Part shown: in pieces, positions 1 through 35,739 of the stretch
Position numbering within the stretch: the stretch's first letter is position 1
Layout: the number at the start of each line of letters is the position of its first letter
NCBI GenBank assembly: GCA_944324555.1
Contig: CALUWU010000097.1
Location: 1 to 35,739 of the forward strand
Direction of reading: 5' to 3'
Source: an uncultured Desulfovibrio sp.
GTDB lineage: Bacteria > Desulfobacterota > Desulfovibrionia > Desulfovibrionales > Desulfovibrionaceae
DNA: 35,739 bases
Translations under genes and position numbers: made by a program
Notes under the pieces: generated by a model
What the model saw: only the letters and a program-made list of their open reading frames with translations
Told to the model about the DNA's origin: nothing
Database searches by the model: none

Positions 1-855
1 GCCTTCATAGAGGCGCTGCGCGATGTTCATGGTGCGCTTGGCCGTGTACGAAAGCCGCTGGTTGGCCGCCTGCTGCAGGGTCGAGGTGATGAAGGGCGGC
101 TGCGGCGCGCGCTCGCGTTCCTTTTCTTCCACGCTTTCCACGAGAAAGGGCTTGCCGGCGATGGACGCCTCCAGGGCCGCGGCAGCCTCGGCGTTGCCTA
201 TGGCGGCCTTCTTGCCGTCGACGCGGGCCAGCTCGGCCTTGAAGGACGGCGGCACGGCCGCGGACAGCCGGGCCTTGAAAGGCCAGTATTCCTCGGGCAC
301 GAAGGCCTCGCGCTCCTCTTCCCGTTCCACGATGAGGCGCAGGGCCACGGACTGCACGCGCCCGGCGGAAATGCCGCGCTTGACGGTCTTCCAGAGCAGG
401 GGGCTGATCTTGTAGCCCACCAGCCTGTCCAGCACGCGCCGCGCCTGCTGCGCGTCGAAAAGATCCTCGTTCAGCTCGCGCGGATGTTCCAGCGCTTCCT
501 TGACGGCGCGCGACGTGATTTCATTGAACTGAATCCGCTTTATATCCTTTGCCTTGTCGCGAATAAGCTCCGCCACATGCCAGGCGATGGCCTCCCCTTC
601 GCGATCCGGGTCCGGCGCAAGGTAGACGGTATCGGCCTTGGCCGCCGCCGCCCGCAGCTCGCTGACCACATTTTTTTTATTGTCGATGACCTCGTACTGG
701 GGCGCGAAGCCGTTGGCCTCGTCGACGCCCAGCGAATGCGACGGCAGGTCGCGCACGTGGCCGACGCTGGCCTGCACCATGTATTGCGGCCCAAGGAATT
801 TCTTGATTGTTTTGACCTTGGCCGGAGATTCGACAATAATAAGCTGTTTGCCCAT
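1..855 (-). CDS. topA: DNA topoisomerase I, N-terminal part (partial)
   Basis: Type IA topoisomerase that relaxes negative supercoils by single-strand cleavage. Only the first 285 codons are in the window; the gene runs off the left edge. The protein opens MGKQLIIVESPAKVKTIKKF, the TOPRIM-domain start with its IVESPAKxKTI signature. Further on are VGHVRDLPS and, around residues 145-170, the type IA core segment with LLWKTVKRGISAGRVQS. The visible part ends at TMNIAQRLYEG, just before the catalytic Tyr motif (YxTYxRTDS in the family), which therefore lies outside. The start ATG (853-855) follows a GAGGT Shine-Dalgarno. It has a long upstream region containing a hairpin repeat and a good promoter candidate at 1215-1242. 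Identity is secure; only completeness is unknown. Confidence 0.96.
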   Translation of the reverse strand, partial: MGKQLIIVESPAKVKTIKKFLGPQYMVQASVGHVRDLPSHSLGVDEANGFAPQYEVIDNKKNVVSELRAAAAKADTVYLAPDPDREGEAIAWHVAELIRDKAKDIKRIQFNEITSRAVKEALEHPRELNEDLFDAQQARRVLDRLVGYKISPLLWKTVKRGISAGRVQSVALRLIVEREEEREAFVPEEYWPFKARLSAAVPPSFKAELARVDGKKAAIGNAEAAAALEASIAGKPFLVESVEEKERERAPQPPFITSTLQQAANQRLSYTAKRTMNIAQRLYEG

Positions 856-996
856 CAGGTTGACCTCATTGACATTTCCGCACAGGATGACGCCTCGTCT
901 CCGGTGAGCGCGGGACCTTCCCCGCGCGGCGCGCGTCTTGCGCCGCCCCGCGGGAAAACAGCGGCCTCCGGGCCGGGACGCGCCGCGCCCTTTCGG

Positions 997-1078
997 GAAG
1001 GAAGAAATCCCCCTTTGCTTGCGGCAAAAAGGGATTTCTTCCCCCTCGAAGGCCCCGTCTTCCTCAAAATCCGCGCGT
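997..1078 (-). repeat. Hairpin repeat family B, copy 1
   Basis: Read on the minus strand this is GCGCGGATTTTGAGGAAGA, then GGGGCCTTCGAGGGGGAAG, followed by an inverted repeat of AAATCCC/GGGATTT type around a TTTGCCGCAAGCAAA centre. It aligns with the copy at 30471-30565 over nearly its whole length, including the same central TTGCCGCAAGC. It lies in the 479-bp stretch 856-1334 between topA and the first lipoprotein gene. That stretch otherwise holds only the two divergent promoter candidates; no credible coding frame is seen there. Confidence 0.75.
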
Positions 1079-1214
1079 CGCCCGCGGGGCGTCGGGACGA
1101 CGACAAACTGCCGTCGCGCAAGAAGAGGATATTTTTCAGGCTGTTATGGCGGCGCGCTCCGTCGGGAACCGCAGCCCGGCAGGGCGTCCCGAATCCGACT
1201 GCGTCTTTGTCGGA

Positions 1215-1242
1215 AGCATACGGCAAAAAAAGCCAGCGTCAA
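1215..1242 (-). promoter_or_regulatory. Probable sigma70 promoter for topA
   Basis: On the minus strand: -35 TTGACG (1237-1242), 16-bp spacer, -10 TATGCT (1215-1220). Both boxes are near consensus in an otherwise GC-rich region. Transcription from here would give topA a leader of roughly 350 nt containing repeat B copy 1. Confidence 0.5.
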
Positions 1243-1265
1243 GACTGCGCCGTCAGGGGGGTCGC

Positions 1266-1294
1266 TGGACAGTCCGCCCCGCCTGCCGTATGGT
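1266..1294 (+). promoter_or_regulatory. Candidate promoter for the TraT-like lipoprotein genes
   Basis: -35 TGGACA (1266-1271), 17-bp spacer, -10 TATGGT (1289-1294), about 40 bp upstream of the first lipoprotein start codon. Two mismatches to consensus in total, with ideal spacing. Confidence 0.4.
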
Positions 1295-1334
1295 AAAAGG
1301 GTCTATCCAGCGCAAGATGCCAGGAGAACCCGCC

Positions 1335-1985
1335 ATGCCCGTTCCCGTCGTTTCCGCCCTGCGCCGCCTGCTGCGCGCGGCCGGGCTCGCCGTATTGCTG
1401 GCGGGCTGCGCCGGGGCGCGGGACGCGGCCGATCTTCCCGAACTGCCGGCCGTCGAGCTTGCCGGGGGGCGCAGCGTTCACGTCAGCGTCTCCGGCCCGG
1501 AACCGCCGTCGGCGGATCTGGCGTCCCTCATTTCGGCCAGCCTGCAAAGCGAGCGCGGCCTGCGCCTCGCGGACAGCGAGCGCGAGGCCGACGCCGTCGT
1601 GCGGGTGCGGATTCGCGATATCTTCGTCGCCGACGTTTCCCGGCAAATCGTCGATCCGGGCGCGGCCTTCGGCCGCGGCGCCACGGGCACGGTTCTCGGC
1701 GCCACCGTGGGCAGCCTCGCCGGCGGCCGGGACGGGGCTCTCTGGGGCGCCCTGGGCGGCGCGGCGCTCGGTCTGGGCGTCGCCGTCCACGAAAGCGGCG
1801 GCGCGCGAAATATCTGGGCGCTGAAGGCCGAGGTTTCCATCGCCCCCCGCGGCGCGACGCCCGCTCCCTCGGAAATCGTCGCGCGTTCCCGGCCGGCCGA
1901 ACGGCGGGAAGACGCCCTGCCCGATCTGGAAGACGTCCTGGCGCGCGCGATAGTCAACGCCGTCCGGGCCCCGTCCCGCGACTAG
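1335..1985 (+). CDS. TraT-like lipoprotein with glycine-zipper segment
   Basis: 216-aa predicted outer-membrane lipoprotein. Residues 1-25 form a lipoprotein signal peptide ending in LLAGC, with Cys25 as the lipidated residue. A short alpha/beta part follows (VHVSVSGPEPPSADLASLI through DAVVRVRIRDIF). Next is a glycine-rich stretch at about residues 112-155 with repeated GxxxG spacing (GATGTVLGATVGSLAGG, GALGGAALGLG). The tail is LEDVLARAIVNAV. This order and the 'VLED..A.AI.N' ending resemble TraT, the complement-resistance and surface-exclusion lipoprotein of F-like plasmids, but identity is low by eye, so function is inferred only at family level. The ATG follows AGGAG (1322-1326). Its TAG stop overlaps the first bases of repeat A copy 1. 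A second TraT-like gene follows on the same strand. Confidence 0.75.
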   Translation: MPVPVVSALRRLLRAAGLAVLLAGCAGARDAADLPELPAVELAGGRSVHVSVSGPEPPSADLASLISASLQSERGLRLADSEREADAVVRVRIRDIFVADVSRQIVDPGAAFGRGATGTVLGATVGSLAGGRDGALWGALGGAALGLGVAVHESGGARNIWALKAEVSIAPRGATPAPSEIVARSRPAERREDALPDLEDVLARAIVNAVRAPSRD

Positions 1986-2098
1986 AGCATTTTCAGTCTG
2001 AAACGCGTTGCGTTTCAAACCATACGGCCTGCCGTTTCGCGGAAAAACGCGTTTTTTCCGCTCGCTCCGGGCCGGATCGGCCTTTTCCCCTTCGCTCC
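1984..2098 (+). repeat. Dispersed repeat family A, copy 1 (3' end shortened)
   Basis: Begins AGAGCATTTTCAG, the first AG being the last two bases of the upstream TAG stop. It then has a TGAAACGC/GCGTTTCA hairpin, the conserved block CCATACGGCCTGCCGTTTCG and a CGGAAAAA/TTTTTCCG hairpin. It matches the copies at 19777, 21748 and (inverted) 30260, but the distal part and right terminal repeat are shortened. It fills the gap between the two TraT-like genes up to the Shine-Dalgarno of the second. Confidence 0.85.
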
Positions 2099-2118
2099 CG
2101 CATAAAGGAGTTCTGCCC

Positions 2119-2763
2119 ATGACGCCCAAATTTCCCGGACCGATCGGCTGGACGGCGCTGCTGCTGGCGCTGCTCTGCTGCGCCTGCATCCGCCCCAACA
2201 CCGCGCCCACCATGCAGGTGCTGCAATCGGGCGCGCTGGAAGCGCAGGGCGGCCCCGGCGTGGCAAAGACCGTCTATGTGGACGCGCGCGACGCCCGCAA
2301 GCCCGCCCCCGTGCTGCGCGACGCCATCATACGCCGCCTTGCCGGCGCCGGCTTCGAGGTCATCGACAGTCCCAGCAAGGCCGGGCACATCCTGCACGTC
2401 AATATCGCGGCCGCCGGAGAAAGCGACGCCGCCGTCGCCCGCAGCGCCATAGACGCGGGGTTCGACGCTCCCGTGCGCCTTCAGGGCAAGGACAGCATCG
2501 TCATCGTGGCGGACGCGCTTCTGGTGGAACGCAACGTTCCCTCCCCCAACCGGGCCCGCTCCAACGCCATGCGGAGCATCACGCGGCGCAACGCCGTGGC
2601 CGACAGCCGCCTCCGCCTGGGCATCATCCTGCCGCATGCCAATCGCAGCCCGCTCCTTGAGGCCGCCGTCGCCGATCGTCTGGCGCAGGAACTCTGCCGC
2701 CCGCTGGAACTTGCCGACAAGCAGGCCGAGGAAGGCCGCAAGCGCAAGAACGGTTCCGACTGA
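2119..2763 (+). CDS. TraT-like lipoprotein, second copy
   Basis: 214-aa predicted lipoprotein. The N-terminal hydrophobic segment ends in LLCCAC (probable lipidated Cys23, with a non-canonical lipobox). The segment KTVYVDARDARKPAPVL, then IIRRLAGAGFEVIDSPSKAG and HILHVNI, matches the layout of TraT, where a short strand is followed by 'A.KGY.V..SP..A.Y....NV'. Unlike its neighbour it has no glycine-zipper stretch. The tail RSPLLEAAVADRLAQELCRPL mirrors the amphipathic C-terminus. The start ATG follows AAGGAG (2105-2110). It is probably cotranscribed with the preceding gene across repeat A copy 1. Paralogy of the two genes is inferred from size, topology and shared motifs, not from high identity; the exact function is unknown. 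Confidence 0.72.
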   Translation: MTPKFPGPIGWTALLLALLCCACIRPNTAPTMQVLQSGALEAQGGPGVAKTVYVDARDARKPAPVLRDAIIRRLAGAGFEVIDSPSKAGHILHVNIAAAGESDAAVARSAIDAGFDAPVRLQGKDSIVIVADALLVERNVPSPNRARSNAMRSITRRNAVADSRLRLGIILPHANRSPLLEAAVADRLAQELCRPLELADKQAEEGRKRKNGSD

Positions 2764-2776
2764 CGCGACCCGCCCG

Positions 2777-2822
2777 GAGGCGCGATCCGCTCCCGCCCGG
2801 ACGCGATCGCGCCGGGCGCCTC
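2777..2822. terminator. Hairpin between convergent genes
   Basis: Inverted repeat GAGGCGC (2777-2783) / GCGCCTC (2816-2822) with an inner GGCGCGAT/ATCGCGCC pairing. It sits exactly between the second lipoprotein gene (+) and queE (-). There is no T-tract, so any termination role is inferred from position and structure. Confidence 0.35.
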
Positions 2823-3536
2823 TCAGACTTCCGTCTCGGCGTCGGGCCAGATATACTTGTGCAACTGCACGTTGACCTGCGCCTCAAAAAGACGATCCTC
2901 CAGCAGCCGGGCCGTCAGCTCTCGCGGCGAAAGCCCTCCCTCGGGCGTGGGCAGCATGGGCGAAAAGGCCAGCCGGGGCGGCGGGCCGACCCGGTTCAGC
3001 GAGCGCGCCTCAAGCGCGCGCTCGCGCGCAAAGGCGTAATCCCCGGCGTCGCGCAGCACGAACTTGATGTAGTCCGACGCGCCAAGAGAACGCCACAGGC
3101 CCGCAAAGGGGCGCATGGCCGCCGTGCAGCCGGTGGAAGGGCATTTGTAGTCGTAGACCAGACTGCCCACATGCTCCCGCCCCTCGAAATCGGGATCAAA
3201 ACTGCCGTTTGTCTCCATGGAAACAAAGACGCCGCGCTCGCCAAGACCGCGCAGCAGGGCGGCCAGCGCCGGCCCGCGTTGCAGCAGGGGCTCGCCCCCG
3301 GTCAGCGTTACCTTGGGGCAGCCGGCGGCGTCGACCCGCGCCAGCAGCTCGTCCACGCCCATGAGGGTTCCCGGCCCGAAGGAATACACGGTGTCGCAGC
3401 CGCCAAACGCCTCCCAGCAGCGCAGATTGCAGCCCGCCAGGCGGATGAAGAAGGACGGCGATCCCTGACCGCGAGCGTTCACCTCGCCGTCTATGCTCAA
3501 GAAGAGCGACGTTACTCTCAGGGCCTGAGTCTTCAT
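2823..3536 (-). CDS. queE: 7-carboxy-7-deazaguanine synthase (radical SAM)
   Basis: 237-aa radical SAM enzyme converting 6-carboxytetrahydropterin to 7-carboxy-7-deazaguanine in the queuosine/preQ0 pathway. The N-terminus has the QueE pattern SLFLSIDGEVNARGQGSPSF, then FIRLAGCNLRC, and the conserved CDT. TGGEPLLQ (residues 79-86) is the SAM-binding GGE motif. The cluster-binding cysteines are Cys36, Cys40 and Cys47, so the spacing is CX3CX6C, not the usual CX3CX2C; the insert WEAFGG is in frame with intact flanks. The start ATG overlaps the queD stop (ATGA, 3533-3536), indicating translational coupling. No queC or queF is in the window. Family assignment is strong from QueD adjacency and motifs; the odd spacing is the only caveat. 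Confidence 0.9.
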   Translation of the reverse strand: MKTQALRVTSLFLSIDGEVNARGQGSPSFFIRLAGCNLRCWEAFGGCDTVYSFGPGTLMGVDELLARVDAAGCPKVTLTGGEPLLQRGPALAALLRGLGERGVFVSMETNGSFDPDFEGREHVGSLVYDYKCPSTGCTAAMRPFAGLWRSLGASDYIKFVLRDAGDYAFARERALEARSLNRVGPPPRLAFSPMLPTPEGGLSPRELTARLLEDRLFEAQVNVQLHKYIWPDAETEV

Positions 3537-3982
3537 CGCCCGGCCTTCCATTCGGCAAAGGACGAGGAAGATTCCCACCAGCGGATGCGCTCGATCTGCA
3601 GTCCGGGATAGTCCGAACGCAGCCTGTGCCCGACCCAGAGCACCATGTTTTCGGACGTGGGGGCGTAGACCTCGCGTCCGTCCTCGTCCGTTACCGGCGA
3701 CAGAGTTTCCCGCGCCCAGTCCGCATAGCGCGCGTCGTTGAGCACGTCGTTCAGAAAGGCGTGATCCAGTTCCTCGACAACGGAAGCCATGATCCTTTTC
3801 AGGTCGTGAAAATCCGTCACGATGCCGGGATAGGCCGTTCCCGCCGATCCGCCGCGCACTTCCACTTCCAGCCTGCCGGTATGCCCGTGCAGCCGCGCGC
3901 ATTTTCCCTGATAGGAAGGCAGACGATGGGCATAAGCAAATTCATAAATTTTCGTTACGGTCAAGCTGCCGCTGCGAAGCAT
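3533..3982 (-). CDS. queD: 6-carboxy-5,6,7,8-tetrahydropterin synthase
   Basis: 149-aa member of the PTPS/QueD family, making 6-carboxytetrahydropterin from dihydroneopterin triphosphate. Zn ligands are visible as His19 (YAHRL) and His32/His34 in CARLHGH. Cys28 is the family catalytic cysteine, D73-H74 (ELDHAF) supplies the catalytic Asp/His pair, and Glu111 (TSENM) is the substrate-binding glutamate. The start ATG at 3982 is chosen because AAGGAGG lies just upstream; an in-frame ATG further upstream lacks a ribosome binding site and adds a non-homologous extension. It overlaps queE by 4 bp, forming a two-gene operon. Confidence 0.93.
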   Translation of the reverse strand: MLRSGSLTVTKIYEFAYAHRLPSYQGKCARLHGHTGRLEVEVRGGSAGTAYPGIVTDFHDLKRIMASVVEELDHAFLNDVLNDARYADWARETLSPVTDEDGREVYAPTSENMVLWVGHRLRSDYPGLQIERIRWWESSSSFAEWKAGR

Positions 3983-4077
3983 GACGATCCTCCTTGCTCT
4001 TAGAATACCGCGTCGTCGGGGGCGATCGATTTTGCGCTCATGTCCGGCGAAAGGCAAGCGCCTCCTCCACGCGCCCC

Positions 4078-4107
4078 TTGCTAAGCGCGGCCCGGATTAC
4101 CTATAGT
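4078..4107 (+). promoter_or_regulatory. Candidate promoter for the EAL-domain gene
   Basis: -35 TTGCTA (4078-4083), 18-bp spacer, -10 TATAGT (4102-4107), about 45 bp before the start codon at 4151. An upstream in-frame ATG at 4106 overlaps this -10 box, which argues against using that start. Confidence 0.45.
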
Positions 4108-4150
4108 GGATAAATCAATCTCATTACGGGCCTGTCCCCTGGAGCAATGC

Positions 4151-7117
4151 ATGCGAAAGTCTCTTCTTGCCGTCGTGGTCGCGCTTGTCGCGACGCTGGG
4201 TCTGACCGTCATCGCGGCGGCCGATCCTCCCCTGCCCCCCAACAGCACGCTGGCGACGACGTCCCGGGACAGTACCTTTTCACCGCAGGCGCCTCCCCGA
4301 TACGACGTCGAAAGCCGCGTCGTCCGCGTCGGCTGGTTCGACATATCGGGCATCTTCGAGTACCGGAACGGCGCCATGACGGGCTATGTCGCGGGCCTGC
4401 TGCAGGCGCTGTCCCAGTATACCGGCTGGCGCTACGAATGGGTCTACGTCAACTTCAGGGATATTCCCCGGCTGCTTGACGAGGGGCTCATCGACATGAG
4501 CTGCGGCGTCTCCTACCTGCCTTCCCGCACAAGCCTCTACGCCTACAGCCGCCTTCCCGCCGGCTACGAGACCGTCACGCTCCACGCGCTGAAGGATTCT
4601 CCCATATATTATATGGATCTGGCCAAGTTCAACGGCATGCGCGTGGGGCTCGTCAGGAACTCGTACGGCGGGCACATGCTGGATCGCTTCGCCGAACAGA
4701 ACGGCATCGTCTTCGACAAGAGGGAGTTTTCGAGCAAGAAGGATATCTTCAAGGCGCTCGAACGCAAGGAACTCGACGCCTACATGGACGGTTCCCTCTA
4801 CGGCGAAGGCATGAAGGTCATCGGCGTCATCGCGCTGGAACCGTTCTTCTTCGTCACGCGAAAGGACGACGACGCCCTCCTCAACCAGCTCGACAACGCC
4901 ATGCGCCAGCTGCAAATCGCGTCGCCGCGCTTTTATGCGAATCTGTCCGAAGATTATCTGCGGGGCAAGCACGTTTCCTTCAGCCTGACGCGGGAGGAGC
5001 ACGAATGGCTTGAAAGCAAGCCGCGTCTGCGCGTGGCCTACAGCGAACGCCAGATCATGATGAATACCGAAAAGGGAGGCTCCAACTTCCTTGTGGAGCT
5101 TCTTTCGGTCATTTCGCGCCGCAGCGGCATCGCCTTCGACTACGTTCCCGCCCCATCCTATGCGGAAGCTCTCGCCATGGTCAGCCGCGGAGAGGCCGAT
5201 ATCCTTTCGGACGTCTACGCCGGACTGGACTTTCTCGCCCAGAACAACCTGATGGCGACAAAGGCCTACCACGCGCCGCCAATCCTGCTTTCCGGCCTGC
5301 AGAAGCTCGTTCCCGGCACGGGCATCCGCGTCGGTGCGACCCGGGAAATGCTTTCCGTCGGCGCGGCCTACCTGGCCGCCTACCCCGCCGATCAGGTCCT
5401 GTATTTCGGTTCCGCGGACGAATGCGAGGACGCCTACAACCGCAATCTTATTCACGCCTACATTCCCCGCTATCCCGGCATGGCCGTCTATACCGGAGAG
5501 ATGCAGTCCATGCCCCTTGTCACGCGCAGCCGCTATTCCATGGCGCTGGGCCTTTCCAGGGACGTGTCTCCGCTTGCGCTTTCCATTCTGGACAAGACCA
5601 TTTCCACCCTGACGGCCTCGGAAGTGGACGCCCTGCAGATGAGCCGCACGGAGCCTTCCATCATGGAACTGCTCGCGCGCCCCATCCGCGAATACGCCCC
5701 GCTTCTCATCCTGCTGGTGGCCGCCGCGCTCGCCATGCTGACGCTCCGCATCATCAGCGTGAACCGGCGTCACATGCTGGCCCTTTCCGAAGCGGCCTAC
5801 CGCGATCCGCTGACCGGCGGCGACAATCGCGCCAAGTTCCTGCTCGACGCCAACGCCTGCCTGAAGAACGCCCACAAGACCTACTACCTCGTCCTGGTCA
5901 ATCTGCGCCGGCTCAAGCTCATCAACCGGACGCGCAGCCACGCCGTGGGCGACATGCTGATCAAGCTCTGCCACGAGGAACTGCTGCGCCACAGCCAGGG
6001 GCCGGGCGAGCTGGTGGGGCACGCCGCGGCCGGCAAGTTTCTCCTGCTCTGGCAGTGCAACGACGATCAGGATTTCCGCAACCGCATGGAAGGCTTCTTT
6101 GCCAGCTCCGTCAAGCTGCGGCGCGCCCTTGACCGGGCGGTGGTCTTCTCCTGCGGCGCCTACGCCATACGGCATTACGACGGGCAGATGGTCAACTGCC
6201 TGCTGCTGGCCGAAACCGCCGAAAGCAGTCTTGCTGGAGAAGATTATCTTTCGCGCTACGCCCTTTACGACGCCGCCATGGAGGCGCGTCTGCTGCGCTC
6301 CAACGAGCTGGAAAACCGCATGATCCAGGCCCTGCGCGACGGCGAGTTCGCCGTTTTCGTGCAGCCGCAGGTCTGCCTTTCCGACGGTTCGCTGCACGGC
6401 GCGGAAGCGCTGATCCGCTGGCTGCCGCCGCAGGCGTCTCCCATCTATCCCGACGAATTCATCCCGCTCTTTGAAAAGAACGGCTTCATCAAGGAGCTGG
6501 ATCTCTTTGTGCTGCGTACCGTCTGCAAGTGGCTGCGGCGGCGCCTGAACGAAAATCTGCCCCTGACGCGCATCAGCATCAACCAGTCGAAGGTGCTGTT
6601 CTTCTCCAGCGACTATGTTTCCGTCTTTTCCTCCATCCTCAAGGAATACGACATTCCGCCCCAGCTCATCGAGGTGGAAATCACGGAAAGCATGGCCCTG
6701 CAGGATGAAACGCAGTTCAAGGAAAACCTGGCCGCGCTGCGGAGCCTCGGCATTTTCCTTGCGCTGGACGACTTCGGCAAGGGCTACGCCTCGCTGTCCG
6801 TGCTGCAGTCCTTCGACGTGGACGTGATCAAGATGGACAAGGCCTTCCTCGACAACGCCACGCGCGACACCGACGCCACGCGCGTCATCATCGAATCCGT
6901 CGTCGGCATGGGCAAGCGCCTGCAGCTGACCATGCTGTGCGAAGGCATAGAAACCCGGAAGCAGCTGGACTATCTGCGCGAAATCGGCTGCGATCTCGGG
7001 CAGGGCTACTTCATCGCACGGCCCATGCCTCTGGAAGACTACGCCGCCTACATCCACGACCGGCAGGAATCGCCGGCCATTCCGCTCGATCAGGAACCGG
7101 AAAGCCGGGAATCGTAA
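4151..7117 (+). CDS. Membrane c-di-GMP phosphodiesterase: two SBP domains, degenerate GGDEF, EAL
   Basis: 988-aa inner-membrane signalling protein. The signal peptide spans about residues 1-25. Two tandem periplasmic solute-binding (SBP_bac_3-like) domains follow (about 45-265 and 290-510), then one membrane helix near 516-536. A GGDEF-like domain has AAGKF (626-630) in place of GGDEF, so it should not make c-di-GMP. The C-terminal EAL domain keeps the catalytic set: EALIRW (Glu752), the Asn of SINQSK, EVEITES, LALDDFGKGYAS, the Lys of DVIKMDKAF, CEGIET and LGQGYFIARP. It is therefore predicted to hydrolyse c-di-GMP in response to a periplasmic ligand, perhaps an amino acid, as SBP_bac_3 domains commonly bind these. 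The start ATG 4151 follows GGAG (4141-4144). Ligand unknown. Confidence 0.9.
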   Translation: MRKSLLAVVVALVATLGLTVIAAADPPLPPNSTLATTSRDSTFSPQAPPRYDVESRVVRVGWFDISGIFEYRNGAMTGYVAGLLQALSQYTGWRYEWVYVNFRDIPRLLDEGLIDMSCGVSYLPSRTSLYAYSRLPAGYETVTLHALKDSPIYYMDLAKFNGMRVGLVRNSYGGHMLDRFAEQNGIVFDKREFSSKKDIFKALERKELDAYMDGSLYGEGMKVIGVIALEPFFFVTRKDDDALLNQLDNAMRQLQIASPRFYANLSEDYLRGKHVSFSLTREEHEWLESKPRLRVAYSERQIMMNTEKGGSNFLVELLSVISRRSGIAFDYVPAPSYAEALAMVSRGEADILSDVYAGLDFLAQNNLMATKAYHAPPILLSGLQKLVPGTGIRVGATREMLSVGAAYLAAYPADQVLYFGSADECEDAYNRNLIHAYIPRYPGMAVYTGEMQSMPLVTRSRYSMALGLSRDVSPLALSILDKTISTLTASEVDALQMSRTEPSIMELLARPIREYAPLLILLVAAALAMLTLRIISVNRRHMLALSEAAYRDPLTGGDNRAKFLLDANACLKNAHKTYYLVLVNLRRLKLINRTRSHAVGDMLIKLCHEELLRHSQGPGELVGHAAAGKFLLLWQCNDDQDFRNRMEGFFASSVKLRRALDRAVVFSCGAYAIRHYDGQMVNCLLLAETAESSLAGEDYLSRYALYDAAMEARLLRSNELENRMIQALRDGEFAVFVQPQVCLSDGSLHGAEALIRWLPPQASPIYPDEFIPLFEKNGFIKELDLFVLRTVCKWLRRRLNENLPLTRISINQSKVLFFSSDYVSVFSSILKEYDIPPQLIEVEITESMALQDETQFKENLAALRSLGIFLALDDFGKGYASLSVLQSFDVDVIKMDKAFLDNATRDTDATRVIIESVVGMGKRLQLTMLCEGIETRKQLDYLREIGCDLGQGYFIARPMPLEDYAAYIHDRQESPAIPLDQEPESRES

Positions 7118-7127
7118 GACGCAAAAA

Positions 7128-7161
7128 CGGGCCCGTTGCCGGACGTCCGGCAACGGGCCCG
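7128..7161. terminator. 34-bp perfect palindrome, convergent terminator
   Basis: The arms CGGGCCCGTTGCCGG and CCGGCAACGGGCCCG flank ACGT, making the whole 34 bp self-complementary. On the minus strand it is followed by TTTTT, so it is a good intrinsic terminator for the chemoreceptor gene. It may also stop transcription of the EAL gene, whose stop is 10 bp away. Confidence 0.75.
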
Positions 7162-7188
7162 AAAGAACGGACGTCCGCGCGCCGCCCA

Positions 7189-9270
7189 TCAGGAGCGGCG
7201 CAGCTCCCCAATCAGCGCTTCAAGACGTTCCACCTGCCGCCGCATGTCCGCGACGCGATCGCTTGCCTCGCGCATGGCCAGCGCCGAACGCTCGGCCATG
7301 CCGTTGACCCGGGTAATGGAGCGGTTGATCTCCTCGCTGGCGCTCGACTGTTCCTCGCTGGCGGCGGCAATGGCGCGCACTTCGTCGGCCGAGGCGTCCA
7401 CGTCGCTCACGATGCGCGTCAGCGCCTCGCCCGAGGCGCGGGCCTGCTCCGTGGCCTGCTCCATACGTTCCACCGTCGCGTCCACGCCGGCCATGCTGCG
7501 AGACGTGCCCTCCTGAATGGTAGCCACGGCCCGGCTGACTTCCGCCGTGGCCGACATGGTCTTTTCCGCCAGCTTCCGCACCTCGTCGGCCACCACGGCA
7601 AACCCCCGGCCGGCCTCGCCGGCGCGCGCCGCCTCAATGGCCGCGTTGAGCGCCAGCAGATTCGTCTGATCCGCGATATCGGAAATGACGCCCATGACCT
7701 GCGAAATGGACTGGGCGTGCCCGCTGAGCTGTTCCATGTCGTCCTTGAGCCGCCGCGTCTGCCGCTGCACTTCCTGTATGCCGCTTTCAGCCTGCCTTAC
7801 GATATCCGCCCCCTGCATCGCATGATCGCGCGTCTCGCCCGACACGCGCGACGCGTCGGAAGCGTTTCTGGCAACCTCCTGCACGGTGGCGTTCATTTCG
7901 TTCATGGCCGTCGCGGCGCCGGAAAGATGTTCCGACGCTTCCGCGGCCGTGCGGCTGGCCTCGTCCATCCGCGCGGCGAGACCGGCGCTTGTTTCCGAAA
8001 GGGCGTCCACGACTTCGCTCAGCTGCCGGGCGGCGGCGTGCATGCCTTCCTGGCGCGCCTGTTCGGCGTAACGCGCGGCCTTCGAGGCCTTTTCCGAGGC
8101 TTCGCGCGCCTCAAGCTCGGCCTTTCGGGCCTCTTTCGCCTTCTGTTCGCTCTCGCCCAGCAGGCGCACGGTATTGCCCAGCAGTTCCCGCAGCCCCCTG
8201 ACGACGATGCCGATCTCGTCCCGGCGGCGTCCCGCGCGCGCAAAGAAGGTCTCGCGCGCCGGCGTCATGGCGAAGTTGCCGGCGGAGGCCTCCTCCACGA
8301 TGCGCGCGGCCGTCGCCAGAATGCCGGAAAGGTTTCTGGTCAGCAGGAAGATTGTCGCGCCGATAATGCCGCCGCAGACGAGGAAAAGAATGATGGACAT
8401 GGTGCGTATGCCCATGACCGGCTCAAGAACGGCGTCCCTGGAAACTTCCATGACCACGGTCCAGTTCAGCTCCGGCAGAAAAGCGCTGAAGGCCATGCGA
8501 TCCTTGCCGCCCTCCTCGAATTCGACCATCGTCCCTTCCGGCGCGGAAAGCATACGCCGCACGTGTTCCCGATCCCCGTCGTTACGGCCGATATTGGCGG
8601 CCCTGGGATGCATGACCAGCACGCCGTCGCCGTTATAGACGAAGCTCACCCCCTCCATGCCCATGGAAACGGCGTTGATGGAAATCTGGGCCAGCTTGCT
8701 GTTGTCTATGGCCGCATACATACAGCCAATGGGCGTCTTTCCGTCCGCTCCGCCCAGCATGGGCAGGCTCAGGAAGGTGCGAAATTGCCCGGTTGTTTCG
8801 GACTGCACGTCTTCCGTGGAGCTCAGGCCCTGCATGGCCCTCTTGAAATAGCCCTTGTTCGCGCGGCTGGTGCCGATGGAACTGGGAACGGAATGCACGG
8901 TGATGACGCCCGAAGCGTCGGCAATGCCGATCAGGGAAATCACGGGATGCGCCTGCGCTATCTCCGCAAGATGCTCGCTGGCGCGACGGCGCAATGCCTT
9001 CAGCGCGGCCTCGTCCCCCGCGTCGTGAGCGGCCAGCAGGTCCCGCACCGGAGCGGATTCGCCCAAATCCGCCATTTCCCGCACAAGCCCGCCGTAAATA
9101 TTGAGCAGGCCGTCGGCCTGCATCCTGACCATGAGAGCCATGTCGCCCTCAAGCTGCGCGAGCATGGCCCGCCCCGAACGGTTGTAGCCGATGCTCGCGA
9201 TCAACGCCTGTCCCGCCAGCGCGGGCAGCAGAATGAACAGAATCATTCTTGTAAGAAGATGAAATTTCAC
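7189..9270 (-). CDS. Methyl-accepting chemotaxis protein with dCACHE-type sensor
   Basis: 693-aa chemoreceptor. TM1 lies near residues 8-28, and a periplasmic CACHE-type domain at about 30-285 contains [14 protein letters not shown]2 is near 290-312 ([19 protein letters not shown]). HAMP and a long Ala/Glu-rich coiled coil follow. The conserved signalling tip [20 protein letters not shown] starts near residue 530. No C-terminal CheR/CheB-binding pentapeptide is seen (it ends GELRRS). The start is GTG at 9270, directly after GGGAGGG. An ATG eight codons further in has no ribosome binding site, and the frame stays open upstream only through non-homologous GC-rich sequence. The partner chemotaxis kinase is not in the window; the ligand is unknown. 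Confidence 0.92.
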
Positions 9271-9457
9271 AAGCCCTCCCGAAAAAATTACCGGAACGGC
9301 AACGTCCCGCCGGACCGCCGCGCGTCGTTGCCGGCGCGCGGCGACGCGGGAAATCCGGGGCGCGCCGTACCGCAGGACGCGGCGAACCGTCGTCCCTGCC
9401 CGAATGCGCCGCCAAAAAAGAAAAAGACATTCTTTTTCAGAAAGACAACGCAGACTT

Positions 9458-9486
9458 CTTGTAGCTTCTTTCCCAGAAAAATGCAA
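9458..9486 (-). promoter_or_regulatory. Candidate promoter for the upstream chemoreceptor
   Basis: Minus strand: -35 TTGCAT (9481-9486), 17-bp spacer, -10 TACAAG (9458-9463). It lies in the AT-richer part of the 503-bp non-coding stretch 9271-9773. That stretch also holds the terminator at 9541-9585 and a short GAAAAAG/CTTTTTC hairpin near 9420-9440, but no credible gene. Confidence 0.3.
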
Positions 9487-9540
9487 TAAGTTCAAGAGGT
9501 TTATTTCAACCAGAGGGAAACGGGAAGGCCTTTGCAAACC

Positions 9541-9585
9541 AAAAAAGAGGCGACGGCAGTCCTTCTTGTTTGCCGCCGCCTTTTT
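9541..9585 (-). terminator. Bidirectional-looking intrinsic terminator
   Basis: A roughly 10-bp stem, GGCGACGGCA (9549-9558) with TGCCGCCGCC (9571-9580), has T-runs on both strands (TTTTTT reading minus, TTTTT reading plus). On the minus strand the single non-Watson-Crick position is a G-T wobble, so the minus direction is the more stable. It would end transcription from the flavoprotein gene before the chemoreceptor promoter. Confidence 0.6.
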
Positions 9586-9773
9586 CATCGACGGGCGCAG
9601 CTCTTCGGGCGGCGGCCCGCCCGCGGCGTATCTGGAGAAAAGAAAGGCCGCGCGAAGAGACGGAGAACGCGCGGCGAGCCTGCCGGCGCCCGCAAGGCCC
9701 CTGCGGGTCTTACGGGCGCCGACAGCGGAACGAGGGGGAAGCGCCCCCTCAAAAAGGGAAATAAATTCAAAGA

Positions 9774-10397
9774 TTAGCGAATGAAGTTCGTGGGCGTCCA
9801 CGGCTCGATCGCCGGCAGCGGCACGCCGGCCGCCCTGCCCGCCTCAATGCACTTGAGCAGCCAGGCCATGTTGTCGCCCAGCGTCCGCATGATTTGCAGC
9901 CCTTCGGCGTCGAGCCGCGCCTCGTCGGCCGTATTGCCGTGCAGGGAATTCCAGTACTGGGAAGCGACCACCGGCATGCGGGCAATGGTGAAATACTTGT
10001 TCAGCCGATCGAAGTTGGCGCTGGCGCCGCCGCGGCGACAGGTCACCACGGCCGCGGCCGGCTTGAAGGCATAGGGCGCGGACTTGAGATAGAAAAGGCG
10101 ATCCAGGAAGGCGCAGAGAGTGGCGTTGGGGCCGGCATAATAGGTCGGCGATCCGACCACCAGCCCGTCGGCCTTGCCCAGAAGCTCGACGCATTCGTTG
10201 ACCGGATCGTCGCCAAAGACGCAGCGCCCCGTCTCGCCGCATTTGCCGCAGGCGATGCAGCCGCGCACGGCCTTGTGCCCCACCTGCACCATCGTGGTTT
10301 CAATACCGGCGGCGTGCAGCCGTTCGGCCACGGCCGACAGCGCGGTATAGGTGCACCCCCGGGGATGCGGGCTTCCGTTAATCATCAGAACGTTCAT
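9774..10397 (-). CDS. NADPH-dependent FMN reductase / iron-sulfur flavoprotein-like
   Basis: 207-aa flavodoxin-fold protein. [19 protein letters not shown] at the N-terminus is the FMN phosphate-binding loop (GSPR-type motif). [13 protein letters not shown] gives a CX2CX2CX5C cysteine cluster, as in the Isf-type iron-sulfur flavoproteins. [10 protein letters not shown] is the second flavin-contacting segment. It probably transfers electrons from a reduced carrier or NAD(P)H to an unknown acceptor; whether the cluster holds 4Fe-4S cannot be told from sequence alone. The start ATG follows AGAGAGGT. Flanking terminators suggest it is a single-gene unit. Confidence 0.82.
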
Positions 10398-10487
10398 GAC
10401 AAACCTCTCTTGCCGCGGCGCGTCGCAGCCGTCAGAATACGGGAGGAAAGCAAGGGAGACGCCGCCCCGGCGCCTTTCGCCCTCCGA

Positions 10488-10524
10488 AAGAGACAACGGG
10501 AGCGCGCGCCGCTCCCGTTGTCTT
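10488..10524 (-). terminator. Intrinsic terminator downstream of cinA
   Basis: A 13-bp stem, GACAACGGGAGCG / CGCTCCCGTTGTC, has a short loop and is followed by TCTTT on either strand. It lies about 110 bp past the cinA stop and before the flavoprotein gene. Confidence 0.7.
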
Positions 10525-10635
10525 TAAGATAGGGGGCGCCCGCCGTCCGTCAAGGGCGCTTCCCGCCGGAGAACGAGGAAATCGGCGCCGTGCCGGGCGC
10601 TTTGAAAGCGTTCTGTTCCGCAGGCGGCGGGCCGG

Positions 10636-11889
10636 TCAGTCGAGCGTCACGGGCAGACCTTGCAGGGCGCGCCGCAGCATGTCCAGCGCATGACCGGCGG
10701 CGCGGGAACGCGTCCAGGCGCGCGGCATGACGCGGCCGGTCGGCCGCATGACGCGCAGCCAGGTTTCCTCCGCCCCGCTCAGGGCGATGTAGACAAGGCC
10801 CACGGGCTTTTCAGGACTGCCGCCGCCGGGGCCGGCAATGCCCGTGATGCCGACGCCCCAGTCGACGCCGTGCCGCCGCCGGACGCCTTCGGCCATATGG
10901 CGCGCGACTTCCGGGCTGACGGCGCCCACGCGGGCCAGCAGTTCCGGCGGCACGCCCAACAGGCGCGTTTTCGCCTCGTTGGCATAGGTCACGACGCCGG
11001 CCTGAAAGACGGCCGACGCGCCGGGAACGTCGGTAATTCTCGCGGCCAGCAGGCCGCCGGTGCAGGATTCCGCCGTGGCAAGGGTCTGGCCGCGCCGGCG
11101 CAGCTCCGCCACGACCACGGTCTGAAGATCGGGCGCGTCCACGCCGTAGACCCTGTCGCCCAGCCGTCGCCGCACCTCCTCCAGGGTCGGCGCGGCCAGC
11201 GCGGCGGCCTCTTCCGGGCTCTCGCCCTTGGCCGTGACGCGCACGAACATTTCCGTATCCGAGGCGTAGGTCGCCACCGAAGGATTGGCCTTCGGCGTCA
11301 GATCGGCCAGCAGCAGCGCGCCGTCGCCCTCGCCGAGGGCGAACGTCCGTACCATGTGCGACTGAATGGCCCCTCGCGCCCGCCGGGCAAGAAACGGCTT
11401 CACGCCGTCCCGCAGCATGGGCAGCAGTTCCGACGGCGGCCCCGGCAGCATGACGATCAGCTTTCCGTCCCCGGTTTCCACGGCGCAGCCCGGCGCCGTG
11501 CCCACGGCGTTGGCAAAGACCGTGCAGCCGCGCGGCAGCAGGGCCTGCTTGCGCTGATTGGCGCCCATGGGGCGGGAACCGAAATACTCCCGCAGGCGCG
11601 CCAGACTTTCGGGGTCCTCTTCCAGCGGCGTCCCGGCGACCCGGGCCACGGTTTCCTTGATCAGATCGTCGTCCGTGGGGCCGAGCCCGCCCGTCGTCAC
11701 CAGAATGTCGCTTTGCCGCAACCCTTCGCGCAGCGCCCTTTCCAGCCGTTCGGCGTTGTCGCCCACCACGCAGCTCCCGAAAACGTCTATGCCAAGCTCC
11801 GCCAGCATCCGCGCCACATGCGCGGCGTCGGAATTTATGGTATGCCCCAGCAAGAGTTCCGTGCCCACGGCAATGATTTCCGCTTTCAT
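10636..11889 (-). CDS. cinA: CinA-like protein / nicotinamide-nucleotide amidase
   Basis: 417 aa, the usual CinA length. The N-terminal half is a MoaB/MogA-like (COG1058) domain, with AEIIAVGTELLLGHTINSDA, TTGGLGPTDDDLIKE and MLPGPPSEL. The C-terminal half is the PncC amidase domain, with TAESCTGGLLAARITDVPG, then GVVTYANEAK and GITGIAGPGGGSPEKPVG. The family deamidates nicotinamide mononucleotide in pyridine-nucleotide salvage, and the N-terminal domain has ADP-ribose pyrophosphatase activity in some members. Start chosen at 11889 (MKAEII), 6 bp after AGGAAGG; the ATG two codons upstream abuts the ribosome binding site. Divergent from the rluA-like gene. Confidence 0.94.
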   Translation of the reverse strand: MKAEIIAVGTELLLGHTINSDAAHVARMLAELGIDVFGSCVVGDNAERLERALREGLRQSDILVTTGGLGPTDDDLIKETVARVAGTPLEEDPESLARLREYFGSRPMGANQRKQALLPRGCTVFANAVGTAPGCAVETGDGKLIVMLPGPPSELLPMLRDGVKPFLARRARGAIQSHMVRTFALGEGDGALLLADLTPKANPSVATYASDTEMFVRVTAKGESPEEAAALAAPTLEEVRRRLGDRVYGVDAPDLQTVVVAELRRRGQTLATAESCTGGLLAARITDVPGASAVFQAGVVTYANEAKTRLLGVPPELLARVGAVSPEVARHMAEGVRRRHGVDWGVGITGIAGPGGGSPEKPVGLVYIALSGAEETWLRVMRPTGRVMPRAWTRSRAAGHALDMLRRALQGLPVTLD

Positions 11890-12011
11890 GGCCATCCTTC
11901 CTTTTTTGCGTCTGCCCGTCATTAGAGCACAAGGCCGGACGCGTTGCCAAGCGGGACCATATGCCCTACCCTGACGCCGTTTCTCGAACCTCTTTCCCCG
12001 CCTTTTTCGCC

Positions 12012-12968
12012 ATGAACGACACCACCTCCGGCATTCTCGTCGCCGAGGCCGAAAGCGGCCAGAAACTGATTCAATGGCTCCGCCGCCGGCTCGACGCGCC
12101 TCAGGGAGAACTGCACAAATGGATCAGGACCGGCCAGATTCGCGTCAACGGCCGCCGGGCCAAGGCCTTCGCTCCCGTGAACGCGGGGGACGCCATACGT
12201 CTTCCGCCCTTCTGCCGGACGCTCCTCGACACGCCGGCCGCGCCGCGCCCGCCGGCGCGCCCCCTGCCGCCGATCATTGCCGAAGAGCCCGATCTGCTGG
12301 TCTTCAACAAGCCCGCCGGGCTGCCCACGCAATCCGGCAGCGGACACGACGACAGCCTCGCCGCGCGGCTGGCGGCCCTTGATCCCGGGGCGGCCTTTCA
12401 TCCCGCCCCCGTTCATCGCCTTGATCGCGACACGTCGGGCGTGCTTCTGGCGGGGCGAACCTTCGCGGCCCTGCGCGCGCTCGGCGAGACGCTGCGCGGG
12501 CGCGAGGCCGTCAAGGAATACGTCGCCTGGGTGCGCGGGCGCTGGCCGTGGGAGGATCTCCGCCTGCTGCGCCATGCGCTCCGCAAGGAAGGGCCGGCCG
12601 GGCGCGAGAAGATGCGCGCCTACGACTGGCGCACGCCGCCGCCCGGCGCCAGGGAGGCGCTGCTCCTGGCGCGCCCCCTGAAACGCGCGGAACGGGCGAG
12701 CCTGCTGCACATCCGCCTGCTGACGGGGCGCACCCATCAGATACGGGCGCAGATGCAGGCGGCGGGTTTTCCGCTTGTCGGCGACGGCAAGTACGGCGCG
12801 CCCGTCGCCGGGCAGCGTCTGCTGCTGCACGCCGTGCGCCTGACCCTGCCCGACGGGCGCTCCTTCGCCTGCCTGCCCGCGTGGACGCCTCCCTGGGCGC
12901 TCGACGCGCCGCCGGAGCCGTTTCCGCCCTGCGCGCGGCCGCTGGACGCGCCGGAGGCCGCGCGCTGA
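12012..12968 (+). CDS. RluA-family pseudouridine synthase
   Basis: 318-aa RNA pseudouridine synthase. An N-terminal S4-like RNA-binding segment (SGQKLIQWLRRRL, IRTGQIRVNGRR) precedes the catalytic core. HRLDRDTSGVLL (His135-) is the RluA active-site motif with catalytic Asp138. The later GRTHQIRAQM and LVGDGKYG motifs are also conserved. It probably modifies 23S rRNA (RluC/RluD-like), but the target cannot be fixed from sequence. Start uncertain: ATG 12012 gives a family-like N-terminus but lacks a Shine-Dalgarno. The in-frame ATG 11961 adds 17 non-homologous residues and lies within a possible promoter (TTGCCA 11944, TACCCT 11967). Confidence 0.9.
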   Translation: MNDTTSGILVAEAESGQKLIQWLRRRLDAPQGELHKWIRTGQIRVNGRRAKAFAPVNAGDAIRLPPFCRTLLDTPAAPRPPARPLPPIIAEEPDLLVFNKPAGLPTQSGSGHDDSLAARLAALDPGAAFHPAPVHRLDRDTSGVLLAGRTFAALRALGETLRGREAVKEYVAWVRGRWPWEDLRLLRHALRKEGPAGREKMRAYDWRTPPPGAREALLLARPLKRAERASLLHIRLLTGRTHQIRAQMQAAGFPLVGDGKYGAPVAGQRLLLHAVRLTLPDGRSFACLPAWTPPWALDAPPEPFPPCARPLDAPEAAR

Positions 12969-13001
12969 CGGGCGCGGGCTTTCCGGCGGTACGGACAAGA
13001 G

Positions 13002-13030
13002 TTGTTTTTCAAAAAAAAATATGATACGCT
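13002..13030 (+). promoter_or_regulatory. Candidate promoter for der
   Basis: -35 TTGTTT (13002-13007), 17-bp A-rich spacer, -10 TACGCT (13025-13030). A consensus-like TATGAT overlaps at 13020. This is the only AT-rich patch between the pseudouridine synthase gene and der. Confidence 0.4.
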
Positions 13031-13099
13031 GGAAAAAGCGTACAAGCCGCGTCCATAGCCTTTGATCCGAAGCGGCAGCCCCTACGCAAAGGAACATCC

Positions 13100-14476
13100 A
13101 TGAGCGCACCCCTGCCGAGCATCGTCCTCGCCGGACGACCCAACGTTGGCAAGTCCACCCTTTTCAACCGTCTGATACGCAGCAACCGGGCGATCACGCA
13201 CGACCGCCCCGGCGTCACGCGCGACCGCATGGAAGGCGTCGTCCGCCGCAAGGGCGAACGCTCCTTCGTCATCGTGGATACCGGCGGCATCACGCTCGAC
13301 GCCCACGCCGCCGTCGCGGAAGGGCCGGAAGGCATTCGCGGCTTCGAGGCCGACATCCTCCGCCAGACAGAGGCGGCCATGAAGGACGCCTGCGCCGTGG
13401 CCTTCGTCGTCGACGGTCGCGACGGCCTGCTGCCGCTGGACGAATACCTCGCGGCCCATATCCGCCGTCTGGGCCTGCCCGCCATCTGCGTGGTCAACAA
13501 GGTGGACGGCATGGAACACGAAGAGGAAATGCTGGCCGAATTTCATTCGCTCGGCTTTCCCCTGACGGCCGTTTCCGCCGAACACGGGCACAATATACGC
13601 GGCCTCATGGACGAACTCGCCGCGCTGCTGCCGCCGGAAACGGACGACGCCCCCGAACAGGGCGCGCCGCTCCTGCGGCTGGCCATGCTGGGCCGCCCCA
13701 ACGCGGGCAAGTCGTCCCTGATCAACGCCCTGTCCGGCGAGGAGCGCATGATCGTCTCCGACGTGGCCGGAACCACCCGCGACAGCGTGGACGTGCGTTT
13801 CAGCCGCGACGGGCAGGAATACGTCTTTGTCGATACGGCGGGCGTGCGCCGCCGCACCCGCATTACCGACGTGGTGGAAAAGTATTCGGCGAACGCCGCC
13901 ATCAAGTCCGCCACCAAGGCCGACGTCACCCTGCTCACGCTGGACGCCTCCGAGCGCGTCAGCCAGCAGGACAAGCGGCTCATGGATCTGCTCGACACCC
14001 GCAAGATCCCCTTCATGGTGCTGATCAACAAGTGCGATCTCGTGCCGCCCGACAAGCTCAAGGCCCTGCAGAAGAGCGTCGGGGAAATGCTGGCCTTCTG
14101 CGGGCATGTGCCGCTGCTCTGCGTTTCGGCGCTCACGCGCAGGAATCTGGCGAAGATCCTGCCGCTGGCCCTGCAAATCAAGCGGGAATGCGGCGTCCGC
14201 GTCGGGACGGGGCAGCTCAACCGCGCCATGGAAGAAGTGCTGACGCGCCACCAGCCGCCCGTCGTCAAGCGTTCGCGCGCCAAGTTCTTCTACCTTACGC
14301 AGGCCGAAACCGAACCGCCGACCTTCGTTTTCTTCGTCAGCGACGCCGACCGCGTTCCCGAAAGCTACGCCCGCTATCTTGAACGCTCCCTGCGCCGCAT
14401 CTTCGGCATTCATCACGCGCCCCTGCGGCTGCGGCTGCGCTCCAGCCACAAGAAGGACAAGGACAAGCGCGACTAG
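13100..14476 (+). CDS. der: Ribosome biogenesis GTPase Der (EngA)
   Basis: 458-aa double GTPase required for 50S subunit assembly. The first G domain has GRPNVGKS (12-19), the second GRPNAGKS (198-205). Each is followed by its own DTGG/DTAG G3 motif (IVDTGGI, FVDTAGVRR) and NKxD G4 motif (VVNKVDG, LINKCDL). A C-terminal KH-like domain ends in RLRLRSSHKKDKDK, a basic tail typical of Der. The start ATG follows AAGGA about 9 bp upstream. Length and architecture are normal. Confidence 0.97.
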   Translation: MSAPLPSIVLAGRPNVGKSTLFNRLIRSNRAITHDRPGVTRDRMEGVVRRKGERSFVIVDTGGITLDAHAAVAEGPEGIRGFEADILRQTEAAMKDACAVAFVVDGRDGLLPLDEYLAAHIRRLGLPAICVVNKVDGMEHEEEMLAEFHSLGFPLTAVSAEHGHNIRGLMDELAALLPPETDDAPEQGAPLLRLAMLGRPNAGKSSLINALSGEERMIVSDVAGTTRDSVDVRFSRDGQEYVFVDTAGVRRRTRITDVVEKYSANAAIKSATKADVTLLTLDASERVSQQDKRLMDLLDTRKIPFMVLINKCDLVPPDKLKALQKSVGEMLAFCGHVPLLCVSALTRRNLAKILPLALQIKRECGVRVGTGQLNRAMEEVLTRHQPPVVKRSRAKFFYLTQAETEPPTFVFFVSDADRVPESYARYLERSLRRIFGIHHAPLRLRLRSSHKKDKDKRD

Positions 14477-14487
14477 CGCCGGTTCGC

Positions 14488-14518
14488 CCCCGCGCAACCT
14501 GTGAAAAGCGGCGCGGGG
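14488..14518 (+). terminator. Hairpin after der
   Basis: CCCCGCGC (14488-14495) pairs with GCGCGGGG (14511-14518), 11 bp past the der stop. No U-tract follows, and an overlapping alternative stem (GCGGCG/CGCCGC) is possible, so intrinsic termination is only plausible. Confidence 0.35.
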
Positions 14519-14541
14519 AAACGCTTTCCGCCGCAGCGGCA

Positions 14542-14630
14542 TTGACAGAAAGCGCAAAAGCATGCCATGTGAATTGGCTACTCCATACGCGGAGCGCGTC
14601 ATGCCGCGCCGTCCGAAATGGTGCGGACGG
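14542..14630 (+). promoter_or_regulatory. Candidate liv operon promoter and structured leader
   Basis: A perfect -35 TTGACA is at 14542-14547; the best -10 at the right distance is weak (CCATGT, 14565-14570). Downstream, CCGTCCG (14609-14615) pairs with CGGACGG (14624-14630) in a stable hairpin about 30 nt before the livK ribosome binding site. The weak -10 would fit an activator-dependent promoter; that is inference. Confidence 0.35.
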
Positions 14631-14668
14631 AAGGACATGCGCACAGCCAATCTCTCTGGGAGGAGATT

Positions 14669-15799
14669 ATGAAAAAAAGCATTACCTGGATCGCAGCGGC
14701 TCTCGTTTCCGCCTCGCTGAGCGCTCCGGCGCTGGCCGCCGAAACCATCAAGATCGGGGTTCAGGGCGCCCACTCCGGCGACCTCGCCTCCTACGGCGTA
14801 CCGAGCCTCAACGCCGCCAAGATCGTCATTGACGAAGCCAACGCCAAGGGCGGCGTGCTGGGCCGCAAGATTGAACTGGTGGCCCAGGACGATCAGTGCA
14901 AGCCCGAACTCGCCACCAACGCCGCCACCAAGCTCATTTCCGACCAGGTTGTCGCCGTCATGGGCCCCATCTGCTCCGGCCCCACCAACGCCTCGCTGCC
15001 CCTGTTTGAAAGCGCCAAGCTGATCAGCGTCTCCCCCACGGCCACCACGCCGGCCCTGACGCTGGAAGGCGCGCATCCGCTTTTCCTCCGCACGGTGGCC
15101 AACGACCTGGCCCAGGCGGAACTCACCAGCAGCTATATCCTTAACGTGCTCAAGGCCAGAAAGGTCGCCTACGTGCACGATAACGGCGAATACGGCAAGG
15201 GTTTCGCCACCCAGAACCGCAATATCCTCGAAAAGGGCGGCGTGGAAACCGTGCTCTTTGAAGCCATCACGCCCGACGCCGTGGACTTCTCCCCCACCAT
15301 CCGCAAGCTGCGCCGCGTCAAGCCCGACGTCATCGTCTTCGGCGGCTACCAGCCCGCCGCCTCCAAGCTCGTGCAGCAGATGCGCCGCGACCGCGTGAAG
15401 ACCACCCTCGTCGGCCCCGACGGCGTGAAGGACGAAACCTTCCTCAAGATGACCGGCAAGGACAGCGAAGGCACCCTGGCCTCCTATCCCAAGGACACCA
15501 GCTCGCTGGCCATGTACAAGCACGCCCGCGAAGCCCACGTCAAGGAATTCGGCAGCGAACCCGGCTTCGGCTACTACAACGCCTACGCCGCCATGCAGGC
15601 CCTGCTGAAGGCCATTGAAACCTCCGGCAGCACCGAAACCGACAAGCTGCTCGAAGCCCTCAAGAAGAATACGGTGGACACGCCCCTGGGCAACCTCACC
15701 TTCAACAAGAACGGCGACGCCGCCGGCCTCGGCCTGTCCATCTACATGGCCAAGGACGGCAAGTTTGTGGAAACCGATCACAATATCATCCTGAAGTAG
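14669..15799 (+). CDS. livK: Branched-chain amino acid ABC transporter, periplasmic binding protein
   Basis: 376-aa type I periplasmic binding protein. A Sec signal peptide (1-24) is cut after PALAA, giving mature ETIKIGVQGAHSGDLASYG, the LivJ/LivK-type N-terminus. The body follows the Peripla_BP_6 pattern (INAAK-type NAAKIVIDEANAKGGVLG, VAVMGPICSGPTNA, VAYVHDNGEYGKGFA). The start ATG is chosen by GGGAGGAG directly upstream and by the signal peptide. It is the first gene of livKHMGF; a hairpin after it may hold its mRNA level above the membrane components. Substrate is probably Leu/Ile/Val or a related amino acid; specificity is not readable from sequence. Confidence 0.95.
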   Translation: MKKSITWIAAALVSASLSAPALAAETIKIGVQGAHSGDLASYGVPSLNAAKIVIDEANAKGGVLGRKIELVAQDDQCKPELATNAATKLISDQVVAVMGPICSGPTNASLPLFESAKLISVSPTATTPALTLEGAHPLFLRTVANDLAQAELTSSYILNVLKARKVAYVHDNGEYGKGFATQNRNILEKGGVETVLFEAITPDAVDFSPTIRKLRRVKPDVIVFGGYQPAASKLVQQMRRDRVKTTLVGPDGVKDETFLKMTGKDSEGTLASYPKDTSSLAMYKHAREAHVKEFGSEPGFGYYNAYAAMQALLKAIETSGSTETDKLLEALKKNTVDTPLGNLTFNKNGDAAGLGLSIYMAKDGKFVETDHNIILK

Positions 15800-15806
15800 T
15801 ACCGAC

Positions 15807-15835
15807 GGGGCGCGGAAGTTCCGTTTCCGCGCCCC
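15807..15835 (+). terminator. Intra-operon hairpin between livK and livH
   Basis: GGGGCGCGGAA (15807-15817) and TTCCGCGCCCC (15825-15835) form an 11-bp stem with a 7-nt loop and no T-tract. Hairpins after binding-protein genes commonly stabilise their mRNA or attenuate read-through; either role is inferred. Confidence 0.5.
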
Positions 15836-15878
15836 GCCCGCGTCTTCCGCAAGGATACAAAGCAGCACACGAAACGGC

Positions 15879-16784
15879 ATGGACTTCCAGTACTTCATAG
15901 AACTGTTCTTCGGCGGCCTTACCCGCGGCAGCATCTACGCGCTTATCGCGCTGGGCTACACGCTGGTCTACGGCATCATCGAGCTGATCAACTTCGCCCA
16001 CGGCGAAATCTACATGCTGGGCGCGTTCACGGCCCTCCTGATCGCCGGAGTGCTCGGCATCATGGGTTTCCCCGCCGGCGGCATTCTCGTCGTGGCGGCC
16101 CTGGCCGCCGTCGTCTGGAGCGCGGCCTACGGCTATACGCTCGAAAAGGTGGCCTACAAGCCCCTGCGCGGAGCGCCGCGCCTGTCGCCGCTCATTTCCG
16201 CCATCGGCATGTCCATCTTCCTGCAAAACTACGTGCTGCTGGCGCAGACCTCGGACTATGTGCCCTTCCCCCGTCTGCTGCCCGAAATGGAATTTCTGGA
16301 CGCCATCGGCGTCATGGGCCCCAGCGACTTTCTGATCCTCGTCACCAGCACGCTGGCCATGATCGCCCTTTCGCTGTTCATCCGCTTCACCCGCATGGGC
16401 AAGGCCATGCGCGCCACCGCGCAGAATCGCAAGATGGCCCTGCTGCTGGGCATCAACGCCGATCGCATCATCTCCCTGACCTTCATCGTCGGCTCGGCCC
16501 TGGCCGCCCTCGGCGGCGTGCTCATCGCCTCGCACATGGGGCAGGTCAACTTCGGCATCGGCTTCCTGGCGGGTCTCAAGGCCTTTACGGCGGCCGTGCT
16601 CGGCGGCATCGGCTCCATCCCCGGCGCCATGGTCGGCGGCCTTGTGCTCGGTATCGCCGAAAGCCTCACGACCGGCTATCTCTCCGGCAACTACGAGGAC
16701 TCGCTCGCCTTCGGCCTGCTGATTCTCATCCTCATCTTCCGGCCCGACGGCATCCTGGGCAAGGCCAAGGTGCAGAAGGTATAG
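15879..16784 (+). CDS. livH: Branched-chain amino acid ABC transporter permease LivH
   Basis: 301-aa polytopic inner-membrane permease. It opens FIELFFGGLTRGSIYALIAL, then GYTLVYGIIELINFAHGEIY, the hallmark LivH sequence. Later, MGKAMRATAQNRKMALLLGI followed by INADRI is the cytoplasmic EAA-like loop that contacts the ATPases. The C-terminal GGIGSIPGAMVGGLVLGIAE is also typical. It forms the transmembrane channel with LivM. The Shine-Dalgarno is weak (an AAGGA about 25 bp upstream is too far), so expression may be lower than livK. Only 4 bp separate it from livM. Confidence 0.95.
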   Translation: MDFQYFIELFFGGLTRGSIYALIALGYTLVYGIIELINFAHGEIYMLGAFTALLIAGVLGIMGFPAGGILVVAALAAVVWSAAYGYTLEKVAYKPLRGAPRLSPLISAIGMSIFLQNYVLLAQTSDYVPFPRLLPEMEFLDAIGVMGPSDFLILVTSTLAMIALSLFIRFTRMGKAMRATAQNRKMALLLGINADRIISLTFIVGSALAALGGVLIASHMGQVNFGIGFLAGLKAFTAAVLGGIGSIPGAMVGGLVLGIAESLTTGYLSGNYEDSLAFGLLILILIFRPDGILGKAKVQKV

Positions 16785-16788
16785 CCCC

Positions 16789-18015
16789 ATGATCAACTAT
16801 CTCGGAAAAGCGCTTCTCGCGTCCTGCTGGTTCATGCTCCTGACCCTGCCGGTCATGGGCATCCGCCTCAATACCGTCGATCAGACCGTGGAATGGCAGT
16901 TCGATCGCGTCCTCATGCTCGGCGCGGCCATCTTCTTCCTTTCCATGCTCTGGAACTGGTGTTTCCGCCGCAAGGCCAGGGGCCTGCCCCTGCTCGGCCT
17001 GCCCGCGGCCCTCGGCAAGGGGCTGGGCGAGCTCTTCCGCCTGCCCACGCGCAACGCCCGCACCCGCGCCGTCTCGCTGGGCGCGGTCCTGCTGATCATG
17101 CTGCTCATGCCCCATGTCAGCTCCTTCTATCAGACCAATATCATGATTTCGGCCCTGCTCTACGTCATGCTGGCGCTGGGTCTGAATATCGCCGTGGGCA
17201 TCGCCGGTCAGCTCGTGCTCGGCTACGTGGCCTTCTACGCCGTCGGCGCCTACTCCTACGCCCTGCTCAATCAGGCCTTCGGCCTCGGCTTCTGGACCTG
17301 TCTGCCCGTCGGCGGCTTCATGGCCGTGCTTTTCGGCCTGGCGCTCGGCTTTCCCGTGCTGCGCCTGCGCGGCGACTATCTGGCCATCGTCACGCTCGGC
17401 TTCGGCGAAATCGTCCGCCTGACCCTGCTCAACTGGGCGAGCCTGACCGGCGGCTCCGGCGGCATCAAGGACATTCCCGCCCCCGGCTTCTTCGGCATGC
17501 AGATGGACATCGACGTTTCCACCATGTTCGTCTACTACATCGTCCTGGCGGCCGTCGTCGTCACCATCGTCGTCATCTCGCGCCTGAAGAACTCCCGCGT
17601 GGGCCTCGCCCTGCAGGCCCTGCGCGAAGACGAAATCGCCTGCGAGGCCATGGGCATCAACCTGGCCCGCGTCAAGCTGTCGGCCTTCGCCCTCAGCTCC
17701 TGCTGGGCGGGCTTTGCCGGCGTCATCTTTGCCGCGAAGACCAGCTTCATCAATCCCGCCAGCTTCACGTTCATGGAATCGGCCATGATTCTTTCCATGG
17801 TCGTGCTGGGCGGCATGGGTTCCATCGTGGGCGTCGTCATCGCGGCCATGATCCTCATTCTGGCCCCCGAATACCTGCGCGCCTTCTCCGAATATCGCAT
17901 GCTCATCTTCGGCGCCATCATGGTCGTCATGATGATCTTCCGCCCGCAGGGTCTCGTTACCGGCGAACGCCGCCGCTACCGCATCACCAAACTGCACGGC
18001 GACGCCGCGCAATAA
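16789..18015 (+). CDS. livM: Branched-chain amino acid ABC transporter permease LivM
   Basis: 408-aa polytopic permease. The N-terminal third has two hydrophobic segments separated by a basic loop (WCFRRKARGLPLLGLPAAL), an extension typical of LivM. The core follows with ALGLNIAVGIAGQLVLGYVA, then FYAVGAYSYALL, and LRLRGDYLAIVTLGFGEIVR. NSRVGLALQALREDEIACEA is the EAA-like coupling loop, and VVLGGMGSIVGVVIAA closes the domain. It starts 4 bp after livH and ends 9 bp before livG. Confidence 0.95.
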   Translation: MINYLGKALLASCWFMLLTLPVMGIRLNTVDQTVEWQFDRVLMLGAAIFFLSMLWNWCFRRKARGLPLLGLPAALGKGLGELFRLPTRNARTRAVSLGAVLLIMLLMPHVSSFYQTNIMISALLYVMLALGLNIAVGIAGQLVLGYVAFYAVGAYSYALLNQAFGLGFWTCLPVGGFMAVLFGLALGFPVLRLRGDYLAIVTLGFGEIVRLTLLNWASLTGGSGGIKDIPAPGFFGMQMDIDVSTMFVYYIVLAAVVVTIVVISRLKNSRVGLALQALREDEIACEAMGINLARVKLSAFALSSCWAGFAGVIFAAKTSFINPASFTFMESAMILSMVVLGGMGSIVGVVIAAMILILAPEYLRAFSEYRMLIFGAIMVVMMIFRPQGLVTGERRRYRITKLHGDAAQ

Positions 18016-18024
18016 GGAACGCGC

Positions 18025-18993
18025 ATGAGCCATTATTCCGAAACGACCGACGTGGACAAGGACGCGTCCACACAACCGCGGAACGACGCCTCCCGCGCTC
18101 AGGAGGCCGCGCCGAAACCGCCCGTCCTCGACGCCGCCATCGTGGAAGATCAGCCGGAAAGCTCCGTCGCTTCCGCCCCCGCGCGCAGGACCCCCTCGAT
18201 CGGCAGCCGCCCCGTCCTGGAAGTGGAAGAACTGACGCAGGATTTCGGCGGTCTGCGCGCCCTGAACGAGCTTGACCTGACCGTCAACGAAGGCGAAATC
18301 GTCGCCCTCATCGGCCCCAACGGCGCCGGCAAGACGACCTTTTTCAACTGCGTCACCGGCATCTATACGCCGACCGAAGGCCGCGTCTATCTGTACGACG
18401 CCCAGAAGCGCCGCCAGCTCCTCAACGGCCGCAAGCCTCACGACATCACGGCCATGGGCATGGCCCGCACTTTCCAGAACATCCGCCTCTTCGGCGACAT
18501 GACCGTGCTGGAAAACGTCATGATCGGCCGTCACTGCCGCACCAGCGCCGGCATCTGGGGCGCGCTGGCCCGCACCCGCGCGGCCCGTCGCGAAGAACAG
18601 GAAACCATAGACATTTCCTACGCCCTGCTGGAAAGCGTGCATCTGGAACAGTTCTGGAACGAACGCGCCCACAACCTGCCCTACGGCGCCCAGCGCCGTC
18701 TGGAAATCGCCCGCGCCCTCGCCACCAATCCGCGCATGCTGCTGCTGGACGAGCCCGCCGCGGGCATGAATCCGCAGGAAACCAAGGAGCTGGAAGAACT
18801 GGTGCGCCGCCTGCGCGACAGCCGCGACCTGTCCATCCTGCTCATCGAACACGACATGGGCATGGTCATGTCCCTTTCCGATCGGATCTACGTCATGGAA
18901 TACGGTTCCCGCATCGCCAGCGGCGCCCCGGAAGAAGTGCGCGCCAATCCGCGGGTCATCCAAGCCTACCTCGGGGAGAGCGACGATGCTTGA
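18025..18993 (+). CDS. livG: Branched-chain amino acid ABC transporter ATPase LivG (N-terminal extension)
   Basis: 322-aa ABC ATPase. Walker A is GPNGAGKT (97-104) and Walker B MLLLDEPAAGMNP. The signature region reads NLPYGAQRRLEIARAL, close to the LivG form 'LSYGQQRRLEIARAL' but with Pro and Ala substitutions. IEHDMGMVMSLSDRIYVMEY contains the switch His. The first about 62 residues (MSHYSETTDVDKDASTQPRN onward) are polar, Pro/Ala/Glu-rich and absent from ordinary LivG proteins of about 255 aa. The start is supported by AAGGA just upstream, so the extension is probably translated. The stop overlaps the livF start by 8 bp. Confidence 0.94.
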   Translation: MSHYSETTDVDKDASTQPRNDASRAQEAAPKPPVLDAAIVEDQPESSVASAPARRTPSIGSRPVLEVEELTQDFGGLRALNELDLTVNEGEIVALIGPNGAGKTTFFNCVTGIYTPTEGRVYLYDAQKRRQLLNGRKPHDITAMGMARTFQNIRLFGDMTVLENVMIGRHCRTSAGIWGALARTRAARREEQETIDISYALLESVHLEQFWNERAHNLPYGAQRRLEIARALATNPRMLLLDEPAAGMNPQETKELEELVRRLRDSRDLSILLIEHDMGMVMSLSDRIYVMEYGSRIASGAPEEVRANPRVIQAYLGESDDA

Positions 18994-19690
18994 AATGCGC
19001 GGTGTTGATACCTACTACGGCAATATTCAGGCCCTGCGCGACATTTCCCTGACCATCAACGACGGTGAAATCGTCACGCTGATCGGCGCCAACGGCGCGG
19101 GCAAGTCCACGACGCTGATGACCATCTGCGGCATCAACCGTCCCCGCAAGGGGGAAATCCTCTGGAACGGCGAGCCCATCCACGAGCGCGCCCCCCACGA
19201 AATCGTGACGCTCGGCATCAGCCAGGTGCCCGAAGGCCGCCTGATTTTCCCCGACATGACCGTGCAGGAAAATCTTGATCTCGGCGCCTTCCTGCGCCGC
19301 GACAAGAGCGGCATTCAGCGCGACATGGATTATGTCTTTGAACTGTTCCCCATTCTCGCCAAGCGCCGCCGGCAGCAGGGAGGCACCCTCTCCGGCGGGG
19401 AACAGCAGATGCTGGCCATCAGCCGCGCCCTTATGGGGCGCCCCCGACTGCTGCTGCTGGACGAACCCTCGCTGGGGCTCGCCCCCATCATCATCCAGCA
19501 GATATTCAAGATCATTCAGAAGGTCAACGCCGACGGCACAACGGTCTTTCTGGTCGAGCAGAACGCCAATCAGGCGCTCCGCATCGCCCATCGCGGCTAC
19601 GTTCTGGAAAACGGACGCATTGTCATGACCGACAAGGCTTCCGTCCTGCTGGAAAGCCCCGCCGTCCGTTCCGCCTACCTCGGCATGTAG
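18986..19690 (+). CDS. livF: Branched-chain amino acid ABC transporter ATPase LivF
   Basis: 234-aa ABC ATPase, standard LivF length. It has the LivF N-terminal pattern VDTYYGNIQALRDISLTI, Walker A GANGAGKST (34-42) and QVPEGRLIFPDMTVQENL. The signature is LSGGEQQMLAISRAL, Walker B LLLLDEPSLGLAP and the switch VEQNANQAL. It pairs with LivG at the LivHM membrane core to power uptake. Its start lies inside the end of livG, implying coupled translation. The operon ends at the strong terminator just downstream. Confidence 0.96.
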   Translation: MLEMRGVDTYYGNIQALRDISLTINDGEIVTLIGANGAGKSTTLMTICGINRPRKGEILWNGEPIHERAPHEIVTLGISQVPEGRLIFPDMTVQENLDLGAFLRRDKSGIQRDMDYVFELFPILAKRRRQQGGTLSGGEQQMLAISRALMGRPRLLLLDEPSLGLAPIIIQQIFKIIQKVNADGTTVFLVEQNANQALRIAHRGYVLENGRIVMTDKASVLLESPAVRSAYLGM

Positions 19691-19707
19691 GCCCCTTTTC
19701 ACAAAAG

Positions 19708-19752
19708 AAAGGCCCCTTCCGGCGTTTTCGCGCCGGAAGGGGCCTTTTGTCT
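19708..19752 (+). terminator. Strong intrinsic terminator of the liv operon
   Basis: Perfect 17-bp arms, AAAGGCCCCTTCCGGCG (19708-19724) and its complement (19731-19747), have a TTTTCG loop and are followed by TTTTGTCTTT. Placed 17 bp after the livF stop. Confidence 0.92.
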
Positions 19753-19776
19753 TTCCGCAAGCAGCCGGCGAAGACT

Positions 19777-19918
19777 GGAGTACTTTCAGTTTAAAACGCG
19801 TTGCGTCTCAAACCATACGGCCTGTCGTTTCGTGAAAAAACGCGGTGGTTCCGCGCAGTCGAGACCGTTGACGGCCGCGCCGCCCCCGCGCTTCGCAGTT
19901 GTCAGAAGCACAGGCTCT
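19777..19918 (+). repeat. Dispersed repeat family A, copy 2 (degenerate)
   Basis: Begins GGAGTACTTTCAG, aligning with AGAGCATTTTCAG of the other copies. It then has AAACGCGTTGCGTCTCAAAC and CATACGGCCTGTCGTTTCG, followed by a diverged second half. Its right end, GGCTCT, read on the minus strand is AGAGCC. This overlaps the TAG stop of the CHASE-GGDEF gene in the same register as copies 1 and 3. Confidence 0.75.
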
Positions 19919-21323
19919 ACACGCCCTTTCCCCTGACATGAAAGCTATATTTTTCTGAATACATGAGCTTATCAACCTTTTCCAGGAAAAACTCTCCCGC
20001 GCTGACGCCAGGCTGCTTTTCGGAAAGCATATCCTTCTCCGGCGACAGCGCGCCCAGGCTGACGGTAACATCAAGTTCGCGCCCATTGATATGATAGACG
20101 TCTTCAAGACGCCGCTTAATATTCTGAAGACGGTCAGGCATCTCGCCACCCTGCGGGTGGCAATAAAACACGGCGACAAACTCGTCGCCGCCAAACCGGG
20201 ATGCGAATTCGTTGAAGGAAAGTTCCGCAATCAGCCTTTTCGAAAATTCAATAAGGATCTTGTCCCCGGCAAGATGCCCATAAGTATCGTTTATTTCTTT
20301 AAATTTATTTATATCTACAACGCAGAGAAAAAGACGGGCCTCGCTTGCTCCATAGGAATAAGAGAGATGCCTTTCGAGCGCCGACTCAAATTTTTTCCAG
20401 AAATATCTTTTGTTGAAAAGTCCCGTAAGATCATCAACATTCATTTCAGCCTTAATCTTCTTATAATTGTTCAAGACATTTACAAAATAGGTAAACAGCA
20501 ACGACAATATAATACAAAATACTATGGAAAGCACGATAGCGACAATCAGTTTATTAACATTGATAAACACGGTTGCAGGCGCAATATCCATCCACCATGT
20601 CGCATTCTGCAAATTTATCTGGAACCTGTTGAAGTCTTCAGGAATAGCGCCTGACGACAGCAGGGAAAGCTTCTTGCCGCTTGCGGGGTCCTTGCGCCAG
20701 AGTTCCCAGTCAAATCCCGCGTTGGAGAGGATATTGAAATTCACGCCTCGTTTAAGAACTTCAGGAAAGCGATATATAATGACAGCAAATCCCCAGAAGA
20801 ACTCTTTCTTTGTATCGGGAGAAGGCAAATAAATGGGTTGCCGGAAGGCAAGACCGACGCCGCCCTGAAGAAGATGAAAAGGACCCGACACCGTCATTTT
20901 CTGCGTTTCTTTTGCAAGTAGCGCCTCTTCTTTCCGGGCGTCATCCTTTATAAGATTATGCCCCATTGATTTCTGATTTCCTTCATAAGGAAATATATGA
21001 GAAACAATTCCATCCTTTGCAAGATTCAAAACGATTATTTCAGGTCGCGACAGCAGTATCTTTTGCGCCGTCGTCGTAAATCCGGCAGAATCCCCCTTAT
21101 TGAGAATAACAAGCGTATACAGGGGCATGACGTCGAGCGACAGCTCATATAACTGCTTTGAAATTCGCTCTGCAAAAACATTGCCATAAAACTTTGTCAG
21201 TCTTTGCTTTTCGTCATATTCAGCGCGAAAGAATATATAAATAAAAACGCTCATCAATATGGCGGAATATAAAAAGACCCCCATAAATTTCAGCAAGAAA
21301 TCAGGCACTCGCTTTTTTTTCAA
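19917..21323 (-). CDS. CHASE-domain diguanylate cyclase (TTG start likely)
   Basis: 468-aa membrane sensor. TM1 is at about 10-34 and a periplasmic CHASE-like domain at about 40-260 contains GIVSHIFPYEGNQKSMGHNL. TM2 is near 270-295 (LIVAIVLSIVFCIILSLLF). The GGDEF domain has DDLTGLFNKRYFW and an intact RFGGDEF (GGDEF at 378-382), so c-di-GMP synthesis is expected. No RxxD inhibitory site precedes it. TTG 21323 is chosen because AAGGA lies 5-6 bp upstream. The in-frame ATG at 21449 falls inside a near-consensus -10 box and would add GC-rich sequence unlike a signalling N-terminus. The gene is visibly AT-rich against its surroundings, suggesting recent acquisition. Ligand unknown. Confidence 0.88.
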   Translation of the reverse strand: MKKKRVPDFLLKFMGVFLYSAILMSVFIYIFFRAEYDEKQRLTKFYGNVFAERISKQLYELSLDVMPLYTLVILNKGDSAGFTTTAQKILLSRPEIIVLNLAKDGIVSHIFPYEGNQKSMGHNLIKDDARKEEALLAKETQKMTVSGPFHLLQGGVGLAFRQPIYLPSPDTKKEFFWGFAVIIYRFPEVLKRGVNFNILSNAGFDWELWRKDPASGKKLSLLSSGAIPEDFNRFQINLQNATWWMDIAPATVFINVNKLIVAIVLSIVFCIILSLLFTYFVNVLNNYKKIKAEMNVDDLTGLFNKRYFWKKFESALERHLSYSYGASEARLFLCVVDINKFKEINDTYGHLAGDKILIEFSKRLIAELSFNEFASRFGGDEFVAVFYCHPQGGEMPDRLQNIKRRLEDVYHINGRELDVTVSLGALSPEKDMLSEKQPGVSAGEFFLEKVDKLMYSEKYSFHVRGKGV

Positions 21324-21447
21324 AAAAATCCTTATCAAGGCTTCCCCCGCATGCAAGCGCTCTTTTACCGCCGCGTCCGAAACGATCCCCCCGGCAACGG
21401 GCCCGCCGCCGACGGAGCCGTCGGCTCTCCCGCGCTCCGGCTCCCAC

Positions 21448-21476
21448 ATAATACCAAGCGTAAAAGCTCATCGCAA
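21448..21476 (-). promoter_or_regulatory. Probable promoter of the CHASE-GGDEF gene
   Basis: Minus strand: -35 TTGCGA (21471-21476), 17-bp spacer, -10 TATTAT (21448-21453). The predicted transcription start near 21441 leaves a leader of about 118 nt before the TTG start. The non-coding stretch 21324-21886 otherwise contains the inverted repeat at 21661-21690 and repeat A copy 3; no gene is seen in it. Confidence 0.5.
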
Positions 21477-21660
21477 TCCTGGAAGCGGTTTCTAAAACGC
21501 CTTTCGTGGACGCTTCCTGTTTGCCATGCGCGATCATGACATTCCTGCCGCACGCCGGGACTGCCCGGCCCCCGGGAAGGAAACAGCCCGGCGCCGGAAG
21601 ACGAGGGAAAAGGCGCCTGCCGCCGCACCAATCCCCCGCGCGGCGGCGTAAACTACGCCG

Positions 21661-21690
21661 CCCGCGCCGGCGCATCGGCGCCGGCGCGGG
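21661..21690. repeat. Perfect 13-bp inverted repeat
   Basis: CCCGCGCCGGCGC, ATCG, GCGCCGGCGCGGG. A smaller CGGCGTA/TACGCCG hairpin sits just upstream near 21643-21659. It lies between the GGDEF promoter region and repeat A copy 3. No T-tract, and its role is unknown; a transcriptional barrier between divergent units is possible. Confidence 0.6.
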
Positions 21691-21747
21691 CAGGAAAGAT
21701 TGGGAAGTCGCTCTAGCGGCGCCTTGCAAGCGCCTGGGCGGTCTTCC

Positions 21748-21888
21748 AGAGCATTTTCAGCTTGAACCGCTTTGCGTTTCAAGCCATAGGCCTGTCGTTT
21801 CGCGGAAAAAACACGGTTTTTTCGCTCACTTCGGGCCGGACGGCGCGCCGCCGCCTCGACTTTCCCTTTTGCAAGGGCAAAACGCTCT
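21748..21888 (+). repeat. Dispersed repeat family A, copy 3 (most complete ends)
   Basis: 141 bp with 10-bp terminal inverted repeats differing at one position: AGAGCATTTT at the left (21748-21757) and AAAACGCTCT at the right (21879-21888). Inside are a TGAACCGC/GCGTTTCA-type hairpin, CATAGGCCTGTCGTTTCGCG, and GCGGAAAAAA/TTTTTTCGC. GCGCGCCGCC and a CCCTTTTGCAAGGG hairpin follow. The right end supplies the last two bases of the argD TAG stop. It encodes no protein; the size and ends are MITE-like. Confidence 0.88.
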
Positions 21889-23095
21889 AGCTCCCCTGAC
21901 GGCCGGTCAGAATCGCTTCCAGCGTTTCCAGGAAGGTATCCAGATCGGCGGCGTCGATATTCAGGGCGGGCAGCAGACGCAGCGTCCTGCCGTGGCTCAG
22001 GTTGCAGATGACGCCGCGCCGCAGAAGCTCGCGCCAGACCTCGGTTCCGTCTTCGGCCAGCTCGATGCCGATCATGAGACCGAGGCCGCGCACTTCGACG
22101 ATGGCGCCGCCAAGGCGCCGCCGCAGGGCTTCGGCCTTTTCGCGGAATTCCGCGCCCAGCGCCGCGGCGCGCGCGTCAAGGTGATCCCGGCGCAGGATTT
22201 CGACGGTCTTTGCGGCGACGGCGGACGTCAGCGCGCCGCCGCCAAAGGTCGTGGCGTGGCTGCCGGCCTCAAAGCCCCGCGCGACCTCGTCCACGGCCAG
22301 CATGGCGCCCATCGGCAGCCCGTTGGCCAGCGCCTTGGCGCAGGTGATGATATCCGGTTCCAGATCGAAATTCTGATAGGCCCAGAACTTGCCGGTACGG
22401 CAAAGTCCGGCCTGAACTTCGTCGCAAATCAGCAGCACGCCCCTGTCGCGGCACAGCCGCTGCACGCCGCGCAGATAGTCCGCGGGCAGCGGACGGACGC
22501 CGCCCTCGCCCTGCACGACCTCCAGCATCACCGCCGCCGTCCGCGGGCCGACGGCGGCCTCCAGCGCGGCCAGATTTCCGGCTTCCACCTGGCTGAAGCC
22601 CTCGGGAAGCGGCGTAAAGCCGTCGCAGAGGTTTTCGCGCCCCGTCGCCGCCAGCGCGCCGAAGGTACGGCCGTGGAAGCAGCTCGACAGCGTGATGATT
22701 TCAAAGGCGTCCTTTCCGCGTACCTTCCGCATGTAGCGCCGCGCCAGCTTGATGGCGGCCTCGTTGGCCTCCGCGCCGGAATTGCAGAAAAAGACCTTGT
22801 CGTGATGGCTTTCGGCCAGCAGGCGGCGGGCCAGTTCCAGTTGCGGCTCCTGATAAAAAAGATTGCTCACGTGCCACAGGCGCCCGGCCTGCTCCACAAG
22901 AGCCGCCGTCACCTCGTCATTGCAGTGCCCAAGCCCGGTCACGGCAATTCCGGCCAGCAAGTCCACGTATTCCTTGCCGTCCACATCCCACAGACGCGAT
23001 CCCTTGCCGCGCGCGACGGCAATGGGATACCGGCTGTAGGAACGGCACAGCAGTTTTTCTTCCTGCTCCTTCACCAGATCAAAGGCATGGCTCAT
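21887..23095 (-). CDS. argD: Acetylornithine aminotransferase
   Basis: 402-aa class III PLP aminotransferase, converting N-acetylglutamate semialdehyde to N-acetylornithine in arginine synthesis; many members also act in lysine synthesis. Visible signatures are LWDVDGKEYVDLLAGIAVTG, then LGHCN, FCNSGAEANEAAIKLARRY, and VMLEVVQGEGGVRP. ICDEVQAGLCRTG supplies the PLP-ring Asp, and ITCAKALANGLPMGA carries the Schiff-base lysine near residue 250. RGLGLMIGIEL closes the domain. The start ATG follows AAGGAGT. The TAG stop is formed jointly with the end of repeat A copy 3. The 189 bp upstream contain GC-rich hairpins (CGCCCCGC/GCGGGGCG at 23167-23189) but no clear promoter. Confidence 0.93.
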   Translation of the reverse strand: MSHAFDLVKEQEEKLLCRSYSRYPIAVARGKGSRLWDVDGKEYVDLLAGIAVTGLGHCNDEVTAALVEQAGRLWHVSNLFYQEPQLELARRLLAESHHDKVFFCNSGAEANEAAIKLARRYMRKVRGKDAFEIITLSSCFHGRTFGALAATGRENLCDGFTPLPEGFSQVEAGNLAALEAAVGPRTAAVMLEVVQGEGGVRPLPADYLRGVQRLCRDRGVLLICDEVQAGLCRTGKFWAYQNFDLEPDIITCAKALANGLPMGAMLAVDEVARGFEAGSHATTFGGGALTSAVAAKTVEILRRDHLDARAAALGAEFREKAEALRRRLGGAIVEVRGLGLMIGIELAEDGTEVWRELLRRGVICNLSHGRTLRLLPALNIDAADLDTFLETLEAILTGRQGS

Positions 23096-23284
23096 GGCCT
23101 GACTCCTTTATGGGCGCGATTTCGGCAAGATACGGCATACGGGCGAAAAATTCTTCGCACTGCCGGCGCCCCGCGCGGGACGCGGGGCGAGAAAGCGCAC
23201 AAGTAGACCGCGACGCCGCCGCGCCGTACGGACTGCCGCGCTCTTGTGCGGAAAACCGGGGACAGGGATGGGGGGGACGGCGAG

Positions 23285-23773
23285 CTACGCGCCCGTATGC
23301 CCGAAGCCGCCTTCGCCGCGTTCCGTGGCGGAAAGGGAACCTTCCTGCCACGCGGGCATGACGAACGGCTGAAAAACGAGCTGGGCAACGCGCTCGCCGC
23401 GTCGGATACGTCGTTCTTCGGCCGAGGTATTGAGCAGCATGACGAGAATCTCGCCCGTGTAATCGGGATCGATGACGCCCACGCCCTGCGCGACCGTAAG
23501 GCCGTCGCGCGCGCCGAGACCGCTGCGGGAATAGAGAAAGCCGGCCACGCCCGGCGTCAGGGGCTGAACCCGCAGACCCGACGGAACAGCCCGCCGCTCG
23601 CCCGCGGGGATAATCAGTTCCTCCGCGTCAAGACAGGCGCGCACGTCGATTCCCGCCGAGCGGGGCGTCGCCGGGCGCAGACCGCCGTCGTACAGCGCGC
23701 GGGCGTCCGGGCTGACGAATTCCACGCACACGGGCGTGGCGGGGGGAAGAGTCGCGGGGTTCTGAAGCGTCAT
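23285..23773 (-). CDS. dut: Deoxyuridine 5'-triphosphate nucleotidohydrolase
   Basis: 162-aa trimeric dUTPase, splitting dUTP to dUMP and pyrophosphate. All five family motifs are present: PRSAGIDVRA (1), YSRSGLGARDGL (2), GVGVIDPDYTGEI (3), RIRRGERVAQLVF (4) and the flexible C-terminal ERGEGGFGHTGA (5). Ser-to-His in the last GFGSTG-type loop is a minor variation. The start ATG 23773 is chosen because it begins the domain and has AAAGGG upstream; the frame stays open upstream into the trmFO promoter region. It lies upstream of argD on the same strand and is divergent from trmFO, only 95 bp away. Confidence 0.94.
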   Translation of the reverse strand: MTLQNPATLPPATPVCVEFVSPDARALYDGGLRPATPRSAGIDVRACLDAEELIIPAGERRAVPSGLRVQPLTPGVAGFLYSRSGLGARDGLTVAQGVGVIDPDYTGEILVMLLNTSAEERRIRRGERVAQLVFQPFVMPAWQEGSLSATERGEGGFGHTGA

Positions 23774-23868
23774 GCCCTTTCTGTAACGCAGGAATTCCCG
23801 AGGGGCAAGAGGCTCGCTTGCCAAGAGGCGGCATTTTGTCCACACTGCGAAAAAAAGGAGCATCCCGC

Positions 23869-25209
23869 GTGAATGAAACGCCAATTGCCGTCGTGGGCGG
23901 CGGCCTTGCCGGTTGCGAATGCGCCCTGCGGCTGGCCGACGAAGGCCTGCCCGTCGTTCTTTTCGAACAGAAACCGGAATACCGCTCGCCGGCGCATGTC
24001 AGCGACAAGCTTGCCGAACTGGTCTGTTCCAACTCCCTGCGCTCGGACGACATCGCTTCCGGCATCGGCCTGCTGAAGGCCGAGCTGCGCGCGCTGGGCA
24101 GCGCCTTCATGGCCAGCGCCGACGCCGCGCGCGTGCCCGCAGGCAAGGCGCTGGCCGTGGATCGCGAGGCCTTTGCCGAAGCCATGACGCGCCGCGTGAC
24201 GGAGCATCCGCGCATCACGCTGCGGCGCCGGCGTATCGACTCGCTGGACGCTCCCGAACTGGAAGGCATGGAAAACGTCGTCATCGCGGCCGGCCCCGTG
24301 GCCTCGGACGGCCTGTCCGCCTCGCTGGCGGAAGTCGCGGGCGAGCGGCACTGTTACTTTTACGACGCCATAGCCCCCATTGTCTGGACGCACTCCCTCA
24401 ACATGGACGTTGTCTTCCGCGCGTCGCGCTACGGTCAGGAAAAGGGCGAGGAAGGCGGCGACTATCTCAACTGCCCCATGAACCGGGACGAGTATTTCGC
24501 CTTTTACGAAGCCCTGCTGGCCGCGGAAAAGGTGGCGGCGCGCGACTTTGAAAAGGAACGCCACTTCGAGGGCTGCATGCCCATCGAGGCGCTGGCGGAA
24601 CGCGGCCCGAAAACGCTGACCTTCGGCCCGCTCAAACCCGTGGGCTTTGAAGATCCGCGCACCGGCCGCCGTCCGTGGGCCGTCCTGCAGCTGCGGGCGG
24701 AAAACGCCAACGCCGACGCCTGCAACCTTGTCGGCTGTCAGACCAAGCTCACCTATGCGGAGCAGGCCCGCGTCTTCCGTCTGGTTCCCGGTCTGGAACG
24801 GGCCGAATTCGCCCGTTTCGGCAGCATGCATCGCAACACCTACGTCAACGCGCCGCAGGCGCTGACGGAGGATCTGCGCCTGATTGCCCGCCCCCGTTTC
24901 CTGCTGGCCGGGCAGATTACCGGCGTTGAAGGCTATGTGGAATCCGCCGCCTGCGGCCTCTGGGCGGCCCTGCTGCTTCTGGCGCGGGCGCGGGGGCGCG
25001 AACTGCCCGCGCCGCCGCCGACCACGGCCCTGGGCGCGCTGCTGCGGCATCTGCGAACGCCCGTCAAGAAATTCCAGCCCTCCAACGCGCATTTCGGCCT
25101 CATGCCGGAACTGGGCGAACGCGCGAAAAAACAGGATCGCAAGGCGCTTTACAGCGCGCGCGCCCAGGCCGATTTCGCGCAGTGGAAAGCGGCCTGTTTC
25201 GGCGCATAG
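23869..25209 (+). CDS. trmFO: Methylenetetrahydrofolate-tRNA (uracil-5-)-methyltransferase TrmFO
   Basis: 446-aa FAD- and folate-dependent enzyme making m5U54 in the tRNA T-loop. TPIAVVGGGLAGCECA is the Rossmann FAD motif (GGGLAG 10-15). Conserved LVCSNSLRSD contains Cys53, and FEGCMPIEALAERG contains the second catalytic-region cysteine (Cys236). NLVGCQTKLTYAEQARVFR, MHRNTYVNAP and AGQITGVEGYVESAACG are strongly conserved in the family. The start is GTG 23869 after AAAAGGAG; no ATG fits the domain start. The TAG stop is followed by AGC, giving the same TAGAGC context as several repeat-flanked genes, and a strong terminator follows. Confidence 0.96.
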   Translation: MNETPIAVVGGGLAGCECALRLADEGLPVVLFEQKPEYRSPAHVSDKLAELVCSNSLRSDDIASGIGLLKAELRALGSAFMASADAARVPAGKALAVDREAFAEAMTRRVTEHPRITLRRRRIDSLDAPELEGMENVVIAAGPVASDGLSASLAEVAGERHCYFYDAIAPIVWTHSLNMDVVFRASRYGQEKGEEGGDYLNCPMNRDEYFAFYEALLAAEKVAARDFEKERHFEGCMPIEALAERGPKTLTFGPLKPVGFEDPRTGRRPWAVLQLRAENANADACNLVGCQTKLTYAEQARVFRLVPGLERAEFARFGSMHRNTYVNAPQALTEDLRLIARPRFLLAGQITGVEGYVESAACGLWAALLLLARARGRELPAPPPTTALGALLRHLRTPVKKFQPSNAHFGLMPELGERAKKQDRKALYSARAQADFAQWKAACFGA

Positions 25210-25232
25210 AGCATCTTGTCCTTGAAAAGGGC
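25208..25232 (-). repeat. Possible remnant of repeat family A end
   Basis: AGAGCATCTTGTCCTTGAAA then AGGGC resembles the outer end of family A copies: AGAGCGTTTTGCCCTTGCAA next to argD, and AGAGCGTTTCAACTTTGAAA at 30260. It overlaps the trmFO stop in the same register. Too short to be certain. Confidence 0.35.
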
Positions 25233-25233
25233 A

Positions 25234-25269
25234 ACGCCCCCTTCCGCAACCGCGAAAGGGGGCGTTTTT
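25234..25269 (+). terminator. Intrinsic terminator of trmFO
   Basis: ACGCCCCCTT (25234-25243) and AAGGGGGCGT (25256-25265) form the stem, with an inner CGC/GCG pairing, followed by TTTTTC. It starts about 25 bp past the trmFO stop. Confidence 0.9.
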
Positions 25270-25345
25270 CATGCGCCGGCAGGCTGTTGCGACCGCCGCG
25301 ACGCCGCGACGACAACAACGCGGAACCGCGACGGCGCGCCTTCCG

Positions 25346-26467
25346 TCACGACGGATTCCGTTCCGCGGCGTCCCCGCGCGTCTCGTCCACAACGGCGGGA
25401 ATCTCGCCCCGGGGCAGCGCGCCCGTACGGATAAAGGCGTCCACCAGACCAAACACGGCGTCGTTGCCGCAGAAATTTCCGGCGTCGGCAATGGCGGCGC
25501 GAAAACGCGGCAGACGCTGCTCAAAATCGAAAAGACGCTCCGGCGACAGGGACGCCATGTCGGACTGAATCCCGTAACCGAGCCGTTCCAGATAAAAGGC
25601 GTTGAAGCGCTGTTCCACCATCGCCCTGAGCGGGATGGAAAAGACGGGCTTGCCCAGATGCAGGGCCTCCGTCATGAGCGTATGGCTCCCCCCCTGAATC
25701 ACATAGGAACAGCCTTCCAGCAGTCGCAGGAAACCGTCCTCGCTCTTGCTCATGAAATGAACGTTGTCCTCCCTGCCCTCGGAACGGCTGTAACCGAAGA
25801 CGTAGCAGGGCCGCCGCGTGCTCCTGCGGAGAAAGTCCACCAGACGGCGATCGGTGGAATTGCTCTGATAGACGACGACATGCCCGTCGTCGCGCGGCCG
25901 CAGGGCCAGCACCTTGTCGCGCAGGATGGGCGGCACGATGCGGACGTTGTACTGCGGCAGCGCCGGCGGCGCATAAAAGGAAACGACAAGGTTTTCGTCG
26001 GTGGGACGAAAGAGAAAGCGCGGCGTAAGCCCCTGAATGAAGGCGTCCCAGCGCATATCCGCGGGCAGCTCGTGGCGGCAGCAGGTGATGATGTGCTGAT
26101 GATCCAGCGTCAGGCAGGGCAGGCCGGCCATGCGCGCGGCGCGCGGAACGAAAAATTCCAGATCCGTCATGCAGACGTCCGGCTTGAACTCCTCGATAAT
26201 CCGCAGCACGGAACGCGTATGCCGCCCGGAACGCAGCAGCAGCGGCACGGCGCGCCTGATGGTCGCGGTCATATCGACCCGGTAGTTTCTGAAGACCGTG
26301 CCCAGATTGGGCACGCGCCGGACGGGAAATTCCCCTTCCAGCACGCCGGGCGCGTCGTCCGCGGCGACAAACAGAAAATCATGGGCCCGCAGGCGTCGGG
26401 CGATGGTCAGCGCGCGCATGGCGTGCCCATGTCCGGTTCCGTGCACGCCGTAAAGAATGCGCGCCAT
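25346..26467 (-). CDS. GT-B glycosyltransferase, MJ1255-like
   Basis: 373-aa protein with the start ARILYGVHGTGHGHAMRALT, the glycine-rich N-terminal loop of GT-B transferases of the MJ1255/TIGR00661 type. The C-terminal half has VVYQSNSTDRRLVDFLRR and VIQGGSHTLMTEALHLGKPV, then FSIPLRAMVEQRFNAFYLE. This is the nucleotide-sugar-binding region of UGT/MurG-like enzymes. There is no signal peptide, so it is probably cytosolic or membrane-peripheral. It likely moves a sugar to a lipid or surface glycan; donor and acceptor are unknown. The ATG follows GGGAGGT. It is a single gene, divergent from the TPR-like gene and convergent with trmFO. Confidence 0.8.
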   Translation of the reverse strand: MARILYGVHGTGHGHAMRALTIARRLRAHDFLFVAADDAPGVLEGEFPVRRVPNLGTVFRNYRVDMTATIRRAVPLLLRSGRHTRSVLRIIEEFKPDVCMTDLEFFVPRAARMAGLPCLTLDHQHIITCCRHELPADMRWDAFIQGLTPRFLFRPTDENLVVSFYAPPALPQYNVRIVPPILRDKVLALRPRDDGHVVVYQSNSTDRRLVDFLRRSTRRPCYVFGYSRSEGREDNVHFMSKSEDGFLRLLEGCSYVIQGGSHTLMTEALHLGKPVFSIPLRAMVEQRFNAFYLERLGYGIQSDMASLSPERLFDFEQRLPRFRAAIADAGNFCGNDAVFGLVDAFIRTGALPRGEIPAVVDETRGDAAERNPS

Positions 26468-26523
26468 AAAGGGTACCTCCCGCGAGAAAAAAACAGCGTC
26501 CGCCCTGGAACGCGGGTCATGCA

Positions 26524-26552
26524 CGATAACAGCCGCGCGGGGAAGGCGTCAA
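26524..26552 (-). promoter_or_regulatory. Probable promoter of the glycosyltransferase gene
   Basis: Minus strand: -35 TTGACG (26547-26552), 17-bp spacer, -10 TTATCG (26524-26529); with an 18-bp spacer the -10 reads TATCGT. The start codon is about 57 bp downstream. Confidence 0.5.
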
Positions 26553-26574
26553 CGCTGGAATCTTGCTCTCCCGC

Positions 26575-26600
26575 GCCAAATTTGGCAAAGTTTCCTTTGC
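26575..26600. promoter_or_regulatory. Overlapping palindromes in a divergent intergenic region
   Basis: GCCAAATTTGGC (26575-26586) is a perfect 12-bp palindrome. It overlaps the inverted repeat GCAAAG, TTTC, CTTTGC (26585-26600). Both lie between the divergent glycosyltransferase and TPR-like genes and directly upstream of the minus-strand promoter candidate. An operator is plausible; no regulator is identified. Confidence 0.35.
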
Positions 26601-26717
26601 GCGACGCGGCGTGCGGCGCGGCGCGAACGCCCGGCGAAAGCGCCGCTTCAGTCCGATCCCGACGCGCTGTCTTCTCCGCCGAAACCGGAACGTCATTCCG
26701 TCTTACGAGGCTGCCCA

Positions 26718-27311
26718 ATGAATGTACGCAAGATACGCGAAGCTCTCGGCCGCGCCAAGAGCAGCGCCAACCGCAACGAGCTCGAACGCGCGCTGGCGCT
26801 GAGCCTTATGGCCTTCAAGGAGCTCGGCAATCAGACTCCCCCCATAGACCTTCGCGGCGATTTCCGCGAGGCAATCAACAGCATCACCAGCCTTGCCTCC
26901 TTCCGGGAGATCTGCCCCTCGCCCATCATCTATCAGGGCGGCAAGGAGCGCGACGTCTTCATCCTCTTCGCCCGCGCCTACAAGAAACTGCGCGCGCAGG
27001 ACGATACGGAAGAAAGCTACGAAAACGCCATGCAGCGCAAGCTCATGCTGGACAAGACCCTGAAGGAAGCCCGGGCCGAACTGGAACGCGGCAGGATCTC
27101 CGAGGCGGACGCGCTCTTCTCGCAGGCTCTGACCTACTATCGGGATGAGAACGCCATTTTCGCCATGATCGCCAGACAGCTCATGGAGGTCGACGAGGTG
27201 GTGCGCGCGCTCGGCTATCTGAAAAAGGGCCTGGCCGCCCTGCCGGACGATCAGGAACTCAAGGAACTTTCGCAACAGTGCACGGCGCGCCGTTCCGAAC
27301 TGGGACGGTAG
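26718..27311 (+). CDS. Conserved hypothetical, TPR-like helical protein
   Basis: 197-aa, almost wholly alpha-helical soluble protein with no signal peptide or membrane segment. It begins MNVRKIREALGRAKSSANRN, followed by ALALSLMAFKELG. The C-terminal half has a repeat-like segment (ARAELERGRISEADALFSQA, then LTYYRDENAIFAMIARQLM and VVRALGYLKKGLAALPDD). Its Ala, Gly and Tyr spacing resembles two or three tetratricopeptide repeats. TPR proteins mediate protein contacts; no partner can be named here. The ATG has a GAGG (26707-26710) 7 bp upstream. It precedes a chemoreceptor gene, separated by an inverted repeat, so cotranscription is uncertain. Confidence 0.7.
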   Translation: MNVRKIREALGRAKSSANRNELERALALSLMAFKELGNQTPPIDLRGDFREAINSITSLASFREICPSPIIYQGGKERDVFILFARAYKKLRAQDDTEESYENAMQRKLMLDKTLKEARAELERGRISEADALFSQALTYYRDENAIFAMIARQLMEVDEVVRALGYLKKGLAALPDDQELKELSQQCTARRSELGR

Positions 27312-27323
27312 GCGCATCTTCAC

Positions 27324-27360
27324 GACGCGGGTATCCGGAGGACGGGGCGGATACCCGCGT
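27324..27360. terminator. Perfect 12-bp inverted repeat upstream of the second chemoreceptor
   Basis: ACGCGGGTATCC (27324-27335) and GGATACCCGCGT (27349-27360) are separated by 13 nt. It begins 12 bp after the TPR-like stop and about 77 bp before the MCP start. With no T-run it could equally be a weak terminator or an operator. Confidence 0.45.
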
Positions 27361-27437
27361 TCAAACCATCAAACCCGCGAACCTCTGCGAGGACGAGCTG
27401 AACCGTACTTACGGACGCGCGCGGAGGAGGTTGCCCC

Positions 27438-29531
27438 ATGGCCAGCATAAAGACGCGTATTCTGCTGGGCATCATCGTCCCTATCCTGCTCCTGAGCATC
27501 TGTACCGCGTCAGTCACCATCTTTAAAATGCGGGAAACCGCCGTCGTCGACTTCACCATCAAAAGCGCCCAGGTGCTGAAGCTTGTCGATCTGTACATCA
27601 GCAAGCTGATCGCCACCACGCAAAGCAACGCCGTCGTCCTTGGCGGCATGCCCGAAATTGCCGGCAGCCTGGGAAAAATGCCCAATTTCAAGAACGAGCC
27701 CAATGAAAGCGCCTACCGGCACGCAGACCTGTCTCCCGAGGCCCGCGCCGTTATCGACCTGCTCGTTCACATGGACAAGGCCCATGAAGACTACTCCCAG
27801 GTCTTCATCGGCTACGAGGACGGCAGCTACGCAACTTCGATGGACGGATTCAAGGTGCCGCCGTTTCGCGATATCTCCCGTCGCCCGTGGTATCTTGAAG
27901 CCAGAAAGAATCCGTCCGATCTTGGCCTTAATACCGTATACCGCAATATCAAGAATATTTACGTCACTAACGTAACCTACAAGATAAAGGACCCCGACGG
28001 CCGGCTTATCGGCATTCTTGGCATAAATCTTTCATTGAAAGATCTGTCCCGAATCATCGGCGCCATGCGCCTGGGCAAGACGGGGCGCATCCTGCTGCTC
28101 GAACACACAGGACGCATCCTCTGCTCTCCCCTTGCCCCTGAAAACGAGGGAAAGATACTCGGAAAGGATTTCAAGGACCCCGAACTTGAACGCGTCATGA
28201 GCCAGCCCGACGGCGTCGCGACCCTCGCCTATGACGACAGGTCCGTCATGGCCGCCTCGCACTCCATCGGTCACGGCTGGAAAATCGTCTACCTCGAAGA
28301 CGAGACGGAGATCTTTGAAGCCTCAAACTCCGCCATGACCATCATTGCCGCCGTCAGCCTCGCGGTCGCGATCCTGATGGCAATTTTCGGGCTGCTGCTG
28401 GCCGCGTCCATAAGCAGACCCCTTAACGCCCTTGTCCGCTACGCCAACGACGTCGCCGCGGGCGATCTCAATGCGGAAAGCGCGACGAAGAATCTTCGCG
28501 GCGAACTGAAGACCCTGTACGAGGCCCTTTCCCGCATGGTCGCCCATCTGCGGAATCTTATCGCGACCTCGCAACAGCAGACGGACGAGGCGCGCAAGCA
28601 GACGGATATCGCCCGGCAGGCCGTGCAGGAAGCGGACGATGCCCGCAGGCAGGCGGAGGAAGCCAGACGCCTCGGCATGCTCAACGCGGCGGAGCAGCTC
28701 GAAGGCATTGTCAACGCCCTTTCCGCCGCGTCCGACCGCCTCTCCGAACAGGTGGAACAGGTGAGCCAGAGCGCCGGCGCGGCCGCGACGCGCCTGAGCG
28801 AAGCCGCCACCGCCATGAACGAAATGACCGTCACCGTGCAGGAAGTGGCCCGCAACGCTTCGGACGCGTCCCAGTCCTCGGCGGGAACGCGGCAGCAGGC
28901 AAACAACGGCAAGGATATCGTCAACGCCTCGCTCGAAAGCACGCGCCGCATGCACGACGCCTCGCTGACGCTGAAGACGGACATGACCGAGCTGAACCGG
29001 CACGCCGCCTCCATCACCCAGGTCATGAGCGTCATTTCCGATATTGCGGATCAGACAAACCTGCTGGCCCTCAACGCCGCCATTGAGGCCGCAAGAGCCG
29101 GAGAAGCCGGGCGCGGTTTCGCCGTCGTGGCCGACGAGGTCCGCAAGCTGGCCGAAAAGACCATGGCCTCCACCAACGAAGTCAGCGGCGCCGTTCAGGC
29201 CATTCAGTCCAGCATGCAGAAGAGCATGGCGGCGGTCGACGCCACGGTCAACGAAATTCAGCAGGCCGCGCAGTATTCGGCGCAGGCCGGAGAAGCCCTT
29301 GAGGCCATTGTCCGGGACGCCGACAATACAGCCGACGAGGTCAGCGCCATAGCGACGGCCAGTCAGGAGCAGTCCGCCGCCAGCGACGAGATCAACCGCT
29401 CCATCAACGACGTCAACATGACGGCCGCGGACATGGCCCGGACCCTGAACGAATCCGCGCAGGCCGTTGCCGAACTGGCGCGGCAGGCAAGGGAGCTGAG
29501 CGCTCTGGTGGAACAGATGCGCCGGGGATAG
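27438..29531 (+). CDS. Methyl-accepting chemotaxis protein with dCACHE_1 sensor
   Basis: 697-aa chemoreceptor. TM1 is near 9-29, a dCACHE-type periplasmic domain at about 35-295, TM2 near 300-325, then HAMP and the signalling domain. The tip [20 protein letters not shown] starts near residue 534. The sensor contains [11 protein letters not shown] followed by [16 protein letters not shown]. The R-x-WY part of the amino-acid-binding dCACHE motif is present, but the later Asp expected in that motif is not obvious, so an amino-acid ligand is only possible. The start ATG follows AGGAGG. The signalling half closely resembles that of the receptor at 7189-9270, and both lack a C-terminal CheR pentapeptide. 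Confidence 0.94.
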
Positions 29532-29544
29532 GAGAGTTTTTAGT

Positions 29545-29632
29545 GCGGGGGAGGGGGAACCCCTTTCGCTGGCGCGCAAAGGGGTTCCCCCTCCCCCGGC
29601 CCCTCCCCTTCCCCAAACGCGCTTTATTCAGG
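29545..29632 (-). repeat. Hairpin repeat family B, copy 2
   Basis: A perfect 20-bp inverted repeat (29547-29566 with 29578-29597; arm GGGGGAGGGGGAACCCCTTT) has an 11-nt loop. On the minus strand it is preceded by AATAAAGCGCGTTTGGGGAA, which matches the copy at 35669. It lies 15 bp after the chemoreceptor stop, where it may also act as its terminator. Confidence 0.75.
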
Positions 29633-29705
29633 AGGATGAAAAGCTGCGGATACGCCGACGCGTTCCCAGTGCCGACCGTCCCCCGGAAGGATGAAGAAAG
29701 AACAG

Positions 29706-29738
29706 AGGCGGGCACGCTTTCGGAGCGTGACCGCCTTT
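29706..29738 (+). terminator. Hairpin just upstream of the orphan lipoprotein
   Basis: AGGCGG/CCGCCT plus CACGCT/AGCGTG arms, with one G-A mismatch and a TTCGG loop, are followed by TTTCCTCT. It looks like an intrinsic terminator, yet it ends only about 11 bp before the lipoprotein ribosome binding region. It could instead be a leader structure. Confidence 0.45.
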
Positions 29739-29756
29739 CCTCTGCGAGAGAAAGAT

Positions 29757-30251
29757 ATGCACGGAGTCATTGCCGATATACTCATGAGCACAATCTGTAA
29801 AAAGATAGGACCGATTGCTTTTATTCTCTGTTCTGCGGCATGCACAACTCTTTCTGACGATATGCTGACGAAAAAGTTTGACCTGCCCACGCATATGGCG
29901 TTCAAAAAAGAATTGAGCATCGCAGAAATAAAAAAACAACTGCCTCTCCAGCTGAAGGAGACAAGATTCCTTAAAGATATCTCTTTTGATCCGAAAAACA
30001 ACAAAGTAACACAGACCATCGCTATAACAAATGGCACAAGAGAAGAGGCTTACGCGAACTTTTCCGAACCTCTCATGCGAAAGGTCTTTTCCCACTACCT
30101 CTGTGATGTAAACAAAAAAAATTTTCGTAATGGCTATGACAACCTTGAATTTATCTTTCTGGACAAAAATGACAAAGAAATTATCCGAATTTTCCTGAAC
30201 CATGATATCTGTACCCGTCTTCTGACGGGTAAACAGGGCTCCAACGAATAA
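29757..30251 (+). CDS. Orphan AT-rich lipoprotein of unknown function
   Basis: 164-aa predicted lipoprotein. The signal segment MSTICKKIGPIAFILCSAAC ends in a lipobox-like CSAAC. A Lys-rich mature domain follows with KKELSIAEIKKQLPLQL, the strand-rich VTQTIAITNG and a conserved-looking NHDICTRLL tail. No family is recognised. ATG 29757 is preferred because GAGAGAAAG lies just upstream. An internal ATG at 29784 would give a shorter signal peptide, and ATG 29691 abuts its Shine-Dalgarno. Codon use is visibly AT-rich against the neighbours, as in the CHASE-GGDEF gene. It lies in a repeat-rich, sparse stretch beside tRNA-Leu, which suggests acquired DNA. Confidence 0.7.
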   Translation: MHGVIADILMSTICKKIGPIAFILCSAACTTLSDDMLTKKFDLPTHMAFKKELSIAEIKKQLPLQLKETRFLKDISFDPKNNKVTQTIAITNGTREEAYANFSEPLMRKVFSHYLCDVNKKNFRNGYDNLEFIFLDKNDKEIIRIFLNHDICTRLLTGKQGSNE

Positions 30252-30259
30252 AAACAACG

Positions 30260-30406
30260 AGAGCGTTTCAACTTTGAAAAAGGAGAAACGCGAGGCGGCG
30301 GCGTCGCGCCGCCCGGCCCAAAGCGAGCGGAAAAACCGCGCTTTTTCCGCGAAACGACAGGCCGTATGGTTTGAAATGCAAAGCATTTCAACCTGAAAAT
30401 GCTTTA
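30260..30406 (-). repeat. Dispersed repeat family A, copy 4 (inverted orientation)
   Basis: Read on the minus strand: TAAAGCATTTTCAGGTTGAA, ATGC/GCAT hairpin, CCATACGGCCTGTCGTTTCG, then CGGAAAAAGCGCGGTTTTTC, CGCTCGCTTTGGGCCGGGCG and GTTTCTCC. It ends AAACGCTCT. The conserved inner block and both ends match copies 1 and 3. It starts 8 bp after the lipoprotein stop. About 60 bp of AT-rich sequence separate it from repeat B copy 3; the 389-bp stretch 30252-30640 holds only these repeats and the tRNA terminator. Confidence 0.88.
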
Positions 30407-30470
30407 ATATGCAAAAAACAAAATATAACTTCATGCTATACAAATGCCTATATTGCCCTGCCAGTATGTT

Positions 30471-30565
30471 GCGTGCGGGTTTTGGGGAAGATGGGGGAGT
30501 TTGAGGGGGAAGAAACCCCTTTTTGCCGCAAGCAAAAGGGGTTTCTTCCCCCTCAAGACAAAACC
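30471..30565 (+). repeat. Hairpin repeat family B, copy 3 (best hairpin)
   Basis: GCGTGCGGGTTTTGGGGAAG and ATGGGGGAG lead into a roughly 25-bp stem. Its left arm is TTGAGGGGGAAGAAACCCCT, its centre is TTTTGCCGCAAGCAAAA, and the complementary right arm ends in CCCCCTCAA. One base is bulged. The core is nearly identical to copy 1 at 997-1078. Confidence 0.82.
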
Positions 30566-30586
30566 TAATGAATCCCCTCGCCAAAG

Positions 30587-30629
30587 AGAAAAAAGAGCGG
30601 TCACGTTCCCGGAACGCGACCGCTCTTTC
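30587..30629 (-). terminator. Intrinsic terminator of tRNA-Leu
   Basis: Minus strand: AAAGAGCGGTCGCGTTCC pairs with GGAACGTGACCGCTCTTT (one G-T wobble region), followed by a run of T. It begins 12 bp past the tRNA 3' end. Confidence 0.88.
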
Positions 30630-30640
30630 AGATGCAAAAC

Positions 30641-30724
30641 TGGTGCGAGAGGCGGGACTTGAACCCGCATGGCCAGGCCGCTGGATTCTAAGTCCAGTGC
30701 GTCTACCAATTCCGCCACTCTCGC
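30641..30724 (-). tRNA. tRNA-Leu (anticodon UAG)
   Basis: 84 nt including an encoded CCA. The acceptor stem GCGAGAG/CTCTCGC has discriminator A. The D-arm has GGTAGACGC. The anticodon stem CTGGA/TCCAG carries loop CTTAGAA, giving anticodon TAG. A class II long variable arm follows, and the T-arm is GCGGG/CCCGC with TTCAAGT. Own promoter and terminator are visible on either side. Confidence 0.97.
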
Positions 30725-30736
30725 ACAATGCACCGC

Positions 30737-30765
30737 ACATTAGCAAAAGAGCGAGAGCCGCGCAA
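30737..30765 (-). promoter_or_regulatory. Candidate promoter of tRNA-Leu
   Basis: Minus strand: -35 TTGCGC (30760-30765), 17-bp spacer, -10 TAATGT (30737-30742), placing the transcription start a few bases before the tRNA 5' end. Confidence 0.5.
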
Positions 30766-30768
30766 GCT

Positions 30769-30799
30769 CTCTCCGCGCCTGTCCGTCCGGCGCGGAGAG
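30769..30799 (-). terminator. Hairpin downstream of lepB
   Basis: CTCTCCGCGCC (30769-30779) and GGCGCGGAGAG (30789-30799) form an 11-bp stem with a 9-nt loop, about 60 bp past the lepB stop and just before the tRNA promoter. No good T-tract. Confidence 0.45.
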
Positions 30800-30859
30800 G
30801 GTCGCAACGGCTCTCCCGAACGTCCCGAAATCCCGACAGCGGGAAAAATCGGGAACGAG

Positions 30860-31504
30860 TTACTTCACTTCCATGCCGAGGCGATCCCAGCGCACGCTTT
30901 CGCTCACGCCCTTGCCGGTAAAGCCTTCCCACGACCAGTAGATACGCCAGGCCTTGGCGCGCATGGCCGAACGATCCACAAAGCCCCAGAAACGCGAATC
31001 CTCGGAATTGTCCCGATTGTCGCCCATCATGAAATACTTGCCCGGAGGCACGGTCACTTCGCCGAAATTATCGCGAATGGGCCGGATGGCGTCGCCGTCG
31101 ATGAACTGAATGTAGGGTTCGCGCACAGCCTCGCCGTTGACGTAAAGCTGCTTGTTCACGACCTTGATGGTGTCGCCGGGCAGGCCGATGACGCGCTTGA
31201 TGTAATCGACCGAAGGATCGTTGGGGTATTCAAAGATGACCACGTCGCCGCGCTTGGGATCTTCGCCCTTGTAGATATAAAAATCAGTGAACGGAACCTT
31301 GATGCCGTAGGCAAACTTGTTGCCCAGCAGATGATCGCCCACCAGCAGCGTCGGCACCATCGATTCCGAAGGGATCTTGAAAGCCTGCACCACAAAGGTC
31401 CTGATAAAGAAGGCGATGAGCAGCGCGACCAAAAGCGCTTCAGCGTATTCGCGCAACGCCGACTTCTTGCGCGCGGGGCGGCTGTTCAACAGCAGTTCGC
31501 TCAT
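30860..31504 (-). CDS. lepB: Signal peptidase I
   Basis: 214-aa membrane peptidase that removes Sec/Tat signal peptides at the outer face of the inner membrane. One N-terminal membrane helix (about 20-42) precedes FKIPSESMVPTLLVGD with catalytic Ser48. DYIKRVIGLPGDTI carries the general-base Lys102, and GDNRDNSEDSRFWG is the box E motif near the C-terminus. The start ATG follows AAGGAG. It lies 140 bp downstream of the NSS transporter gene and has its own promoter candidate at 31549-31577. Confidence 0.97.
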   Translation of the reverse strand: MSELLLNSRPARKKSALREYAEALLVALLIAFFIRTFVVQAFKIPSESMVPTLLVGDHLLGNKFAYGIKVPFTDFYIYKGEDPKRGDVVIFEYPNDPSVDYIKRVIGLPGDTIKVVNKQLYVNGEAVREPYIQFIDGDAIRPIRDNFGEVTVPPGKYFMMGDNRDNSEDSRFWGFVDRSAMRAKAWRIYWSWEGFTGKGVSESVRWDRLGMEVK

Positions 31505-31548
31505 GATTTCTCCTTGTAATGGCGAATTTTGCCGCAGGGCGGGCGTCC

Positions 31549-31577
31549 AGTATGCCTTGAGCCAGCCCGAAGGGCAA
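31549..31577 (-). promoter_or_regulatory. Candidate promoter of lepB
   Basis: Minus strand: -35 TTGCCC (31572-31577), 17-bp spacer, -10 CATACT (31549-31554), about 45 bp before the start codon. Confidence 0.4.
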
Positions 31578-31644
31578 GCCTCGGGGCGCCCCGGGCGATC
31601 AGGGCCTGCCAACACTCCGGGGGTATTAGTGAAATAGCCCGGCT

Positions 31645-33024
31645 CTAGCCGCCGAACTTGTCCACATAGCCCATGACAAAAAGGAAGAGAATCACGAAAG
31701 GCAGCACATAGGTCAGGTACGGCCGCAGCCATGCCGGGAACTTCATGCCTTCGCCGGTATCCGTTTCGGCAATGAACTTGTCCCAGCCCCAGCCGTAGCG
31801 CACGCAGCAGAACAGCAGGAAGAACAGGCCGCCCAGCGGCAGCATGTGATTGCTGATGATGAAATCCTCAAGATCCAGCACCGACGAACCGGGGCCGAAG
31901 GGCTGGAAATCGGACCAGACGTTGAAGCCCAGAGCGCACGGCAGGGAAAGCAGCCAGAGCCCGAAAAAGTGCAGGACAACGGCCCGGCGGCGCGGCATGC
32001 CCCATACGTCGACGCTGTAGGAAATGATGTTCTCGAACACGGCAATGACCGTGGACAGCGCCGCGAAGGCCATGAGAATGAAAAAGAGCGTTCCCCACAG
32101 ACGGCCGAGGAACATGTTGTTGAAGATGTTGGGCAGGGTCACGAACACGAGACCGGGCCCGGAGTTGGGCGCGACGCCGAAAGAAAAGCAGGCGGGAAAG
32201 ATAATCAGACCGGCGAAGATGCCCACCAGCGTGTTGAACAGGGTGATCCACAGGGCTTCGCCGGTCAGGGCGTGTTCCTTGCCCTGATAGCTGCCGAAAA
32301 TGGTCATGGCCCCGATGCCCACGGAAAGACAGAAGAAGGACTGATTCATGGCCGCGCTGACGACGTTGAAAACGCCCTGCTCCAGGAACTTGTCCACGTC
32401 GGGCACAAGATAGAAGCGCACCCCCTCCATCGCGCCGGGCAGCAGCAGGGCGCGCCCCACCAGCACCAGCAGGATCAGGACAAGGCCGGCCATCATCAGC
32501 TTGACCACGCGCTCGACGCCCTTCTGCACCCCCATGGCGCAGATGCCCGAACCGATAAGCACCACCAGCGTCATGCCCAGAACCTGCGTTTCCGTGCTTC
32601 CCAGCACCTCGCCGAAAAACGCGCCGACCTGCGCGGGCTCCAGTCCGCTCAGCGCTCCGGAAGCCGTATACCAGCAGTAAAGCAGCATCCAGCCCGTCAC
32701 CACGGTGTAGAACATCATAAGGACATAGCTGCCTACCAGCGCCCACCAGCCAAAGCGATGCCACTGGGTCCCTTCCGGCTCAAGACGCCCGAAGGCAAGG
32801 CCCATGTTCCGCCGGGACGCGCGCCCCACGGCAAATTCCATGATCATGATGGGCACGACGGCCAGCAGGCAGATCAGGAAGATGCCGACGAAGATCGCCC
32901 CGCCGTAATTGCCCGTGATGTACGGGAAGCGCCAGACGTTGCCAAGACCGATGGCGCAACCGGCCGACAGCAGCAGAAAGCCCAGACGGCTGCTCAACAT
33001 TTCACGCGATTTCTTCTCAGCCAT
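31645..33024 (-). CDS. Sodium-dependent NSS-family symporter, copy 1
   Basis: 459-aa polytopic Na+-coupled symporter of the neurotransmitter:sodium symporter (SNF) family. SRLGFLLLSAGCAIGLGNVW then RFPYITGNYGG is the TM1 Na+/substrate-site signature. MIMEFAVGRASRRN, the TM6-like segment SFFCLSVGIGAMTIFGSYQG and FAALSTVIAVFENIISYSVD also match bacterial NSS proteins such as MhsT. Substrate is probably a hydrophobic or aromatic amino acid; it cannot be resolved by sequence alone. It starts 27 bp after the homologous NSS gene, with a GGGAGAA ribosome binding site. Its TAG stop is followed by AGC, the same TAGAGC context as the family A-flanked genes, though no full repeat follows. Confidence 0.93.
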   Translation of the reverse strand: MAEKKSREMLSSRLGFLLLSAGCAIGLGNVWRFPYITGNYGGAIFVGIFLICLLAVVPIMIMEFAVGRASRRNMGLAFGRLEPEGTQWHRFGWWALVGSYVLMMFYTVVTGWMLLYCWYTASGALSGLEPAQVGAFFGEVLGSTETQVLGMTLVVLIGSGICAMGVQKGVERVVKLMMAGLVLILLVLVGRALLLPGAMEGVRFYLVPDVDKFLEQGVFNVVSAAMNQSFFCLSVGIGAMTIFGSYQGKEHALTGEALWITLFNTLVGIFAGLIIFPACFSFGVAPNSGPGLVFVTLPNIFNNMFLGRLWGTLFFILMAFAALSTVIAVFENIISYSVDVWGMPRRRAVVLHFFGLWLLSLPCALGFNVWSDFQPFGPGSSVLDLEDFIISNHMLPLGGLFFLLFCCVRYGWGWDKFIAETDTGEGMKFPAWLRPYLTYVLPFVILFLFVMGYVDKFGG

Positions 33025-33051
33025 AGAAATTCTCCCGGAAACCGGCGCCGG

Positions 33052-34428
33052 CTACTTGCTCAGGCGCTCCGCATAGCCCATGACAAAAACAATCAGAATC
33101 AGACAGGGCAGAACATAGGTCAGATAGCCCTTGAGGCAGCGCGGAAAGCGCAGCCCCGCGCCCTTGTTGGCCTCCGCCAGAAAATTTTCCCATCCCCAGC
33201 CGCGCCGAGTGCAGCAGAAGAAAAGAAACATCAGGGTGCCGACAAAGAGCAGATTATTGCTGATCAGGAAATCTTCCAGATCAAGCACGCTGCTGCCCGG
33301 CCCCATGGGCTGAAAGTCGGCCAGCACGTTGAAGCCCAGAGCGCACGGCAGGGAGCACAGCCACAGCCCCGCAAGATGCAGCAGGGCCGAAGCGCGCCGC
33401 GACATGCCCCATACATCCATGCTGTAGGATATGATGTTCTCGAAAACCGCGATGACCGTTGACAAGGCAGCAAAGGCCATGAAGACGAAAAAGAGGACGC
33501 CCCAGATACGGCCGCCCTCCATGGCGTTGAAGATATTGGGCAGAGTCACGAAAATCAGGCCGGGGCCGCCTCCGGCGTCCACGCCGAAGGCAAAGCAGGC
33601 CGGAAAGATCACAAGGCCGGCCATGATGGCCACAAAGGTGTCCATGCCCACAATCCAGACGCCCTCCCCCGCAAGGCTGCGGTCGTCGGACTGGTAGCTG
33701 CCGAAAATGGTCATGGAGCCGATGCCCACGGAGATGGTGAAGAAGGCCTGATTCAGCGCCGCGTTGCAGGCGGTGAAAAAGCCCGTGTCGAACAGACGCC
33801 CGAAATCCGGCGCCAGATAGAAGGTTACGCCCGCCCCGGCGCCCGGCAGCGTCAGCGAACGAAAGACAAGCAGCACAAGAATCAGGAAAAGGCCGCCCAT
33901 CATCACCTTGACGATGCGCTCGACGCCCTTCTGCACGCCCAGCGAACAGACAAAGCAGCCCGTAAACACGGCGACGCTCATGCCCGCGACCTGCAACCAG
34001 GGATTTGCCAGCGCGCCGCCGAAAAAGGCCGCCACGCCCGCCGGATCAAGATCCGACAACTGCCCGGAAAGGGCGAACCAGCAATAGGAAAGCAGCCAGC
34101 CCGTGACCACGGTATAGAACATCATCAGCAGGTAGCTGCCAACCAGCGCCAGCCAGCCGAAACGATGCCATTTCGTGCCCTCCGGCTCCAGTTTCCGCAG
34201 GGCGCGCCCCATATTGCAGCGCGCCGCGCGCCCCACGGCAATTTCCATGATAAGAATGGGCGTGACCGCCAGCAGGCAGCACAGATAAATGACAACAAAG
34301 GCTGCGCCGCCGTACAGGCCGGTAATATAGGGGAAACGCCAGATATTGCCGAGACCGATGGCGCAACCGGCCGACAGCAGCAGAAATCCCAGTCTAGACC
34401 CCAATACTTCACGCGAAGCTTTCCCCAT
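33052..34428 (-). CDS. Sodium-dependent NSS-family symporter, copy 2
   Basis: 458 aa, near-collinear with the downstream gene and sharing long identical blocks (SRLGFLLLSAGCAIGLGN, LMMFYTVVTGW, GVQKGVER, FAALSTVIAVFENIISYS). The pair therefore arose by tandem duplication. TM1 and TM6-like signatures are intact, so it should be functional. Substitutions cluster in the TM3-TM5 region and the loop with SGQLSDLDPAGVAAFFGG, so specificity may differ. The start ATG 34428 follows AAGGAG about 11 bp upstream. It lies 28 bp after selD and is probably cotranscribed with it. Confidence 0.93.
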   Translation of the reverse strand: MGKASREVLGSRLGFLLLSAGCAIGLGNIWRFPYITGLYGGAAFVVIYLCCLLAVTPILIMEIAVGRAARCNMGRALRKLEPEGTKWHRFGWLALVGSYLLMMFYTVVTGWLLSYCWFALSGQLSDLDPAGVAAFFGGALANPWLQVAGMSVAVFTGCFVCSLGVQKGVERIVKVMMGGLFLILVLLVFRSLTLPGAGAGVTFYLAPDFGRLFDTGFFTACNAALNQAFFTISVGIGSMTIFGSYQSDDRSLAGEGVWIVGMDTFVAIMAGLVIFPACFAFGVDAGGGPGLIFVTLPNIFNAMEGGRIWGVLFFVFMAFAALSTVIAVFENIISYSMDVWGMSRRASALLHLAGLWLCSLPCALGFNVLADFQPMGPGSSVLDLEDFLISNNLLFVGTLMFLFFCCTRRGWGWENFLAEANKGAGLRFPRCLKGYLTYVLPCLILIVFVMGYAERLSK

Positions 34429-34456
34429 GCTTCCCCGACTCCTTTTCTCCCCGGGT

Positions 34457-35518
34457 TCAGGCGCGCAGCAGCAGCGCCGTTCCGTCTTCCCGCGCAGGCA
34501 GAACCTCTCCCACCACGGCGTCCAGTTCGCCGTTCTCGCGCAGGAAGGCCCGGACTTCGTCCAGGCGATCCCGCGGCGTCGCCAGCAGGAGCCCGCCGGA
34601 GGTCTGGGCGTCAAAGGCAACCATCTCCAGCGCGTCGTCCAGCTCGCCGTCGCGACGCAGCGCGCAGAGGCAGTGACGGCGATTGTTGTAGCTGCCCGCC
34701 GGGATCAGACCGTCGTTGGCATAGTCCAGCGCGCGCGGCAGCAGCGGCAGGGCCGCCATGTCCAGCGCCACGCACACGCCCGAGGCCCGCGCCATTTCCA
34801 GCGCGTGCCCCGCAAGACCGAAACCGGTTATATCCGTGGCCGCCGGCAGGCGGAAACGACGGATGGCCTCGCCCGGAAACTTGTTGAGCCGGCCGCACCA
34901 GCGGCACAGGGCCGCTTCGCTTTCCTCGGCGCCGTCCCACCCGGCCTTGACGCCGGTGGCAAGAATGCCCGTTCCCAGAGGCTTGGTCAGCACAAGGGCA
35001 AGACCGGGGCGCAGATTGCGATTTTCCGCGATATGTTCCGGGTCAATCAGTCCCGTGACGGACAGGCCGAACTTGAGCTCGTCGTCCTGCACCGTATGCC
35101 CGCCCACGACGACCGCGCCGGCTTCCACGGCGGCTTCCGCGCCCCCCCGCAAAATGGCGGACAGGACGCCTTCCGGATCGTCTTCCGCCAGTTCCTGCGG
35201 AAAGCAGGCAATATTCATGGCGCACCAGGGTTCGCCGCCCAGCGCGTACACGTCGGAAAGCGCGTTGGCGGCGGCGATGCGCCCGAAGTGAAAGGCGTCG
35301 TTGACGATGGGCGCGAGAATGTCCACCGTCTGCACCAGCGCCTTCCCGGCGGGGGCGCGCACGACGGCCGCGTCCTCGTTCCCGCTTCTTCCGGCCAGCA
35401 CGCGCGCTTCCAGCGAAGGCGGCATGGCGGAAGACAAACCGCATAACAGCCGCTCCAGGGCCCCTGGAGCCATTTTCGCCGCTCAGCCGGCGGCTCTGGC
35501 CTTTTGCAGAAGCTGCAT
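34457..35518 (-). CDS. selD: Selenide, water dikinase (selenophosphate synthetase), selenocysteine-containing
   Basis: 353-aa enzyme making selenophosphate from selenide and ATP, the selenium donor for Sec-tRNA. The downstream part is unmistakable: SGNEDAAVVRAPAGKALVQT, VDILAPIVNDAFHFGRIAAA, NALSDVYALGGEP, GGHTVQDDELKFGLSVTG and TDITGFGLAGHALEMA. The true start is ATG 35518 after GGGAGGG, reading MQLLQKARAAG, UGA (codon 12), AAKMAPGALERLL. UGA sits exactly where SelD has its catalytic Cys/Sec, and Lys15 is three residues on, as in E. coli Cys17/Lys20. A SECIS-like hairpin follows. An ATG-only call at 35473 would give 338 aa and drop both catalytic residues. It heads the selD-NSS-NSS cluster and has a good promoter upstream. 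Confidence 0.93.
35452..35485 (-). promoter_or_regulatory. Sec UGA codon and SECIS-like hairpin of selD
   Basis: UGA occupies 35483-35485. Starting 13 nt downstream, GCTCCAGG (35463-35470) pairs with CCTGGAGC (35452-35459) around a 3-nt GGC loop, putting the apex about 21 nt past the UGA. Bacterial SECIS elements form a stem-loop at this distance inside the coding region. Confidence 0.7.
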
Positions 35519-35562
35519 GCCACCCTCCCGTAAAAATTTTCTCTTTCGCCCTTCCCGGGGCC

Positions 35563-35591
35563 TGTTAACACAAATTTACAAATAATTTCAA
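35563..35591 (-). promoter_or_regulatory. Probable promoter of selD
   Basis: Minus strand: -35 TTGAAA (35586-35591), 17-bp spacer, -10 TTAACA (35563-35568), in an AT-rich patch about 45 bp before the selD start. Confidence 0.5.
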
Positions 35592-35668
35592 TAGATAAAA
35601 TAAAAAAACTATACACACGCCGCTTGTCTTTGGCGGCGGGGTCGCCTCGTATTCCTGACTCTTTCCCC

Positions 35669-35739
35669 GATAAAAGCGCGCTGGGGAAGGGATGGGGGCC
35701 CGGGGGGAAGGACTACGGGAACGCCTTTCCTGCCGGAAA
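35669..35739 (+). repeat. Hairpin repeat family B, copy 4 (cut by window end)
   Basis: GATAAAAGCGCGCTGGGGAA, then GGGATGGGGGCCCGGGGGGA, matches the flank of copy 2 read on the minus strand (AATAAAGCGCGTTTGGGGAA, GGGGAGGGGCCGGGGGAGGG). The hairpin core is divergent or truncated by the edge. No gene is seen between the selD promoter and this point. Confidence 0.55.

Follow-up and report, generated by a model that had tools for sequence, protein, structure and literature searches.

A selD gene on the minus strand of a draft Desulfovibrio-like genome very probably (we put the probability at roughly 0.97) encodes a selenide, water dikinase that contains selenocysteine (Sec), which is predicted to be inserted at an in-frame UGA in the active site. 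The window in which the gene lies is the whole stretch of DNA that was analysed, 35,739 nucleotides in length, and its features are collected in Table 1. This reading draws on direct observation of the frame, its homology, the aligned position of the UGA codon, the machinery genes, the pattern of UGA and Cys codons among relatives and the conservation of a hairpin.

Table 1. Features of the window considered in this study
Feature	Position	Strand	Basis or remark
selD, 353 aa with UGA as selenocysteine (including stop codon)	34457..35518	minus	direct reading, TIGR00476 and structure alignment
GGGAGGG, Shine-Dalgarno-like, four bases 5′ of ATG	35523..35529	minus	direct reading
ATG start of the full-length frame	35516..35518	minus	direct reading and relatives
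In-frame UGA, codon 12, aligned to the presumed catalytic Cys17 of E. coli SelD (3u0o)	35483..35485	minus	
Internal ATG, start of table-11 ORF	35471..35473	minus	ORF list; without conservation in relatives
SECIS-type hairpin, 8 bp, loop GGC	35452..35470	minus	folding and conservation in relatives
tRNA-Leu gene	30641-30724	minus	
Two PF00209 (sodium:neurotransmitter-symporter-family) transporters	31645-33024, 33052-34428	minus	directly downstream of selD

Direct reading of the minus strand gave 11 sense codons before the TGA (MQLLQKARAAG) and, after it, AAKMAPGALE at the head of 341 further codons that are open to the stop at 34459-34457. The first-pass annotation had described the GGGAGGG motif, the ATG, the 11 codons, the UGA and the peptide that follows, and its coordinates proved exact throughout. 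When scored with C written in place of U, the 353-aa protein matched TIGR00476 (SelD; selenide, water dikinase) at 315.7 bits, where the curated cut-off is 125, with residues 3-317 on model positions 2-309. It was also aligned with two structures, 3u0o (E 1.6e-55, from residue 2 to 346) and 2yye (from residue 2 to 339), which we take to be the SelD proteins of E. coli and Aquifex, respectively. Both chains belong to the same family and have an active-site position matching that of the window's SelD, but carry Cys where the latter has UGA; UGA12 falls on the Cys of an AGC motif in each. In 3u0o, UGA12 and Lys15 align with a Cys and a Lys, the Lys lying three residues after the catalytic position; presumably, these are the catalytic Cys17 and Lys20 of the E. 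coli enzyme. The UGA-x-x-Lys spacing, which had been equated from the letters alone with Cys17-x-x-Lys20, therefore agrees with the alignment, as does the placing of the UGA on the Cys column when the 353-aa reading is set beside Sec- and Cys-form SelD proteins.

It might be argued that the UGA is a true stop, and that translation of SelD begins at the internal ATG (35473), leaving out the catalytic residue. The list of open reading frames (table 11) does give a 338-aa frame that opens with this ATG (35473-35471), and the protein still scores 296.2 bits against TIGR00476 without its first 15 residues. However, those 15 residues add 19.5 bits to the score (part of this being due to C scored for U), and the corresponding place is occupied by ATG in only 8 of 62 distinct UGA forms, Leu codons standing there in 27 of the others, Ile codons in 14 and Val codons in 13; 11 of these codons are GTG or TTG. 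Furthermore, the peptide 5′ of the UGA (LLEKARAAG-like) is conserved in relatives, which would not be needed in an untranslated leader, and many relatives have an M at an equal distance 5′ of the catalytic codon. We therefore regard an internal start as highly improbable.

The first-pass annotation had also warned that automatic annotation would very likely begin the gene at 35473. That does not hold in general: SelD was found in 166 of 72,556 plasmid records, all with less than 60% identity to the window's SelD, and in both of the RefSeq records that were examined among these 166, selD is annotated through the UGA. The warning is only partly fair; according to an excerpt of a recent report (PMC12013277, 2025), NCBI annotation was correct for 195 of the 298 selenoprotein genes present in 20 test genomes.

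The catalytic codon was followed in 61 genomes, comprising the window's own, 36 marked as the same genus and 24 marked as the same order. A SelD match was present in 49 of them, and the codon was legible in 47, after setting aside G055, where a contig end truncates SelD ahead of the catalytic codon, and G001, where the match (70.7 bits) is below the SelD cut-off of 125. It reads TGA in 44 genomes, TGC in two (G018 and G036) and TGT in one (G009), in relatives that are mutually non-independent. With UGA in 44 of the 47 and a Cys codon in the other three, the UGA is more than chance. A sense codon other than Cys or Sec, which had been named, if found in a close strain along with an intact alternative N-terminus, as evidence that would overturn the Sec reading, occurred in none of the 47. 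The Cys-encoding copies in G009, G018 and G036 are the same gene as the window's selD, in genomes marked as the same genus, and differ in having TGT or TGC in place of UGA. Named records supplied a further 40 loci, in a set that overlaps with the 61 genomes; 28 of the 40 have TGA and 12 have Cys, the latter being from eight Campylobacterota, two Cyanobacteria/Melainabacteria and two Desulfovibrio isolates (L069 and L070), and all 10 loci fetched from Campylobacterota and Cyanobacteria/Melainabacteria had Cys. An in-frame UGA aligned with Cys in homologues, one of the marks of a selenoprotein gene, is thus what was found here. The highest identity among named relatives was 91%, to Candidatus Desulfovibrio intestinigallinarum (Desulfovibrionaceae), although records nearest to the window's own were possibly outside the search.

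The presence of selA, selB and selC, which the first-pass annotation took to be implied by a UGA-containing selD, was borne out in the window's own genome, a fragmented draft of 192 contigs that is 88% complete. It contains SelA (575.4 bits), SelB (329.7 bits, or 351.1 with its neighbour in frame) and a tRNA-Sec (82 bits), which ARAGORN calls as SeC with anticodon TCA. For the comparison across genomes, tRNA-Sec was counted at 70 bits or more, giving 46 genomes, whereas 52 of the 61 have some match over the gathering score; the same search gave matches in 14 of 14 control genomes, five of which were over the cut-off. Matches of 47 to 52 bits were not counted, one of them (L002) being a tRNA-Ser by ARAGORN. 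SelB family matches occur in all 61 genomes via related elongation factors, and the 46 over the cut-off were counted; a SelA match of 19.8 bits in G027 was not.

By these measures, none of the 44 genomes with a UGA-containing SelD is devoid of machinery: SelA, SelB and tRNA-Sec are all over threshold in 39, and the other five have one or two of them. Three are without one component (G014, G017 and G047, with completeness given as 99% for G017 and 94% for G047), and two are without two (G020 and G051). Among the genomes with Cys-SelD, G009 and G036 have none of the three over threshold and G018 has them all. G055, with its cut SelD, has two of the three, and 11 of the 13 genomes without SelD are without any machinery. 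The association of machinery with UGA-SelD, compared with the 16 other genomes, gave a Fisher p of 1e-10, a value that leaves out G055 and ignores relatedness. The remaining two genomes without SelD, G025 and G052, have SelA, SelB, tRNA-Sec and a UGA-containing formate dehydrogenase, but a SelD over the family cut-off was not found in either; an assembly gap is the likelier answer.

Other candidate selenoprotein genes were present in the window's own genome. One in-frame TGA lies in a full-length formate dehydrogenase alpha (1337.7 bits), within RVUHSPTVAAL; another formate-dehydrogenase-like frame, which matches in part, has an in-frame UGA in RLUHGPTVAGL, and a HesB-like frame, at 41.6 bits and below its cut-off of 66.35, has one in GGUSGPRLALALDEP. 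We take all three contexts to be Sec sites. Formate dehydrogenases over the cut-off with an in-frame TGA were also found once each in G018, G025 and G028, and twice in G052, while the formate dehydrogenase family gave no match in G009 or G036. MnmH (selenouridine synthase family) was over the cut-off in only three of the 61 genomes, the window's own among them (342.1 bits, contig C56:4309-5208 of G000). The window's genome carries genes for both selenium traits.

These observations bear upon the possibility that the UGA encodes some residue other than Sec, by way of a suppressor tRNA or an altered code. The open frame would be compatible with such decoding, and nothing else in its favour was found. 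In contrast, the family has Cys or Sec at this position, the Sec machinery is present in the same genome, where UGA also interrupts the formate-dehydrogenase frames, and the two genomes that have SelD without machinery (G009 and G036) have a Cys codon. Decoding as another residue is therefore very hard to credit. Least plausible of all is that the UGA arose through faulty sequencing or assembly, or that selD is a pseudogene in which a Cys codon has mutated to a stop. The fragmented state of the draft and the single base separating Cys from stop might suggest this, but it is already refuted by the relatives, as the UGA recurs in 44 of 47 readable SelD genes, the nearest of which have 90-91% protein identity and are open over the rest of the frame.

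In the Sec reading that we favor, translation would start at 35518, and the hairpin just 3′ of codon 12 would hold SelB with its Sec-tRNA(Sec) in place, so that Sec would be inserted at this codon instead of termination occurring. Sec12 would then be the catalytic residue, three positions before Lys15. The enzyme would supply selenophosphate to SelA, and thereby for the Sec both in SelD itself and in the formate dehydrogenases; selenophosphate would probably also be used by MnmH in the same genome.

The hairpin comprises 19 bases beginning at the 13th base past the UGA, with the first base of its loop at the 21st. A hairpin after the UGA with a G in its apical loop is a further mark of a bacterial selenoprotein gene, and an excerpt of an earlier study (PMC1088965, 2005) describes bacterial SECIS elements as commonly having a small apical loop that contains a guanosine. 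Bacterial SECIS genes covered by that excerpt, such as formate dehydrogenase alpha, likewise have an in-frame UGA and then a hairpin with an apical-loop G, although formate dehydrogenase alpha differs from the window's selD in being another enzyme. Folding energy by itself was not significant: 471, 591 and 2310 of 5000 synonymous recodings were as stable or better over 42, 45 and 48 nt, respectively, and 196 of 1017 overlapping windows of selD were equally stable. For a G+C-rich gene such as this, the energy is unremarkable.

Conservation gave a different picture. The codon could be read in 87 loci (72 TGA and 15 Cys). Over the 45 nt that come after it, the UGA forms fall into 61 distinct sequences, and the eight stem pairs are all kept in 45 of them, seven in nine, six in five and five in two (L087 and L089). 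All 61 begin the loop with G (+21). At pair +20/+24, 40 forms have GC, 11 AT and six GT, and four are unpaired; at pair +13/+31, 39 have GC, six TA, three CG and three TG, and 10 are unpaired. On average, 7.60 pairs were observed, compared with 5.13 of eight in recoded genes, which still form that many because the amino acids favor part of the stem. When each UGA gene was set against synonymous recodings of itself, 53 of 62 exceeded them at p<0.05. For the window's gene, 2000 recodings gave p 0.0015, a value that is biased, as the pairs tested are those of its own fold. Of 13 distinct Cys forms, only four of which are from close relatives (L029, L039, L069/L086 and L070), 12 make two to five pairs, and the other, L029 (G009), makes seven, as would be expected of a recent change from Sec to Cys. 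The hairpin does not, therefore, cleanly separate the UGA and Cys classes, given the five pairs of L087 and L089 and the seven of L029. As a putative SECIS element, it is convincing only by its conserved position, its loop G and its paired changes, and not by its energy. The earlier proposal of a hairpin 13 nt past the UGA accordingly stands with regard to position and to conservation in most relatives, but is unconvincing on energy alone.

A sub-group consisting of L089 (G028), L086 (G018), L039 (G036) and L070 has AAKIPP...LAGLL after the catalytic site. Within it, G028 has a UGA together with only five of the eight usual pairs; on visual inspection, a short stem displaced by one base may substitute.

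We also built a tree of 67 SelD sequences, 47 from the genomes and 20 from among the 40 named loci, after masking the catalytic residue. It requires three changes between Sec and Cys. Two Cys groups nest among the UGA forms of relatives, namely G009 alone, and G036 with G018 and L070, the latter group adjoining the UGA form of G028; because of this nesting, the direction would be from Sec to Cys. The root is by midpoint only, and the program warns of long-branch joining of the distant Cys forms. The tree suggests that Cys-SelD arose at least twice in the group, and at least once in a lineage that is also without Sec machinery. Because Sec depends on selenophosphate, and SelD depends on Sec to make it, one could speculate that selD acts as a self-sustaining selenium switch, in which this feedback loop would collapse below some selenium level and lineages would escape by acquiring a Cys codon; we consider this unlikely.

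Elsewhere in the window, a search with Rfam at gathering thresholds over its whole length returned only one tRNA, at 30644-30724. The two transporters are 67% identical to each other. Their linkage to selD, as possible selenium transporters, was dropped, having been seen in two of 70 loci (the window and L046), a weak count in that many loci end at a contig end or about 1500 bases past selD. The 1-kb step with the lowest G+C (0.449 at 20001-21000, compared with 0.51-0.73 in the others) covers a CHASE-GGDEF protein (19917-21449, minus strand).

Sec-containing SelD has been known for about twenty years, including in the same genus, and ours is a further example rather than a new kind, judging from the excerpts of PMC1794560 (2006), PMC4561486 (2015) and PMC1088965. 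In the first of these, SelD is listed among eight selenoproteins of Desulfovibrio vulgaris, and every selenoproteome includes FdhA or SelD. The D. vulgaris protein is the same enzyme under the same genus name, with no difference known from that excerpt, the likeness being taken from the listing and not from sequence. Biologically, a known pattern is confirmed: selD in this draft genome gains its right start and a full active site, which supports use of the Sec trait by the organism. The remaining interest is in the genomes that have Cys-SelD with the full machinery (G018) or without it (G009 and G036), and in those with machinery and no detected SelD (G025 and G052). Such a close set of Sec and Cys forms, with and without machinery, offers a usable natural series in which to study when SelD gives up its Sec.
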